DNA from: Butyricimonas synergistica DSM 23225
GTDB lineage: Bacteria > Bacteroidota > Bacteroidia > Bacteroidales > Marinifilaceae
Direction: 5' to 3'
Assembly: GCF_000379665.1 (NCBI RefSeq)
Contig: NZ_KB903372.1
Span: 62,822 to 126,821 of the forward strand
Length of the DNA: 64,000 nt
Shown here: positions 1 to 64,000 of the stretch, piece by piece
Layout: each line of letters starts with the position of its first letter
Numbering within the stretch: the stretch's first letter is position 1
Notes under the pieces: model-generated
What the model was told of the DNA's origin: nothing
The model's input: only the letters and a program-made list of their open reading frames with translations
The model's database searches: none
Translations under genes and position numbers: made by a program

Positions 1-1630
1 CCGGGGCTACCTGCGGGAAAGGGGTAAAAAGATGGCAGAAATCACCGATTGGAGCCAATACGAAGATTTCATGAAATGGAGAGGCAAGACCTCGGCAGCA
101 ATGGGCGAATGGGCAGATAAACTGACCAACGTCGCTTCCTTCTACGGCACAATCTCTTATAGCTACAAAAATATGTATTCCCTGAATACCAACATCCGGA
201 TAGACGCCTCCAACCGTTTCGGTTCGCGGGCAAACGAGAAACTGGCACCCATCTGGTCGGTATCCGGACGCTGGAACATCAAAGAAAGTATCCTGTCAAA
301 AGCCAATTGGATCAATACCCTAGACTTAAGAGCTTCTTTCGGCTACCAGGGAAATATGCTGGACAACGCCTCGGCAAAACTCGTGATCCGCAAAGAAGGC
401 ATACAAGACACATGGAAAGAATACTACTCTACCGTGCAAAACTACCCGAACCCGGATCTGAAATGGGAAAAGACAGCTTCCTACAACGCCTCGCTCGACT
501 TCTCCTTCTTCAAAAATTTTCTCCGGGGCTCCGTGTCCTATTTTTACAAGAGGACACAAGATGCCTTCTTGACGAAAAACGTATCCAAAATCAACGGGCT
601 GAACACTTGGACAGTAAACCAGGGAGTCATCACCAACCAAGGAATCGAAGTATCCATGAACTTCACCCCCATAGACACCCGGAGCGTCAACATCAACGGG
701 TTCCGCTGGACGTTCAACCCCAACATCGGGCAAGTCATCAACCAACTGGTAAACCGGCGGTCACGCAAGGACAGATCCTTTGAACAAACCGTCACTTACG
801 ATATGTACCTCAATGGCTCGGCAGACATCGCCGGTCGCCCGCTCAACTCCTTCTTCTCGTACCAATACATCGGGCTGGAGCCAGGAAACGGGTTGCCCAT
901 ATTCTTCGGTTCCGACCAAACCACTTACATCGACGGCAAAAAAACCGACCTCATGGAAAGATACAACAAAATGAGCGACCGCCAAGACGTGTGGCAGGAA
1001 GTCATGGTCTACTCCGGAAGCCGGGTACCCGACATCCAGGGAGGCATCCAGAACACGTTTGCCTGGCGACGTTTCACCATGGCTATCAACGTGGCTTACA
1101 GCTTCGGTGCTAAAATACGCTTGTTAAAAATGTATTCCAACGTATCTTCCAACTATGGCACGATCGCTCCCCGACCGACTGAAAATGTACGCCGGGAATT
1201 TCTGAAACGCTGGCAAGTCCCCGGCGACGAACTACGCACGGACATCCCGGGAGTCGTTTCCGGACCCGAATTCGTGAACACGCTTCACGACAAAGTATGG
1301 TGGAACAACTACAACGCCAAAAACGAAGCGGGAGTTTCTTACAGCTTTGCGTCAGACTTGTGGCAAATGTACGACAACTCGGATCTGAGAGTCGTGAACG
1401 GCAATTACGTCAAAATCCAGTCACTGTCATTACGCTACAACCTATCCGACAACCTGTGTAACAAACTGAGTTTAAAATCCTGTTACGTGAGCTTCTCGGC
1501 GACCAACCTGCATACCTTCTGCAGCAAAAAACTCAAGGGGCAAGATCCCGCTACACAAAATGGTTCGGCACCGCAAATCAATATGTCCTTGCGCCCGACC
1601 TATTCTTTCAACCTGAATATTTCATTTTAA
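1..1630 (+). CDS. SusC-family TonB-dependent outer-membrane transporter, C-terminal part (5' end outside window)
   Basis: The reading frame is already open at base 2 (R-G-Y-L-R-E...) and runs to TAA at 1628-1630, so this is a partial gene, not an ORF starting at the internal ATG at 32. The visible part is about 540 residues of beta-barrel: alternating amphipathic strands, an RIDASNRFGS strand and the SusC-typical phrase 'LDLRASFGYQGN'. It ends in a C-terminal strand with a terminal Phe (FNLNISF), as expected for an outer-membrane barrel recognised by BAM. SusC proteins import ligands delivered by a SusD lid using TonB energy. A SusD gene follows after 11 bp. The substrate is not readable here, but the operon ends in a metalloprotease, which favours peptides over glycans (inference). 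The barrel is more divergent than the other SusCs in the window, which end in SFARTxNFSL-type motifs. Confidence 0.93.
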   Translation, partial: RGYLRERGKKMAEITDWSQYEDFMKWRGKTSAAMGEWADKLTNVASFYGTISYSYKNMYSLNTNIRIDASNRFGSRANEKLAPIWSVSGRWNIKESILSKANWINTLDLRASFGYQGNMLDNASAKLVIRKEGIQDTWKEYYSTVQNYPNPDLKWEKTASYNASLDFSFFKNFLRGSVSYFYKRTQDAFLTKNVSKINGLNTWTVNQGVITNQGIEVSMNFTPIDTRSVNINGFRWTFNPNIGQVINQLVNRRSRKDRSFEQTVTYDMYLNGSADIAGRPLNSFFSYQYIGLEPGNGLPIFFGSDQTTYIDGKKTDLMERYNKMSDRQDVWQEVMVYSGSRVPDIQGGIQNTFAWRRFTMAINVAYSFGAKIRLLKMYSNVSSNYGTIAPRPTENVRREFLKRWQVPGDELRTDIPGVVSGPEFVNTLHDKVWWNNYNAKNEAGVSYSFASDLWQMYDNSDLRVVNGNYVKIQSLSLRYNLSDNLCNKLSLKSCYVSFSATNLHTFCSKKLKGQDPATQNGSAPQINMSLRPTYSFNLNISF

Positions 1631-1641
1631 ATAAACGATCT

Positions 1642-3108
1642 ATGAAAACAGGAATACTTTACATATCGGTCATCATCGTGCTGGCACTAACCTCCTGCCA
1701 CGATTTTCTTACCAAATACCCGAAAGACACCGTGTACCCCACCAGCACCGACGACTTCAATGAACTCCTCATCGGTGACGGCTACCTCTCCGGTCCTACC
1801 AGATGGGACATCGGCAAATGGCTCAATCTCATGGACGACGACGTGGAATACACCCGCACCGTGACTGCCGTCATGAGTTCCATGCAACAGTACCTGAAAT
1901 TCTACAACTGGGAAGCGAACCCGGACTCTGAGGACACGTGGAGCGACCTGTATAAACACATCTTGTGCCTGAACACCATCCTCAGTGAAATCGATGACTT
2001 CAAGGATGAAAAAGGCGACGGCTACCGTCGAATCAAAGGAGAATCACACTTTCTCCGGGCAGGATACTACTTTTTCCTGACAAACATTTACGCGAAACCC
2101 TACTCGAAAGCCACGGCAGAGCTGGATTTGGGCATACCGTTGAAACTAACGGCAAAAATCGAAGACCGCAATTTCACCCGCAACACCCTGCAAGAATGTT
2201 ACGACCAAATGATCTCCGACCTGAAAAATGCCATCATATGCCTGAAAGGCATCAACCAGCCCACCACCTTTCGGGCATCGGAAGAAGCCGCCCACCTTCT
2301 GTTAAGCCGCTTGTACCTGTACATGGGCGAATGGGACGAATGCATCAAACATTGCGACTCCGTGATGGCGAAACCCCAATACCACCTCCTCGACTACAAT
2401 TCCGTGACCGCGGGCAAAGCGTTATCCGCCACGTCACCGGAAACCATATTCACCAATGGCGGCAACTCCTTCGGCGGTTCCAACGAACTATATATGTATA
2501 TGTACCGTAGTTTTTTCCGGGTTCGGGACGAATTCTTAAAACTGTACGTGCAGGGAGATTTACGCAACAAACTATTCTTCAAATCGGGTAATTTCGGTGG
2601 TGCCCGCTACAACTACCCGAACAAACAGGCATCCTCTGCCGGAGGGGAATACTCCGACACCTTCGGGCTCCGGCTATCCGAAGCTTACCTAAACAAAGCC
2701 GAAGCCTTAGCCATCCTAGGCGAAGACGCAGAAGCCATCGAATTGCTCAAAGCCCTGCGTGCAAAACGATTCGCGGACAAGAGCGGTGGTGCAATCACTC
2801 AAAGCGGCGAAGACTTGGTAAACTTCATCCGTACCGAACGACGACTTGAACTCACCTTCGAAGGACATCGCTGGTTTGACCTGCGGCGCTATGCCGTCAG
2901 TCCCAAATACCCTTCCGAAACGAGTATCCGCCACCCCTACTACGAGGATGGTTCCGCCGTCACCTTGAACGACATGGTACTGGGCAAATACTCGGAAGAA
3001 CCCTCCGGGTGGACACTCCTGATCCCGGAAGACGAAATCACCGAAAACCAGGGTGCCCTGATCCAAAACGAAGAACGCAAAGACCGGCAACCGGAAAGTA
3101 AAGAATAA
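1642..3108 (+). CDS. SusD/RagB-family nutrient-binding outer-membrane lipoprotein
   Basis: A 488-residue protein with a lipoprotein signal (hydrophobic stretch then LTSC-HDFL at residues 16-20). It has the SusD N-terminal signature of 'FLTKYPKDTVYPTSTDDF', the TPR-like helical middle ('RIKGESHFLRAGYYFFL', 'EAAHLLLSRLYLYMGEWDECIKHCDSV') and the C-terminal motif 'IRTERRLELTFEGHRWFDLRRY' that marks RagB/SusD proteins. Family knowledge: SusD sits on the cell surface as a hinged lid over its SusC partner and binds the ligand. It lies 11 bp after the SusC gene and is surely co-transcribed. The length is normal for the family. The protein ends in a charged tail (EERKDRQPESKE). The ligand is unknown. 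Confidence 0.95.
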   Translation: MKTGILYISVIIVLALTSCHDFLTKYPKDTVYPTSTDDFNELLIGDGYLSGPTRWDIGKWLNLMDDDVEYTRTVTAVMSSMQQYLKFYNWEANPDSEDTWSDLYKHILCLNTILSEIDDFKDEKGDGYRRIKGESHFLRAGYYFFLTNIYAKPYSKATAELDLGIPLKLTAKIEDRNFTRNTLQECYDQMISDLKNAIICLKGINQPTTFRASEEAAHLLLSRLYLYMGEWDECIKHCDSVMAKPQYHLLDYNSVTAGKALSATSPETIFTNGGNSFGGSNELYMYMYRSFFRVRDEFLKLYVQGDLRNKLFFKSGNFGGARYNYPNKQASSAGGEYSDTFGLRLSEAYLNKAEALAILGEDAEAIELLKALRAKRFADKSGGAITQSGEDLVNFIRTERRLELTFEGHRWFDLRRYAVSPKYPSETSIRHPYYEDGSAVTLNDMVLGKYSEEPSGWTLLIPEDEITENQGALIQNEERKDRQPESKE

Positions 3109-3129
3109 CACCATAAAAAACACCATAAT

Positions 3130-4212
3130 ATGAAAAATAATATATTACTATACATTCTTTTAGCGGGGCTACTTCTCTGCGGATGCACAAGCGACGACGG
3201 CAGATTAGACCCCACGTACGCCGACATCGACTGGTTCGCCATCCAGCCCAGCGACGACCCGTTAGACGGGCTGCGTTACGATATTTACAAAAAAAACAGG
3301 ATTTCCGTCTACTACAACGACACCATCGGTTCGCAATACAGGGGAATGTCCGGATACGGCGATTCAGTCATCCATTACGAGATATTGGACTTATGCTACA
3401 CGATAGAAGAGAACAACCAGACCGTCGAATACACGTTGTCGGCAGACCGAGACAAACTTTACGACGCAATCAAATTTGTCCAGCAAAAAGTAATACCCGC
3501 CATTCCGGCTATTGCCTATCCCAAAAGTTTACTGCTCGTCAAGGAATTGATACTCAACACGACATCCTCTACCACCATGAGAGTCGGGAAAACATGGACG
3601 GCAATGATGACGACCGCCATCGGCGCTGTCGAAGACATTCAAGGAATGACCGCCGACGAACAAGATGATTTTGCAGCCGAAATCACGGGAGAAATCTGTG
3701 GGGCTCACCTGTACAAGAACCCGACGGAACAAGTCGAAAATTTCTACGCCCTCTCCGAGGAACTGGCTGAATGGGAAGACCCGGAAGCCGGGCATACCAT
3801 ATACGGCTGTGTCCTGGACAATTATTACAAAGACCCGAGGGGCACCCACCCGGCATTCGATATCTGGTACGGCTTCGGTTTCCTCGCTCCCAGCCCGGAC
3901 GGCAGATACTCCGACGTTGACGAATACACTACCCCGACGAAAGCGCAAGACCTTGCCGCTTACCTCAAAGCCACGCTCCTGTACGGGGAAGCCCTCGATC
4001 GATTTCGGGAAAACATGAAAAAAGAAATGAATAAAATCATCCCCGACTTCCTGGAAGAGAACCTGGACGAGGACGACCTGAAAGACCTCACGGAACAAGA
4101 ATTTCAGGAACTCGTGGACGAATACGCGGAACACTACATGGAAATCATACTCGACAAATACCAAGTAGCGCTGCAATTCTCGAACGAACTGCAAGCCACG
4201 TCAAAAAAGTAA
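3130..4212 (+). CDS. Unrecognised surface lipoprotein, possibly a degenerate Mx1-type metallopeptidase relative
   Basis: A 360-residue lipoprotein. After the hydrophobic leader come C-G-C-TSDDGRLD; the acidic residues just after the lipid Cys resemble a Bacteroidota surface-export signal. Near residues 28-60 it has 'DPLDGLRYDIYKKNRISVYYND', and around residues 118-140 'VIPAIPAIAYPKSLLLVKELIL'. These recall the layout of the Bacteroidota putative zinc-binding metallopeptidase family (Peptidase_Mx1), whose members also sit next to SusD genes. However, I find no HExxH motif anywhere, so if it is a relative it has lost the zinc site. The last 80 residues are strongly charged and helical, perhaps a coiled coil. 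It lies 21 bp after SusD and 27 bp before the BACON protein, so it is part of the same operon. An accessory ligand-binding role is equally possible. Confidence in the gene is high and in the family is low. Confidence 0.8.
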   Translation: MKNNILLYILLAGLLLCGCTSDDGRLDPTYADIDWFAIQPSDDPLDGLRYDIYKKNRISVYYNDTIGSQYRGMSGYGDSVIHYEILDLCYTIEENNQTVEYTLSADRDKLYDAIKFVQQKVIPAIPAIAYPKSLLLVKELILNTTSSTTMRVGKTWTAMMTTAIGAVEDIQGMTADEQDDFAAEITGEICGAHLYKNPTEQVENFYALSEELAEWEDPEAGHTIYGCVLDNYYKDPRGTHPAFDIWYGFGFLAPSPDGRYSDVDEYTTPTKAQDLAAYLKATLLYGEALDRFRENMKKEMNKIIPDFLEENLDEDDLKDLTEQEFQELVDEYAEHYMEIILDKYQVALQFSNELQATSKK

Positions 4213-4239
4213 TTCGGAAAACCTTAAAATTCGACGAAC

Positions 4240-5130
4240 ATGAAAAAGTTAATATATCTACTCCTGACCCTATGCCTCGGTAGCATGATTAGCTGTAACG
4301 ATGACAAAGAGGAAACGCTGGACTTATCAACAGAAACCATCACGTTGGAGGCAAGCGGAGAACCGCAAAAAGTGGAAGTATTCACGGACAACCCCCAATG
4401 GCGAATTGTCGCCTCCAAAAATTCATGGCTAACAACAGACCGTGACAGCTGCTACGTGGTCGTGGGTGCCGAGCCCAATCCCACCAAATCGGAACGAACG
4501 GAACGGGTGATTGTCGTTTCACGCAAAACCCCAGGCTTCCTCATGGTAACCCAAAAAGCCAGCATGCGGGCTATCGGCGACCCGTACCCGGATGCCACCC
4601 ATCCCATCGGCATCATCTACAAAGTCACCCACGGGGGAGAACACGGTCTAATCATGTCTCTCGACATGTTTGAAGGGGAGTGGGGCGTATCGGATGCGCT
4701 TGAAAAAGTACAATCGGAAACCGACGGCATAAACAACACGCGTACCGTCATCCGCAACCACAAAGACGACCCCGACTTTGCCGGGAAATACCCGATATTC
4801 CACTGGATATACAACACTAAAAACGGCAACAACCCCGACGGGGAATGGTACCTGCCCTCCTACCAGGAATTACAGGAACTTTATTTCGCCGCCACCGGAT
4901 GCAAGCAACTCGCCGGGACACACAACATCACGTGGAGAAACCAATTCGATACCATGGTCACTGCCGCCGGCGGAACGCCATTCGTCTATAACAACAATAT
5001 GCACCTGTGGGCATCTTCCGAAATGACCGCACAAAATGCCTACCAGGTACTCTTTAAAACAAACGAAAAAAGTATGCCCTACACCTCCAAAACAACAAAA
5101 CGGTGGGTGAGAGCGATCCGAGCCTTTTAA
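4240..5130 (+). CDS. BACON-domain lipoprotein with a C-terminal Lcl/DUF1566-like (lectin-fold) domain
   Basis: A 296-residue lipoprotein with lipobox 'GSMISC' and acidic residues after the Cys (NDDKEE). Residues about 25-105 look like a BACON domain: 'TETITLEASGEPQKVEVFTDNPQWRIVASKNSWLTTD' with the terminal 'FLMVTQKA' strand. Residues about 110-296 have the look of a DUF1566/Lcl C-type-lectin-like module: 'DGEWYLPSYQELQELY', 'LWASSEMTAQNAYQVLF', and the closing 'RWVRAIRAF'. BACON domains are found in surface SusCD-associated proteins and are thought to bind mucin or glycan, or simply to act as spacers. The protein is probably a surface binding component helping the upstream SusC/D pair. There is no catalytic motif. 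Next to a metalloprotease it could present protein or glycoprotein substrate (inference). Confidence 0.82.
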   Translation: MKKLIYLLLTLCLGSMISCNDDKEETLDLSTETITLEASGEPQKVEVFTDNPQWRIVASKNSWLTTDRDSCYVVVGAEPNPTKSERTERVIVVSRKTPGFLMVTQKASMRAIGDPYPDATHPIGIIYKVTHGGEHGLIMSLDMFEGEWGVSDALEKVQSETDGINNTRTVIRNHKDDPDFAGKYPIFHWIYNTKNGNNPDGEWYLPSYQELQELYFAATGCKQLAGTHNITWRNQFDTMVTAAGGTPFVYNNNMHLWASSEMTAQNAYQVLFKTNEKSMPYTSKTTKRWVRAIRAF

Positions 5131-5176
5131 ATAATCACACAATAAAAACAAAATGTTAACTTTAAAAATTGGATGT

Positions 5177-7795
5177 ATGAAAAGATTGTATGTACTCATC
5201 CTGGCACTAGCCCTTCTTGTGCCATGTAGCCTAGCGTATGGAGGAGAAAAAAAGAGAAAGGACAAAAAGAAAACCACTCAAACAGACTCCATAAAAAAGA
5301 AAGTCAGCAAATATGACAAACTCCTCAAAAAACCGGGTTGCCAAACCGCGAAAGGGAATTTCATCACCTTACACAAACTCGGGGGGAAAATCTACTTTGA
5401 ATTCCCGTTAAAATACATGACTCGGGAAATGTTGATCGCCTCCACCCCGGCAGAATCCAGTGACCCCACGGTATGCCCCATCGGGTACAAGGGACATGAC
5501 CCCATACACGTGAAATTCGTCCTCGAGGACAGCCTGGTCTACCTGCAACGCGTAACCAGCTCGGTAACATATGACGAATCCGACCCGAACCTGACCCGGG
5601 CTGTCAAAAGCAGCTTCAAGGACGTGTACATCAAAAAATACCCCGTCCTCGCGTACAATCCGGACAGCACGGCAGTGGTCTTCGACATGACGTCCATGTT
5701 CATGGGCAACGAACCCGAACTATCCCCCATCATCACGCAACTGGGATACCTGTCTGTCGTTTCCAACATGAAATCAGACCTATCCTCGTTAGGCAACATC
5801 AAGGCATTCGACGACAACGTGACCATAGAATCCAACTTGTCATTCAGCTACGTCCTGCGCTTCCTGTTCTTCTCCGGCGGCGGCGGCGACGTATCAGCCC
5901 GGGTAGTACGCACCGTGCTGCTACTACCGGAAGACAAAATGAAAGCCCGCATATCCGACTCCCGCGTGGGCATCTTCCTCACCATGAAACAACATATCTC
6001 CACGGACGAAGACAAAATCAACTTTTACAGCATAGCCAACCGTTGGCGGCTCGAACCCAAAGACATGAACGCATGGGAACGGGGCGAACTGGTAGAACCG
6101 AAGAAGCCGATCGTGTACTACATCGACAACGCTTTCCCGCAACTGTGGCAAGACCCCATAAAAGAAGGCGTACTCCGGTGGAACAAGGCATTCGAAAAAA
6201 TCGGTTTCAAAAACGCCGTACAAGTCCGGGACTTCCCGAAAAACGACCCGGACTTTGACCCGGATAACCTGAAATATTCCTGCATCCGCTACGTCCCGCT
6301 CAGCATCGAAAATGCCATGGGTCCCTCTTGGGTTGACCCCACGACCGGGGAAATCATCAACGCATCGGTTATCGTCTACAACAACATCATCAAACTAATC
6401 AACAATTGGCGTTTCGTGCAAACGGCACATATCGATCCCTCCGTCCGCACCAAGAAAATGCCGGACGACATCGTGAAGGAATCCATCGCCTACGTTATCG
6501 CCCACGAGGTAGGACACACTCTCGGTTTAATGCACAATATGTCCGCATCCAATGCCTACCCTGTCGATTCGTTACGTTCAGCCACCTTCACCCAAAAATA
6601 CGGCACCACCCCGTCTATCATGGACTATGCCAGATTCAACTACGTGGCTCAACCGGGTGACCAAGGCGTAAGATTAACCCCTCCCGACTTGGGCGTATAT
6701 GATGAATTCGCCATCAAATGGTTGTACTCCCCCATCTCCGGCAACCTGACCTCCACCGAAGAAGCCAAGATTCTGGAAAAATGGGTGGACGAGAAAGCCG
6801 GCGATCCCCGCTTCCGTTACGGCAAACAACAAATCCTGAGCCGTTACGACCCGACCGCCATCGAGGAAGACCTCGGCGACGACCCGATTAAAGCAGGCGA
6901 ATACGGGATCAAAAACCTGAAATACATCTTCGCCAACCTGAACAACTGGATTCAAGACGACGCAACTACCCTCCATCGGCAGGAACTGTACGGGGAACTA
7001 GCCAGCCAATACTTCCGTTACCTTCGCAACGTGATGTACAACGTGGGCGGCATACGCATGACCGCAGTAAAAGAAGGCACGCCGGGCAAACGTTTTGAAC
7101 CCCTGCCCAAAGCCCTGCAAAAACGTTCCATCAACTGGGTCTTAAATCAACTCCGGGACTGCGAATGGCTGGACAATCAGACAAACGCTCCACAGGCAAG
7201 CCTTTCCCTGAAGATGTCTTCCCGTGTCGTTTCCAGTATGGCAGAAACCATATTTGAAACCTTATCCAACAAAGTACAGGTAGCAGCCCAACTGTCAGAC
7301 GATCCTTACACGATACAAGATTACTACGATGACTTGTATGCCGGAATCTGGAAAAACACCATCGACAACAAAAAACTAACCGCGAATGACCGGATGTTGC
7401 AACGCTCCGCCATGCAGGCTCTCGTGAAAGGAACACTACGAATCATAGAAGGTAAGGATCCGCTTTTCAATGCCTATGCCCCCTCGCTGGACGAAATCAT
7501 CGATTATCGCCTTGACCCGTCCGGCATGACCCAGCGGTATTACAAAGAATTGAAAGAAATCGAGAAAGAAAAAGGACAGGCTGCCATCGCCGAACGGTTG
7601 GAACAAAATTTCGATTACGGCTACAAGTGGCAAAAGAAACTAGAAATCGAAAGCATCGACGAATCCGAAAGTTGCTACATAACCATGCTCAACAAAGTAA
7701 AAAACTTATTGGAAAATCGAATCGCCTCTGCTAACAAAATAGATAAAGCACACTACCAGGCGATCCTGTTCAAAATAAAAGCCTTGAACAAATAA
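5177..7795 (+). CDS. Secreted zinc-dependent metalloprotease (DUF5118-DUF5117-DUF4953 family, metzincin type)
   Basis: I start the gene at the ATG at 5177 (872 residues) rather than the in-frame ATG at 5153, because this puts the signal peptide 'MKRLYVLILALALLVP...SLA' at the N-terminus. The order is a short DUF5118 region ('KYDKLLKK...GNFITLHKLGGKIYFEFPLKYM'), DUF5117, then the DUF4953 catalytic region. The zinc motif HEVGHTLGLMH is complete at about residues 443-453 (6503-6535): three His ligands, the catalytic Glu and the metzincin Gly. A Met-turn candidate 'SIMDYARFNY' follows about 30 residues later. Family knowledge: these are broad secreted or periplasmic proteases of Bacteroidota. It is the last gene of the SusCD operon, 46 bp after the BACON protein and followed by a terminator. 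It is closely related to the two proteins at 45963-51253. Confidence 0.92.
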   Translation: MKRLYVLILALALLVPCSLAYGGEKKRKDKKKTTQTDSIKKKVSKYDKLLKKPGCQTAKGNFITLHKLGGKIYFEFPLKYMTREMLIASTPAESSDPTVCPIGYKGHDPIHVKFVLEDSLVYLQRVTSSVTYDESDPNLTRAVKSSFKDVYIKKYPVLAYNPDSTAVVFDMTSMFMGNEPELSPIITQLGYLSVVSNMKSDLSSLGNIKAFDDNVTIESNLSFSYVLRFLFFSGGGGDVSARVVRTVLLLPEDKMKARISDSRVGIFLTMKQHISTDEDKINFYSIANRWRLEPKDMNAWERGELVEPKKPIVYYIDNAFPQLWQDPIKEGVLRWNKAFEKIGFKNAVQVRDFPKNDPDFDPDNLKYSCIRYVPLSIENAMGPSWVDPTTGEIINASVIVYNNIIKLINNWRFVQTAHIDPSVRTKKMPDDIVKESIAYVIAHEVGHTLGLMHNMSASNAYPVDSLRSATFTQKYGTTPSIMDYARFNYVAQPGDQGVRLTPPDLGVYDEFAIKWLYSPISGNLTSTEEAKILEKWVDEKAGDPRFRYGKQQILSRYDPTAIEEDLGDDPIKAGEYGIKNLKYIFANLNNWIQDDATTLHRQELYGELASQYFRYLRNVMYNVGGIRMTAVKEGTPGKRFEPLPKALQKRSINWVLNQLRDCEWLDNQTNAPQASLSLKMSSRVVSSMAETIFETLSNKVQVAAQLSDDPYTIQDYYDDLYAGIWKNTIDNKKLTANDRMLQRSAMQALVKGTLRIIEGKDPLFNAYAPSLDEIIDYRLDPSGMTQRYYKELKEIEKEKGQAAIAERLEQNFDYGYKWQKKLEIESIDESESCYITMLNKVKNLLENRIASANKIDKAHYQAILFKIKALNK

Positions 7796-7825
7796 ACGGA
7801 CAAAACGGTTTGTTCTTTTGGGTAA

Positions 7826-7874
7826 AAAGGGGGTGGCACAATCATTTTGAAATAAAGTGCCCCCTCTTATTATT
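7826..7874 (+). terminator. Rho-independent terminator of the first SusCD/protease operon
   Basis: A G-rich arm (7827-7839, AGGGGGTGGCAC) pairs with GTGCCCCCTCTT (7857-7868) with one mismatch and G-U pairs. It is followed by TATTATT. It lies 30 bp after the protease stop codon and before the convergent DUF6266 gene. The loop is about 17 nt, longer than ideal. Confidence 0.7.
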
Positions 7875-7943
7875 CACTAAAATATACACTCGAAACACAA
7901 TTTCTATTTTTCATACTATCAGCAGAGAAACAAGTAAATACCC

Positions 7944-8630
7944 TCACGCCTCCGGCTCCCACACGCATATCGAATCGGAAGTATCTTTCCCGTCAGCTCT
8001 CACGGCGAAAACATAAACAAAAAGCCCGTCCGCATCCGCTTTGCCGGGAAAATCCATGCTCGCAACAAACGATTCACCCCGAGTTCCCAACTCTTGCAAC
8101 CGACAACGCCGCTTCGGCACGGAAAGCATTACCCCGTACACCTTATCATCAGAGAAACAATCAACCGACTCCACGGGCATCCCCTCGTGGGTGAAAACAA
8201 CCTTCCGGTTCCCCGCATCAACTTCGACATCGACCATCGGGGACACTAACTGTCCCGCCGCCACGCGCAATTTGCCATAATCAATCACTCCCGAGAATTC
8301 CTTCTCCGCCTTTTTACGATTACTCACCGGTTTTTCCGGGTCTATTTTCTCCACGACGACCGCGCTCTTCACGTTCGCACCGGTAAACCCGTTAAACCCC
8401 TTGCCATACCCGTTTCCCCCGGGAAAACCCAACCGAATCACCACCATCATCCACTGCTTTCTTCCCGCAACAGTCCCAAACGCCATGGACTGCCGTTTTT
8501 GTGGTTCTCCCCCGGATTTACGTTTCAACGAGGTACTTCTACAACAATTTTTCCCGTCGGGCCTCACGTAACCGATAACGTTCCCGTATTTTCCCCTAAT
8601 CTTTCCTATTGGATTTACAAATTCTGCCAT
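7944..8630 (-). CDS. DUF6266-family protein of unknown function
   Basis: A 228-residue protein with no signal peptide. The N-terminus 'MAEFVNPIGKIRGKYGNVIGYVRPDGKNCCRS' has the Gly-rich 'GK-xGNVxGY' start that I associate with the Bacteroidota family DUF6266. The C-terminal part 'VDYGKL.VAAGQLVSP..DVEVD...VVFTHE....DCFSDDKVYGVM...KRRCRLQELGTRGE' also fits and predicts two beta-sandwich-like repeats. The function of the family is not known to me. It is transcribed toward the terminator of the upstream protease operon and away from the gene at 8902. A TATTTTTG promoter element lies 29 bp upstream of the start codon. It is a single-gene unit, unrelated in function to the SusCD loci as far as can be seen, and could be an accessory insertion. 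Confidence 0.8.
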   Translation of the reverse strand: MAEFVNPIGKIRGKYGNVIGYVRPDGKNCCRSTSLKRKSGGEPQKRQSMAFGTVAGRKQWMMVVIRLGFPGGNGYGKGFNGFTGANVKSAVVVEKIDPEKPVSNRKKAEKEFSGVIDYGKLRVAAGQLVSPMVDVEVDAGNRKVVFTHEGMPVESVDCFSDDKVYGVMLSVPKRRCRLQELGTRGESFVASMDFPGKADADGLFVYVFAVRADGKDTSDSICVWEPEA

Positions 8631-8658
8631 AAACTTCTTACTTTATTTTTCCTATTTA

Positions 8659-8666
8659 CAAAAATA
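8659..8666 (-). promoter_or_regulatory. Predicted -7 element (TAnnTTTG) of the DUF6266 gene
   Basis: Read on the minus strand the bases are TATTTTTG, an exact match to the Bacteroidota housekeeping -7 consensus TAnnTTTG. It ends 28 bp before the DUF6266 start codon. I did not find a clean -33 TTTG at the usual spacing. Confidence 0.55.
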
Positions 8667-8760
8667 AGGAAATAAATTCAAAATTAACCCAAGACAAGGG
8701 AAATACATAAATTATTTTAGTTTTATTTTCGTAACAATACAGAATCAATACCGTGTAAAA

Positions 8761-8792
8761 CGCTGTAGATTCCCTGTAGATTCGCTGTAACA
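8761..8792. repeat. Short direct repeats of a CTGTAGATTC-like unit
   Basis: Three near copies in phase of about 11-12 bp: GCTGTAGATTC, CCTGTAGATTC and GCTGTAACAAC. The third merges into the palindrome at 8781-8824. The CTGTA core recurs inverted as TACAG at 8805-8809 and 8816-8820. This gives five copies of the core in about 60 bp, like an operator or iteron cluster. Confidence 0.6.
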
Positions 8793-8824
8793 ACGCTATA
8801 TATATACAGCGTTGCTACAGCGAA
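8781..8824. repeat. 44-bp near-perfect palindrome between divergent DUF6266-type genes
   Basis: The two 22-bp arms start TTCGCTGTAACAACGCT and end AGCGTTGCTACAGCGAA around an alternating TA core. Only two base pairs deviate. Both are A-C in plus-strand RNA and U-G in minus-strand RNA, so the minus-strand transcript can form a fully paired hairpin. The intergenic gap holding it (8631-8901) also has the smaller dyads ATTGTATATTTACAAT and GTACTATTGTAC and is otherwise AT-rich and non-coding. Confidence 0.75.
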
Positions 8825-8901
8825 CCTATTGTATATTTACAATATTATTTGTACTATTGTACCGGAATTGATACACTATTAATACTTAACTCATATAGGT
8901 T

Positions 8902-9555
8902 ATGGATAAAACATCACCACTACTTCTCGCGCTACTCGCCAACGGACCGATCAGAATGGACGGGGTTACCTACTTTCTTCAAGGCGGTCAAGTAAGAACC
9001 TGCAAAACCAAACGAGGTCCCAAAAAAACAAGAACGGAAGGCGAGGAAAAATCCTCGAACCGCTTTACCGAAGTCCGCAAAATGTGGCGAGTGTACCGCC
9101 GTGCCATCGGGGGATTGCCGATATGGAACGTGTGGGCGAGAGAAACAGGGGCTCCCAAGAGCGACACACTATTCCATTCCGTGAACGGGAGTTGCTTCCG
9201 CCCGGGTGAAGGAGTATGGGCATTCCCCACGTTCCGGTTCTCGATGGGGACACTGGATGCTCCCGTGATCACGAGTGCCGAACGTGACGGCTGGACAGTC
9301 ACATTGCGATGGGAAAACGATATTGATTGCCCGAAAGCAAGCGCTTCCGACCAAGTATACATCGGTTACTTCTACGGCACGCAACCCCGTTCCCCGCAAT
9401 TTATCACCTGCATCAACTCCCACCGGGGCGACGGCGAAGTTATCATCGAAATTCCCACGGCAAAACAACCGGATGGAACCCCTTTACACCTCTATTTATT
9501 CTTCGGCAACGAGAACCCCAATCGGTTCTCCCCAAGCGAGTACGTGGAAGTTTGA
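8902..9555 (+). CDS. Hypothetical protein, possibly distantly DUF6266-like
   Basis: A 217-residue protein, not confidently recognised. It has no signal peptide or membrane segment. A basic N-terminal third (KTKRGPKKTRTEGEEKSSNRF) is followed by 'FTEVRKMWRVYRRAIGGLPIWNVWARETG' and a beta-rich C-terminal half. That half contains 'VTLRWENDIDCPKASASDQVYIGYFYG...PDGTPLHLYLFFGNEN'. The spacing of 'DC...SDxVY' and the later 'hxLYLFF' strand parallels 'DCFSDDKVYGVM...LFVYVFAV' in the divergent DUF6266 neighbour, so the two may be distant relatives. It is transcribed divergently from that neighbour across the palindrome region. The coding frame is convincing (654 bp with no competing longer ORF). Function is unknown. 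Confidence 0.65.
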   Translation: MDKTSPLLLALLANGPIRMDGVTYFLQGGQVRTCKTKRGPKKTRTEGEEKSSNRFTEVRKMWRVYRRAIGGLPIWNVWARETGAPKSDTLFHSVNGSCFRPGEGVWAFPTFRFSMGTLDAPVITSAERDGWTVTLRWENDIDCPKASASDQVYIGYFYGTQPRSPQFITCINSHRGDGEVIIEIPTAKQPDGTPLHLYLFFGNENPNRFSPSEYVEV

Positions 9556-9670
9556 TATGAATGATAAATCTATAATTAAGTATCTATCATTAAACCTTCG
9601 TTTATTGCTATCATGCCATATTTTCCCGTAAAAAAAGAGAACTTCACGAAACCATCTAATTGTCAGAGGA

Positions 9671-9710
9671 AAAAAACATCCTATCTAAAAGTCTGTGAGA
9701 TGTTTTTTTT
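9671..9710 (+). terminator. Hairpin terminator downstream of the gene at 8902
   Basis: AAAAACATC (9672-9680) pairs with GATGTTTTT (9699-9707), followed by more T residues to 9710. The loop is about 18 nt. It lies inside the inverted-repeat segment. Because the A- and T-rich arms are symmetric it could terminate in either direction. Confidence 0.55.
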
Positions 9711-9712
9711 CG

Positions 9713-9720
9713 TATTTTTG
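9713..9720 (+). promoter_or_regulatory. Predicted -7 element (TATTTTTG) of the ECF sigma gene
   Basis: An exact match to TAnnTTTG, 26 bp before the sigma start codon. The identical octamer precedes the second sigma gene (43005-43012, minus strand). It sits inside the possible invertible segment. If the segment flipped, the bases placed in front of sigma would contain no TAnnTTTG. Confidence 0.6.
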
Positions 9721-9746
9721 AAATCAATAAACGAAGGTTTAATGCA

Positions 9747-10301
9747 ATGGGTGCTATAATCACATACGAAGACATTAAAAATGGGGATATTAAAGCCTTT
9801 GAAACTCTCTTTCAAGAGTTTTATCCTTCTATGTGTATTGTCGCTACGAAATTCATCGCTGATCAAACAGCGGCAGAAGACATTGTACAAGAGGCGTTTA
9901 TCAAACTGTGGGAAAAACGAAATGCTTACCAAGATATTCCTAGCTTAAAAACATTTCTTTACGTGTCTGTCAAGAATTTATGCTTCAATCACATCCGGGA
10001 TAGAAAGGTCACTATCGACTATACTTCGCCTGAAGCGGAAAAGCAAGAGGTCATTTTCAAAGATCTTTTGATCGAGGAGGAAACATATCGAATTATAGAA
10101 GATGCAGTAAACGCCCTACCCCCGCAAAGCGCACGAATAGTTAAAATGTATTTAGAAGGAAAACAAAACAAAGAAATCTCAGAAATCCTAAATATTTCCG
10201 TCAATTCTGTTAAAACGCTAAAATACAACGCACTAAATTCGTTACGAACGATATTAAAAGACTATTTTTACGTTCTTTTGCTATTTCTGGCAGAAAAATA
10301 A
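9747..10301 (+). CDS. ECF RNA polymerase sigma factor (Bacteroidota expansion, FecI/RpoE-like)
   Basis: A 184-residue protein. Region sigma2 covers about residues 8-75 ('IKNGDIKAFETLFQEFYPSMCIVATKFIAD' then 'AEDIVQEAFIKLWEK'). Region sigma4 covers about residues 115-170 ('AVNALPPQSARIVKMYLEGKQNKEISEILNISVNSVKTLKYNALNSLR'), a helix-turn-helix that reads the -35 element. The hydrophobic tail 'FYVLLLFLAEK' is typical of this Bacteroidota family. Such factors are held by a membrane FecR anti-sigma and released when the SusC partner binds ligand. Here the FecR gene is not adjacent: four ABC/Gld genes (10413-16926) lie between, and then FecR and SusC follow. ATG at 9747 is chosen. An in-phase start is not possible at the ATG at 9742, which falls in the inverted repeat and is out of frame. 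Confidence 0.93.
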   Translation: MGAIITYEDIKNGDIKAFETLFQEFYPSMCIVATKFIADQTAAEDIVQEAFIKLWEKRNAYQDIPSLKTFLYVSVKNLCFNHIRDRKVTIDYTSPEAEKQEVIFKDLLIEEETYRIIEDAVNALPPQSARIVKMYLEGKQNKEISEILNISVNSVKTLKYNALNSLRTILKDYFYVLLLFLAEK

Positions 10302-10345
10302 TTCTAAAAGAAATGTCAAAATAACGTGAAAAAGCTCCCTCGATT

Positions 10346-10373
10346 CATCCTTTCCCAGTTTTGTCGTGTTCTG
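10346..10373 (+). promoter_or_regulatory. Predicted ECF-sigma promoter CATCC-N17-GTTCTG before the first ABC gene
   Basis: CATCC (10346-10350) and GTTCTG (10368-10373) are separated by 17 bp and lie 40 bp before the ATP-binding protein start. The same bipartite motif with the same 17-bp gap precedes both FecR genes in this window (16940-16967 and 42341-42368). I infer these are -35/-10 elements read by the locus sigma factor. Confidence 0.6.
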
Positions 10374-10412
10374 CTATTAGAAACGAAAATCCAATAACAC
10401 GATAAAAAGATT

Positions 10413-11345
10413 ATGGAAGAATCAGTAGTAAAAGTCGAACATCTCTCGCATCGCTACAGCGTACAGTGGGCGATTAAAGACATCAATTTCGAAATTAAAC
10501 GCAAAGGAACTCTCGGGTTGCTCGGCTCGAACGGGGCGGGGAAATCCACCACGATGAATATCATTTGCGGAGTTCTTAATCAGACAGCCGGAGAAGTATA
10601 TATAAATGGTATCAATCTTCGGGAAAATCCGGTCGAGGCTAAAAAACATATTGGTTTTCTTCCACAGAAACCGCCATTGTATCCGGACCTCACGGTCGAC
10701 GAATACCTGACTCACTGCGCCTTGATGCGTCTGGTTGATAAAAATCAAGTCAAAACCGCAGTGGAAAAAGCAAAGAATCGCTGCGGTATAGCACATTTCA
10801 GCAGACGGTTGATCAAAAACTTATCCGGAGGGTACCAGCAACGAGTGGGTATTGCCCAAGCTATCGTGCATAACCCGAGATTCGTGATTCTTGATGAACC
10901 AACAAACGGATTGGACCCGAATCAAATCGTAGAAGTACGACACCTAATTAAAGAGATTGCTGAAGACCATTCCGTGTTGCTTTCCACTCACATCTTGCCG
11001 GAAGTACAAGCCACTTGCGACAACATTATCATGATCGAACACGGGAAAATCGTTTTCTCGGGCACCATGGATGATTTTTCCAATTACATGGAGCCTAATA
11101 CTTTTATCGTTTCCATGACAGCCCCCCCGTCAATAGACACCTTATCAAAAATCCCGGGAATCACTCACGTGGAGCATATCACGGACACCCGATTCAGAAT
11201 GCATTTCAGTTCAGGACAAGAGATTACCCAAAAAATGATCGAATTGAGTGTTACCAATAATTGGCATCTGCACGAGATTATACTGGAAAGAGATTCTCTC
11301 GATGCGGCATTTGCCCAACTGTCAGGAAAAAATATTCAAAAATAA
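10413..11345 (+). CDS. ABC transporter ATP-binding protein, GldA-like (copy 1)
   Basis: A 310-residue ATPase. Walker A is GSNGAGKS at residues 38-45, the signature is LSGGYQQ at about 138-144, and Walker B is FVILDEPTNGLDP at about 157-169 with the H-loop STH. After the ATPase core comes a C-terminal domain of about 80 residues ('PSIDTLSKIPGITHVEHITDTRFRMHFSSGQEITQ') found in GldA/CcmA/NosF-type ATPases. The partner permease starts 16 bp downstream. A near duplicate lies at 13677. GldA with GldF and GldG is needed for gliding in Flavobacterium, but homologues occur in non-gliding Bacteroidota, where the cargo is unknown. Its own CATCC-N17-GTTCTG motif suggests sigma-dependent expression. Confidence 0.92.
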   Translation: MEESVVKVEHLSHRYSVQWAIKDINFEIKRKGTLGLLGSNGAGKSTTMNIICGVLNQTAGEVYINGINLRENPVEAKKHIGFLPQKPPLYPDLTVDEYLTHCALMRLVDKNQVKTAVEKAKNRCGIAHFSRRLIKNLSGGYQQRVGIAQAIVHNPRFVILDEPTNGLDPNQIVEVRHLIKEIAEDHSVLLSTHILPEVQATCDNIIMIEHGKIVFSGTMDDFSNYMEPNTFIVSMTAPPSIDTLSKIPGITHVEHITDTRFRMHFSSGQEITQKMIELSVTNNWHLHEIILERDSLDAAFAQLSGKNIQK

Positions 11346-11361
11346 AAGACACCATTTATAT

Positions 11362-13659
11362 ATGAAAACAATATTCAGACTAGCGAAGACAGAACTTCGC
11401 ATTCTATTCTGTTCGCCTGTATCTTGGCTGATCCTAGTGATTTTCGCCTTTCAGGCAGGGTTAAATTTTTCGGACAACTTCGGTGGACAATTAAAACGCC
11501 AAGCCCTGGAATACGGGCTGGGCGGGATTACCAAAGAAACATTTGCCGGGTACACGGGGTTATTCGTTTCCATGCTCAAAAGCCTGTACCTTTACATTCC
11601 GCTTATTACCATGGGACTAATGAGCCGGGAATTAAGCAGCGGCTCTATTAAATTTTTGTATTCATCACCGATAACTACAACGCAAATTATTCTCGGCAAA
11701 TACCTTTCCATGTTGATTTACGGTGCAATGCTAGTGGTTATCTTATTAATATACGTTGTTTTCGGTGCATTCACTATAGAGAATATGGATTTGCCTTTCG
11801 TCCTTACCGGCTTACTGGGGCTCTATTTGCTCACGTGCGCTTACGCCGCGATAGGGCTTTTCATGTCAAGCATCACATCTTACCAAGTTGTCGCCGCCAT
11901 GGGAACATTGGCTGTTTTGGCCGTGTTGAATTTCATCGGTGAAATTGGACAAGATATTTCACTCGTGCGCGACATCACATACTGGCTGTCTATCTCGGGA
12001 CGCGCTTACAAGTTCCTTGCCGGAATAATATGCAGCGAGGACATTTTGTACTTCATTATCGTGGTGATGTTGTTTATCCTACTTTCTGTCATGCGCCTAC
12101 AAGCTGCCCGGAAAAAACGCAGTTCGCTTGTTACTTCCGCCCGTTACTTTGCAGTTGTCGGTTGCGCGCTTTTTATCGGATACCTGTCATCGTTACCTGT
12201 CTGCAAATTTTATTATGACGCGACAGCCCTCAAGGTAAACACACTGACTCCCGGCAGTCAAGAAGTTGTTAAAAATCTTGATGGAGGCCTGAAAATCACA
12301 ACTTACATGAATATTTTGGACGCCAATTATGGCAGTGCCCTTCCCAGCCAATTAAAAAGCGACTTCGAACGTTTCGAACAATACGTGCGCTTCAAGCCAG
12401 AAATCAAAATGGAATACGTTTATTACTACGCATCTTCCGTGGAGCCCTCTTTCGATGGCCGATTCATGGAGTTGCAAGGGAAAGAAAGAGCTGAACGTAT
12501 CTGTAAAATCATGAATCTGGATTTTGATATGTTCCTTTCACAGGAAGAAATAGATCAAGTCATCGATTTAAAATCCGAAGGCTATCGTTTCGTCCGCGTG
12601 CTGGAACGGGAAAACGGGCAAAAGGCAACCTTGCGCCTTTACAACGACATGATGAAACATCCATCGGAAACAGAGATTACCACAGCATTGAAACGCTTTT
12701 TAGTACCAGCCCCCAAAGTAGCGTTCCTTACCGGTCATGGCGAACGTAGCGTGAACAGTGGTGGAGACCGTTTCTATTACACGTTTGCCCGGAGTATTTA
12801 TTTCCGCCACTCGTTGATCAACCAAGGATTTGACGCCATGACCTTATCCATTAAAGATAAAGATATTCCGGAAGATGTAAATATACTGGTTATCGCCGAC
12901 ATGCGCAGTCCGCTTTCCGACGAGGAAATGGCAAGACTGGAAAGGTATATCGATCGAGGTGGCAACCTATTCATCCTTGGAGAACCCAATCGACAAGAAG
13001 CCATGAACCCGTTGCTCTCTCGTTTCGGGGTAAAACTTATGCCCGGAACTCTCGTGCAGCGCAACCAGGATTACCTGCCATCCGTTATCACGGCACGCCT
13101 TACGGACCATGCCGCGGCACAAAGTCCCCGCTATGCCAAAGTCAAAGATTGGGAAGCTTGTATCGCCATGCCCGATGCCTCCGCCCTGCAATATGACACA
13201 GACAAAGGATACACGGTCAAACCTATCGCGACGACTCTTCCGAAAGATAGTTGGAATGAATTGGAAACAACGGACTTCCTAGACGGGGAGTTGTCCATCA
13301 ACGAAGCTATCGGCGAGAAGGAAGCATCTTATCCCATCGTCCTAGCACTAACCTGCCAACGGGGAGCTAAAGAACAACGTATCGTGATCGCGGGAGATGC
13401 CGACTGCATCAGCAACACGGAATTGGCAAACAGCCGTAACGGTATTTTCGCGGTTAATTTCGATTTCATCAGCGAAACGTTTAAATGGTTGTCATACGGA
13501 GAATTCCCCATAGAAACCTCTCGTCCTGAAGCCATTGATAACACGATATTCCTAACCCGCAAAGCCACCCCGTGGATAAAAGCTTTTTCACTAGGAGTAA
13601 TTCCATTTATCCTGGCTTTCGCCGGACTTATGGTGTGGTACAAGAGAAGAAAGTTTTAA
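11362..13659 (+). CDS. GldF-GldG fusion: ABC-2 permease joined to a GldG-type periplasmic domain (copy 1)
   Basis: 765 residues from the ATG at 11362; the longer frame from 11248 overlaps the ATPase gene and is not needed. Residues 1-240 form an ABC-2 permease with about six membrane segments ('SWLILVIFAFQAGLNF', 'YLYIPLITMGLMSRELSSGSIKFLYSSPITTTQII', 'TCAYAAIGLFMSSITSYQVVAAMGTLAVLAVLNF'). After a further membrane helix comes a GldG-like domain (about 285-720: 'VNTLTPGSQEVVKNLDGGLKITTYMN', 'KVAFLTGHGERSV', 'VNILVIADMRSPLSDEEMARLERYIDRGGNLFILGEPNRQ'). A last membrane helix leads to a basic tail. In Flavobacterium GldF and GldG are separate proteins; here they are one chain. Paired with the ATPase upstream. 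Substrate unknown. Confidence 0.9.
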   Translation: MKTIFRLAKTELRILFCSPVSWLILVIFAFQAGLNFSDNFGGQLKRQALEYGLGGITKETFAGYTGLFVSMLKSLYLYIPLITMGLMSRELSSGSIKFLYSSPITTTQIILGKYLSMLIYGAMLVVILLIYVVFGAFTIENMDLPFVLTGLLGLYLLTCAYAAIGLFMSSITSYQVVAAMGTLAVLAVLNFIGEIGQDISLVRDITYWLSISGRAYKFLAGIICSEDILYFIIVVMLFILLSVMRLQAARKKRSSLVTSARYFAVVGCALFIGYLSSLPVCKFYYDATALKVNTLTPGSQEVVKNLDGGLKITTYMNILDANYGSALPSQLKSDFERFEQYVRFKPEIKMEYVYYYASSVEPSFDGRFMELQGKERAERICKIMNLDFDMFLSQEEIDQVIDLKSEGYRFVRVLERENGQKATLRLYNDMMKHPSETEITTALKRFLVPAPKVAFLTGHGERSVNSGGDRFYYTFARSIYFRHSLINQGFDAMTLSIKDKDIPEDVNILVIADMRSPLSDEEMARLERYIDRGGNLFILGEPNRQEAMNPLLSRFGVKLMPGTLVQRNQDYLPSVITARLTDHAAAQSPRYAKVKDWEACIAMPDASALQYDTDKGYTVKPIATTLPKDSWNELETTDFLDGELSINEAIGEKEASYPIVLALTCQRGAKEQRIVIAGDADCISNTELANSRNGIFAVNFDFISETFKWLSYGEFPIETSRPEAIDNTIFLTRKATPWIKAFSLGVIPFILAFAGLMVWYKRRKF

Positions 13660-13676
13660 ATTTTAAATTACAACAC

Positions 13677-14615
13677 ATGGAAAATTCAATTGTAAAGGTC
13701 GAACATTTGTCTCACCGGTATCATATACATTGGGCAATAGAAGATATTAATTTCGAAATCAAAGAAAAAGGAGTATTGGGGTTACTTGGCTCCAATGGAG
13801 CTGGGAAATCCACTACCATGAATATTATTTGCGGCGTATTGAACCAGACCGAAGGAGAGGTTTACCTTAACGGTTACAGCCTCCGGGAGAACCCAATAGA
13901 AGCGAAACGCCATATTGGGTTCCTTCCCCAAAAACCTCCTCTCTACCCGGATATTACCGTGGAAGAATACCTAACTTATTGTGCCAACTTGCGACTCATG
14001 CCGACAAAAGATATACCCGAAGCCGTCAAACGGGCCATGGAACGCTGCGACATCACGCATTTCCGCAACCGGATGATCAGTAATCTTTCCGGGGGATACC
14101 AACAACGGGTGGGTATCGCACAAGCTATCGTACATAATCCCAGTTTCGTTATTTTGGACGAACCTACAAACGGTCTTGACCCGAACCAAATTGTCGAGAT
14201 TCGCCGCTTGATAAAAGAAATCGCCACAGATCATGCCGTATTGTTGTCTACCCATATCTTATCCGAGGTACAGGCAACTTGCAACAATATCCAAATGATC
14301 GAACAGGGGAAACTTGTATTCTCAGGAAGCATGGATGACTTCAACAACTACGTGGCTCCATCCTCTTTATTAGTCCGGTTTGAAGCCGCCCCTTCATTAC
14401 AGACTCTTGAAGCGATTGAAGATGTTGACTCCGTGGAACAAATCGACCGGCAAAGCTATCGCCTGCGATTTGACGCGTCAAAAGAAATTAGCGAACGGAT
14501 TGTTCAACTCAGCGTGACCAATGCTTGGCAATTATGCGAGATTCAACTGGAGCGACTGGCTCTTGACACGATTTTCGCCCAGCTATCAGGAAAAAAGTTC
14601 AATTGTAAAAAATGA
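13677..14615 (+). CDS. ABC transporter ATP-binding protein, GldA-like (copy 2)
   Basis: 312 residues from the ATG at 13677. The frame opens earlier at 13572, but that part overlaps the permease gene; starting at 13677 gives 'MENSIVKVEHLSHRYHIHWAIEDINFEIK', colinear with copy 1 (MEESVVKVEHLSHRYSVQWAIKDINFEIK). Walker A (GSNGAGKS), signature (LSGGYQQR), Walker B (FVILDEPTNGLDP) and H-loop (STH) are all intact. The C-terminal domain has drifted more than the ATPase core relative to copy 1. It starts 17 bp after permease copy 1 and ends 10 bp before permease copy 2, so all four genes form one operon. I see no CATCC-N17-GTTCTG motif in front of this copy. Confidence 0.92.
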   Translation: MENSIVKVEHLSHRYHIHWAIEDINFEIKEKGVLGLLGSNGAGKSTTMNIICGVLNQTEGEVYLNGYSLRENPIEAKRHIGFLPQKPPLYPDITVEEYLTYCANLRLMPTKDIPEAVKRAMERCDITHFRNRMISNLSGGYQQRVGIAQAIVHNPSFVILDEPTNGLDPNQIVEIRRLIKEIATDHAVLLSTHILSEVQATCNNIQMIEQGKLVFSGSMDDFNNYVAPSSLLVRFEAAPSLQTLEAIEDVDSVEQIDRQSYRLRFDASKEISERIVQLSVTNAWQLCEIQLERLALDTIFAQLSGKKFNCKK

Positions 14616-14625
14616 AACCCCATCT

Positions 14626-16926
14626 ATGAAAACAATATTAAAGATAACCAAAAACGAACTTAGCACGCTATTCTATTCCCCAATAGCCTGGCTTATTCTT
14701 ATTATCTTCACGTTCCAATCGGGAATGACTTTCGCGGACGCTTGGGCCGGCATTTTACGCTCACTGGCACTCGGTTATAACCTGTACAATATTACCGAAC
14801 GTTTGCTTCTCGGCTATGCTGGAGCCATATCCGGCATGCAAGATAACCTGTACCTTTACATTCCACTCCTGACCATGGGACTCATGAGCCAAGAGTATAA
14901 TAGAGGATCCATCAAATTACTTTATTCCTCCCCGGTAAGCAATCGCCAGATTATTTTTGGGAAATACCTTTCCATGATTGTTTACGCGCTATTACTCATC
15001 GCGGTTCTTTTTATCTATTACGTGTTCGCTGCATTTTCGATAATAAACATAGATACTCCTTACGTTTTTGTCGCTTTATTGGGAATTTTCCTAATGGTGT
15101 GCGCTTACGCTGCCATCGGTTTGTTCATGTCGACCCTGACATCTTACCAAGTTGTTGCCGCCGTGGGGACGCTGGCAGTATTGGCCTCCTTGAATTATAT
15201 CGGTAATATCGGACAAGAAATACCTTTCGTACGCGACATCACTTATTGGCTCTCCATATCGGGACGTGCGGATACCTTTTTCCGCGGCCTTGTATGCAGT
15301 GAAGATTTGCTCTATTTCCTTCTTGTTATCGCGCTCTTCATAACACTTTCCATACTTCGCTTACAAGCAGAACGCACCAAACGTTCCGCTACACAAAATA
15401 CACTCCGGTATGGTGGCGTTATTTTATTGACTCTCGTTATCGGTTACACGAGTTCCCGTCCTTATGCACGCGTATATTACGATGCAACGGAAATGAAAGA
15501 AAACACCTTGACCCAAAACAGCCAGGATGTCATGAAAAAACTGGATGGTCCCTTATCCATCACGACATACGTCAACATGTTGGACGAAGACTATTACCGA
15601 GGCATGCCCCGTTATTACAACGATGATAACAAACGATTTGAAAAATATATCCGTTTTAAACCGGAAATTAAAATGAAATATGTCTACTATTATGACAAAG
15701 TTGCCAACCCGCGCCTTCAACAACGTTATCCTGGTTTGACAGACGAGCAATGCCTGGAAAAGATATGTGAAGTTGAAGACGTGGACGTAGAAGACATCCT
15801 TACCCCTGAAGAAATTCGCAAGCAAGAAGATCTTTCGGGCGAATATAATAAATTTGTCCGCGTTATAGAACGCGGCAACGGGCAAAAAGCTTTTCTCCGA
15901 ATATACGATGATAACTACAGGCATCCTTCTGAAACAGAAATCACGGCCGCACTCAAACGCATGGTGGTAAAATCCCCGTTGGTAGCATTTCTCACCGGTC
16001 ACGGAGAACGGAATATTAACGGAGCCGGAGAACGCGATTATTACGCCTTCTCCCAATATAAATCTTTCCGCAATTCACTCGTCAATCAAGGCTTTAACTG
16101 CATATCTTTGTCGCTTGACAGCCTTGATGCCATCCCGAATGACGTTGATATTCTCGTCATTTCAGACATACGCACATCTTTACTTGATAGAGAACAAAAA
16201 ATTATTGAAAACTATGTTGGAGAAGGTAGAAATCTTTTAATCGCGGGCGAGCCCCGGCGTCAAGAACAAATGAACCCATTGCTCGCCCTTTTCGGGTTAA
16301 AGTTTATGCCCGGTATTCTTGTACAGGAAAGTAAAGATTTTTCTGCCGACCTGATTTTAGCTTCTGCCACTCAAGCCGCAAGCGAATTGTCTCGCTCTTT
16401 CTACAGGATGGCTCGTTATGGTAGCAAAGCAACAATGCCAACCGCTGTCGAAATACGACAGGTTGAAGAAAAGGGGTTCACCCTGACCCCGCTATTAATG
16501 ACGGATTCAACCGGAACATGGAATGAATTGGAAACCACTAATTTCATTGAAGACACAGCCCGTGTCAATCCCGCTATCGGAGAAATAGAGAAAGCATACG
16601 CCACCATGTTATACCTTACCCGGCAAATAAATGGCAAAGAACAGCGTGTCATCGTCCTCGGGGATGCTGATTGTATCGGAAATGGAGAGTTGTCTAAACA
16701 GCGCAACGGACTTGACGCAAAAAACTTCACGCTTGTAACAGAATCTTTCAGATTGCTTTCCAACGGGGAATTCCCCGTGGACACGCATCGGAATTATTCT
16801 TCGGACAGAGGTGTACACTTGGGACAAAAAGCGGGAATCTGGATAAACATTCTTTTCATGGGAATGATCCCGGGAATTCTTGTCTTACTATACCTTTGCT
16901 TGTGGTGGAAACGAAAAAGCAAATAA
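14626..16926 (+). CDS. GldF-GldG fusion ABC permease (copy 2)
   Basis: 766 residues from the ATG at 14626; the frame from 14521 overlaps the ATPase gene. It is colinear with copy 1 throughout: ABC-2 permease (about 1-240, 'YLYIPLLTMGLMSQEYNRGSIKLLYSSPVSNRQIIFGKYLSMI'), then the GldG-type domain ('ENTLTQNSQDVMKKLDGPLSITTYVN', 'LVAFLTGHGERNINGAGERDYYAFSQYKSF', 'NYVGEGRNLLIAGEPRRQEQMNP'). It closes with a membrane helix ('IWINILFMGMIPGILVLLYLCLWWKRKSK'). The two copies keep every block in order but differ at many residues, so this is an old duplication, perhaps with different cargoes or forming heteromeric pumps (inference). The anti-sigma promoter motif begins 13 bp after its stop codon. Confidence 0.9.
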   Translation: MKTILKITKNELSTLFYSPIAWLILIIFTFQSGMTFADAWAGILRSLALGYNLYNITERLLLGYAGAISGMQDNLYLYIPLLTMGLMSQEYNRGSIKLLYSSPVSNRQIIFGKYLSMIVYALLLIAVLFIYYVFAAFSIINIDTPYVFVALLGIFLMVCAYAAIGLFMSTLTSYQVVAAVGTLAVLASLNYIGNIGQEIPFVRDITYWLSISGRADTFFRGLVCSEDLLYFLLVIALFITLSILRLQAERTKRSATQNTLRYGGVILLTLVIGYTSSRPYARVYYDATEMKENTLTQNSQDVMKKLDGPLSITTYVNMLDEDYYRGMPRYYNDDNKRFEKYIRFKPEIKMKYVYYYDKVANPRLQQRYPGLTDEQCLEKICEVEDVDVEDILTPEEIRKQEDLSGEYNKFVRVIERGNGQKAFLRIYDDNYRHPSETEITAALKRMVVKSPLVAFLTGHGERNINGAGERDYYAFSQYKSFRNSLVNQGFNCISLSLDSLDAIPNDVDILVISDIRTSLLDREQKIIENYVGEGRNLLIAGEPRRQEQMNPLLALFGLKFMPGILVQESKDFSADLILASATQAASELSRSFYRMARYGSKATMPTAVEIRQVEEKGFTLTPLLMTDSTGTWNELETTNFIEDTARVNPAIGEIEKAYATMLYLTRQINGKEQRVIVLGDADCIGNGELSKQRNGLDAKNFTLVTESFRLLSNGEFPVDTHRNYSSDRGVHLGQKAGIWINILFMGMIPGILVLLYLCLWWKRKSK

Positions 16927-16939
16927 TTGTTGTTGCATT

Positions 16940-16967
16940 CATCCTTTTACACACTTCATGTGTTCTG
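16940..16967 (+). promoter_or_regulatory. Predicted ECF-sigma promoter CATCC-N17-GTTCTG before FecR
   Basis: CATCC at 16940-16944 and GTTCTG at 16962-16967, with a 17-bp spacer, followed by TAAATAG. GTTCTG ends 35 bp before the ATG at 17002. That is the same distance as in the second FecR gene (42341 to 42306), which supports 17002 as the true start. Confidence 0.65.
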
Positions 16968-17001
16968 TAAATAGATAATGAAACCTAAATATCGGAAACT
17001 T

Positions 17002-18174
17002 ATGCCAGAGTACACAAAAGAATACCGGATCGCACAGCTTTTAGCGAAACAAATGACGGGCTCTCTCACTCCAGAAGAGGAGCACGAACTGCAAGAATGG
17101 GAAAACAACCCTTCCAACAAGTCGCTTCGGATTAAAATCGAAGACCCGGAAAACAAGCGCCGACGCACTTCGCTTATACATGAATTGGACACGAATTCTT
17201 CATGGCAAAAAGTGGAGAAACGCATTTCACGAAAAAGCAAGGCGCGTATACATAAACTTGCATGGTGGTCAAGCACTGCCGCCGCTATTATTTTGTTAGC
17301 TCTGGCATTATTGCCCAATATTTCTTCGAAAAAAGAGATGAAAAATGCCATTCCTGTAGCCAAAGTACAGCCGGGAAGTTTCAAGGCGACATTCATCACT
17401 CCCGAAGGAAAACAATTCAATCTTTCGCTTCAAGATACAACCCGCATCCTTGAACTTGGTTCCGGCATTCGAGTTATTGCCAAAAAGCAAGGCATTGAAT
17501 ACATCGGTGACGACAAAGCTATCAATTATAAAGGGAAAAAGAATACCGTTCGGGTTCCGAGAGGAGGAGAATATGAATTAATATTACCGGATGGAACTCA
17601 TGTATGGATCAATTCGGATTCCGAGTTATCCTTCCCCGTTCAATTCAGCAACGACAAACGGGAAGTATTACTTTCCGGGGAGGCTTATTTTGATGTTGCC
17701 AAAATGCAAGACTGCCCATTCATCGTGAAGACGAATAATCTTGACATTCAAGTATTGGGTACACAATTCAATGTTCAAGCTTACCCCGATGCAAAAGTTA
17801 CGGAAACGACCTTATGCGAAGGTTCTGTCAAAGTTTCTGATGGAGAAAACAGCGTAACCCTACATCCTTCCCAACAAGCGGTGTACGTGAAAGCGGACAA
17901 GAATCTATCTACCCGAAAAGTGAACACACGCGCGTACACAACTTGGAGAAAAGGAATGTTCGTGTTCGAAAATGAATCTCTCGAGAATATCATGAACACT
18001 CTTTCCCGCTGGTATGACATCCACGTGTTCTACGAATCCCCTGTCGTGAAAACCTATCATTTCACGGGAGACCTCGAGCGATATAGCAATTTTCAACAAG
18101 CACTTAATATGATAGAAAAAGCAACATCCATTCAATTCGTTATAAATGGAAATACCGTTATCGTCAAACAATAA
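17002..18174 (+). CDS. FecR-family membrane anti-sigma factor (FecR domain plus DUF4974)
   Basis: 390 residues from the ATG at 17002 (MPEYTKEYRIAQLLAKQMTG). I prefer this to 16978 because it aligns with the second FecR (MMEYPKDYKISRLIAKKMIG) and keeps the promoter distance equal. The N-terminal cytoplasmic anti-sigma part (about 1-85) is followed by one membrane helix ('WWSSTAAAIILLALALLPNI'). Then come the periplasmic FecR domain (about 110-290, 'VRVPRGGEYELILPDGTHVWINSDSELSFPVQF', 'EVLLSGEAYFDVAKM') and a DUF4974 domain at the end ('FENESLENIMNTLSRWYDIHVFYESPVVKTYHFTGDLERYSNFQQAL'). It senses the loaded SusC through that protein's N-terminal STN domain and controls the sigma factor at 9747, from which it is separated by four ABC genes. 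SusC follows after 50 bp. Confidence 0.92.
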   Translation: MPEYTKEYRIAQLLAKQMTGSLTPEEEHELQEWENNPSNKSLRIKIEDPENKRRRTSLIHELDTNSSWQKVEKRISRKSKARIHKLAWWSSTAAAIILLALALLPNISSKKEMKNAIPVAKVQPGSFKATFITPEGKQFNLSLQDTTRILELGSGIRVIAKKQGIEYIGDDKAINYKGKKNTVRVPRGGEYELILPDGTHVWINSDSELSFPVQFSNDKREVLLSGEAYFDVAKMQDCPFIVKTNNLDIQVLGTQFNVQAYPDAKVTETTLCEGSVKVSDGENSVTLHPSQQAVYVKADKNLSTRKVNTRAYTTWRKGMFVFENESLENIMNTLSRWYDIHVFYESPVVKTYHFTGDLERYSNFQQALNMIEKATSIQFVINGNTVIVKQ

Positions 18175-18224
18175 CCAAACAAACAATTTTAAAACTATCA
18201 TCCAAATTATTAATTTTTAAAATT

Positions 18225-21200
18225 ATGGAAAAAAAACGAAAGAGTACTTTTGATTTTCATCAAAAGGGGAAGAAGATGCTTCTCATTCTACGAACAGCTC
18301 TCTTTTTCTTGCTCATTCAGGCTTTCACCGTGGAAGCGAATGCGTCGGGACAAGTGGCTAAAATCACGATGAAGATGGAAAATGCCACCATTGATGAATT
18401 AATCAAAACCGTAAGAACGGAAACCGATTACAAGTTTCTTTACCGTATTGAAGAAGTGAATAAATACGGGAAACGGGACGTAAACCTCCAAAATGCATCC
18501 ATTGAAGAATTTTTAACAAACATTTTGAAAGGGACAAATTTGTCATACGAAATAGAAAATGACGTGATCATCATTCGTCCTTCCAAAGATGATGATAAAA
18601 AAACAAAGGAAGCACGAAATATAAAAGGAACGGTTTATGATGAAAAAGGGCAGACGCTACCGGGAGCCACAATCATGATAAAAGGCACTGCTGTAGGAGT
18701 TGTAACGGATGCCGACGGGAAATTCAAGTTGGAAATTCCCAGGATGGACAGTATCGTTCTGGTAGTATCTTTTATCGGATACGAAACGTTGCATCTCCCG
18801 TTGAGCGAAGACCCGAAAGATGATAAAAAAGAACTTGTCATCAAACTAAAAGAGGACATCACCGAGATGGAAGAGGTGGTGGTTACCGGTTACGGTAAAG
18901 TCCGGAAAGAAAGTTTCACGGGAAGCAGCGTCAGCGTATCGCAAGAACAATTGATGAAAGTTTCTAAAACCAATGTTTTGAAAGCTTTACAGGCGTTCGA
19001 TCCCTCCTTCCGCATACAAACCAACAACCAATGGGGATCCGACCCGAATGCTTTGCCAGAAATGTATATCCGGGGACGTTCGGGAATTGGAGTCAAACAA
19101 CTGGACGCCAATTACACGAGTAAAGGGAATCTGCAAAATAACCCGAATTTGCCGACCTTTATCATGGACGGATTTGAGATCAGCGTCCAAAAACTATACG
19201 ATATGGATCCGGCACGTATTGCTAACATCACGATACTGAAAGACGCTGCCGCAACCGCACTTTACGGTTCGCGCGCTGCCAATGGGGTTGTCATCATCAC
19301 CACGGTAGCCCCGAAGCCGGGGAAACTGAACATATCGTACAGCTTAACGGGAGAAGTAACCATGCCGGACTTGTCCGCCTACAATTTGATGAACGCCAAA
19401 GAAAAATTGGAAACGGAACGACTTGCCGGAGCTTTTGAACCCTATGAAGGTCCCTACCAGTATGATATTGATTTAGAGTTGGAACAAAGATACCAGGCAA
19501 AACTGAATAACATTGTAAAAGGTGTTGACACTTATTGGTTGTCGCTCCCCCTGCAAACTGCCTTTAACCACAAACACAGCCTGTTTATCGAGGGCGGTTC
19601 GGACAACTTGCGTTTTGGCGTTGATTTGTCGTATTATAACGAAGACGGCGTGATGAAAGGCTCTTTCCGAGACCGCTTGGGAGCCGGAGTCACTTTAGAT
19701 TACCGCTTCAAAAATCTCCAAGTAAAGAACCAAACCAGTTTCAACATCACAAAATCCAAAGAATCACCCTACGGTTCCTTCAGCAATTTCGCGAACGCAT
19801 TACCATATAACGAATACAAAGATGAAGCCGGACGTTATTTGGAGGAATTGAATACCTGGGGTGAAGGAAACACATTCCCCAATCCCATGTATGAAGCATC
19901 TTTAAAAAACTTTGACAAATCCCAGACGGAGGAATTTATAAACAATCTATCCGTAAATTGGAACATCGGGCAATACTGGTTGTTGAAAGGCCAGTTCAGT
20001 CTCACCCGACGAATGAACGAAAGTCGCCGTTTCTTGGATCCGTTATCTAAACAAAATGCCAATCCCATTTCCACCTTTAACTCGACTTCAGGAGAATTAC
20101 ATACCACGGACGGCAATAGTTTCAGTTGGGATATGCAGGCAACCCTCTCTTATAACCGTACCATCGAGAAACACAATATCAATTTCCTGGTCGGTGTCAA
20201 CCAAAAAGCTTCAAAGACGGAAAGCATTTCCGCCGAATACCGGGGATTTCCTTCCGGAGTATTAAATTCCCCCAATTACGCGGAAGAAATATACGAGAAG
20301 CCAAAAGCCTCCGAGAACAGCACCCGCCTTGTGGGTTTCTTGGGAACAATCAACTACAGCTATAATAACATTTATTTGCTGGATGCATCCGTGCGTATGG
20401 ACGGTTCTTCCGAATTCGGTTCGGACAAACGTTTCGCTCCATTCGGATCATTCGGGGTCGGAATCAATATCCACAACTATGCATTCATGAAAAATTGGGG
20501 CAAGTTCGATCTATTGAAGATAAGAGGAACTTACGGGGAAACAGGAAAAGTAAACTTCCCTTCTTACGTTGCCCGCACGACATTCAAGATCCTCTCCGAC
20601 GAATGGTACAAAACCGGATTCGGAGCCACGTTAATGGCACTGGGAAATAAGGATTTGACTTGGGAAACGACCAAAGAATACAACATCGGTATCGAGGTGG
20701 GCATATTACAAGATCTACTATACATGGATGCCACTTATTACCGGAAAAAAACCGTAGACTTGATTAACAACGTAACCATTCCCAGTTCTACCGGATTCAC
20801 TACTTACATGGATAATATAGGAGAAATCGAAAATAAAGGTTTCGAATTGAATTTCAGGGCAAACGTTATACGACAGGATAACCTTTTCGTGGCATTGTTC
20901 GCTAACCTGGCTCACAATCGAAATAAAATCTTAAAAATATCCGAAAGCTTAAAAGCATACAACGACTCTATAGACCAACACTTCAAAGAGGACAGAGATG
21001 AAAATCAACCATTTTTAAAATACGTTGAAGGAGGGTCACTGACTTCCATCTTCGGTATGCGCTCCCTGGGCATAGATCCTGCCACAGGCGACGAGATTCT
21101 ACTCAAGCGTAACGGAGAGCAAACAAAAACCTGGTCTTCCAGTGAACAAACCGTACTGGGGAACACGGAACCGGACGCACAGGGTACTTTCGGAATCAAC

Positions 21201-21656
21201 GTGACCTGGAAAAATTGGAGTTTGTACGCCACTTTCATGTACGAATTCGGAGGAGACGCTTACAATCAAACTTTAGTAGATAAAGTCGAAAACGCCAATA
21301 TCTACACGATGAATGTCGATAAGCGAATTTTAACGGAACGTTGGCAAAAACCGGGAGATGTAAAAAAATACCGCAAATTGGCATTAAGGGAAAACAAAGG
21401 TTCGTTCTCGATACCCACAACCCGGCCTACCGAACGGTTCGTTCAAAAAAACAACAATTTATCGTTAAATTCTATCACACTGGGATACAGCCTGCAAGCC
21501 GATTCTCACCGTTGGTTGAAAACGAGCGGCATCAGTATGTTGCGTTTTGAAATCGGGGCCAACGAACTATTCTATTGGTCCAGCATCAAGGCAGAAAGAG
21601 GATTGAGTTACCCCTTTGCCAGAACCATGAATTTTTCTTTAAACCTAACTTTCTAA
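18225..21656 (+). CDS. SusC-family TonB-dependent transporter with an N-terminal STN signalling domain
   Basis: 1143 residues. A basic leader and hydrophobic signal ('MLLILRTALFFLLIQAFTVEANA') come first. An STN domain follows (about 45-120, 'AKITMKMENATIDELIKTVRTETDYKFLYRIEEV'), which contacts FecR in trans-envelope signalling. Next are a carboxypeptidase-regulatory-like domain (about 131-210, 'GTVYDEKGQTLPGATIMIKGTAVGVVTDADGKF'), a TonB box/plug ('MEEVVVTGYGKVRKESFTGSSVSVS', 'EMYIRGRSGIG', 'LYGSRAANGVVIITT') and a beta-barrel ending in '...ARTMNFSLNLTF'. All parts are present. It is the ligand importer of block C and lies between FecR and SusD. It is a paralogue of 37559-41008 and of the partial gene at the right edge. 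No hydrolase follows in its operon. Confidence 0.96.
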   Translation: MEKKRKSTFDFHQKGKKMLLILRTALFFLLIQAFTVEANASGQVAKITMKMENATIDELIKTVRTETDYKFLYRIEEVNKYGKRDVNLQNASIEEFLTNILKGTNLSYEIENDVIIIRPSKDDDKKTKEARNIKGTVYDEKGQTLPGATIMIKGTAVGVVTDADGKFKLEIPRMDSIVLVVSFIGYETLHLPLSEDPKDDKKELVIKLKEDITEMEEVVVTGYGKVRKESFTGSSVSVSQEQLMKVSKTNVLKALQAFDPSFRIQTNNQWGSDPNALPEMYIRGRSGIGVKQLDANYTSKGNLQNNPNLPTFIMDGFEISVQKLYDMDPARIANITILKDAAATALYGSRAANGVVIITTVAPKPGKLNISYSLTGEVTMPDLSAYNLMNAKEKLETERLAGAFEPYEGPYQYDIDLELEQRYQAKLNNIVKGVDTYWLSLPLQTAFNHKHSLFIEGGSDNLRFGVDLSYYNEDGVMKGSFRDRLGAGVTLDYRFKNLQVKNQTSFNITKSKESPYGSFSNFANALPYNEYKDEAGRYLEELNTWGEGNTFPNPMYEASLKNFDKSQTEEFINNLSVNWNIGQYWLLKGQFSLTRRMNESRRFLDPLSKQNANPISTFNSTSGELHTTDGNSFSWDMQATLSYNRTIEKHNINFLVGVNQKASKTESISAEYRGFPSGVLNSPNYAEEIYEKPKASENSTRLVGFLGTINYSYNNIYLLDASVRMDGSSEFGSDKRFAPFGSFGVGINIHNYAFMKNWGKFDLLKIRGTYGETGKVNFPSYVARTTFKILSDEWYKTGFGATLMALGNKDLTWETTKEYNIGIEVGILQDLLYMDATYYRKKTVDLINNVTIPSSTGFTTYMDNIGEIENKGFELNFRANVIRQDNLFVALFANLAHNRNKILKISESLKAYNDSIDQHFKEDRDENQPFLKYVEGGSLTSIFGMRSLGIDPATGDEILLKRNGEQTKTWSSSEQTVLGNTEPDAQGTFGINVTWKNWSLYATFMYEFGGDAYNQTLVDKVENANIYTMNVDKRILTERWQKPGDVKKYRKLALRENKGSFSIPTTRPTERFVQKNNNLSLNSITLGYSLQADSHRWLKTSGISMLRFEIGANELFYWSSIKAERGLSYPFARTMNFSLNLTF

Positions 21657-21668
21657 AATTTAATTGTT

Positions 21669-23159
21669 ATGAAAGTAATCAGTATCATTTCAACAATATT
21701 CATTCTGGCCTTGACCTCCTGCAACTCATGGCTAGACATCACCCCCCAAGACACGGTGGACGAAGATAAGCTATTCGCCACAGGGGACGGATACCGTAAC
21801 GTATTAAACGGCGTGTACAAACAAATGGCAACCTCCTCCATGTATGGACAGGAATTAAGCTGGGGTATGCTGGATGTAATGGCGCAATTGTATCAATCAC
21901 GAGCTTTCGGTTCGGCCACGAACTATTACAAGATTATAACGAAATACAATTACGAAGACAGGGATATAAAACCCGTCATCCAGACTATTTGGTCGCAAGC
22001 TTACAATTCCATAGCTAATTGCAATAGCCTGTTAAGCAAAATAGACGAAACAGATTCCACGCTATTCAGGGCTTTGAATCACGAAAAATTATTGATTAAA
22101 GGAGAAGCATTGGCGTTACGGGCTTTCCTACACTTCGACTTACTCAGGCTCTTTGCCCCAGCTCCGGTGACCAAAAACACAGGAACACACATACCCTATT
22201 TCACGACTTATCCGTCGACGTTCGAACCGGACCGCACGGTAAAAGAAGTCTTGGAACTTGCCATCAAGGATTTGGAAGAAGCCAAAAACCTTGTCGCTCC
22301 GCATGACACATTAGACTGGCGGTATATGTTGACAGATGCTCAAAGAATACATTACGATGGACTAAATCCAAAAGCAAATCCAGATTTGTTCTTCAAGAAC
22401 AGAGGGTTCCGAATGAATTATCTCGCCGTTTGCGCATTATTGGCAAGGGTGTACAATTACATGGGAGAATTGGACGCAACCTATTACCAAAAATCATACG
22501 ACATGGCAGAACATGTCCTTACGTTTGCCATAGACCCAAACAGCTACCGCCAAACTTTAGACTTCACGAAATATTATTACACGGATAAAAACAAGAAACG
22601 GTACGAGGAGATACTTTTCTGCCTTTCCAACCAAAAACTAATGGAAAATTACGAACTTCTGACATCAAGCAATTCACCTAAGATTAAATTCTATCTGCAA
22701 TCTCCCGGTTCCTTGTTTGACGATAATGCCGACGCCCGGTGGACGGAATTAATAGAAGCCAGCGGCAGCTATCAAATTTGTACTAAAAACATCGCTCCAT
22801 CTGGAGATATAGGCGAATTCAAATACTGCCAAGATATGTTACCCATGATCCGTTTAGGCGAATTGTACTACATACAAGCAGAACATCTTTGCCGCCAAGG
22901 TGATATTCAAGGAGCAATAGAGAAACTTGATAAAGTAAGGTATGCCCGCAACTGCCAAACCGGTAGCATGGGCGAAATGAGCAAGAAAATCAAAGACCTT
23001 GAATCCTTCAAACAGCAAATGGCAAAGGAAGCGTTGCGAGAATTCATGCAAGAAGGACAAGCATTCTTTTATTACAAACGCTTCAATATATTTCCTAAAA
23101 CCGGCATGAAAGACGCTGATATGATTTTACCCAAACCGGAAAACGAAACTATTCACTAA
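21669..23159 (+). CDS. SusD/RagB-family surface nutrient-binding lipoprotein
   Basis: 496 residues; lipobox 'ALTSC-NSWLDITPQDTVDEDKLF', which is the classic SusD N-terminus. The TPR-like helical body contains 'LIKGEALALRAFLHFDLLRLFAPAPV', and the C-terminal region 'AKEALREFMQEGQAFFYYKRF' matches the usual 'RREWLGEGQxFFxYKR' element with drift. It is the lid partner of the SusC that ends 12 bp upstream. Family members bind the imported ligand on the cell surface. It is followed by a DUF4843 and a PKD-like lipoprotein, the same order as in the two minus-strand blocks, so the four genes form a conserved import module. Confidence 0.95.
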   Translation: MKVISIISTIFILALTSCNSWLDITPQDTVDEDKLFATGDGYRNVLNGVYKQMATSSMYGQELSWGMLDVMAQLYQSRAFGSATNYYKIITKYNYEDRDIKPVIQTIWSQAYNSIANCNSLLSKIDETDSTLFRALNHEKLLIKGEALALRAFLHFDLLRLFAPAPVTKNTGTHIPYFTTYPSTFEPDRTVKEVLELAIKDLEEAKNLVAPHDTLDWRYMLTDAQRIHYDGLNPKANPDLFFKNRGFRMNYLAVCALLARVYNYMGELDATYYQKSYDMAEHVLTFAIDPNSYRQTLDFTKYYYTDKNKKRYEEILFCLSNQKLMENYELLTSSNSPKIKFYLQSPGSLFDDNADARWTELIEASGSYQICTKNIAPSGDIGEFKYCQDMLPMIRLGELYYIQAEHLCRQGDIQGAIEKLDKVRYARNCQTGSMGEMSKKIKDLESFKQQMAKEALREFMQEGQAFFYYKRFNIFPKTGMKDADMILPKPENETIH

Positions 23160-23170
23160 ACAATATAAAT

Positions 23171-23863
23171 ATGAGAAAATATATTATTTATATATGCTTG
23201 ATTATCGCAGGAATGTGTGCCTGCAATACAGAGGAGGTTGATGTTTATTCCTCCCCGAGATATTTGTTCTTTCAGGATTCCTTGAAGGGTTTGGATTCTG
23301 TTAAATTTTCTTTTTCCCACTATCCTGGAGAGACTAGTCATGATGCCTCTTTTTACATCGCCCTTACCGGCTTACCCGCGGAAGAAGATCTCGAATACGA
23401 ACTGCAAGTGGTAGACTCCCTGACAACAGCCTTGGCAGAAGATTACGAAATGCCGCAAGGATTACTGTTCCCGGCAGGAGAAACATTGAGCACGTTAAAA
23501 ATACGCTGCAATGGTACCCGCGAAGCTTTAAAAACGCAACAAGTTCATGTGACGTTTAAAATCGCCGCAAATAAAAACTTCTCTCCCGGTTTATCCGGCA
23601 AACAAATGATTCGCGTTATCTTCAACAATATTGAAAGCAAACCCCTGTGGTGGGACGGTGATTTAGAAAAATTAATCTTAGGAGCGTATTCGCCCAACAA
23701 ATTCAGGCATTTTATCATCGCAACAGGTAGAAATGACCTTACGGGAATAAGTTTGTCGGAAGCTCGCGAATTGACAATGCAATTCAAGGTTTATTTGATT
23801 GAAAACAATATCATGGAGGATGACGGCAAAACACCTATGGTAAATGGCATTCCTGTTTATTAA
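23171..23863 (+). CDS. DUF4843-family lipoprotein
   Basis: 230 residues; signal ending in 'AGMCAC-NTEEVDVYSSPRYLFF', so a lipoprotein with acidic residues after the Cys. The order 'RYLFFQDS...SVKFSFSHYPGETSHDASFYIALTGLPAEEDLEYELQV' then 'LPAGETLSTLKIRCNGT' and 'WWDGDLEKLILGAYSPNKFRHFI' is the DUF4843 pattern: a beta-sandwich N-terminal half and a helical C-terminal half. Family knowledge: always found with SusC/D pairs; probably a surface subunit of the import complex. Function unproven. It is shorter than the two paralogues here (252 and 253 residues), mainly because of differences in the C-terminal part. 11 bp separate it from SusD. Confidence 0.88.
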   Translation: MRKYIIYICLIIAGMCACNTEEVDVYSSPRYLFFQDSLKGLDSVKFSFSHYPGETSHDASFYIALTGLPAEEDLEYELQVVDSLTTALAEDYEMPQGLLFPAGETLSTLKIRCNGTREALKTQQVHVTFKIAANKNFSPGLSGKQMIRVIFNNIESKPLWWDGDLEKLILGAYSPNKFRHFIIATGRNDLTGISLSEARELTMQFKVYLIENNIMEDDGKTPMVNGIPVY

Positions 23864-23879
23864 TAAAAAATAAATGACT

Positions 23880-25523
23880 ATGAAAAATAAATATACTCTA
23901 TTTTTGTTCCTAGCATTATCCGTATTCATGGGGTGCTATGATGACAAAGGGAACTATGATTACGAAAAGTTAAACGACATCGAGATTGAATTCATCCCAG
24001 AAGTAGATGCATATCAAATAATTGGCGACGAAATCAAGGTGCATCCCAAATTCAAATACGCCCTCAATGACAGTTCTGATTTAAAATTGAAATATGAATG
24101 GACTTACGCAAATAAAGTAATCAGTCAAGAAAGGGAGCTTGTTTGGGTTCTTGATACTCACGTTCAGCATAAACTTGTCTTACGGGTGACCAACGTAGAG
24201 AATAATTTGACTTACATACAATCTGCAACAATAATACCGACTACGGTTTACACGTCATATGATAGTTACCTTGTGTTATCCGAAAAGAATGGCCAATCGA
24301 TACTTTCCTATATCTTGCGAAGATATAAAGAAGATGAAGACGGAGAGTATATCCAAGACGAGTTCGGACGGGAGATACTGGAGTGTGAGGTAATCGAAGA
24401 TATATATTACAAAGAAAACAAAGAAGCATTGGGCTCTCACCCTCTTTTTCTCCAAGAACATGTAGCTAAAGTATTCCCTTCCGATGGACACGTTATTGTC
24501 TTTCAAGAAGGAGGGCAAGGATCTGTTGATTTAGACGGAACTACTATGCTTAAAGACATCTTACTCGCCGATGCTTTTATCGGAGGGGCTTACCCAAAAG
24601 ATTTTCATCCTGTAAATGCAGAAATGATGGATTACACGCACTTGATAGAAAATTATGACGGTAAAATTTATTCCAAGCTAAAAGATTCGTACAAATTATT
24701 CCAAAGCGGTTACTACATACATACTCCTCTATTCTTTGAAAACAAGGAGGTTAGAGCAAGTATTATTAATACTCAAAAAATTCAAAGTAAACAACTTACC
24801 TTGCTTCTTTCCAGAGGGACATCGGAAAATCCGGAAAACCGTCTTTTGCTCGTACATGACATCCGCGATCAATTCAGTGATGTTAATTCGTCCGGTAAAG
24901 TGGTCGCATTACCGGAACCGAAAGACGGATGGCCAGAAAATTTCAAACCCTTAACGGACCTTGGCGATTCCAAAGTATTACACATTGGTTATGTCGCTAT
25001 CGGCTGGGAAACAGATGCCGGATATACCATGTTTTTGAAAAATTCCGACGGCACGTACCAATATCAATACTTTGAAATCAAGCGTGAATATAGCGGGGAG
25101 GGCTTATCTTATCCACAAGGAAAAGTTCCCGGTTCCGATAAAAACTCCGAGATGCTATTTTCATGCCCTATAACTTCTCCTATTCCATTAGAAGAATGCA
25201 AGTTCTGTACGCTTGCTTCCAAGCAAAACAAATATATATTCTTGGCACATGGCAAAGAGATTTACTTCATGGATAGAGATGTGCCTCAAAATGGGATCAG
25301 ACACTATTACACTTGCAAAGGAAATGTCGTCGACATGAATGGACGTACATACCAGGGCGATGAAATGATCATTGGTTTGGACAATGGCGGAGTTCTGTTA
25401 TTGAACACGAAAGAAGCAAAACAAATAAGTTCAGATGCAGAAAAATTCCTTTGGGAATCGGGACCAGAGGTTGACTTAGGAAAAATAGTGGATGTAACTC
25501 TCAAAGTTGGAGGAAATATATAG
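23880..25523 (+). CDS. PKD-like family surface lipoprotein
   Basis: 547 residues from the ATG at 23880; an in-frame ATG six bases earlier would add Met-Thr. Signal plus lipobox 'VFMGC-YDDKGNYDYEKLNDIEIEF', the characteristic start of the PKD-like family lipoproteins. The first 130 residues form Ig/PKD-type beta repeats ('IKVHPKFKYALNDSSDLKLKYEWTYANKVI', 'LVLRVTNVENNLTYIQSATI'). The remaining 400 residues look like a beta-propeller or mixed beta domain ('YLVLSEKNGQSILSYI', 'EVMVLQESG'-like 'VIVFQEGGQGSVDLDG'). It always follows DUF4843 in this window. Likely an exposed ligand-binding subunit of the SusCD complex. It is the last gene of block C; a terminator follows. Confidence 0.88.
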   Translation: MKNKYTLFLFLALSVFMGCYDDKGNYDYEKLNDIEIEFIPEVDAYQIIGDEIKVHPKFKYALNDSSDLKLKYEWTYANKVISQERELVWVLDTHVQHKLVLRVTNVENNLTYIQSATIIPTTVYTSYDSYLVLSEKNGQSILSYILRRYKEDEDGEYIQDEFGREILECEVIEDIYYKENKEALGSHPLFLQEHVAKVFPSDGHVIVFQEGGQGSVDLDGTTMLKDILLADAFIGGAYPKDFHPVNAEMMDYTHLIENYDGKIYSKLKDSYKLFQSGYYIHTPLFFENKEVRASIINTQKIQSKQLTLLLSRGTSENPENRLLLVHDIRDQFSDVNSSGKVVALPEPKDGWPENFKPLTDLGDSKVLHIGYVAIGWETDAGYTMFLKNSDGTYQYQYFEIKREYSGEGLSYPQGKVPGSDKNSEMLFSCPITSPIPLEECKFCTLASKQNKYIFLAHGKEIYFMDRDVPQNGIRHYYTCKGNVVDMNGRTYQGDEMIIGLDNGGVLLLNTKEAKQISSDAEKFLWESGPEVDLGKIVDVTLKVGGNI

Positions 25524-25590
25524 TCGCCCCTGATCAACCGGTCTTTGAAAAAAGTGCCTAATAAAAAATAATATAAAACATCAAGCAAGA

Positions 25591-25628
25591 GCCCGCCTGA
25601 CAACAAAAAAAAGTCAGGCGGGCTTCTT
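25591..25628. terminator. Strong bidirectional terminator between convergent operons
   Basis: GCCCGCCTGAC (25591-25601) and GTCAGGCGGGC (25613-25623) form a perfect 11-bp GC-rich stem around an A-rich loop. TTCTT follows on the plus strand and TCTTG on the minus strand. It closes the plus-strand SusCD operon (ending 25523) and the minus-strand operon (ending 25642). Confidence 0.9.
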
Positions 25629-25641
25629 ACATCTTGTAATA

Positions 25642-26058
25642 CTACTCTTGTGACTGAGTATCCACGGAAACTCGTTCTTTAATAATCTTCGAATTCAAAT
25701 ACAAAAAAAGAAGCCGGGGAGCTGATTCCCGTGCCACAAGGCATAAAGAATCGGCATTCAAGAGATCAATCTTCTCTTTTGTTTCGTAAACTTCTTTCCC
25801 GCCATTCTCCTCTATACTAAAGCCTTTTATGAATAAATACCCTTCTTTAATATTCCAGGTTTTCAGGTCTAGGCTCGGGATATTAATCGCTTCACACACG
25901 CCACCTTTCTTAAAACGAAATCCTTTTAATTCCCCGGTCGACTCGTAAGTGTAGGGATTGCACCATTCCCCGATAATTTTCTTCTCCATCTCTTTTTGCG
26001 GATCACTGGTACAAGCCAAACAAAGTAAGGTTAAACCTATACATAACAAATTTCTCAT
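25642..26058 (-). CDS. Small lipocalin-like lipoprotein
   Basis: 138 residues with a clean lipoprotein signal ('LLCIGLTLLCLAC-TSDPQKEMEKKI'). 'KKIIGEWCNPY...GFRFKKGGVCEAINIPSLDLKTWNIKEGYLFIKGFSIEENG' is the G-x-W plus beta-hairpin start of the lipocalin-like fold seen in many small Bacteroidota lipoproteins, and the later strands are compatible. It is the last gene of the block B operon, 32 bp after the S9 peptidase and just before the shared terminator. It could bind a hydrophobic or peptide product, or be a structural accessory (inference). The gene is clear and the family tentative. Confidence 0.7.
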   Translation of the reverse strand: MRNLLCIGLTLLCLACTSDPQKEMEKKIIGEWCNPYTYESTGELKGFRFKKGGVCEAINIPSLDLKTWNIKEGYLFIKGFSIEENGGKEVYETKEKIDLLNADSLCLVARESAPRLLFLYLNSKIIKERVSVDTQSQE

Positions 26059-26090
26059 ATTATTTTAAATTAAAATTACTACTTCAAAAT

Positions 26091-28793
26091 TCACTTCATC
26101 AAATCATATTTTTGATCGAAACCACGCTCATTCGCGTGAATCCCTTCCTTCATCCAACGAGGCATCGGGCTACCCTTCAGGTAATGATCAAAAAACTGTT
26201 TCATCCGGATCGTCCAATCCGCCTCTGCCGCTTTATTGTACAAGAAATGTCGTTCTCCCTTGTAATTCAATAACCAAGCAGGTTTCTGCAAACGTCGCAT
26301 GGCTAGAAATAAATTCAATCCCTCGGAATAGGGGACAGCCTCATCCTTGTCACAATGGAATATCAACAGAGGGGTCTGTATTTTATCGGCATTCAAGATG
26401 GGAGAATGGCGAAGATACATCTCTTTGTCTTCCCACAGGGATTTACCCAAGCGACTCTGCGTTTCCTCGTACATGAACATCCGGGGCATCCCGCTACCCG
26501 CGCGAATACCGGTATACGCGGAGACCATACTGGATACGGCAGCCCCCGGACTGGCACAAGCAAACATATTCGTCCGGGTCACCAGATAAGCAACTTGATA
26601 ACCTGACCAGCTATGCCCTTGTATGCCGATACGATCCTTGTCGGCAATACCGTTGTCAATAAGCCATTGTGTCCCGCTGACCACGGCATCATAACAACTT
26701 TCGCCGGGAGCACCTACTGTAAAATGAATATCCGGCATAAACACAACGTATCCGTTGCTGACGTAAGAAACGACATTCAGCATCCCGCTGCTCCAAGTGG
26801 GTACGACATATTCATGCAAACCCTCGGTATGAGTCTCGTAGAAGTTCACGATGACGGGGTAGCGTTTGCTCGTGTCATAATTCTCCGGCAAATAAAGCAA
26901 GCCGGCATTTTCTTTCCCTCCGTAATTCATCCACTTGATCAATTTCACGGTTCCCCAGGCATAATCTTTTTGTTGCGGGTTTACATCCGTTATCCGCACG
27001 GGACGGGTAAAGGCCAAATCACTCCACCATAAATCACGGGATTCCGTGTAACTCTGCCGGGAAAAAATACAATATTTCTCATCATCGGACCGTTGGTTGA
27101 TTGAAATGGAATAAGCCCCTTCAATCAATTTCTTTATTTTCCCGTTAGGTGAAAAACGATAAATTCCTTCATCCCGATTATCCAGGTTCACGGAAGTCAT
27201 CAAAAAGCCATTTTCCAAATCGATCATCTTATCGTCGTAATCATTTTTCAACCGACGGAATTGCCGACCCGTGGCTCGCCCATACCTATTCGTCAATGAA
27301 TAGACTTGTTCCCGACCGGTCAGGTCTACGACCCACATATCATAACGATCGTACAGGACAACTTGATTCCCGTCTTTCGTCCACCCGGCAATACCGTAAG
27401 CATCGGCAGGCTTGGGAAGGTCGTGCCATTCGTTATAGACGGGATAACCTATTCCCCCGGAGATATTCACCCGTTCACGGGTTGCCGGATCAATTTTATA
27501 CCAGGCCTTTCCCAACGCATCATACCACAAAGCATACTTACCGTTCGGACTCCATACCGGTTCCTCGTAAGCATTCCGCTCAAAGAGCACCGTTTCACCC
27601 GTGTTCAGATCGACCAAGTAAATATCCGCGTTAATATCGTTCTTCCAGTCGGCAAAACGCTTATAGGGAGTTTTATCCAAGGTAAAAGCATAATCGTATT
27701 GGTTACTCTCCGGTAAAATCAACTTTTCCATTTTTTGATTGGTTACCCGGCAACACGTCCTCGTGTCGAGATTATAAGCAAATTTCACGTTGCTTGCCCT
27801 GTAATTACCACTTCGCTGTTGAAGAGATGAAACCTCATCATCCCAAGTCCATAATTCCAACTCGAAGCGGGCGTCTTTCTTCCCTTGCTTTTTTGCCGGT
27901 TCCCGGTACACGGTATCCACATCCAAAATAATCCGGTTCCCGTTATCAGACAACCGATAAGCCCTTCCCCGCCATATATAGTTTTCAGGGAATTGCACCT
28001 GTTCCCAATCCACTAAAAGCCGACACTCTCCTTCCGGCAAAGAAAAAGAATAAAGCAGATTGGGATTTTTGCTTCTCGAAGAATCAGAGGCGACGGCAAA
28101 GGTTCCCTGCATCTGGTGAGGCAATAACGAATAATCTTTCAACACCTTCCCCCTATCCGAAAAAATAACGACAGGTTTCCCTCGCAACGGACGGTAGCAC
28201 AAAGACTTGTAATCCCCATGATTCTTGATATAAACCATGGATTTATGCCCTTTCAGCAAAATACAATTTTCGACACTATCCATCACGATGGAATCGTTCG
28301 TCCCGATGTTCCGAAGTACCCACCTTTTCATATCCGGTTGTTCCTTGTCTATCGGATAAGAATAAGTAATTAATTCTGATGTACTGTATTCACTGAAATC
28401 ATATTCTCTATCCCAATAAATCTTTTTCATATCCCGCAAACGCAACAAAAAAGTCGAATCGCAGGCACAGGAGTCCGATTCGGAAGCAGCCACCGTGTAA
28501 CGCAACCATTTCCCGTTCGCAAAGAAGGTAGGTCGAACAACGTGTTTAAGCTCTATTTTTACTTTTTTCTCCGGGTGATATAAATAGGTCACCGGGGGCA
28601 ACGTGTCATGGTCGGAATCGATATAAACCAATCGGTATGTCACCCATTTCCCGTCATCCGAGAGATTGGGAACATCCACTCTTCGCCATAATTTATATGC
28701 CGCCGTGTCCAAAGCCCTTTTCTGGGCAAATCCGATTTCCCCGCCCAAAAGGATCGACAGGAAAATTATTCCGCATTTAATCAATTTCATCAT
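26091..28793 (-). CDS. S9-family serine peptidase (prolyl-oligopeptidase type), long form
   Basis: 900 residues; a second Met at 28790 is equally possible. The signal peptide ends 'GGEIGFA-QKRALDTAAYKLWRRV', then a beta-propeller of about 600 residues and a C-terminal alpha/beta-hydrolase domain. The triad is visible: nucleophile in GHSWSG (Ser about 728, codon at 26610-26612), Asp in 'HCDKDEAVPYSEG', His in 'GERHFLYN'. Family knowledge: cleaves short peptides, propeller-gated. It lies 30 bp after the DPP-like gene at 28824, so is co-transcribed. Very similar to 43134-45839, including the C-terminus 'PMPRWMKEGIxxxERGxDQKYD'. Both close their peptidase cassettes. It lacks a lipobox, so probably periplasmic or secreted. 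Confidence 0.92.
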   Translation of the reverse strand: MMKLIKCGIIFLSILLGGEIGFAQKRALDTAAYKLWRRVDVPNLSDDGKWVTYRLVYIDSDHDTLPPVTYLYHPEKKVKIELKHVVRPTFFANGKWLRYTVAASESDSCACDSTFLLRLRDMKKIYWDREYDFSEYSTSELITYSYPIDKEQPDMKRWVLRNIGTNDSIVMDSVENCILLKGHKSMVYIKNHGDYKSLCYRPLRGKPVVIFSDRGKVLKDYSLLPHQMQGTFAVASDSSRSKNPNLLYSFSLPEGECRLLVDWEQVQFPENYIWRGRAYRLSDNGNRIILDVDTVYREPAKKQGKKDARFELELWTWDDEVSSLQQRSGNYRASNVKFAYNLDTRTCCRVTNQKMEKLILPESNQYDYAFTLDKTPYKRFADWKNDINADIYLVDLNTGETVLFERNAYEEPVWSPNGKYALWYDALGKAWYKIDPATRERVNISGGIGYPVYNEWHDLPKPADAYGIAGWTKDGNQVVLYDRYDMWVVDLTGREQVYSLTNRYGRATGRQFRRLKNDYDDKMIDLENGFLMTSVNLDNRDEGIYRFSPNGKIKKLIEGAYSISINQRSDDEKYCIFSRQSYTESRDLWWSDLAFTRPVRITDVNPQQKDYAWGTVKLIKWMNYGGKENAGLLYLPENYDTSKRYPVIVNFYETHTEGLHEYVVPTWSSGMLNVVSYVSNGYVVFMPDIHFTVGAPGESCYDAVVSGTQWLIDNGIADKDRIGIQGHSWSGYQVAYLVTRTNMFACASPGAAVSSMVSAYTGIRAGSGMPRMFMYEETQSRLGKSLWEDKEMYLRHSPILNADKIQTPLLIFHCDKDEAVPYSEGLNLFLAMRRLQKPAWLLNYKGERHFLYNKAAEADWTIRMKQFFDHYLKGSPMPRWMKEGIHANERGFDQKYDLMK

Positions 28794-28823
28794 GATAATT
28801 TTAATATTCCATACTTCAGGGAT

Positions 28824-31148
28824 TTATCTCTTCATAAAGTAATCCAGGTCTGTCTGATAGTCCGCAGAAGAATCCCCTAAAAGCAAACGGGCAAAATGAT
28901 GCCACAGCTTTCGTTCATAAAACACCTCGGCATCTCCACTAAACCCATGATCCTGCCCAGGAAGCACCAGCATATCAAAATGTTTACCCGCTTCAATCAA
29001 AGCATCTACCATTTTCATGGTGTGAGCAGGATGAACGGTCTGGTCCATATCGCCCGTCACGAGCAACAATCCGCCTTTATAATTTTTTGCCAAATCCATA
29101 TTCGTTTTACTGGATGTATGGAACGTGACCTCCTCATGTTCCTTGCCTAAAGAGTCTTTTACTATTTTCTTCCGTTCCTGTACTCCAAAATGAATCTCTA
29201 CCCACCCTTTGTTATACATATTGTTATCATGATTCCCGGCTGAAGCTACTGCCGCCGAATAAAACTCCGGATAAGTACAAATCGCCGCTGCAGCCATAAA
29301 TCCTCCCCCGGAATGGCCGTAAATACCCACCTTTTTCTTATTGATAAAAGCATAACGATCCGCTAACTGTTCTATTACATATTTATCGTCAGCCAAAGGA
29401 TAATCTCGTTGATTTCCATACCCGAAAGCGTGATAGTATTTCCCCCGCATTGGAGAACATCCCCGGTGTCCCACGGTAATAACGATAAATCCTAACTGAG
29501 CCAAACGGGTATTCAAAGCATCATTGATCGTGAAACGAGTGGGGACATATTCAAAGAATGGACCGGGGTACACGCAAGAAATAATCGGGTAAGATTTCGT
29601 GGAATCAAAATCGACAGGTTTCCACATCACCCCGTACAGATCGGTAACCCCGTCAGCTGCTTTCACCGAAAAACGCTCCGGAGCTTTCCATCCCATCTCG
29701 TATAAACGATGCAAATCAGGTTCTTCCAGATTCATTATCACTTTCCCTTTCCGGTCGCGAACCACATTCCGGGGTTTCATATCCACACGAGAGTATCCAT
29801 CCACATAATATTCACTCGAAGGAGAGATTGCCACATTATGCGTCGCATCTTCCGGTGTCAGGCAAACCAGTTTATTCTCTTTGTCCAAATCTGCCCGGAA
29901 CAAGATATAATAATAAGGATCAATCCCTTGCTGCCGTCCATACCCATAAAAATAGATCTGCCGGCGAAGGGTATCCACTTTCATCAAGGGGCTGGCGACC
30001 CAATCTCCCGAGGTAACCTGATTTTTCAAATTCCCGTCTTTGTCATACAAATAATAATGCCCCCAACCGCTACGTTCCGAACGGAACAAGATCTCTTCGC
30101 CATCATTGAGAAAAGCAATACTTCTCATCTGATAATCCAAATAAGGTTTATTCTCCTCGTGAATAAGCGATTTCACCTCTCCGGTTTCAACGTCAACCAT
30201 ACAGATATCCGCTTCATCCCACGTGCGTTTGTATCTTTGAAGATAAAGGCGTTTGCCATCATTGCTGCTATAAACAATATCCACGTATTGATCCGCCCAA
30301 CGGGTGATATCAACCTCTCGAACCTCCCGTGATTCCGCATCCCCGATAAGCAAAGTATATTGTATCACGTTTTTATCTCCCGCCATTTCGTACTTGTATG
30401 TTACTAATTTCGGACGAGGTTGAGCAAGTACATCTACCAGCCACATATCATTCACTTTTCGGGAATCCTCTCGCAACGCATAGAATTTATTTCCTCTTTT
30501 AAACCATTTGGCACTACATAAAAAACGTCCATCCAGTTCCCCTTCATCCTCACGGTTAAAAGAGTAATTCTTCTCACCATCAAAAGTCAGTTGTATTTCT
30601 GTCGTGTCCTTTCCTTTTATCGGATTACCAACAAGATACAGGTTATGACGCTTGGCAAATAGCATATAACTGCTATCCGGAGAATAGTACATCCAATAAG
30701 GAGTCGAATCAATCGTTTTTTCACTCTCCCAACGTTTCAATTCTTTTGTACGAATATTATAAGTATAATCCTGACGATCAAAATAGAAGCGGAATGTTTC
30801 CTTATCTAAAAATTTCACCTCAATATCCAAATTTTTGTGATTATACGGCTTTCTCGTTATCTCACTGATTTTAGATACTAATTCAACATTATCGAACAAC
30901 AATTTTTTGATCTTCCGCTTGGGATTCACCCAGTAATAATTTTTCCCCTCCTCTGTCCGGAAAGAATAATAAAAACAATCGGTTCCCTTAATAAAATTCG
31001 GTCTTACCAATAATGTATTCTTCGTTATCGGAGCTTGCGTGATCTCCCGCATACGTTCCGCTAACTCGTAATTTGCCTTTTGTTGCGCGAATCCCGTAAC
31101 ACAAAAAACAATTAAAAATATAACTATCAACATTTTATTTATTTTCAT
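28824..31148 (-). CDS. DPP-IV-like S9 peptidase (DPPIV_N propeller plus Peptidase_S9)
   Basis: 774 residues; signal peptide ending 'VTGFAQ', mature start 'QKANYELAERMREITQAPITKNTLLV'. The N-terminal two thirds are a DPP-IV-type eight-bladed propeller; the C-terminal part is the hydrolase domain. Catalytic Ser in GHSGGG (about residue 613, codon at 29310-29312), Asp in 'VTGDMDQTVHPAHT', His in 'LPGQDHGFSG'. All three residues are present, so it should be active, probably removing dipeptides in the periplasm. I do not see the 'WVYEEE' double-Glu loop typical of true DPP-IV, so the exact specificity is open. Closest in this window to 51299-53623 (shared 'ITQxPxTKN' and 'ISEITRKxYNHK'). 5 bp separate it from the upstream paralogue. 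Confidence 0.92.
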   Translation of the reverse strand: MKINKMLIVIFLIVFCVTGFAQQKANYELAERMREITQAPITKNTLLVRPNFIKGTDCFYYSFRTEEGKNYYWVNPKRKIKKLLFDNVELVSKISEITRKPYNHKNLDIEVKFLDKETFRFYFDRQDYTYNIRTKELKRWESEKTIDSTPYWMYYSPDSSYMLFAKRHNLYLVGNPIKGKDTTEIQLTFDGEKNYSFNREDEGELDGRFLCSAKWFKRGNKFYALREDSRKVNDMWLVDVLAQPRPKLVTYKYEMAGDKNVIQYTLLIGDAESREVREVDITRWADQYVDIVYSSNDGKRLYLQRYKRTWDEADICMVDVETGEVKSLIHEENKPYLDYQMRSIAFLNDGEEILFRSERSGWGHYYLYDKDGNLKNQVTSGDWVASPLMKVDTLRRQIYFYGYGRQQGIDPYYYILFRADLDKENKLVCLTPEDATHNVAISPSSEYYVDGYSRVDMKPRNVVRDRKGKVIMNLEEPDLHRLYEMGWKAPERFSVKAADGVTDLYGVMWKPVDFDSTKSYPIISCVYPGPFFEYVPTRFTINDALNTRLAQLGFIVITVGHRGCSPMRGKYYHAFGYGNQRDYPLADDKYVIEQLADRYAFINKKKVGIYGHSGGGFMAAAAICTYPEFYSAAVASAGNHDNNMYNKGWVEIHFGVQERKKIVKDSLGKEHEEVTFHTSSKTNMDLAKNYKGGLLLVTGDMDQTVHPAHTMKMVDALIEAGKHFDMLVLPGQDHGFSGDAEVFYERKLWHHFARLLLGDSSADYQTDLDYFMKR

Positions 31149-31153
31149 ACCTT

Positions 31154-33472
31154 CTATTTTTCAATTGTACTTTCATAATCGGCAGACGAATCCCCCAGTA
31201 AATATTTCGCAAAATGAGCCCACAACTTTCGTTCAAAGAAAGCATCGGCATCTCCCCTGAAACCATGCCCGCTTCCGGGTAACACGATCATATCGAAGTT
31301 TTTCTTTGCCTTAATTAAGGCATCGACCATTCGCAAGGTATTCGCGGGATGCACGTTTTTATCCATATCGCCCGTGACCAACAACAAATGCCCTTTTAAA
31401 CGCTTCGCCAATTCCATGTTCGTCGGCACTTTACAAGAATAAGTGTATACCGTACTATCCTGCCCGTCTTTACCTTTCACGGTATTGACAGACTCACGCA
31501 CACCATGATAGATTTCAGACCATCCCCGATTAAATATATTATTATCATGATTCCCTGCAGAAGACACCGCGGCAGTATAGAAATCAGGATAAGTACAAAT
31601 AGCAGCAGTAGACATGAATCCTCCCCCGGAATGACCGAATATCCCGACCTTGGTAATATCAATGTAAGAATAACGATCAGCCAATTGTTCTATGACATAC
31701 TTATCGTCTGCCAAGGGATAATCCCGCAAATTACCATACCCATACCGATGATAAAATTTTCCCCGTAACGGACTTCCTCCCCTATGCCCCACGGACATCA
31801 CGATAAAACCGAGTTGTGCCAACCTCATGTTATAACTATCATCCAAGCTAAACGAAGTATTCACGTATTCAAAAAACGGACCGGGATACACGGAGGAAAT
31901 TATCGGATACTTCTTATTCGGATCAAAATCCGCAGGCTTCCACATAATGCCATATAAATCTGTTATTCCGTCAGCCGCTTTCACGGTGAAACGTTCCGGG
32001 GCACGCCATCCCATCTCTCGCAAACGCCGGGTATCCGGTTTTGCCAGTTCCATAATTACTTTTCCCTGATTATTTTTCAATACAATTTTAGGCTCCATAT
32101 CTACCCGGGAGTATGTATCCACAAAATAACGCCGGGAAGACAGGAATGAAGTATTATGCTGGGCATTCTCCGGAGTCAACAACGTAACACCCTCCCGATC
32201 TATGTGTGCTTTATAAAGGATATAATAATAAGGATCTACCCCTTTTTCCCGTCCATATCCATATAAATAGAGCGTGCGCCCCACGGTATCGATAGCGGCT
32301 ATTGGTCCGGCTACCCACGCTCCGGAAGTAATCAGATTTTTCAATCGTCCTTCCCCGTCATAGTGATAATAATGCCCCCACCCCGTTCGTTCGGAGCGAA
32401 ACAGAATATCTTTTCCATCATTCAATATCACGGTATTCTGCATATGATAATCCCGATAGGGCTTATCTACTTCATGTATCAATTCCTTCACCTCTAGGGT
32501 TTCCGTGTTCACCACGCAAATATCTACCTCATCCCACGTGCGTTTAAAACGCTGGAAGAAAAGTTTATCCCCTTTCTCCCCAGGTTGGAGCACTTGAATA
32601 TACTGATCCGTCCATTTATCGGCAGGCACCCGGTTAGCAGTCTTTTCCCCGGCATCGATAATCCATAGCTCGTACTGGCATAAATCCTTTTCGCCGGGCA
32701 TCTCGTAACGATATTTTTCCAAAGTGGGACGCTTCGTCAACGAGTTTATCACGAACATATCCTGCAACTTCCGGCTATCTTCCCGCACCACGTAAATATG
32801 TTTGGAATCTTTAAACCATCGGGCATTGGTTTCCGCCTCACCCTCTTTATCCTCCTCGGGATCCCGCGCGAAAGAATAATATTTTTCTCCATCAGTCGTT
32901 AACTGAATCTCCGTGGTATCCATGCCCTTATATTTGTTCCCTTTCACGTACAGATTATGGTTTTTAGCATATAATATATATTTCCGGTCCGGCGAGAAAG
33001 TCATCCAAGAGTATATGACTTCGTTGTCTTCCTCTGAATTTTTCTTTTCTTCTAACGCCCGAACTTTTTTCGTCTTAAAATCAAATTCATAATGACCATC
33101 CATCGAGAAGGTCATTTTGGACAAATCTTTGGAAAACTCCATACCAGAGATTCTCAAATCTTTCTCGTTATAAGCTTTACGAGTAATCCGGCTCACTCCT
33201 TGAGCTATATCCGTGGGATTAAAAAGCAACCGTTTCTCTCCTTTTGCCGGATCGACGAAATAGAAATTCCTTCCGTCTTCCGTGCTGAATTCAAACCAAA
33301 ACTTGTCCGTATCATTGATTTGCCGGGGGAATATACCCATGCTGTATTTTCCGACCAAGCTACCAAATGAAACATTCCGTAATTTTTCTGCCAACTTATA
33401 ATTTGCCTTCTGTTGGGCATTTCCGCTCACGAACAACAATAGCAATGACAACAATACAAATACCCTTTTCAT
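31154..33472 (-). CDS. DPP-IV-like S9 peptidase
   Basis: 772 residues from the ATG at 33472, which places the signal peptide 'MKRVFVLLSLLLLFVSGNAQ' at the N-terminus; a longer frame to 33511 adds only 13 unlikely residues. The mature protein begins 'QKANYKLAEKLRNVSFGSLVGKYSM'. A propeller of about 480 residues comes before the hydrolase domain. Ser in GHSGGG (about residue 615, codon 31628-31630), Asp in 'VTGDMDKNVHPANT' and His in 'LPGSGHGFRG' are intact. It is the positional and sequence counterpart of 55976-58312 in the other block (both have 'TDIAQGVSxITRKAYNEKDL'). First peptidase of block B, separated from the PKD-like gene by a 113-bp gap holding a hairpin. Predicted periplasmic exopeptidase. 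Confidence 0.92.
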   Translation of the reverse strand: MKRVFVLLSLLLLFVSGNAQQKANYKLAEKLRNVSFGSLVGKYSMGIFPRQINDTDKFWFEFSTEDGRNFYFVDPAKGEKRLLFNPTDIAQGVSRITRKAYNEKDLRISGMEFSKDLSKMTFSMDGHYEFDFKTKKVRALEEKKNSEEDNEVIYSWMTFSPDRKYILYAKNHNLYVKGNKYKGMDTTEIQLTTDGEKYYSFARDPEEDKEGEAETNARWFKDSKHIYVVREDSRKLQDMFVINSLTKRPTLEKYRYEMPGEKDLCQYELWIIDAGEKTANRVPADKWTDQYIQVLQPGEKGDKLFFQRFKRTWDEVDICVVNTETLEVKELIHEVDKPYRDYHMQNTVILNDGKDILFRSERTGWGHYYHYDGEGRLKNLITSGAWVAGPIAAIDTVGRTLYLYGYGREKGVDPYYYILYKAHIDREGVTLLTPENAQHNTSFLSSRRYFVDTYSRVDMEPKIVLKNNQGKVIMELAKPDTRRLREMGWRAPERFTVKAADGITDLYGIMWKPADFDPNKKYPIISSVYPGPFFEYVNTSFSLDDSYNMRLAQLGFIVMSVGHRGGSPLRGKFYHRYGYGNLRDYPLADDKYVIEQLADRYSYIDITKVGIFGHSGGGFMSTAAICTYPDFYTAAVSSAGNHDNNIFNRGWSEIYHGVRESVNTVKGKDGQDSTVYTYSCKVPTNMELAKRLKGHLLLVTGDMDKNVHPANTLRMVDALIKAKKNFDMIVLPGSGHGFRGDADAFFERKLWAHFAKYLLGDSSADYESTIEK

Positions 33473-33538
33473 ATCATCGATTGATTTACATACAATTAAC
33501 AAACAACCCACTCTTTTTTTTACACACGAAAGAAGATA

Positions 33539-33561
33539 CGAAGGGAGCTATGCTCCCTCCG
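33539..33561 (-). terminator. Intra-operon hairpin between the lipoprotein and peptidase modules (block B)
   Basis: Minus-strand RNA CGGAGGGAGC-ATA-GCTCCCTTCG makes a 10-bp stem with one G-U, followed by a mildly U-rich stretch (TATCTTCTTT). It may act as a partial terminator or a 3' stabiliser, lowering peptidase expression relative to SusCD. A similar hairpin sits at the same place in block A (58346-58368). An ORF-free gap of 113 bp surrounds it. Confidence 0.6.
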
Positions 33562-33585
33562 AAATCAATATACTGAAACAACATA

Positions 33586-35238
33586 TTAATACAAACCGCC
33601 AGACCCCGGTCGACTTCCGTTACCAAATTTATACTCGATATCCACAATCTCCCCGAAGCCGTCTTTATGATATAATTCCACGAACTCAGCAGTCTGCTCC
33701 GCATTATCATATTTCACTTCAAAAACATAGACTTCCCCGGACTTTAAGGCAACAGCCAGATGAGCGTTGAGCGTCTTGTAATACGTGTCATAATCCTTCA
33801 CGGCAAGCCCGACAATTTCAGAATTAAACACCGGAAGAGAAGCGAAATTAAAAATAAATTTATCCCAATAATTATAAATATTCAATTTGTTGCCGGAAGC
33901 GACCACCAATAATTCCTGCCAAGGCAACAATGCCGCACACCGATAATCATTCATGATGGAAGCGGGCAATTCCCCATATTCACTCGACTCGACAATCATC
34001 TTATGTCCCGGCTTATATGAATAATTCGCTCTGTTGAGTTCATAACGATGCCAATAATAATTCCCGTTCTGACGAAGGATTGAAAAGTAGGCAGGAGGAG
34101 CATAATGTCCACCCGCACTATTCGCCCAAGCATGAAACACGAACTCTCCTTCTACATTTTTAAACAAAAAAGGATGCTCATCTTGGGAAAGATTTACCAA
34201 TTCCAAATAAGAACCAATGTAATTTGCAGGCAATATAGTATAACTATTATCATCTCTAGCACATTCCCCATCATCCATGATTCCGAAATAAGTATTATTC
34301 TCATCAATCCCGACAATCAGGAAGTTTCCATAGTTATCTCCCTTGAAATACGGCAACAATGCTTTTACTTTCTTACCATTCAAACTAGGATCTTTCAAAT
34401 AAAATCCGGAATGCAAATCAATAGCAACCGAAAGATTAGCCTGATAAATATAGTTATCGGCACTTAACAGCCACTTCCCGCCATAACTCAACACAGCATC
34501 CACCGGATCAAAATTATCCGGGACTCCATCAAAAAATTCATTCTTCGCGTACCCGACTGGAATCAAATCATTCCCATCCAATTCGACAGCCCCACTTTCC
34601 TGCAAAACCATCACTTCATCTTCCACAGCAATTCCAGAAGCCGTCGGATAAATAAAATTTTCGACCAATTTACGAGGTCCTTGCCCCAAAGCGGGCACAA
34701 CATTCATAGCTTCCCCTACATAAACGACGGTATCCTTTGATTGTTCTTTGCCATCAACAACCATTGTCTTTGACTGCTTTTTGGATAAAATCAACGACAA
34801 TTGGGATTCGTTACCCGCGGATCTGGATAGAATCATCCAGCCATTTTTCCATGGGGCAACAACTGTCACTTCAATTTCCTTGGAAAACGTGACACCACTT
34901 TTATTGTCCGTTGCACAGAATAACAAGACAAAATCACCCAATTGTTCTGCCCGATACGTGTAATTCAATTGATCGCTCAACAACGTCATTTTCTCTTCTT
35001 CTCCCAAATACCACGCATAAGAAGCATCCGGATTCAACGTATCGATAGAAAAACGCACCTTTGGTTCAAACCTGATTTCCTCATCGGGATACAATGTATA
35101 ACTATTCTTTACATTGTTCACTCCGTTCTTATCCCAATTTGCAAAATCATTCAAATCCTTGTAATCGTAGTTGCTTTTATCATCCAAGCACCCCACAGTA
35201 AACAATAGAATGAATATATATATTAAAATTTTTTTCAT
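33586..35238 (-). CDS. PKD-like family surface lipoprotein
   Basis: 550 residues; lipobox 'LFTVGC-LDDKSNYDYKDLNDFANWD', the family's typical start. PKD/Ig-like strands occur in residues about 40-130 ('LYPDEEIRFEPKVRFSIDTLNPDASYAWYLGEEE'), then a larger beta domain with 'GWMILSRSAGNESQLSLILSK', 'EVMVLQESGAVELDGNDLIPVGY' and 'HPFLFKNVEGEFVFHAW'. It is very close in layout to 58394-60046, which has the same length, and less close to 23880-25523. It follows DUF4843 by 13 bp and precedes the S9 peptidases. Probably an accessory subunit exposed on the cell surface that helps SusCD capture its ligand (inference); no enzymatic motif seen. Confidence 0.88.
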   Translation of the reverse strand: MKKILIYIFILLFTVGCLDDKSNYDYKDLNDFANWDKNGVNNVKNSYTLYPDEEIRFEPKVRFSIDTLNPDASYAWYLGEEEKMTLLSDQLNYTYRAEQLGDFVLLFCATDNKSGVTFSKEIEVTVVAPWKNGWMILSRSAGNESQLSLILSKKQSKTMVVDGKEQSKDTVVYVGEAMNVVPALGQGPRKLVENFIYPTASGIAVEDEVMVLQESGAVELDGNDLIPVGYAKNEFFDGVPDNFDPVDAVLSYGGKWLLSADNYIYQANLSVAIDLHSGFYLKDPSLNGKKVKALLPYFKGDNYGNFLIVGIDENNTYFGIMDDGECARDDNSYTILPANYIGSYLELVNLSQDEHPFLFKNVEGEFVFHAWANSAGGHYAPPAYFSILRQNGNYYWHRYELNRANYSYKPGHKMIVESSEYGELPASIMNDYRCAALLPWQELLVVASGNKLNIYNYWDKFIFNFASLPVFNSEIVGLAVKDYDTYYKTLNAHLAVALKSGEVYVFEVKYDNAEQTAEFVELYHKDGFGEIVDIEYKFGNGSRPGSGGLY

Positions 35239-35251
35239 AATAACTCATTTT

Positions 35252-36010
35252 TTATCCTACAGCAGGAATAATTATTTCATTACCAAATTCATCTTTTAAT
35301 GGAGCCTCCCCCGATGCTATATTTTCCGGATCGCTATTGAATGCTTCAATCCGATACTTCAAGCGTAAAGAATACTTCTTCAAAATCATCTTATCTTGTC
35401 CGTCAAACTCCACCCCATCTTTCGCCAATTCTTCCAGAAACATCGTGTATTTCGTTTCCGAATAGGCTCCTAAATAGAGATATTCAGCAATATTATAATA
35501 GGGGACGCCACCATAACCACCATCCCACACAGTCCACCATTGGGGACGCTCCAGTTTATCGGAAACCAAGATAATCGCTCGGCTATATTTATCATCACCC
35601 TCTTTTATCCATTCCGTTTCATCAACTTTCAGCATCAAACGGCAAGTCTTCTCTTTCAACAGATCACCGTTCAACAAAACGACCTCTATCGTGTCCTGTG
35701 CTTGCCCTGCCGGGAAAAAACACTTCTCCGGCAACACGTACAACTCGGAAGGCAAGGTTGTAAATTCTTCGTCTGCCGACACCGTATACTCCCGCTCCTT
35801 TGTTAGCCAAACACCGTTAGACCTCATCGGAATCTTCATATGAATTTTCCCGCTGGGAAAAGTTTTAAACGAATAAGTTGTACTATCGACAGTCGCATCT
35901 GCCGCAAAATACACGTAAAGCGTATCCTCGGAGTACTCCATTATATTTTTCTCGCTACAAGCCGAGAGGACACACATCCATACGAATACCAACAATATAT
36001 ATTTTCTCAT
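35252..36010 (-). CDS. DUF4843-family lipoprotein
   Basis: 252 residues with lipobox 'VLSAC-SEKNIMEYSEDTLYVYF'. The sequence runs 'VYFAADATVDSTTYSFKTFPSG.IHMKIPMRSNGVWLTKEREYTVSADEE', 'LPEKCFFPAGQAQDTIEVVLLNGDLLKEKTCRLMLKV' and 'RPQWWTVWDG', all expected of DUF4843. The C-terminal 'YLYLGAYSETKYTMFLEEL' resembles the 'LGAYSPNKFRHFI' element of the block C member. Third gene of the import module (SusC-SusD-DUF4843-PKD); 6 bp from SusD. Co-located with SusC/D wherever it occurs in this window; role unproven. Confidence 0.88.
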   Translation of the reverse strand: MRKYILLVFVWMCVLSACSEKNIMEYSEDTLYVYFAADATVDSTTYSFKTFPSGKIHMKIPMRSNGVWLTKEREYTVSADEEFTTLPSELYVLPEKCFFPAGQAQDTIEVVLLNGDLLKEKTCRLMLKVDETEWIKEGDDKYSRAIILVSDKLERPQWWTVWDGGYGGVPYYNIAEYLYLGAYSETKYTMFLEELAKDGVEFDGQDKMILKKYSLRLKYRIEAFNSDPENIASGEAPLKDEFGNEIIIPAVG

Positions 36011-36016
36011 AATCCA

Positions 36017-37546
36017 TTATTTTATATTAGTTTCAATATCCGGAACAGGTACGACGAATACATTTTCCGCAGCCTCAATAAAACCGCCTTTTTCTGCCGG
36101 GATATTCTTATTCAAACGCTTATAAATAAAATAAGTCTGTCCTTCACCCAGCCATTCACGACGCATATCATTAATCAAAAGATTCACAAAGTCATCTGTG
36201 TTAGCTGTTGCAATCTGCTTCACGGACACGTCACTATCCTTCAATCCACGACACTTCTTTACATAGGACAAAAAAGTCTTTGCCTTACTTAATCCTTCCG
36301 CACCCCGTTTGCATAAAATCTCGGAAGCAATATAATACATTTCGCTCATCCGAATAAACGGGACAATATGATCGGAAACATCTATCACTGATGCCGTCGA
36401 ACCGGAAGACATCGCTTCATATTTTCTAAACCGGTAATTTGAATGTTGATTTTTCATATCCTCTATCCAGTACGTGAAGCGGTAATCGTTACTCTTCACG
36501 ATTTCCTCTTTTTCAACCTTCGTTTTGTACAAATCTTCACCGAAATAATTTTTCTCAATCTCGGAAACACACAAATAATAAGGTCTACTTTCATTTTCCA
36601 TGATATTTACGGCCGAATTATACTTCAACAAATCAATGACGTGCAGCCCAAATATAACATCCGAATAACATTTCCGATCCCCATAGGAATACCTGTTGGC
36701 AATACTAAAAGCCCTTTTCTCCGAGGCAAAATTAATCACTTCACTGGCTTGCTCTAAAGCCTCGTCCTCTTTCTGCGCATACAAGTACACTCGTGCCAAT
36801 AAAGCCGTCGCAGCCCAGTAATTCAAGTGGAATCCCCTACGACCTAGAAATGTATTCCCCTTAGTTTCAAAATTATCACTCCGGCTGAAAGTTTTTGCCG
36901 TATCAAATTTCCACAGCAACTGTTTTGCCTCTTTCAAATCTTTGGCTATCAATTCCAAACATTCATCAACCGTCTTCGGCTTTGAAACATAAGAGGGATA
37001 CGTATCTACATAAGGGATAAACTTACGTTCCCCAGGATTGGCAGCAGGAGCAGGTGCAAACAAGCGTAACATATCAAACTGTATGAAGGCACGCAATGCC
37101 AACGCCTCTCCCCAGATCATAGCCTTCTCCTGACCTTTCCAATCAAACATCTCAGAATCGGCATTTTCAATCTGTTGTACCAAATTATTGCAATTAGCCA
37201 CGACATTATACGCCTCTTTCCAAATAGAAGTAATCACCGGCTTCAGCGCATAATGATCCCACGCATACTTTTTGGCTCCGTATTCCATTTCATTTACACT
37301 ACCGGATTTATTATAAGAATACATTTGCCCTAATGCATCCGCAACTCCCCATGTCAACTGTTTCCCGTATAGGTTCTGCGATTCCATGCTATAATAAATA
37401 CCATTCAACGCATGACGGAAACCATTACCCGTGGTGAATAGCTTCTCCTCAGTAATCTCATCTTCCGGTTCCACATTCAACCATCCATTACATGATGACA
37501 TAAAGAATGGCAAAACTAAAATCAAATATAATAACTTATTTCTCAT
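36017..37546 (-). CDS. SusD/RagB-family surface nutrient-binding lipoprotein
   Basis: 509 residues; lipobox 'FFMSSC-NGWLNVEPEDEITEEKLFTTGNGFRHALNGIYYSM'. TPR-like body with 'IWGEALALRAFIQFDMLRLFAPAPA' and the canonical C-terminal 'MRREWLGEGQTYFIYKRLNKNI'. It lies 12 bp after the SusC stop and is its lid partner. Sequence and length closely match 60837-62360, its counterpart in block A. Ligand unknown; the downstream peptidases suggest peptides (inference). Confidence 0.95.
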   Translation of the reverse strand: MRNKLLYLILVLPFFMSSCNGWLNVEPEDEITEEKLFTTGNGFRHALNGIYYSMESQNLYGKQLTWGVADALGQMYSYNKSGSVNEMEYGAKKYAWDHYALKPVITSIWKEAYNVVANCNNLVQQIENADSEMFDWKGQEKAMIWGEALALRAFIQFDMLRLFAPAPAANPGERKFIPYVDTYPSYVSKPKTVDECLELIAKDLKEAKQLLWKFDTAKTFSRSDNFETKGNTFLGRRGFHLNYWAATALLARVYLYAQKEDEALEQASEVINFASEKRAFSIANRYSYGDRKCYSDVIFGLHVIDLLKYNSAVNIMENESRPYYLCVSEIEKNYFGEDLYKTKVEKEEIVKSNDYRFTYWIEDMKNQHSNYRFRKYEAMSSGSTASVIDVSDHIVPFIRMSEMYYIASEILCKRGAEGLSKAKTFLSYVKKCRGLKDSDVSVKQIATANTDDFVNLLINDMRREWLGEGQTYFIYKRLNKNIPAEKGGFIEAAENVFVVPVPDIETNIK

Positions 37547-37558
37547 ATTCTTAACTAA

Positions 37559-40500
37559 CTAGAACGTTGCACGTAAAGAAAAATTCACCGTCCGGGCAAA
37601 AGGATAACTGGTACCTCGCTCCTGCTTGATTGTTGATAAACGAAACAACTCATTTGTACTTACTTCTAGGCGAAGGGTCTTCAAATAAATCTTGCGCAAC
37701 CACGCCGAATTAAAGTCATAACTTAAATTCAACGCACTCATCGATAAAACATTCTCATCCTGGACAAAACGAGAGGTCGGCAAAGTAACGCTATTCATAT
37801 CCTGTATATCCTTTAAAGGCGTAATATCGCCCGGTTTTTCCCAACGTTGAGTCAACACCCGCTTGTCTACATTACTTCCCAATATATCCGCATTCTCGAC
37901 ATTCGCAATCAAAGTTTCATTATACGTTTGCTTTCCCCATTCATAAGCAAATGAAATGAACAACGACAAATTTTTGTAAGTTGCATTTATACCGAATGAA
38001 CCACTCGCTTTAGGCTCCGTATCTCCGAGTACAACCTCCTCACTAGCTTTCCACACGTTGCTGGCTTTACCGTTGCGATACAAGTATAACTCTTTCCCGT
38101 TAGTAGGATCAATACCCAGTGAACGCACACCATAGATCGCAGTCAAAGAAGCCCCTTCTTCATATTTCATAACCGGCTTAATAAAATCTTCATACGTTTT
38201 CCCGGCTTTAATCCATGCAGACGTCGACGTTTGACTCTCTTCCGCAAGTTCATAATACTCATCCACTTGAGAATTATACGATTTTAAGGCATCCGACACT
38301 TTCAATATCTCATTTTTATTGTGATTCAAGTTTCCCCATAAAGCCACATTCCAATCTTTATCTTTCAGCACATCGAAGCGGAACTGAATATCAAAACCTT
38401 TATTCAAAGTTTCTCCCAAATTACTCTTGTAAGAAGAAAATCCCGAAGATCCCGGTAATGTCACGTCTGTAATCAAATCTACAGTTTTATTGTAGTAATA
38501 ATCAAAAACAAGAGAAATTCGATTACTCCAAAATTCCAAATCCGTACCAACATTCAATTTATTCGTCGTTTCCCATTTCAAATCACTGTTTCCCAAGGCT
38601 TTCAGAGCGACACCGAACCCACTGATATACCAACGGTCAAAAGTCTTGTAAACCGTTCTCGCACTATAAGACGGGAAATTCACTTTGCCGGTTTGCCCGT
38701 ATGAAACACGAAGTTTCATGCGATTAATAATTTTACTACTCTGCAAAAAGTTATACTTGTGAACATTAATACCCATTCCCAACGACCAGAACGGAGCCCA
38801 TTTCTGATCCAACCCAAATTCGGAAGAACCGTCAAAACGAGCGGATATATCTGCCAAATAAATATCGTTCCAAGTATAATTCGCCATTAACAAGAATCCA
38901 GCCAAACGACTTGCACTCTGTGTTTTGTTCGGCTTTACAGTAATCTCAGCAGCGTAATTAGGTGAGTGGAATTCCCCAGAAGGAAACCCTCGATAGTGGC
39001 TGGAAGTACTTTCGGAGAAACGCGAAGTTGCATTCATCACCGCCGAGGCATTGATCGCATGACTGCCGAATACTTTCGAGAAATATGCCCCAACCTGCAT
39101 ATCCCAATTGGTAGATTCTCCTTTCATTAAATAAAGATCGCCCGCCAACTCCTTATCTTCACCCTGTGTTTTAGAGGTCGAATTCGAGGAAAGAGGATCA
39201 ATAAAACGCTCTCTCTTGTTAAACTCTTTCGTTATGGCAAATTGCCCTTTCAGGTATAAATAATCGGTCAGATACCACCGTGCCATCAATCGTTCAATAA
39301 ATACATCCCCTTTTTCAAACTCAAAATTATCCAAAAGAGCTTCATACAACGGATTATTCAACTTATCATCCCGATGAGGTATCGTAGAAAACTCCAAAGT
39401 ACCTTCTATCAACTTTCCATCCTTCGTATAAGGACGATCATAAGGCTGCAGGTGAGCGTAATCGGAAAAATCACCGTAAGGAGATTCATTTGCTTTCGTG
39501 TAATTGTACTCGATATAATTCACGACCTGCAAATTCTTAAGCCGGTAATCCACGTGAAATCCTAGATTCATCGTGTTCCGGTAAGAATCCTTCATAACAC
39601 CATTGTTGTTATTATAGGAAAGGTCAAGCCCATAACGCAAATCAGCATTTCCCCCCTCGATAGACAAACTATGCTTGTGATTCACGGCATTCCGCAAAGG
39701 CAACGACAACCAATCCGTGTTCACGCCTTCCTGCACTCGCAATAAACGTTCATTATACGCATCCAACGCCTGCCTCCAAGTTAGAAAATATTTAGGAGTA
39801 TAAATCCCTGCCTTCGTTTCAATCTCCAATTTTTCTCTAGCCGAAGCTAAATTATAATCAGAAAGATCTGGCATGGAAACGGTTCCGGTCATACTATAAG
39901 AAATAGTCACCTCTCCGGGCTTGGGCGCAACAGTCGTGATCACGACAACACCATTCGCCGCACGGGAACCATACATGGCTGTGGCAGCCGCATCCTTCAA
40001 TATCTGAATGTCTTCCACCCGCATCGGATCCATATCATACACCTTCTGCACGCTAACCTCGAAACCATCCATGATAAAAATCGGAAGGTTCGGATTATTT
40101 TTCAAAGAAGATTTTGACAACGCGTCTTTATCCAAATCTTTCACCCCGATACCCGAACGACCGCGGATATAAATCTCCGGTATAGCATTTGGGTCTGATC
40201 CCCATTTATTACTTTGCTGGATACGGAACGAGGGATCAAATGAAGATAGTGCCTGAATAACGTTCGTGGGGGACGCTTTCAACAAATCCTCCCGTTTCAC
40301 GGAAATCGAACTACCCGTGAAGCTCTCCTTTTTGATATTACCGTATCCCGTCACGACCACCTCTTCCATCTCCGCGACATCTTCCTTCATCGTGATAACC
40401 AATTCTTTCCCGTCATTCTTCCTGTCGTCACTCAAACGGTAATGAATTGTTTCCATCCCAATAAACGAAAATACCAGAATTGTACTATCCATCTGGGGTA

Positions 40501-41008
40501 TCTCAACTTTAAACTTCCCATCCACATCTGTTACCATTCCCAGTTTAGTACCTTTTATAAGGATTGTGACCCCGGGCAACGACATGCCCTTCTCATCGAT
40601 CACTTTACCTTTTATCTGCCGGGTTTTCTTCTGTACTTCCCCCTCCTTTGCGGGAGTGATAATGACCACATCGTTTTGAATAACATAAGATAAGGGCGTT
40701 CCCTTCAGTAACACCTTCAACACTTCGTCCAAAGTTGCGTCCTTCACCTTCAAATCCCGTTTCCCGAACTTCATGACCTCTTCTATCTGGTACAAAAAAC
40801 GATAACCTGTTTTTTGACTCACGTCCGTGATAGCTTGGTCAATCGTAACATCTTCCAGATTCATCGTCAATCTTGCGACCTGAGATTGCGCATCTACCTG
40901 CAGGAGGAAGAGAAACATAAACAGAAGAAGAAGAGCGCGTTTAAAAATAAATCGCATCTTTTTAAATCTTTGCATCCCGCTAAAGACTTCAATTCCGTTT
41001 TTTTTCAT
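37559..41008 (-). CDS. SusC-family TonB-dependent transporter with STN domain
   Basis: 1149 residues. I keep the ATG at 41008; later Met codons at 40975 and 40957 would shorten the basic leader before the signal 'IFKRALLLLFMFLFLLQVDAQ'. Domains: STN (about 44-120, 'ARLTMNLEDVTIDQAITDVSQKTGYRFLYQIEEV'), carboxypeptidase-regulatory-like (about 135-210), then plug with 'MEEVVVTGYGNIKKESFTGSSISV' and 'IYIRGRSGIG'. The barrel ends 'SYPFARTVNFSLRATF'. The STN domain plus the FecR and sigma genes directly upstream form a complete surface-signalling chain. Strongly similar to the partial SusC at 62373-64000. Confidence 0.96.
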   Translation of the reverse strand: MKKNGIEVFSGMQRFKKMRFIFKRALLLLFMFLFLLQVDAQSQVARLTMNLEDVTIDQAITDVSQKTGYRFLYQIEEVMKFGKRDLKVKDATLDEVLKVLLKGTPLSYVIQNDVVIITPAKEGEVQKKTRQIKGKVIDEKGMSLPGVTILIKGTKLGMVTDVDGKFKVEIPQMDSTILVFSFIGMETIHYRLSDDRKNDGKELVITMKEDVAEMEEVVVTGYGNIKKESFTGSSISVKREDLLKASPTNVIQALSSFDPSFRIQQSNKWGSDPNAIPEIYIRGRSGIGVKDLDKDALSKSSLKNNPNLPIFIMDGFEVSVQKVYDMDPMRVEDIQILKDAAATAMYGSRAANGVVVITTVAPKPGEVTISYSMTGTVSMPDLSDYNLASAREKLEIETKAGIYTPKYFLTWRQALDAYNERLLRVQEGVNTDWLSLPLRNAVNHKHSLSIEGGNADLRYGLDLSYNNNNGVMKDSYRNTMNLGFHVDYRLKNLQVVNYIEYNYTKANESPYGDFSDYAHLQPYDRPYTKDGKLIEGTLEFSTIPHRDDKLNNPLYEALLDNFEFEKGDVFIERLMARWYLTDYLYLKGQFAITKEFNKRERFIDPLSSNSTSKTQGEDKELAGDLYLMKGESTNWDMQVGAYFSKVFGSHAINASAVMNATSRFSESTSSHYRGFPSGEFHSPNYAAEITVKPNKTQSASRLAGFLLMANYTWNDIYLADISARFDGSSEFGLDQKWAPFWSLGMGINVHKYNFLQSSKIINRMKLRVSYGQTGKVNFPSYSARTVYKTFDRWYISGFGVALKALGNSDLKWETTNKLNVGTDLEFWSNRISLVFDYYYNKTVDLITDVTLPGSSGFSSYKSNLGETLNKGFDIQFRFDVLKDKDWNVALWGNLNHNKNEILKVSDALKSYNSQVDEYYELAEESQTSTSAWIKAGKTYEDFIKPVMKYEEGASLTAIYGVRSLGIDPTNGKELYLYRNGKASNVWKASEEVVLGDTEPKASGSFGINATYKNLSLFISFAYEWGKQTYNETLIANVENADILGSNVDKRVLTQRWEKPGDITPLKDIQDMNSVTLPTSRFVQDENVLSMSALNLSYDFNSAWLRKIYLKTLRLEVSTNELFRLSTIKQERGTSYPFARTVNFSLRATF

Positions 41009-41066
41009 ACTTTTACATGCTTAATGATTAATAATTGATTTTTTAATCGTTATTAGAACTCACTCG

Positions 41067-41099
41067 AGAGCAGGAAATAGTACCAATATTTTCTGCTCT
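41067..41099 (-). promoter_or_regulatory. 13-bp-stem hairpin in the FecR-SusC gap
   Basis: AGAGCAGGAAATA (41067-41079) and TATTTTCTGCTCT (41087-41099) form a 13-bp stem with a single G-U/A-C position and a 7-nt loop. It lies in the 107-bp gap (41009-41115) between FecR and SusC. In minus-strand RNA no U-run follows, so it looks more like a processing or stability element, or a transcript boundary, than a terminator. It may separate regulator and transporter expression. Confidence 0.55.
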
Positions 41100-41115
41100 T
41101 TATATTTAACAACAT

Positions 41116-42306
41116 CTATTTGAATATTTTACTCACGAACACGGTTCGGTCTTTCACCTCGAAATGTACCCGCGTAGCTTTCTCCAACATATCCAAGATC
41201 TCCATGAAATCCTCATATCGGGCCAACTCTCCGGAAAAATGATACTCTTTCAATTCCGGGTTTACCCAAAATACATCAATATTATACCAACGTCCCAAAC
41301 AAGCCATAATATCCTCCAGCGTATTATTCAACAATACAAGTCTTCCGTCCTTCCACGCGGAATAAAGACTCGCGTCTACCTCTCGCACAACCAGCTTGCT
41401 GTCTTCACAATTATATACAACTTGTTGATCCGGCTTAATCTTCACGCTCTGCTTTTTATCATACACCCGCACCAATCCTTCATTCAACGTGGTTTCCACC
41501 ATTTTCTTATCCGGATAAGCCTGCAAATTAAATTGAGTTCCAAGCACTTCGACAGAAACCTTATCATCCGCATTCACGACAAACGGGCGTGAAGCATCTT
41601 TTTTGACGATAAAGAAAGCCTCTCCCCGCAAAAATACATCCCGTTTGCTTTTCCCGAATTTTACAGGGAAACGGATCTCGGAACCCGAATTCAAAAACAC
41701 TTCCGTGCTATCAGACAAAAATAATTTGTACTCCCCGCCACGGGGTACCCGAATCGTATTATACGCCAGCACATCTTCTCCATCTCCTTCCCCGACTCCC
41801 TCGTAAGAAACCCGGCTACCGTCATTGCGGGCTATCATGCCGCTTCCCAGCGAAATCAATTGCATGGAAGTATCTTGCAATACAATCTTGTCACCAGAGG
41901 AAGTAATTAAAACAGCCTTGGAGCCACCCGTTTCAATACGGGCTATCGGTTGCGCAATCTCTTGTACCGCCGGCTTCCTTAAAAGTCCCAGGTACAACCC
42001 GATACCGACAAGTAATACGATAGAAGCCGCTATCCCCATCCACCAGGGAGATATACTCCAGCGTTTATCTTGTTCTACCAACTGCTTCTTTATCACCACC
42101 CATGACTCATTCACTTCAAAACGTTCGGCGTACAAATCTCTGTCAGGAACATTCTTCCCTTCAAGGATACGTTGAAACAATTCCCCGTTCCGAACATCCT
42201 CTTTCAACCACGCCTCCAATTTTTCTTCTTCGGCGGGAAGAATTGTTCCGATCATTTTTTTGGCGATCAAACGAGATATTTTATAATCTTTCGGATATTC
42301 CATCAT
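41116..42306 (-). CDS. FecR-family membrane anti-sigma factor (FecR plus DUF4974)
   Basis: 396 residues; starts MMEYPKDYKISRLIAKKMIG, either Met being possible. Cytoplasmic anti-sigma region about 1-80, membrane helix 'WWMGIAASIVLLVGIGLYLGLL', periplasmic FecR domain ('TIRVPRGGEYKLFLSDSTEVFLNSGSEIRFPVKF', 'RDVFLRGEAFFIVKKD'), and DUF4974 at the end ('LLNNTLEDIMACLGRWYNIDVFWVNPELKEYHFSGELARYEDFMEILDML'). Cognate sigma lies directly upstream and SusC downstream, the standard order, unlike block C. The sigma-type motif CATCC-N17-GTTCTG precedes it by 35 bp. Confidence 0.93.
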   Translation of the reverse strand: MMEYPKDYKISRLIAKKMIGTILPAEEEKLEAWLKEDVRNGELFQRILEGKNVPDRDLYAERFEVNESWVVIKKQLVEQDKRWSISPWWMGIAASIVLLVGIGLYLGLLRKPAVQEIAQPIARIETGGSKAVLITSSGDKIVLQDTSMQLISLGSGMIARNDGSRVSYEGVGEGDGEDVLAYNTIRVPRGGEYKLFLSDSTEVFLNSGSEIRFPVKFGKSKRDVFLRGEAFFIVKKDASRPFVVNADDKVSVEVLGTQFNLQAYPDKKMVETTLNEGLVRVYDKKQSVKIKPDQQVVYNCEDSKLVVREVDASLYSAWKDGRLVLLNNTLEDIMACLGRWYNIDVFWVNPELKEYHFSGELARYEDFMEILDMLEKATRVHFEVKDRTVFVSKIFK

Positions 42307-42340
42307 AAAACGTCCTAATTCTAATTTATATTTCTATTTA

Positions 42341-42368
42341 CAGAACGTCAAAATTTCAAAAAGGGATG
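42341..42368 (-). promoter_or_regulatory. Predicted ECF-sigma promoter CATCC-N17-GTTCTG before FecR (block B)
   Basis: On the minus strand CATCC is at 42368-42364 and GTTCTG at 42346-42341, with a 17-bp spacer, followed by TAAATAG as in the block C FecR copy. It lies in the 87-bp gap between sigma and FecR, 35 bp before the FecR start. Third copy of the motif in the window. Confidence 0.65.
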
Positions 42369-42393
42369 AGTGAACTTTTCGTTTTTTTTTCAA

Positions 42394-42966
42394 TTATATT
42401 TTTAACAGCAGAATCAAAAACACATAATAATAATCCTTCAACGCCACTCGCAGGACATCCATCGCTTTATATTTAAGCGATTTAACAGTATTCACCGCAA
42501 TCCCCAATTCCTCTGAAATTTCTTTATTCTGCTTACCTTCCAAACTCAATTTTATAATTCGACGACTTTGAGTCGGCAGTGCATCGATTGCCTCGTTAAC
42601 AATCCGGTATGTTTCCTCCTCAATCAATATGTCTCGAAAAAAATATTCATTGTCAGCAGCTCCTAAATTATCCTGAATAGGCATTTTCTTTTGCATCCTC
42701 AAATAATCGAAGCATTTATTTTTGACAGTTACATATAAAAATATATCCGGTGTGGTTGAAAAATCATAAGCTTCCCTCTTTTCCCACAAACGCATAAACA
42801 CCTCCTGAACAATATCTTTTGCAACATCCTCATCTCCAACAATACGGCAAGCGACCATACACATAGACAGGAAATATTTTTTAAATAAGACTTCATAAGC
42901 CGCAATATTACCCGCACGAATGGAGTTAAATAAAAAATCTTCGCTATTTTGATCACTTTCAGACAT
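42394..42966 (-). CDS. ECF RNA polymerase sigma factor (Bacteroidota expansion)
   Basis: 190 residues from the ATG at 42966 (MSESDQNSEDFLFNSIRAGNIAAYEVLFKKYF). The frame extends to 43065, but that would put the TATTTTTG promoter inside the coding region and add an odd hydrophobic leader, so I reject it. Sigma2: 'AAYEVLFKKYFLSMCMVACRIVGDEDVAKDIVQEVFMRLWEKREAY'. Sigma4: 'AIDALPTQSRRIIKLSLEGKQNKEISEELGIAVNTVKSLKYKAMDVLR'. Hydrophobic tail 'YYVFLILLLKI'. First gene of block B; FecR follows after 87 bp. Controlled by FecR at 41116 by family analogy. Confidence 0.93.
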   Translation of the reverse strand: MSESDQNSEDFLFNSIRAGNIAAYEVLFKKYFLSMCMVACRIVGDEDVAKDIVQEVFMRLWEKREAYDFSTTPDIFLYVTVKNKCFDYLRMQKKMPIQDNLGAADNEYFFRDILIEEETYRIVNEAIDALPTQSRRIIKLSLEGKQNKEISEELGIAVNTVKSLKYKAMDVLRVALKDYYYVFLILLLKI

Positions 42967-43004
42967 AATTCTATGAGTTACACCAGAAAAAACTCTTGCG
43001 GTCA

Positions 43005-43012
43005 CAAAAATA
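43005..43012 (-). promoter_or_regulatory. Predicted -7 element (TATTTTTG) of the block B sigma gene
   Basis: Minus-strand TATTTTTG, an exact TAnnTTTG match, 38 bp before the start codon at 42966. Same octamer as before the block C sigma gene (9713-9720). It supports independent, housekeeping-driven transcription of sigma downstream of the terminator at 43081-43116. Confidence 0.6.
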
Positions 43013-43080
43013 GAGAAAAAAATGATAATAACAATTTTACGAATGATTCTACTCGTTCGCACCACAACTATTTTGCAATA

Positions 43081-43116
43081 AAAAACTCGTTTTACAGCTG
43101 TAAAACGAGTTTTTTT
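43081..43116. terminator. Perfectly palindromic bidirectional terminator ending block A
   Basis: ACTCGTTTTA-CAGCTG-TAAAACGAGT (43085-43110) with A-runs on the left and T-runs on the right, so it works in both directions. It sits 18 bp after the S9 peptidase stop (43134) and separates block A from the sigma gene of block B. Confidence 0.85.
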
Positions 43117-43133
43117 ACGTTAGACTATTTCAC

Positions 43134-45839
43134 TCAATCATACTTTTGGTCTATCCCCCTCTCGTCGATATTTATCCCCTCCTTCATCCAACGAGGCATG
43201 GGAGCATCTTTCAGGTAATAGTCAAAGAATTGTTGCAAACGAATCGTCCAGTCCTTCTCTGCCGCTTTATTGTACAAGAAATGCTTGTCGCCCTTGTAAT
43301 TCAGTAACCAAGCGGGCTTTTGCAAACGACGCATGGCTAGGAATAAATTCAATCCTTCCGAGTAAGGCACCGCCTCATCCTTATCACAATGGAAAATCAA
43401 CAAAGGTGTCTGTATCTTATCGGCATAGAATATCGGGGAGTTTTTAATATACATTTCGGGATCGTCCCAAAGTGTTTTGCCCATACGGCTTTGTGTTTCC
43501 TCGTACATGAACATACGGGGCATTCCACTTCCTTCCCGAATTCCGGTGTAAGCCGAAACCATGTTTGAAACGGCTGCACCGGGATTAGCACACCGGAACA
43601 TATTTGTGCGGGTCACCAGGTAAGCCACCTGATAGCCCGACCAGCTATGTCCCTGTATCCCGATACGGTCTTTGTCGGCAATTCCCCGGTCGATCAACAT
43701 CTGGGAACCGCTCACCACGGCATTGTAGCTGCTCTCCCCGGGAGCTCCTACCGTGAAATGCACGTCCGGCATAAAGACCACGTACCCGTTGCTCACGTAG
43801 GTTACCACGTTAATCATGGCACTACTCAAGGCAGGCACGGGATTCACGTGAATATCTCCCGTGTGTGTTTCATAAAAGTTCACGATGACCGGGTAGCGTT
43901 TCGACGGATCGTAACCATCCGGCAGATACAACAGCCCCCGGTTCCGTTTGCCCTCGAAATTTGTCCACTCGACTAATTTCACGCTTCCCCAGTGATAATC
44001 CTTCTGCTGCGGGTTCGTGTCCGTAATCTTCACCGGACGGGCAAAATCGGTCTTACTCCACCATATATCACGGAACTCCTGGTAGTTCTGGCGAATGAAC
44101 ATACAATATTTCCCGTCACGTGTCATTTGGTTAAAATTGAATGCGTAAGGCCCTTCCATTAATTTACGAATCTTACGGGCAGGCGTCAACGCATATACCC
44201 CCTGATCCAAAGTTTCCGTGTTCACGGTTCTCAACAGAATATTTTGCTTCGTATCGATCCATTTAGAATCGTAATCCGTTTTCAACAATCGCAAAGAAAC
44301 GTTGTTCTTCCTTCCCCAACCGTCCGTAAGCGAATAAGTGGGATTCTTACCCGTCAGGTCAACCACCCACATATCATACCTGTCATAGAGGACAACTTCA
44401 TTTCCCCCGGCAAGCCAACCGGCAATACCATATGAGCCGGCAGGAACCGGTTTATCGTGGTCTTCATCGTACACGGGATAACCAATTGCCGTGGATATAT
44501 CTGTCAACTCTCCCGTGGTCGGGTCTAATTTATACCACGTTTTCTTTTCCCCGTAGTAAAACAAGGCATACTTCCCGTTCGGGCTCCATACCGGACGCTG
44601 GCGGAAATCCGAAAATATCAATTTCCGTTCCCCTGTTTCAAGGCTCACGAGATACAAATCCATCGCGTTTCCGTCACGCCAATCCGTGAGTCCCCGGTAA
44701 GGAGATTCATCCGCGATAATCACGTAATTGTATTCATCGCAAGTCGGATTGAACATATTATCCATCTCGGGTGGAGATACAAGAACACATTTTTTAGTAT
44801 CGATATGGTAAACGTACTTCGGAACATTGCGCCGATAACCTCGCCCGTGTCTTTGCCGGCTTTGGGAGAGTTCATCATCCCATTTCCACAATTCCAGCTC
44901 GAAACTCTTGTCCGGCTCTACTTTAGGGCGACGAGGAGCCGGAACTTTAGGCGAACCCTCCACGAAGATATACTTCCCGTTATTGAACGGGGTGTGTATT
45001 CCTCCCCGAACCTTATAATCTCCCGGAAGTTCGATTTCCTTGACATCCATGATCTGTTTATACTTGCCGTCTTTCAAATTAAAAGCATACAACAGATCGG
45101 GATCCTTCAGGTAAGACGTGTCCGACGCTACGGTGAATACACCATTCAAATCTCTCCTGTCCAAAGAAAAACTTATCAAACGGGCATCCGGGTCACCATA
45201 AATCAACCGTTGTTTTCCTTTCACCGGACCAGCATACAAGGATTTATAACCGTTACGCTCTTTCGTGTAGATGATCGTTTTATTATTATCCAGCAGTATA
45301 TGGTAATCCAGGCTATCCATAACCGTAGAATCTCCCGTTTCAAAATTCCAAATCACCAACCTCTTGATGTCATTGCCTTTCTCGTTCTTACCGATAGGAT
45401 AAGAATAAGTCATCACGGGAGAATCAGAGGATTCGTTACAGTCATAAGGTCTATCCCACAACTGTTTTTTCATATTCTTTAAAGTCAACAGGAAAACGGA
45501 ATCTTTCACCAACCCGGAAGTATCTTGCGGAGATGGAGATACCACGTATTTCAAACATTTTCCGTTATTAAAGAAATTGGTTTGCCGTACATTTTCCAAC
45601 TCGTAGGTTTTCCCAGACTCGTTATGATGCAGGTAAGTGACAGGCGTATCTTTTTCATGCTCGTCGCTGTCAATATACACGAAACGATAGGTGATCCATT
45701 TCCCGTCATCCGACATATGCTGACCTTCAACTCTGCGCCACAATTTATAAGCCTCCATATCAAGGGGCTTTTTTTGTGCCGCGGCAGGTAGAACAATTCC
45801 CAGCAAGAATAATACAATTAAATATTTCCGAATCTTCAT
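43134..45839 (-). CDS. S9-family serine peptidase (prolyl-oligopeptidase type), long form
   Basis: 901 residues from the ATG at 45839 (MKIRKYLIVLFLLGIVLPAAA-QKKPLDMEAYKLWRRVEG); the frame to 45875 adds 12 residues before the signal peptide. Propeller about residues 30-640, then the hydrolase domain with Ser in GHSWSG (about 732, codon 43644-43646), Asp in 'HCDKDEAVPYSEG' and His in 'GDKHFLYN'. Its closest relative in the window is 26091-28793 and they share whole-length colinearity. Last gene of block A, 124 bp after the dead metalloprotease, with a hairpin in the gap that may reduce or separate its expression. Likely a periplasmic oligopeptidase working on products of the upstream proteases (inference). 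Confidence 0.92.
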   Translation of the reverse strand: MKIRKYLIVLFLLGIVLPAAAQKKPLDMEAYKLWRRVEGQHMSDDGKWITYRFVYIDSDEHEKDTPVTYLHHNESGKTYELENVRQTNFFNNGKCLKYVVSPSPQDTSGLVKDSVFLLTLKNMKKQLWDRPYDCNESSDSPVMTYSYPIGKNEKGNDIKRLVIWNFETGDSTVMDSLDYHILLDNNKTIIYTKERNGYKSLYAGPVKGKQRLIYGDPDARLISFSLDRRDLNGVFTVASDTSYLKDPDLLYAFNLKDGKYKQIMDVKEIELPGDYKVRGGIHTPFNNGKYIFVEGSPKVPAPRRPKVEPDKSFELELWKWDDELSQSRQRHGRGYRRNVPKYVYHIDTKKCVLVSPPEMDNMFNPTCDEYNYVIIADESPYRGLTDWRDGNAMDLYLVSLETGERKLIFSDFRQRPVWSPNGKYALFYYGEKKTWYKLDPTTGELTDISTAIGYPVYDEDHDKPVPAGSYGIAGWLAGGNEVVLYDRYDMWVVDLTGKNPTYSLTDGWGRKNNVSLRLLKTDYDSKWIDTKQNILLRTVNTETLDQGVYALTPARKIRKLMEGPYAFNFNQMTRDGKYCMFIRQNYQEFRDIWWSKTDFARPVKITDTNPQQKDYHWGSVKLVEWTNFEGKRNRGLLYLPDGYDPSKRYPVIVNFYETHTGDIHVNPVPALSSAMINVVTYVSNGYVVFMPDVHFTVGAPGESSYNAVVSGSQMLIDRGIADKDRIGIQGHSWSGYQVAYLVTRTNMFRCANPGAAVSNMVSAYTGIREGSGMPRMFMYEETQSRMGKTLWDDPEMYIKNSPIFYADKIQTPLLIFHCDKDEAVPYSEGLNLFLAMRRLQKPAWLLNYKGDKHFLYNKAAEKDWTIRLQQFFDYYLKDAPMPRWMKEGINIDERGIDQKYD

Positions 45840-45860
45840 TTTTTTTTCTTTTATAATTTC

Positions 45861-45895
45861 AAAGAGGTTGTTCAAAATAAATTGACAACCTCTTT
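45861..45895. terminator. Hairpin in the gap between metalloprotease-like and S9 genes
   Basis: AAAGAGGTTGT (45861-45871) pairs with ACAACCTCTTT (45885-45895), an 11-bp perfect stem with a 13-nt loop. T-rich sequence follows on the plus strand, but only CUUUGAAA follows in minus-strand RNA, the direction of the genes. So it may be a weak terminator or a stability element between 45963 and 45839. Confidence 0.5.
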
Positions 45896-45962
45896 TTATT
45901 TTTTTCCTGAAGGTTGTTAAAACAACTCATCACAATCTGTCCCGCCCTTATTCAAGGCAAAC

Positions 45963-48593
45963 TTATTTTTTATTGTCCAGCGCTTTCTGAACTTTGAATA
46001 ACAAAAGTTCATAATATGCTTTAGCTTCTCCCGTGTTTCTTGAAACAGCCGTATTCAACATGTCTCTGGTTTTTAGCAACATACTGTAAAAGAGATGCGT
46101 CGTCGGATAGGGTTTTGCCTCAATGAAAGGCATTTCTCCAAAACCTTTTCTTTCTTGAGCCAAAACTAATCCATCCTCCCCGAAAGTTACCGGGAATGCT
46201 GCATTCTCGAGCAAGGAATAATCACGACATTGGATATTCCGGGCACATTGAGCTTGAAAATCAGTCAAACGGAATGCTTCACGGGGAACTTCAAACACGG
46301 CTGCCGGCAAAGTAACCGATGAGGTCGCGATAATGCTTGCCAAGAAATTACTTTGCAATTTCATATCATTCATGGTCAACTTCCGATTTTTGATCGTTGG
46401 CTCCCAGATGATATTGTAAATGTCATTGATATATTCCTGGGGAGAATATTCACCACCCCGTTCTGCCGCAATAGCGATGTAACGAATACGATCTAACAAT
46501 CCGTAGATAATTTCCGTTTCGTTCTTTGCCGCAGCCTTATCCCCGATTTCAAACTCTTTCAATGCAGACTCATTGTCCAACCAAGAAAGATCTCGGGAAA
46601 GTTCTACCATATATTTCATCACTTCTCTCTGACGGGCTTTATCCACGGGCAGATAAGAAGGTTGCACATCTCCTTCGCGTTTATCGGTAAAGTACATTCC
46701 ACCGATCAAGGCATACGCGTAGCCCAATTTAGAACGTAACGCCGAAACCAAAGAATTGTACATTCCTTTTCTTTTAGCCATATTGCGATCCTCGTTTCCG
46801 TCATACCAGGTATATACATTCTGAATCGAAGCTTTTATATTATTAATGGCATACTTCAAACCTTTCACGGGGTCATTTCCCAGGTCGGCATACATAGAGG
46901 TCGGATCATACGAAGCGTATGAAGGCTGGCGTATCCCGAAACGATACATCGGATCGTCCTGATGTTCACGAATCCATTTGTCTAATGTCGCCGTTTCATC
47001 TTGCGGAGTTTTGGCATCCGGGATGGGAGTATACAACCATTTAATAGCATAAAAATCATAGGCACCCAAGCCTGTTGTCGTCAAACGAGCTCCCTTCTCC
47101 ACGTCTTCCGGCTGGGCGATATAATTAAACATGAAATAATCCATGATAGACGGGCTCAATCCATGCACCTTCGTGAAGGATGCCGAACGCAAAGAATCGG
47201 TCGGATAAGCATAGCTTGCCCCCATATTCTCCTCCAATCCCAAACATTTTCCCGTGATCTGCATCACCTTCAACCGAAGCGCTTCGCCATCCAAATCAGG
47301 AGTCGGCTTCAACGTGCGTACAGAAGGATCAGAAGCCATGGTGTTCATTAACCGATCTTCGTGCAATCCAGCAACCACGTTATCGTGAATATACATCGAC
47401 GTATTCAATATTTCACCCGTACGAGGATCTATCTGTATCGAATTTTGGATAAAATACATCCACAAAGGAGCATAACGAATTGTATTATAATTCACGTTAT
47501 TCGCGTTGAAATTCGGGTCATTAGCCGGAAAATCCCGAACAGAAAGTACATTCTTGAACCCAATCTTCTCGAAGGCTTCATTCCATGCCTCCACGCCTTC
47601 CTTCACGTAAGGCTTCCAAAATTCAGGCATCAAAGTATCCAAATAAAAGACAATAGGATTCTTTGGTTCCACCAACTCTCCATTTCTATATTTCACCTCG
47701 TCGGCTGGTTCCAGACGCCAACGTTTCGTGTAATAAACCGGTTTGAATCCTTCGCTTCCCCCGGAATAATCGGTTTTAGTAACATGAGCGACTCCTATAC
47801 GGGAATCTGCCAACCGAGGCATCATCGGGTCGGCAGGCAACAAACGCAACATCTTGTTGATCGTCGCCGTCACGGGTACATCCTTCTTCATCATGAATGC
47901 CCCGAACACCTTATGATCCACGTTATATCCCATATTACACAGAACGGTTATATTATCGTCATAAGCCTTAATCCCGACAATAGAAGAACGCTCTTTTCTG
48001 AATTTATGCTCACGAGAAACAAAACCGAACAACGAGTTTCCCGCGTAACCGGCAAACGGGTTCGTGTAGTATGAACTTTCCAAAAACAGTTTTGTCATAT
48101 CCACAACGACAGCCGTACTGTCCGGAGTGTAGGCTTTCACGTCAAAACTGGCGTAAATACCAGGTAGCGATGCTTCTGCCAAAGCACGGTTTACTTTTAC
48201 CTCTTTACCCGTATTTACAGGGAGATCAAACAGCACAGCTCTCGCTTGCAACATAGAATCCTGCAAGGTAAAACGCATACGGAAAGGATACCCGGCAAAC
48301 TGACCGACCACACCTTCCCCGTTATCACTGATGTTCTCGATAGATGAAGCCAACATCATATCCTTCTCTAACAAAGCCAAGGGAAATTCCACGTAAACTT
48401 TCTGATCGATACAATGTACTTTCATCAATCCGTCGACCGTGGTGCATTTCTTCCCCTTGAATAATTTATCATAGGGAGTTTCCACCTCTTTCTTCGTCTC
48501 CTTTTGTTCTTTCTTTCTATTTTTGGCGTCCACGTTTCCGCTCGCTCCTAAAAGAAAGATAAAGGCTAATAATATATAGATTCCGTTTTTCAT
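45963..48593 (-). CDS. Metalloprotease homologue with a destroyed zinc site (DUF5118-DUF5117-DUF4953), predicted pseudoenzyme
   Basis: 876 residues from the ATG at 48593 (MKNGIYILLAFIFLLGASGNVDA), with a signal peptide. All three family regions align with the active paralogues, including 'YPTDSLRSASFTKVHGLSPSIMDYFMFNYIAQPED'. But where the others have HExxHxxxxxH, this protein has QITGKCLGLEE (about residues 445-455; 47229-47261). All three zinc-binding His and the catalytic Glu are replaced, with no frameshift or stop. So the fold is kept under selection but catalysis by this mechanism is not possible. It lies 29 bp after its active sister (48623-51253; both exactly 876 residues). It may bind substrate, act as a partner or inhibitor, or do something else (inference). 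Confidence 0.9.
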   Translation of the reverse strand: MKNGIYILLAFIFLLGASGNVDAKNRKKEQKETKKEVETPYDKLFKGKKCTTVDGLMKVHCIDQKVYVEFPLALLEKDMMLASSIENISDNGEGVVGQFAGYPFRMRFTLQDSMLQARAVLFDLPVNTGKEVKVNRALAEASLPGIYASFDVKAYTPDSTAVVVDMTKLFLESSYYTNPFAGYAGNSLFGFVSREHKFRKERSSIVGIKAYDDNITVLCNMGYNVDHKVFGAFMMKKDVPVTATINKMLRLLPADPMMPRLADSRIGVAHVTKTDYSGGSEGFKPVYYTKRWRLEPADEVKYRNGELVEPKNPIVFYLDTLMPEFWKPYVKEGVEAWNEAFEKIGFKNVLSVRDFPANDPNFNANNVNYNTIRYAPLWMYFIQNSIQIDPRTGEILNTSMYIHDNVVAGLHEDRLMNTMASDPSVRTLKPTPDLDGEALRLKVMQITGKCLGLEENMGASYAYPTDSLRSASFTKVHGLSPSIMDYFMFNYIAQPEDVEKGARLTTTGLGAYDFYAIKWLYTPIPDAKTPQDETATLDKWIREHQDDPMYRFGIRQPSYASYDPTSMYADLGNDPVKGLKYAINNIKASIQNVYTWYDGNEDRNMAKRKGMYNSLVSALRSKLGYAYALIGGMYFTDKREGDVQPSYLPVDKARQREVMKYMVELSRDLSWLDNESALKEFEIGDKAAAKNETEIIYGLLDRIRYIAIAAERGGEYSPQEYINDIYNIIWEPTIKNRKLTMNDMKLQSNFLASIIATSSVTLPAAVFEVPREAFRLTDFQAQCARNIQCRDYSLLENAAFPVTFGEDGLVLAQERKGFGEMPFIEAKPYPTTHLFYSMLLKTRDMLNTAVSRNTGEAKAYYELLLFKVQKALDNKK

Positions 48594-48622
48594 TTCGAAC
48601 TTATTTATCAACATGAATACAA

Positions 48623-51253
48623 CTATTTTTTCAATGCCTGTTCGATCTTGTAGATCAACAAACGATAATGTTGACGAGTATCCGAATTTCCGGTATTTGC
48701 TTTACTCTTCAATAAAGCCAGTGTATTCTGTAAATACTCGAAATACAGATGCTCTAACGGTTCATAAGGAGGAGTCACGGAAAGATGCCACCCAAAACCT
48801 TGCACATCTTCACCCTGGCAACATGACCCGGTATGTCCTACCACTTCCCGGTTGGTAAACATCCCCATCCAATGTTCTGGGATTTCACCATACATTTCAC
48901 GGCTCTTGGCTTTCACGTATTCCGGAACCTGAATCATCAAATTCTCGGCAGAGAAAGCTAGCGGGTTAGCCCGGTTCATATTGATTCCGGTATTCCCGAT
49001 CGTGAAAGAAGTCATATTCAATTGTAATTTTTTCTCCAAATTAGTCAATGAACGTCCTTGTCTTGTCGGGTTCCACACGAAATCCATCAAATCTTTCATG
49101 TAGTCACGCTGGGTATAAGCGCCCTTGCCTGCTTTATCGGCACTCATAGCTACCGGTCCGAAACGTTTCATCAAACCATCCAGGATCATATCTTCCAAAT
49201 CGGAAGTAATTCTGGAACGAAGTTCAAAGTTTTTCAACAATTCCTCGTTATCCAGCCAAGACAAATCTTTCAATTGATCCAACATGAAACGGGTAGCCCG
49301 TTTCTGTTTCTCGGTTTCAACAGATTGATAGCTAGGACGGGCATCACCTGCATAACGCTCGTTCAAATACACGCCACCGATATTAAAAATCACGTGATTG
49401 ATATAACGGACATACTGGTAGATCACTTCATTGTAAATATTCTCCCGGAAACGGAAATCTTTATCATCCTCACCAACCCACTCGTTCAAGTGGCTCAATA
49501 AATATTTCAAGTTATTCACGCCATACGTGGCAGCTTTTACAGCATCATCTCCCAAATCTTCCTCCATGGAACTCGGGTCAATCCGGTAATAGATTTGTTG
49601 TTTCCCGTAACGGTAAACCGGGTCATTGGATTTCTCGGTAATCCATTTATCCAACGTCGGCACCTCATCTTTCGGTGTTGCAGCATCAAAGATAGGAGTA
49701 TACAACCAATGGATAGCATACATATCGTACACGCCCAAGTCCGGCGGAGTCATCTTCACCCCACGGGCTGCATCACCAGGTTGTGCCACGTAATTATTAC
49801 GAGCGTAATCCATGATGGAATAAGTCGTACCATACTTTTGCGTGAATGACGGGGACCGCAACGAGTCTACCGGAATTGCCGAAGAAGACCCCATGTTGTG
49901 CATCAATGACAAACAATGCCCGATCTCGTGGGCTACCACGTAATGGATACAGTCACCCAAAGTCTTTTCGTCCAATACCTTTTTACGAACAGACGGGTCT
50001 GCCGGACCACCTTGAATGAAACGCCAGTTTTGTACCAGCTCGATCAGGTTATGATATAAATAAACGGAAGCATTCAAAATCTCTCCCGTACGAGGGTCTG
50101 TCCAGGAGGGTCCCATCGCATTCGCAGTCCAGGAAGGAGAATAACGAACACAAGAATACTTCAAATTATCCGGATCGAATTCAGGATCATCCGTGGGGAA
50201 ATCTTTCGCGACAATAGCATTTTTGAAACCGATCGCCTCAAAAGCAGCTTGCCATTGCTCCACCCCTTCTTTGATATATTTTACCCAAGCCTCCGGGAAA
50301 GTATTATCCACGTAGAACACGATCGGCTTCACTGGTTCTACCAATTCACCCCGCTTGTAGACTTCCACGTCTTTCGGCTCCAATCTCCAACGGTTTGCAA
50401 AATAAAGTGGCTGTACACCGGAACCATCACTGGTAAACTCGGACATTCCCCCGATAAAAATACCGATACGGGGATCCGCATAACGGGGACGCATCGGTTC
50501 CTCCGGCAAAAGGATCAAACTGCGTGTCATCTCGGCTGTAAAAGGAGCCTTGTAGATATAATAATAACGTTCGTCATTGACACTGATTTCATAATTCAAT
50601 GCCGAACCGACACTGATATTATCGGCATACGCTTTGATTTTCGTGATTTGTGAATCCTCTCTCTTGAACACCTTATCCAACCGGCGACGGTATAAAATAG
50701 GCGCGTAAGCCGAGAAGGGACTGATGTTGTCGTCGTCAGACAGAAAATAATCCGTCACGTCAAAAACAACGGCAGTACTATCCGGTGAATATGCCTCTAT
50801 TTTAAAAGCCTTCATCACTGCCGGAGTCGTGCTTTCAGCAATACGTTCTTTGATTTTTTTATCATTGGACGTGTAATTCGTGTTCACCAAACACAAATTA
50901 ATTGTTGAATCCAATTTGGTAAACGTGATATGCAACGGATCATAGGGTTTCTCTCCCACGCTTCCAAAACCGTTATTCGTGATCTTGGTAATCGTAGACC
51001 CCAATAGCATATCCTTGTTTAACAGGTTCAACGGAAATTCAAAATAAACTTTCCCGTCCATCTTGTGAATCGTGACCATCCCTTTCACGGTTTCACACTT
51101 CTTCTCTTTGAACAATTTGTCATACGCCGTTTCCTTCTTCTCCACACTCTCTTTCTTGGACTCCTTTTTCTTCCTCTCCCCGGCATAAGTTACCGACGTA
51201 GCCTGCATGAAAAATAATCCTGCTGCTACACAAAGAATTGTTTTCAATTTCAT
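48623..51253 (-). CDS. Secreted zinc-dependent metalloprotease (DUF5118-DUF5117-DUF4953 family)
   Basis: 876 residues; signal peptide 'LKTILCVAAGLFFMQATSVTYA'. DUF5118-like start ('TAYDKLFKEKKCETVKGMVTIHKMDGKVYFEFPLNLL'), DUF5117, then DUF4953 with zinc motif HEIGHCLSLMH at about residues 442-452 (49898-49930): three His and the Glu intact. The usual metzincin Gly is Ser here. The Met-turn candidate 'SIMDYARNNY' is present. Predicted active. It lies 45 bp after the DPP-like gene at 51299 and 29 bp before the dead paralogue. It gives block A an endopeptidase that block B lacks. Confidence 0.92.
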   Translation of the reverse strand: MKLKTILCVAAGLFFMQATSVTYAGERKKKESKKESVEKKETAYDKLFKEKKCETVKGMVTIHKMDGKVYFEFPLNLLNKDMLLGSTITKITNNGFGSVGEKPYDPLHITFTKLDSTINLCLVNTNYTSNDKKIKERIAESTTPAVMKAFKIEAYSPDSTAVVFDVTDYFLSDDDNISPFSAYAPILYRRRLDKVFKREDSQITKIKAYADNISVGSALNYEISVNDERYYYIYKAPFTAEMTRSLILLPEEPMRPRYADPRIGIFIGGMSEFTSDGSGVQPLYFANRWRLEPKDVEVYKRGELVEPVKPIVFYVDNTFPEAWVKYIKEGVEQWQAAFEAIGFKNAIVAKDFPTDDPEFDPDNLKYSCVRYSPSWTANAMGPSWTDPRTGEILNASVYLYHNLIELVQNWRFIQGGPADPSVRKKVLDEKTLGDCIHYVVAHEIGHCLSLMHNMGSSSAIPVDSLRSPSFTQKYGTTYSIMDYARNNYVAQPGDAARGVKMTPPDLGVYDMYAIHWLYTPIFDAATPKDEVPTLDKWITEKSNDPVYRYGKQQIYYRIDPSSMEEDLGDDAVKAATYGVNNLKYLLSHLNEWVGEDDKDFRFRENIYNEVIYQYVRYINHVIFNIGGVYLNERYAGDARPSYQSVETEKQKRATRFMLDQLKDLSWLDNEELLKNFELRSRITSDLEDMILDGLMKRFGPVAMSADKAGKGAYTQRDYMKDLMDFVWNPTRQGRSLTNLEKKLQLNMTSFTIGNTGINMNRANPLAFSAENLMIQVPEYVKAKSREMYGEIPEHWMGMFTNREVVGHTGSCCQGEDVQGFGWHLSVTPPYEPLEHLYFEYLQNTLALLKSKANTGNSDTRQHYRLLIYKIEQALKK

Positions 51254-51298
51254 AATTAATCTTTTACTGGATTTACATTATAGTACACATACAATACA

Positions 51299-53623
51299 TT
51301 ATCTTTCCAAAAAGTAATTCAAATCCCCCTGATAATCCGCCGAGGCATCCCCCAACAGATGTTTAGCAAAATGGAACCACAACTTGCATTCAAAGAACTC
51401 TTCCGCCTCACCGGAGAATCCGTGAGAATTACCGGGCAACACGAGCATATCGAAGTTCTTCCCCTCTTTAATCAAGGCATCGACCACTCGCAGGGTATGT
51501 GACGGATGCACCGTGCGATCCATATCCCCGGTCACGATCAACAATCCTCCCTTGTAATTTTTCGCCAATTCCTGGTTCGTCTTGCTCCGGGTTTCAAAAG
51601 TGATTTCTTCCCGTTCGTTTCCCGCACTGTCTTTTACCACCTGCTTTTTCTCCTTCACGCCATAGTGAATTTCAACAAATCCCTTGTTGTAAATATTATT
51701 ATCGTGATTCCCTGCCGAAGATACCGCTGCACTGTAAAAATCCGGATAAGTCAACAATGCCGCCGTGGACATAAACCCACCACCGGAATGACCGAATATT
51801 CCCACTTTTTTCACGTTAATAAAGGGGTAACGTTGTGCCAATTGCTCAATCGCGTATTTATCGTCAGCCAAAGGATAATCCCGCTGGTTACCGTACCCGT
51901 AAGTATGGTAATATTTCCCCCGCATAGGCGTTCCACCCCGGTGTCCCATGGATACAACAATAAAACCGACTTGAGCCAAACGGGTATTCATGTCATCGTT
52001 TACCGTGAAACGGGTTTGCACGTATTCAAAGAAAGGTCCCGGGTAAACGGACGAAATAATCGGGTAAGTTTTCGTGGAATCAAAATCCGCCGGTTTCCAC
52101 ATCACGCCATAAATGTCCGTCACCCCATCTGCCGCCTTCACTTTAAAACGCTCGGGCTTCTTCCAGCCGAAAGCATAAAGGCTTTCCAAATCCGCCTTTT
52201 CCAACTCGACAATCACTTTACCTTTCCGGTCACGTACCACGTTCACGGGCTCCATATCCACCCGTGAATAACTATCCACGAAATACTTGCTCGACGGGGA
52301 TATATTCACGTTATGGGAAGCATTCTCCGGAGTCAATAATGTTATCGCATTAGTTTTGTCCAAGTCGGCACGATAAAGGACATAATAGTAAGGATCGATC
52401 TCTTTCTCCTTGCCCAAGCCTATAAAATAAATTTGCCGGTTTGTCGTGTCGATCTTCATGATCGGTCCGGCAACCCATGACCCGGAAGTAACTTGATTTT
52501 TCAAGTTTCCATCCTTATCATACAAGTAATAATGCCCCCACCCATTACGTTCGGAACGGAAAAGAATCTCGTTCCCGTCATTCAAAAAATGAATGGCACG
52601 CATTTGATAATCCAGATAGGGCTTGTCAATCTCATGAATCAACACTTTCACCTCTCCTGTTTCCGTATCTACCACGCAAATCTCGCACTCATCCCATGTC
52701 CGCTTATAACGTTGGAAATAAAGCCGTTTTGCATCTTTACTGGCATACAAGATGTCTATATATTGATCTTTCCATCGATCTATATTAATCTTTTTCACCT
52801 CACGGGTATCGGCATCACCGATCAACAACTCGAACTGAATCACGTTCTTATCTCCCGCCAACTCTGCCTTATACGTCTTCAAGCGAGGACGGGGGTTCGC
52901 CAGCGCATCAATCAACCATAAATCACTTACTTCGCGGGAATCCTCCCGGATAGCGTAAAACTTGTGCCCCGTCTTAAACCATTTGGCAGAACATCCCATG
53001 CGTTCGTCCAATTCGCCTTCGTCTTCCCGATTGAACGTGAAATAACGCTCCCCGTCGGCAGTCAATTGCACTTCAATCGTGTCCTTCCCTTTATTCGGGT
53101 TCCCCACGATATAAAGATTATTGCGTTTAGCAAACAGCATATAGGAACTATCCTGACAATAATACATCCAGTAAGGATTATAATTGGTTTGTCCCTTTTG
53201 TTTTTCCGCCAACTTCAACTCTTTCGTGTTGATATTATAGGTGAAATCCTTCCGGTCAAACCAAAAACGAATTGTTTCACCATCCGCATCGAAAGTAAAA
53301 TCCAGGTCCAGATCCTTATGATTATATCCCTTCCTCGTGATCTCGCTAATCTTCATCAACAATTCCGCGTTATCGAAAAGCAGACGTTTCTCTTTTTTAG
53401 CCGGATCGACCAAATAATAGTTTTTTCCTTCACTCGTGCGAAATGAATACCAAAAACGATCCGTGTTATTAATATAACGTGGACTTACTTCCAGGCTATT
53501 CTTCGTCAAAGGCACTTGTGTTATGCGCCGGAAGCGCTCGGCAAGCTCATAATTCGCTTTTTGCTGCCCGAACGCTCCAACGGTAACAAGTAAAAATAGA
53601 CCGAATAAAAAATTCTTTATCAT
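51299..53623 (-). CDS. DPP-IV-like S9 peptidase
   Basis: 774 residues; signal peptide 'MIKNFLFGLFLLVTVGAFGQ', mature start 'QKANYELAERFRRITQVPLTKNSLEVSPRYI'. Propeller plus hydrolase; Ser in GHSGGG (about 613, codon 51785-51787), Asp in 'VTGDMDRTVHPSHT', His in 'LPGNSHGFSG'. Its best match in the window is 28824-31148, the second DPP gene of block B, so it holds the equivalent position. Its ATG overlaps the stop of the upstream paralogue (ATGA at 53620-53623), a sign of translational coupling. Third of three consecutive DPP-like genes in block A. Confidence 0.92.
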   Translation of the reverse strand: MIKNFLFGLFLLVTVGAFGQQKANYELAERFRRITQVPLTKNSLEVSPRYINNTDRFWYSFRTSEGKNYYLVDPAKKEKRLLFDNAELLMKISEITRKGYNHKDLDLDFTFDADGETIRFWFDRKDFTYNINTKELKLAEKQKGQTNYNPYWMYYCQDSSYMLFAKRNNLYIVGNPNKGKDTIEVQLTADGERYFTFNREDEGELDERMGCSAKWFKTGHKFYAIREDSREVSDLWLIDALANPRPRLKTYKAELAGDKNVIQFELLIGDADTREVKKINIDRWKDQYIDILYASKDAKRLYFQRYKRTWDECEICVVDTETGEVKVLIHEIDKPYLDYQMRAIHFLNDGNEILFRSERNGWGHYYLYDKDGNLKNQVTSGSWVAGPIMKIDTTNRQIYFIGLGKEKEIDPYYYVLYRADLDKTNAITLLTPENASHNVNISPSSKYFVDSYSRVDMEPVNVVRDRKGKVIVELEKADLESLYAFGWKKPERFKVKAADGVTDIYGVMWKPADFDSTKTYPIISSVYPGPFFEYVQTRFTVNDDMNTRLAQVGFIVVSMGHRGGTPMRGKYYHTYGYGNQRDYPLADDKYAIEQLAQRYPFINVKKVGIFGHSGGGFMSTAALLTYPDFYSAAVSSAGNHDNNIYNKGFVEIHYGVKEKKQVVKDSAGNEREEITFETRSKTNQELAKNYKGGLLIVTGDMDRTVHPSHTLRVVDALIKEGKNFDMLVLPGNSHGFSGEAEEFFECKLWFHFAKHLLGDASADYQGDLNYFLER

Positions 53624-55959
53624 CTATCAGCTTTCTTGTATTGTTCAATCTCATAATAATAATCCCCGGTATCATCCCCAAGCAGGATACGGGCAAAATG
53701 GAACCACATCTTATGCTCGTAAAATGTATTCTCCGCCCCACTGAAACCATGATTCGATCTCGGTAAAATGATCATATCAAAATTTTTGTCTGCTTTAATC
53801 AACGCATCGACCATACGCAACGAATGAGCCGGATGCACGTTATCATCCATCCAACCGTGAATCAACAACAGACCGCCTTTATATCGTTTCGCCAGTTCCA
53901 TATTCGTACCCACCTTGAATTTAAAGGTCGATTCCGTCCGGTCGCCATTCACGCTATCCTTGATCACCTTCTTTTCTTCTTTCACCCCGTTGTGAGTTTC
54001 TCCCCACCAGTGATTATAAATTGTATTGTCATGATTTCCCGCGGAAGAAACAGCTGCCTTGTAGAAATCCGGGTAAGTACAGATAGCAGCAGTAGACATA
54101 AATCCTCCCCCGGAATGACCGTAGATACCAACTTTCGTCGCATCGATAAAAGGATAACGGTCAGCCAATTGCTCTATCGCGTATTTGTCATCCGCTAACG
54201 GATAATCCCGCAATCTTCCGTGACTGTAAGTATGATAGAATTTTCCCCGCATAGGCGTTCCCCCGCGGTGCCCCACGGCAATCACGATAAAGCCCAATTG
54301 AGCCAAACGGGTATTGTCATCATGAATCAACCGGAATTGTGTCGGCACGTATTCATAAAATGGACCGGGATACACGGAAGAAATAATCGGGTAAACCTTC
54401 GTCGAATCAAAATCAAATGGCTTCCACATCACCCCGTATAGGTCTGTCGTTCCGTCGGCTGCCTTTACTTTAAACCGTTCCGGAGCCTTCCATCCCATCT
54501 CTAGAGCCCGGCGAATATCAGGTTTCTCCAATTCCATGATTTCTTTTCCTTTTCGGTTTCTCAACACGATACGGGGAACCATATCCACTCGCTCGTAGGT
54601 ATCCACGAAATATTTAAAAGATTTCGAGAAATGTACCTGATGATTCGTGTTATCAAAAGTCAATTGTGTCAGACTTTCCGGTTTGTCAATATTCACCTTA
54701 CACGGGGTATAATAATACGGGTCGATATTTTCGTCTTTCCCCAAAGCGTAGAAATAAAGCGTACGTCCCACGGTATCAATATCCGAACAAGGACCGGCAA
54801 CCCATTCCCCAGAAGTAATAGCATGTTTAAAATTCCCTTCGTTATCATAGAGATAATAATGTCCCCAGCCTGTACGTTCTGAACGATAGATAATATCCTT
54901 CCCGTCATTCAAGAACATAATATTTGCCATCTTGTAATCCATAAAAGGTTTGTCTATCTCGTGGATTAACACTTTCACCTCTCCCGTAGTAAGATCGGCA
55001 ACGCAAACCTCCTGTTCGTCAAAAGCCCGGGTCTTCCGTCCGAAATAGATCTTATTACCGTCCTTGGAGGTATAAAGCACATCTACATACTGGTCTTGCC
55101 AATGATCAATATCGATCGTTTTCACCTCTTTTGTTTCCACGTCGATAACCGTCAACTTGTATTTTTCCAATTTCTGATCGCCTGCCATGGAATACTTGTA
55201 CGTTTTCACTTTAGGACGGGGAGTTTCCATCACGTCCACCAGAAACAATTCATCCACGTGCCGGGTATCCTCACGCAAGGCATACACTTTCTTGGAATCT
55301 TTCATCCACACGGCAACGGGAGCTGCCGGGAATGTATCCGTACCAACCTCTTCTTCTTCCTTGAAATAAGAGAAATATTTCTCGCCATCTGTCGTCAATT
55401 GCACGATCGTGGTATCTTTCCCTTTATCCTTATTTCCCATGACATATAGGTTATGACGTTGGGCAAACAAAATATAAGTGCTATCCGGTGAATATTTTTT
55501 CCATGATTCCCCGAATCCCTTATGAATAACCGTATCTAATTTCGTTACTTCCTCCGTTTTCATATCATAACGATACTTATGCTTTTCGTAATCGAATGTG
55601 AAAGAAGTACCTTTTTTATCAAACTCTAATCCTTGAAACATAAAATTTTTTGCGTCACACACCTCGTGTGTTTCTTTATTCAGAAACCCGAATAACTTCT
55701 CCGTGTTAAACAGCAAACGCTTCTCCCTCTTCTCCGGATTCACGTAGTAATAACGTTTCCCTTCCTCCGTCGTGAAAGAGTACCAAAAGCACTCCCCATC
55801 ATTGATATACATGGGATATATACTCATACTGTTTCTATCTGCCGACCGGAAGTTTCGGCTAGAGAAACGATCTGCAAGTTTAAAATTAGCCTTTTGTTGC
55901 GCGCATACAGAACTTCCTGCCACCACCAACAAAAGCATGATGATATATTTTGTCCTCAT
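53620..55959 (-). CDS. DPP-IV-like S9 peptidase, extra copy specific to block A
   Basis: 779 residues from the ATG at 55959 (MRTKYIIMLLLVVAGSSVCA-QQKANFKLADRFSSRNFRSADRNSM). The ORF extends to 56034 but would overlap the upstream gene and spoil the signal peptide. Catalytic Ser in GHSGGG (about 616, codon 54112-54114) and His in 'LPRSNHGFSG'. The Asp motif has drifted to 'IHGWMDDNVHPAHS' (TGDMD in the paralogues), with the Asp kept. It has no counterpart in block B, so it was inserted or gained there, or lost from B. Stop overlaps the next gene by ATGA. Confidence 0.91.
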   Translation of the reverse strand: MRTKYIIMLLLVVAGSSVCAQQKANFKLADRFSSRNFRSADRNSMSIYPMYINDGECFWYSFTTEEGKRYYYVNPEKREKRLLFNTEKLFGFLNKETHEVCDAKNFMFQGLEFDKKGTSFTFDYEKHKYRYDMKTEEVTKLDTVIHKGFGESWKKYSPDSTYILFAQRHNLYVMGNKDKGKDTTIVQLTTDGEKYFSYFKEEEEVGTDTFPAAPVAVWMKDSKKVYALREDTRHVDELFLVDVMETPRPKVKTYKYSMAGDQKLEKYKLTVIDVETKEVKTIDIDHWQDQYVDVLYTSKDGNKIYFGRKTRAFDEQEVCVADLTTGEVKVLIHEIDKPFMDYKMANIMFLNDGKDIIYRSERTGWGHYYLYDNEGNFKHAITSGEWVAGPCSDIDTVGRTLYFYALGKDENIDPYYYTPCKVNIDKPESLTQLTFDNTNHQVHFSKSFKYFVDTYERVDMVPRIVLRNRKGKEIMELEKPDIRRALEMGWKAPERFKVKAADGTTDLYGVMWKPFDFDSTKVYPIISSVYPGPFYEYVPTQFRLIHDDNTRLAQLGFIVIAVGHRGGTPMRGKFYHTYSHGRLRDYPLADDKYAIEQLADRYPFIDATKVGIYGHSGGGFMSTAAICTYPDFYKAAVSSAGNHDNTIYNHWWGETHNGVKEEKKVIKDSVNGDRTESTFKFKVGTNMELAKRYKGGLLLIHGWMDDNVHPAHSLRMVDALIKADKNFDMIILPRSNHGFSGAENTFYEHKMWFHFARILLGDDTGDYYYEIEQYKKADR

Positions 55960-55961
55960 TT

Positions 55962-55990
55962 TCAATCCTCCATTTTCAATTTTCAATTCC
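55962..55990. repeat. Short TTTTCAATT tandem repeat at a gene junction
   Basis: TTTTCAAT occurs three times, once before and twice after a CCTCCA interruption, around the 16-bp gap between two DPP-like genes. The stop codon of the gene at 55976 (GAAAATTGA on the minus strand) is formed inside the repeat. Possible replication-slippage product. Confidence 0.5.
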
Positions 55991-58312
55991 CTTGTATTCC
56001 TCGATGTTACCGTAATGATCGGCAGTGGTATCACCTAACAGATATTTAGCAAAATGATACCACAACTTCCGTTCAAAGAACCTATCCGCACTCCCGTAAC
56101 CATGAGTCTTGCCCGGCAATACCAGCATATCGAAATTCTTTCCGGCTTCAATCAAGGCATCCACCATCCGCAAAGTATGAGCGGGATGCACGTTCTTATC
56201 CATATCCCCGGTCACGATCAACAAATGTCCTTTCAAATTTTTAGCCAACTCCATATTCGTGGGCACCTTCACGCTGAACTTTGAAACCTCGTGATCTCCG
56301 TTCACGCTATCTTTCACCGTTTCCTTCGTTTCTCTCACACCATGATGAATCTCTACCCAACCATTATTATAAATGTTATTGTCATGATTACCGGAAGAAG
56401 ACACCGCGGCAGTGTAAAAATCAGGATAAGTACACAATGCTGCCGTTGACATGAAACCTCCGCCGGAATGCCCGAAAATACCTACTTTCGTCCCGTCAAT
56501 ATAAGAATAACGATCCGCCAATTGCTCGATAGCATATTTATCATCCGCCAAAGGATAATCCCTCAAATTTCCATACCCGTAACGATGATAAAACTTACCC
56601 CGCATAGGGCTTCCTCCCCGGTGTCCCATGGACACCACGATAAAGCCGAGTTGAGCCAACTTCATGTTATAGCTGTCATCCAAACTAAAAGACGTACTCA
56701 CGTATTCAAAGAAAGGTCCCGGATATACAGATGAAATAATCGGGTATTTCTTGTTCGGGTCAAAGTCTGCCGGTTTCCACATGATCCCATGCAGGTCTGT
56801 CAATCCATCGGCAGCCTTCACCACGAAACGTTCCGGTGCACGCCATCCCATCTCGTAAGCCCTCCGGATATCTACCTTTGCCAAATCCTTAATAATCACT
56901 CGCCCGTTATTATCTTTCAACGTGAATCTTGGTTCCATATCCACCCGGGAATAGCTATCCACAAAATATTTCCGGGATTTAGAGAACTCCGCCTTGTGTT
57001 GCCCGTCTTCCGGGCTCAACAATTTCACTCCTTCACGATCAATATGAGCCTTCACCACTTGGTAATAGTAAGGATTCATCTTTTTATCATACCCGTGCGC
57101 GTACAAATAAATTGTCCTACCTACCGTATCGATAGCTGCAATCTGTCCTGCCACCCAATCACCGGAAGTAATCGTATTCTTCAAATTTCCATTACCATCA
57201 TAATGATAATAATGAGCCCATCCGGTACGTTCCGAACGGTAGAGAATATCATTCCCCTCGTTCAAGAAAACGATATTACGCATATGATAATCGATATAGG
57301 GTTTATCAACCTCATGAATCAGCACTTTCACTTCTCCCGTTTCTGTGTTCCCCACGCACAATTCCACTTCATCCCGAACGCGCTTATAACGTTCAAAGAA
57401 TATCTTATCCCCCTTGTCCGTCACGTATCTTACCTCGGCGTCCTGATCCTGCCAACGCTCAATATCAAAATCCGTCACCTTCCGTTTATCTATATCCACC
57501 ACTGACAACACCCACTTCGACAAATTCTTATCGCCAGCCATGTCATATTTGTAGCGTTCCAATATAGGCTTTGGCTTCGCCAGTACATTTATTACCGCCA
57601 TCTCGTCGGAATTCCGGTTATCTTGGCGCAGAATATAAATCTTATTCACCTTCTTGAACCAACGACCAGCCATATCGGTTTCTTCAGATATTGTATCTTG
57701 TCCGTTCCGGGCATAGGAGAAATAACGCTCCCCGTTCGTAGTCAACTGAATCTCTGTCGTATCCTGCCCTTTATATTTATTCCCTCTCATGTAGAGGTTA
57801 TGATTCTTCGCGTATACAATATAGTTGCTGTCCGGAGATAAAGACATCCACGTGTACATTACCATGTCCTCCTTCTTCTCCTCTTTCGGCAACTCCTTTA
57901 CCTTCTTCGTTTTCATATTATACTCGAAATTCCCTCCTCCCAACGAAAAAGTCATCTTTGACATATCCTTTGAGAAATCTACATTTGAAAGTTGCAGATC
58001 TTTCTCGTTATATGCCTTCCGGGTAATACTACTCACCCCTTGCGCTATATCCGTATTCTCGAAGAGCAATCGCTTTTCCGCTTTCTCCGGATCTACCAAA
58101 TAATACATCGTCCCCTCGTCCGTCCTAAACTCAAACCAAAACTTCTCGCCACCATGAATATAATGCGGTACCACCCGCATACTATTCCGGGCAGCAATCC
58201 CAGATAAACCCATTTGGGTAAATCTTTCTGCCAACTTGTAATTTGCCTTTTGTTGAGCATTTCCTCCCAAGTAAGCAAGAAGCAGGCATAACATTACGAA
58301 TGTTTTTTTCAT
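55976..58312 (-). CDS. DPP-IV-like S9 peptidase
   Basis: 778 residues; signal peptide 'KKTFVMLCLLLAYLGGNAQ', mature start 'QKANYKLAERFTQMGLSGIAARNSM'. Ser in GHSGGG (about 616, codon 56465-56467), Asp in 'VTGDMDKNVHPAHT', His in 'LPGKTHGYGS'. First DPP-like gene of block A and counterpart of 31154-33472 in block B (shared 'TDIAQGVSSITRKAYNEKDL'). It follows the PKD-like gene after an 81-bp gap with a hairpin. Stop codon lies within a short repeat. Predicted active periplasmic exopeptidase. Confidence 0.92.
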   Translation of the reverse strand: MKKTFVMLCLLLAYLGGNAQQKANYKLAERFTQMGLSGIAARNSMRVVPHYIHGGEKFWFEFRTDEGTMYYLVDPEKAEKRLLFENTDIAQGVSSITRKAYNEKDLQLSNVDFSKDMSKMTFSLGGGNFEYNMKTKKVKELPKEEKKEDMVMYTWMSLSPDSNYIVYAKNHNLYMRGNKYKGQDTTEIQLTTNGERYFSYARNGQDTISEETDMAGRWFKKVNKIYILRQDNRNSDEMAVINVLAKPKPILERYKYDMAGDKNLSKWVLSVVDIDKRKVTDFDIERWQDQDAEVRYVTDKGDKIFFERYKRVRDEVELCVGNTETGEVKVLIHEVDKPYIDYHMRNIVFLNEGNDILYRSERTGWAHYYHYDGNGNLKNTITSGDWVAGQIAAIDTVGRTIYLYAHGYDKKMNPYYYQVVKAHIDREGVKLLSPEDGQHKAEFSKSRKYFVDSYSRVDMEPRFTLKDNNGRVIIKDLAKVDIRRAYEMGWRAPERFVVKAADGLTDLHGIMWKPADFDPNKKYPIISSVYPGPFFEYVSTSFSLDDSYNMKLAQLGFIVVSMGHRGGSPMRGKFYHRYGYGNLRDYPLADDKYAIEQLADRYSYIDGTKVGIFGHSGGGFMSTAALCTYPDFYTAAVSSSGNHDNNIYNNGWVEIHHGVRETKETVKDSVNGDHEVSKFSVKVPTNMELAKNLKGHLLIVTGDMDKNVHPAHTLRMVDALIEAGKNFDMLVLPGKTHGYGSADRFFERKLWYHFAKYLLGDTTADHYGNIEEYKGIEN

Positions 58313-58345
58313 AACAATAATTTACACGAAACAATATTAATACAT

Positions 58346-58368
58346 CGACGGGAGAAATACTCCCGCCG
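58346..58368 (-). terminator. Intra-operon hairpin between the lipoprotein and peptidase modules (block A)
   Basis: Minus-strand CGGCGGGAG-TATTT-CTCCCGTCG forms a 9-bp stem with one G-U pair. It lies between the PKD-like gene stop (58394) and the first DPP-like start (58312), the same position as the hairpin at 33539-33561. No strong U-run follows, so partial termination or transcript stabilisation is more likely than full termination. Confidence 0.55.
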
Positions 58369-58393
58369 ATTATTATCTCAAATACAATAAAGT

Positions 58394-60046
58394 TTAATTC
58401 AAATATCCGTCGAAATTTCCACCACTGCCATATTTATGGATCATATCTACAACATCTACAATTTCAGAATCTAATTGTTTCAAATTTTCTTCATAAATCT
58501 TTTTAACAGTAAATGTGTCCGATTCATAATTAATCTCCAACACTAGGAATGTTCCATCTTTCAACAGTACTCCTAGATGACAATACATTATATCCTCTTC
58601 GTTAGACATCGAATTACCAAAGTAACGAGCTTTTACAGATACTATATCTGCAGAGGCTGTAAAAATCTCTCTACTATCCTGCCGAGGCTCACTCCAGTCC
58701 ATCGCTGTTCCGTACAATTTATTTCCAGAAGCGACAAACAACCATTCCCAATCACCGTAATACCCGTACACAAAAGCAGCATCCTTGAAATTAGTAAACA
58801 TTTCTGCCGCCAACTCTCCCGTTTCAGAACTCTCTACTTTCACGTCATCTCCTGTGGTATAACGATAAGGAAAGTCCAAGGCATATTTGTGCCATAGATA
58901 TTTGCCATCACGCTCGATAAGTGACAAAAAGTATTCATCCGTGTTTACTAAAACATGTTTGATATACCTTCCTGTAAAATTATTAAACAACGACATATCA
59001 AAGTTTCCCGACGAATTGTTGACCAAACGCGCTCTCGAACCGATACTATTCAGGGGATCAACGAGCCCACCACTATTATACTTTTCCGATCCATTATCTA
59101 TCAATGCCCACATGGTGTTGGTTTCATCGATAGCGAGAAAAAATTTCGGGGCATAATATCCTCCAGATTTCATCACCTCGACCAATGTTTTGTATTTCGC
59201 TCCATTGAAAGCCGGGTCATCAGAATAACGCCCTGAATGTAAATCACTCGTCACTTTTGCAACGGAATAATACAAAAGATTGTCCTCCGTCTGCAACCAC
59301 TTGCAACTCCAACTTAAAGCGGCATCTTTTATCTTTTGCCTAGGAGCCTCTCCCGAGAATTCATCTAATGGATTCCCCGTGAAATCCAATTCATAACCAC
59401 CCAATTCAATCGGTCCGCTTTCTTGCAAAACCATAATTTCAGAAGTTAACGGGACGTTATAATTCTCCTGATAAGTAAACTCCTCTACAAGTTTAATTGG
59501 ACCAGAACCCAACGACTCGCCCAAGTTAGTATAAAAACCCACATACACCAAAGAATCTCTTTGCCTTTGATAATTACCATCCATATAAGGAACATATATT
59601 CTTTTCCCTGCCAACAATGATAAACGAGAATTTCCCGAAGCGGTACGGCTAAGAAACAACCACCCTAATTTATACTGGGGAGCAACCAGTAAGTCTGTTT
59701 CTGCAGGGAATGATACCCCCGTTTTTTTATCTGTTGCCAAAAAAGTCAATGTATACTCCCCATACTCCTTTGCCTCGAAAGTATAAGAAGGTCCCGTTGC
59801 CACCTCGGTATCACCCAACATCCAACGACATTCCACATCCGGATTCAAGGTATCTATCGACAAGCGAACTTTCGGGGTTATAGTTACCGACTCCCCAGGG
59901 AACAAACTATACCGACTCTCAATTCCGGTAATTTTCCAGTTATTATCATCAAAGTTATTTATATCACGATAATCCGTGTTTGTTTTGTCATCCAAGCAGG
60001 CTCCCGCCGCAAACAAAACCAATATCAAAAATAAAATACGTTTCAT
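58394..60046 (-). CDS. PKD-like family surface lipoprotein
   Basis: 550 residues from the ATG at 60046 (MKRILFLILVLFAAGAC-LDDKTNTDYRDINNFDDNNW); the frame to 60073 overlaps the DUF4843 gene. PKD/Ig-type strands in the first 130 residues ('LFPGESVTITPKVRLSIDTLNPDVECRWMLGDTEVATGPSYTFEAKEYGEYTLTF'), then a beta-rich domain with 'GWLFLSRTASGNSRLSLLAGKR' and 'EIMVLQESGPIELGGYELDF'. Colinear with 33586-35238 and the same length. Likely an accessory surface subunit of the SusCD complex encoded upstream. No catalytic motif. Confidence 0.88.
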   Translation of the reverse strand: MKRILFLILVLFAAGACLDDKTNTDYRDINNFDDNNWKITGIESRYSLFPGESVTITPKVRLSIDTLNPDVECRWMLGDTEVATGPSYTFEAKEYGEYTLTFLATDKKTGVSFPAETDLLVAPQYKLGWLFLSRTASGNSRLSLLAGKRIYVPYMDGNYQRQRDSLVYVGFYTNLGESLGSGPIKLVEEFTYQENYNVPLTSEIMVLQESGPIELGGYELDFTGNPLDEFSGEAPRQKIKDAALSWSCKWLQTEDNLLYYSVAKVTSDLHSGRYSDDPAFNGAKYKTLVEVMKSGGYYAPKFFLAIDETNTMWALIDNGSEKYNSGGLVDPLNSIGSRARLVNNSSGNFDMSLFNNFTGRYIKHVLVNTDEYFLSLIERDGKYLWHKYALDFPYRYTTGDDVKVESSETGELAAEMFTNFKDAAFVYGYYGDWEWLFVASGNKLYGTAMDWSEPRQDSREIFTASADIVSVKARYFGNSMSNEEDIMYCHLGVLLKDGTFLVLEINYESDTFTVKKIYEENLKQLDSEIVDVVDMIHKYGSGGNFDGYLN

Positions 60047-60062
60047 ATTCTTTCTATTTTTA

Positions 60063-60824
60063 TTAACCGGCAACAGGAACTTGCATCAGTTGATTGTTAT
60101 CTTCATCCCACATCGGAGCTGCTCCGGAAGCAATATTCGCCGGATCGTTATTAAAATCTTCTAGCCAATATTTCAATCGTAAAGCATATTTTTTGATCAT
60201 CACCATATCATCACCCTCCAATGAAGCATTATCTTCTGCTAAACGATCCAAGAACAATTGATACTTTTTCTCTGAATATTTTCCCAAGTACACCTCTTCT
60301 ACAATATTATAAGGATTATACTCCGTATTATCATTACGACTCCACCATTCCGGTATCTCCAACCGATCTGAAACATAGAATTTCGCTATCCGGTAAGCGT
60401 ATTCCCCTTGCTTTACGCGATCGGTTTCATCAATTCGTAAGAACAAACGATAACTCTTATTTTTCAAATCCTCGAAATTATTGAAAAATTTAATTTCAAT
60501 TGTGTCTATTTCCTGTCCGGGGGCAAATTCACATTTCGTCGGCAATTCATAAGCGCTCTCCGGCAATGTGGTAGAATCAGGATGTGCCGAAACGGTAAAC
60601 TCACGAGACTCGGTCAGCCAATGTCCACGAACCCGAACCGGAATTTTTGCCACAATTTCTCCACTCGGATAAGTTTTAAAACTATAAATCATACTGTCTG
60701 CCGAAGCATCTTTCGTGAACGAAATGTAAACGAGATCCCCCGAGAACGTTGCTATCCCCTTTTCGGAACAAGCTCCAAAAACGAATAGAACCAATATAAT
60801 TGATAATACATATACTTTTTTCAT
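60063..60824 (-). CDS. DUF4843-family lipoprotein
   Basis: 253 residues; lipobox 'FVFGAC-SEKGIATFSGDLVYISF'. 'SADSMIYSFKTYPSGEIVAKIPVRVRGHWLTESREFTVSAHPDSTTLP', 'FAPGQEIDTIEIKFFN' and 'IPEWWSRNDNTEYNPYNIVEEVYLGKYSEKKYQLFLDRL' match the DUF4843 pattern and the block B member nearly residue for residue in layout; both carry 'NDPANIASGAAP'-like or 'SDPENIASGEAP' tails. 12 bp after SusD, 16 bp before PKD-like. Import-module component of unproven role. Confidence 0.88.
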   Translation of the reverse strand: MKKVYVLSIILVLFVFGACSEKGIATFSGDLVYISFTKDASADSMIYSFKTYPSGEIVAKIPVRVRGHWLTESREFTVSAHPDSTTLPESAYELPTKCEFAPGQEIDTIEIKFFNNFEDLKNKSYRLFLRIDETDRVKQGEYAYRIAKFYVSDRLEIPEWWSRNDNTEYNPYNIVEEVYLGKYSEKKYQLFLDRLAEDNASLEGDDMVMIKKYALRLKYWLEDFNNDPANIASGAAPMWDEDNNQLMQVPVAG

Positions 60825-60836
60825 TTCAATATTCTT

Positions 60837-62360
60837 TTAGTTCAAATTAGTTTCAGAATCAGGTACCGGCAAAATTGCATGTTCAGCATCTATAGGAATG
60901 ACATTTCCAGATCTTACAGCAGGAATACTTTCTTTTAAACGCTTGTACATGAAAAAGATTTGTCCCTCTCCCAACCATTCTCTCCGGGCGTCATTCATCA
61001 GTACGGATATGAAATTGCTCTCATCGGCATTATCTAAATTTAACATGGAAGCATCTGAAGCTCGTAAGCCGCGACCTGATTTCACTTTACGAAGATACCC
61101 CTTAGCTTCTTCCAAATTACTCTTGTAAATAGCCTCTGCCGCAATATAATACACCTCACTCATACGTACCATCGGGACCAAGTAATTATTAATTTTAGCC
61201 TGAGTCCGATCTTCATTGTCATATTTCTCATACTTCGTAAAACGGTACTCCGTCCCGATTCCGTAATCATACATCCAATGCTTGTAACGCAGATCATTAC
61301 ATCCGGATGATGTTATATCGCCTTGGAAATAGTTATCTTTAACATTTGCCACCATTATATAGCGATGGTAGTATGAATCCGGATTTGTCAAATCATTTAT
61401 AGCATTAACATACTCTATCAAATCCAAAGACTCTAATCCCCAAAGGATATCGGAATAAAATTTCTTATCCCCGTATCTCGTTTGGTCATAAAACCTGAAA
61501 GCATTTGTCTTATCTTGGTAAGTGATAATCTCTTTCGCATACGTGTACGCCTTTTCAGGCTTCTGGGCATATAGACAAGCTCTTGCCAAAATAGCCGTAG
61601 CGGCATAATAATTTAATCGATAACCTCTTTTATAATCAACAAAGAGAGTTTCTCCCAAGGTATTGTTCTCAAAACGCAAACGAACATCGAAAGTTCTACC
61701 CGAATCTGCCTTCCAAAGTAAAGCCCGAGCATCTTCCAAGTCTTTGATAATAAGGCTCAAACAACTATCCGCGGTCAAACGTTTGGAAACATACGAGGGA
61801 TACTCTGAAACATAAGGAATATATACATTATTCTTCTCTGCTCCCATTGCAGGAGAGGCGGCAAAAAGACGTACCATATCTAATTGTATTGCTGCACGAA
61901 GAGCCAATGCTTCACCCCAAATCTCACTCTTTTCTCTTTCCTTGTAATAAAATTTCTCTGGATCTTCATTCGCAATATTCTGAACTAAATTATTACAATT
62001 GGCTACCATTTTATAAGAATTTTCCCACATCGTTTCGATAGCAGGTTTCAATTGATAATGCTCCCATTGATAATCGGTAGCACCATACCTGCCCAACCAC
62101 CCAGCAGTCTCAGAAGTAGTGTTATCAAAATCAAAACATTGCCCCAAAGCATCAACAATTCCCCACGTCAATTCCCGACCATACAAACTCGAGTTTGACA
62201 AACCATAATAAATTCCGTTCAACAAATGACGATATCCATCCCCGTTCGCAAACAGATCCTTTTCGTCTATTTCATCTTGCGGTTTTACATCCAACCACCC
62301 GTCACAAGAAATTGTGGACAGTGATATCAATAATAAAAACAATAATTTATATTTTCTCAT
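60837..62360 (-). CDS. SusD/RagB-family surface nutrient-binding lipoprotein
   Basis: 507 residues; lipobox 'LSTISC-DGWLDVKPQDEIDEKDLFANGDGYRHLLNGIYYGL'. Helical TPR-like body with 'IWGEALALRAAIQLDMVRLFAASPA' and 'YRLNYYAATAILARACLYAQ', and C-terminal 'ARREWLGEGQIFFMYKRLKESI'. Lid partner of the SusC whose stop lies 12 bp upstream. Counterpart of 36017-37546. The ligand cannot be read from sequence, but the same operon carries three exopeptidases and a protease. Confidence 0.95.
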   Translation of the reverse strand: MRKYKLLFLLLISLSTISCDGWLDVKPQDEIDEKDLFANGDGYRHLLNGIYYGLSNSSLYGRELTWGIVDALGQCFDFDNTTSETAGWLGRYGATDYQWEHYQLKPAIETMWENSYKMVANCNNLVQNIANEDPEKFYYKEREKSEIWGEALALRAAIQLDMVRLFAASPAMGAEKNNVYIPYVSEYPSYVSKRLTADSCLSLIIKDLEDARALLWKADSGRTFDVRLRFENNTLGETLFVDYKRGYRLNYYAATAILARACLYAQKPEKAYTYAKEIITYQDKTNAFRFYDQTRYGDKKFYSDILWGLESLDLIEYVNAINDLTNPDSYYHRYIMVANVKDNYFQGDITSSGCNDLRYKHWMYDYGIGTEYRFTKYEKYDNEDRTQAKINNYLVPMVRMSEVYYIAAEAIYKSNLEEAKGYLRKVKSGRGLRASDASMLNLDNADESNFISVLMNDARREWLGEGQIFFMYKRLKESIPAVRSGNVIPIDAEHAILPVPDSETNLN

Positions 62361-62372
62361 CGCATCTAATTT

Positions 62373-64000
62373 TTAAAACGTTGCCCGTAACGAAAAATTC
62401 ACACTCCGCGCAAACGGATAACTCGTACCGCGTTCTTGTCTTACTGTAGAAATCCGGAAAAGATCATTTGAACTTAGTTCAAAACGCAATCTCTGCAAAC
62501 GAAGTTTCTTGACAAATTCCGTGTTAAAATCATAACTTAACGTAAGAGCACTCAAAGACAATTCATTGTCATCCTGCACAAAACGAGAGGTCGGCATCGT
62601 TACCGATTTGATATCTTTGATATCCTTCAACGGGGCAATATCCCCCGGGTTTTGCCAACGATCTGTCAATACGCGACGGTCAACATTGCTATACTGAATA
62701 TCGGCATTTTCGACCTCATTAACCAAAGTTTCATTATAAGTCTGTTTTCCCCAGTCATAACTGAATGAAGCAAACAAAGACAAATTCTTGTAAACGAGAT
62801 TCACTCCGAAAGATCCACTTGCCTTAGGTTCGGTATCTCCTACGCGCACCTCCTGCAAAGCCGCCCATGTATTGGAAATAGAGCCATCTCTATTCAAGAA
62901 CAACTCTTTTCCGGTCACAGGATCGATACCTAAAGAACGAACGGCAAAAATAGAAGTCAAAGAAGCACCCTCTTCATATTTCATAATCGGCTTGGAGTAT
63001 TCCGCATTCCATATAGGATTATTTCCATCCTGACGATCTTCTGCTTCCTCGTAGTAATCATTTACTTGCTCGTTATAAGCCCGCAAAGCATCGGATACTT
63101 TCAAGATCTTATTCGTGTTATGGTTCAAATTACCCCACAAAGACACGTTCCAATCTTTTGTCTTATACACGTCAAAACGCACTTGGATATCAAATCCCTC
63201 GTTCAAAGTTTCACCCAAATTGTCTTTATAAGAAGTAAAACCGGAAGAAGAAGGCAAAGTGACATCCGTGATCAAATCTACTGTCTTGTTATGGTAATAA
63301 TCAAAATTCAACGAAATTCTTTCATTCCAGAACTGCAAATCCGTACCAATATTCAATTTATTAGTAGTTTCCCATTTCAGATCCGTATTTCCTAAAGCTT
63401 TTAAGTTTACACCAAATCCGGTCACATACCAACGGTCATAAGTCTGGAAAACAGTCTTGGCTGCATAGGAAGGGAAATTAACCTTACCCGTTTGACCGTA
63501 TGAAACACGTATTTTCAACTGATCAATCCAAGCGTTATCTTTCAAAAATCCGTAATTGTGAATATTAATACCCACACCTCCGGACCAGAAAGGAGCCCAT
63601 TTTTGATCGGAACCGAACTCGGAAGAACCATCAAAACGGATAGACAGGTCTGCTAAATAAATATCATTCCACGTGTAGTTAGCGCTCAACAGGAATCCCA
63701 GCAAACGGCGAACACTCTCTGTTTTGGTCGGTTTACGGTAAATCTCGGCAGCATAATTAGGAGAATGGAACTCCCCAGACGGGAACCCTCTATAATGTGA
63801 AGAAGTTGACTCCGTCTTGGTTGACATTGCATTGATCGTTGCAGAAGCATTTAAATTATGCAATCCGAATGCTTTGGCAAAATAAACAGCAAACTGCGTA
63901 TCCCATTTTGTCATATCACTCCGATCCACATAAAGATCACCTAACAACGTCGTATTGGTGGAATTGCTGGAATTCGTCAAAGCCGTAGCGTTAGATGATT
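62373..64000 (-). CDS. SusC-family TonB-dependent transporter, C-terminal part (5' end outside window)
   Basis: The frame is open through the right edge of the window (codons A-T-A-N-S-S precede the first internal start), so this is a partial gene of which about 540 residues are seen. It is barrel sequence: 'SHYRGFPSGEFHSPNYAAEIYRKP', 'DLSIRFDGSSEFGSDQKWAPFWSGGVG', 'VSYGQTGKVNFPSYAAKTVFQTYDRWYVTGFGVNLKALGN', and the end 'SYPFARSVNFSLRATF'. Colinear and closely similar to the C-terminal half of 37559-41008. Its STN domain, FecR and sigma, if any, lie beyond base 64000. Confidence 0.95.
   Translation of the reverse strand, partial: SSNATALTNSSNSTNTTLLGDLYVDRSDMTKWDTQFAVYFAKAFGLHNLNASATINAMSTKTESTSSHYRGFPSGEFHSPNYAAEIYRKPTKTESVRRLLGFLLSANYTWNDIYLADLSIRFDGSSEFGSDQKWAPFWSGGVGINIHNYGFLKDNAWIDQLKIRVSYGQTGKVNFPSYAAKTVFQTYDRWYVTGFGVNLKALGNTDLKWETTNKLNIGTDLQFWNERISLNFDYYHNKTVDLITDVTLPSSSGFTSYKDNLGETLNEGFDIQVRFDVYKTKDWNVSLWGNLNHNTNKILKVSDALRAYNEQVNDYYEEAEDRQDGNNPIWNAEYSKPIMKYEEGASLTSIFAVRSLGIDPVTGKELFLNRDGSISNTWAALQEVRVGDTEPKASGSFGVNLVYKNLSLFASFSYDWGKQTYNETLVNEVENADIQYSNVDRRVLTDRWQNPGDIAPLKDIKDIKSVTMPTSRFVQDDNELSLSALTLSYDFNTEFVKKLRLQRLRFELSSNDLFRISTVRQERGTSYPFARSVNFSLRATF

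Follow-up and report, generated by a model that had tools for sequence, protein, structure and literature searches.

The window, a stretch of 64,000 nucleotides that was analysed as a whole, raises the question of why an ECF sigma factor gene should be preceded by a short promoter segment enclosed between inverted repeats, and how much of the locus behind it would depend on that segment. The evidence laid out below points to a real invertible promoter of Mpi type, which would be ON in this assembly, i.e., to a known mechanism on an unusual target. The features concerned are collected in Table 1.

Table 1. Features of the sigma locus and of its putative promoter switch (positions in the window)
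Feature	Position	Strand	Basis or remark
Left arm CATTAAACCTTCGTTTATTG	9588..9607	+	crossover dinucleotide TT at 9597-9598
Interior of the putative invertible segment, 117 bp	9608..9724	.	orientation opposite in G004
-7 promoter box TATTTTTG, toward sigma	9713..9720	+	usual distance in the family, 13 bases to the crossover centre
Right arm, exact inverse of the left arm	9725..9744	-	crossover dinucleotide AA (+ strand) at 9734-9735
ECF sigma factor gene, 184 aa, proposed target of the switch	9747..10301	+	TIGR02985, Sigma70_r2 and r4_2
Motif TTCATCCTTT-N12-GTGTTCTG before the ABC cassette, candidate sigma promoter	10344..10373	+	
Two ABC/Gld-like cassettes	10413..16926	+	ORFs; Pfam matches of the first ATPase and first permease
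ABC/Gld-like ORFs	10413-11345, 11365-13659, 13677-14615, 14626-16926	+	
Motif TTCATCCTTT-N12-GTGTTCTG, second copy, before FecR	16938..16967	+	
FecR anti-sigma	16978..18174	+	FecR and FecR_C domains
SusC, STN domain present	18225..21656	+	domain search
SusD	21669..23159	+	domain search

Rechecking of letters and coordinates confirmed that the two 20-bp arms are perfect inverted repeats and that the right arm, ending at 9744, stops 2 bp before the sigma ATG at 9747. A repeat search extends the arms to 26 nt (9588-9613 and 9719-9744, 92% complementary, with a gap of 105 nt), and at up to three mismatches the 20-mer occurs in the 64-kb window at just these two places (shuffle mean 0.01, n = 100). 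It had also been claimed that a promoter faces sigma as sequenced and that no TAnnTTTG would face it after a flip, which holds, since the TATTTTTG box is directed to the gene and no strict TAnnTTTG of opposite direction lies within the segment. A weak point is the lack of a TTG at about -33 for this box. The RNA structure of the interior is not more stable than that of shuffles (z 0.45).

The genome of the window (G000, 4.77 Mb) was compared with five genomes of the same genus (G001-G005, of which G004 is Butyricimonas sp. Marseille-P3923) and with G016, from another genus of the family. If the segment inverts, the original prediction expected further copies of the half-site, other invertible loci and a recombinase in the same genome, and all of these were found. 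At up to three mismatches the window 20-mer has 18 matches genome-wide and none in the reversed control; the matches correspond to 15 distinct places, because palindromic ones are counted on both strands. At least 20 paired switches were recognized, with arms like AATAAAC-SWW-CGTTTATT, and among 20 of them the starts of partner arms lie 137-142 bp apart in 15, 150-152 bp in three, 127 bp in one and 215 bp in one. The spacing clusters are separated by steps of about one helical turn, the helical reading being speculative. A wide consensus gave 131 matches at up to three mismatches against 84 in the reversed control, so that weak matches are mostly due to chance, and strong sites and pairing were relied on instead; a stricter two-arm pattern yields just five pairs (listed on both strands; control one on each strand), because most arms deviate from it. 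Outside the set of 20 are five alternative pairings, three of them with equal central bases, and sites without a good partner at C9:129549, C2:858001 and C1:1 (contig end). Within the set, the second arm of L030 is weak and the right arm of L046 is uncertain, being taken at 13990 in the central-dinucleotide count and favoured at 14005 by the comparison with G004. Sites also stand at the very start of contigs (G000 C1:1-18 and G004 C4:2-19), where mixed orientations perhaps broke the assembly. The switches have among their neighbours ECF systems, upxY-like genes (L033, L034), genes of polysaccharide export (L030) and of glycan transferases (L038), and DUF3575 or fimbrillin-like genes (L036, L039, L041, L045). 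No convincing interior motif or recombination enhancer is common to the 20 switches, in which shared 8-mers are A/T-rich and reach at most six of 20.

Partner arms differ at many non-central positions, and their central dinucleotide (AA, TT or AT) is equal in all 20 pairs; with shuffled partners it was equal in 6.8 pairs on average and in 15 at most in 20,000 trials. Within-pair identity at the two central positions is 1.00 against 0.56 expected, an excess of 0.44, and at the other positions of the 18 the excess is at most 0.09. The same equality is seen in G004, at all 12 distinct paired loci. In serine recombinases the strand exchange takes place across an overlap of 2 bp. Since the central two bases are the only ones with a marked excess, the pattern points to a serine invertase with a 2-bp crossover. 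The promoter has its typical place as well: 12 of the 20 switches have a strict TAnnTTTG at a distance of 12-15 bases from a crossover centre (shuffled interiors: mean 0.13, maximum 2), and eight of these 12, the window's excepted, also carry TTG near -33. In the remaining eight, a strict box is missing there.

If the segments flip, related genomes should be found in both states, and this was examined by fixing the orientation through the flanks and aligning the interiors both ways to G004, which covered the 13 of the 20 switches for which an orthologous locus was available. Seven are inverted relative to G004 (L031, L033, L035, L037, L040, L048 and the window), five have the same orientation (L032, L034, L038, L046 and L049), and one is uninformative (L044, no interior match). 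Because L033 and L034, two upxY paralogues, match the same G004 loci, they do not count as independent. For the window itself the alignment score was reached by 12 of 5000 shuffles in the flipped direction and by 462 of 5000 in the same direction (5 and 39 of 500 in a second run), which is modest support, owing to the divergence of the interior. The inversion shows most clearly in the TATTTTTG box, which the orthologous locus of G004 likewise carries at a distance of 13 bases, but pointing away from sigma. The locus is conserved also in G016 (sigma 68% identical, both ABC cassettes, FecR and part of SusC), where the arms are present and the TACATTTG box is directed away from sigma. The orthologous sigma gene of G003 (66%) has a fixed promoter, TACCTTTG, upstream (box read by eye) and no arms within 450 bases upstream. 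Between species, thus, both orientations exist at Mpi-type switches.

Four Resolvase-domain matches were found in the genome, two of them Mpi-like (mpiA and mpiB), together with ten Phage_integrase and two large serine recombinase matches. mpiB scores 272.6 bits with its start trimmed and 271.7 untrimmed against the NF009949 cut-off of 272; mpiA (260.4 bits) and all three mpiB orthologues that were scored fall under it. An mpiB match is present in all six genomes of the genus, at 81-100% identity. From this we infer that an Mpi-like invertase acts on the arms of the window. A switch of the same kind lies between mpiB and a divergent HU-family gene (L048:5656-6887; G000 C9, ~361.7-362.9 kb), its box being directed toward mpiB in G000 and away from it in G001-G005; the HU-like gene adjoins mpiB in six of six genomes, and G001, G002, G003 and G005 have an extra TAnnTTTG toward mpiB outside the segment. 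The opposite orientation of orthologues, the genome-wide family of sites with a 2-bp core and the Mpi-like invertases of the same genome together argue for the inversion that had been proposed at the outset.

One may ask if the same features could be explained without recombination. The arms are nearly palindromic and flank a promoter, as would operators of a dimeric regulator that represses by looping, yet such operators account neither for interiors of relatives that are inverted relative to their flanks nor for a covariation between arms confined to the two central bases, and we regard them as a very improbable explanation. Still harder to credit is a small MITE-like insertion element carrying a promoter by chance: a length of 157 bp, inverted ends and dispersed relatives of those ends would suit it, whereas the interiors have no common sequence, inspection by eye shows no target repeat at its ends, and G004 and G016 have the element in the orthologous position, free in orientation.

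If the segment does flip, the enzyme might be a tyrosine recombinase or an unrelated one, as ten Phage_integrase matches would allow and as is described, in the accessible part of the source, for other Bacteroides promoters (PMC4747536). An enzyme with a 6-8-bp spacer should need identity beside the centre, however, and position 7 agrees in 55% of pairs; besides, the sites resemble Mpi sites and Mpi-like genes are present, which leaves such an enzyme a quite unlikely candidate. It is also unlikely, in our judgement, that a once-active switch has become frozen in this strain, with the promoter driving sigma constitutively. The assembly does show a single orientation, and the orthologous sigma of G003 manages with a fixed promoter and without arms; against this, the arms of the window are still perfect while other, working-looking pairs have drifted, and in G000 a promoter box points toward an intact Mpi-like gene. 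Flipping is more plausibly an ongoing process in this strain.

We consider it highly probable that an Mpi-type invertase flips the promoter of the window and that the ON or OFF state of sigma arms or disarms the whole locus. This reading builds on features present in the sequence itself, i.e., the arms, the site family, the 2-bp rule, promoter placement, orthologue orientation, the invertase genes and the motif pair. The Mpi-type serine invertase, encoded elsewhere in the genome, would recombine the arms at the central dinucleotide, so that the segment flips. The sequenced state would be ON, with the -7 box toward the ECF sigma gene, and the flipped state OFF, with no recognisable promoter toward it. 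The FecR anti-sigma presumably restrains sigma, which would act on one promoter before the ABC/Gld cassette and on another before FecR-SusCD, and a single flip would thereby arm or disarm the entire locus.

The sigma factor scores 138.7 bits against the TIGR02985 cut-off of 126.4, and ECF sigma, FecR and an STN-bearing SusC, by which ECF/FecR/SusCD systems are recognized, all lie in one locus. Both ABC/Gld-like cassettes are kept in G004 and G016 (the ORF starts at 11365, 13677 and 14626 were picked from the alignment). The motif TTCATCCTTT-N12-GTGTTCTG was first spotted by eye in upstream sequences and then counted genome-wide: it has two copies in G000, before the ABC cassette and before FecR, two copies at the same two places in G004, one copy in G003, directly after sigma, and none in G001, G002 and G005, the reversed control giving none in the six genomes. 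In G016 the copy before FecR is exact and the one before the ABC cassette differs by one base. Rare and conserved, the motif is the best candidate for the promoter of this sigma, though it was spotted by eye, and it is probably the sequence through which sigma drives both the ABC cassette and FecR. Its position makes a FecR start at 17002 more likely. Another motif before the ABC cassette, TGAAAAA-N-GTCGT, was dropped, with 0.38 occurrences expected by chance and no conservation in G004. The original prediction had supposed a cascade from sigma through ABC/Gld to FecR-SusCD, and the motif before the ABC cassette and FecR may be added in its favour as indirect support. Its term 'master switch' is better replaced by 'pathway switch', since six other ECF sigma genes also have a segment upstream.

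The sigma repertoire of G000 is large, with 116 Sigma70_r2 matches in the genome, and 114 of them are presumed ECF genes after exclusion of two whose open frames measure 302 and 308 aa. The upstream regions of 104 were scanned afresh, the other ten lying within loci already examined, and one new candidate pair appeared (L235; reversed control 0 of 104). In total, seven of the 114 have a segment upstream: the window, L035, L040, L043, L044, L049 and the candidate L235. A strict box is directed toward the sigma gene in the window, L035, L040 and L049, and none was found at the typical place in L043 and L044. A lone site (L047:6002; G000 C2:858001) beside the ECF sigma gene C2:857767-857967 has no partner arm that could be found and is possibly a decayed switch. 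Other switches stand deeper in ECF systems, between sigma and FecR (L042:5695-5852) and between FecR and SusC (L032:5864-6021). Across the family, the module of promoter and arm was matched 58 times, in 12 of 56 genomes (six of 17 genera; control six in five genomes), and nine of the 30 loci examined adjoin a sigma gene, including L202, which is the L049 switch of G000 itself. At L199 (G003 C1:373984) and L218 (G002 C18:22473) the segment is flanked by two divergent ECF sigma genes, a pair that Pfam confirmed for G003 and that is presumed for G002; a flip there could choose between the two. A broader idea, which we offer tentatively and hold to be somewhat doubtful, is that in Butyricimonas and its relatives the Mpi-type system has risen to the level of regulators, flipping ECF sigma and FecR and, for two relatives, the choice between divergent sigmas, so that few flips would re-wire regulons, and that the switch of the invertase would give self-limiting bursts, its own segment facing the divergent HU-family gene when the other way round.

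Known systems are compared here as described in the accessible parts of the papers cited. Mpi inverts 13 regions in B. fragilis (PMC4747536), or 'at least thirteen' (PMC5903667), and there, as in Butyricimonas, short promoter segments lie between inverted repeats at scattered loci (PMC4747536, PMC5903667), capsule (upxY) genes are among the targets and the invertase is of the Mpi family of serine invertases. The quoted repeat core ARACGTTCGTN (PMC8375218) is close to the AAAC[C/G]WWCGT of Butyricimonas arms, and the window arms, AAACCTTCGT, are one base off it. G000 has core-like repeats, an inner TAnnTTTG facing the target, 20 scattered sites and an Mpi-family invertase. In contrast to B. fragilis, several Butyricimonas targets are ECF sigma genes, arm starts are mostly 137-142 bp apart, C is often found in place of G at the outer base, and the invertase gene is preceded by such a segment. 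BF3407, an ECF sigma gene of B. fragilis with an invertible promoter nearby, is raised in the ON/ON state (PMC4747536). In Bacteroides intestinalis, the invertible promoters of capsule loci have the repeat GTTCGTTTAA, an inner promoter and Mpi homologues in the genome, but their segments are 183-186 bp and serve capsule operons (PMC8375218). The flagellar switch of Clostridioides difficile likewise sets an alternative sigma and a wider regulon under an invertible element, but sigD is one gene of a 23-kb operon and not the direct target (PMC7241687), and RecV is a tyrosine recombinase (PMC5903667).

Odoribacter splanchnicus is a related bacterium. Numerous inversion sites are described for it (PMC5903667), and invertible promoters of regulatory genes are mentioned in general terms (PMC10939037), both in the accessible text of these papers. 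In the accessible texts, surface structures are the main setting in which promoter flipping of gut Bacteroidales is described, and no report of an invertible promoter directly before a Bacteroidota ECF sigma gene was found in the accessible literature, subscription papers aside. The window shares ECF sigma, FecR with FecR_C, STN-bearing SusC and SusD with the usual Bacteroidota ECF/FecR/SusCD systems, and differs from them in the apparently invertible promoter on sigma and in the two ABC/Gld-like cassettes between sigma and FecR. What appears to be new is the placement of an Mpi-type promoter switch on sigma factors, the mechanism being already known. Similar switches elsewhere can be sought by a simple sequence test, namely the 2-bp core rule together with the fixed promoter placement. 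If the flip acts on the sigma of a sigma/anti-sigma/SusCD circuit, signal sensing would be overlaid by a heritable on/off layer, and a cell in the OFF state could not respond to the signal at all. The proportion of ECF sigma genes with a segment upstream (7/114) suggests that sensing itself is hedged in the population.
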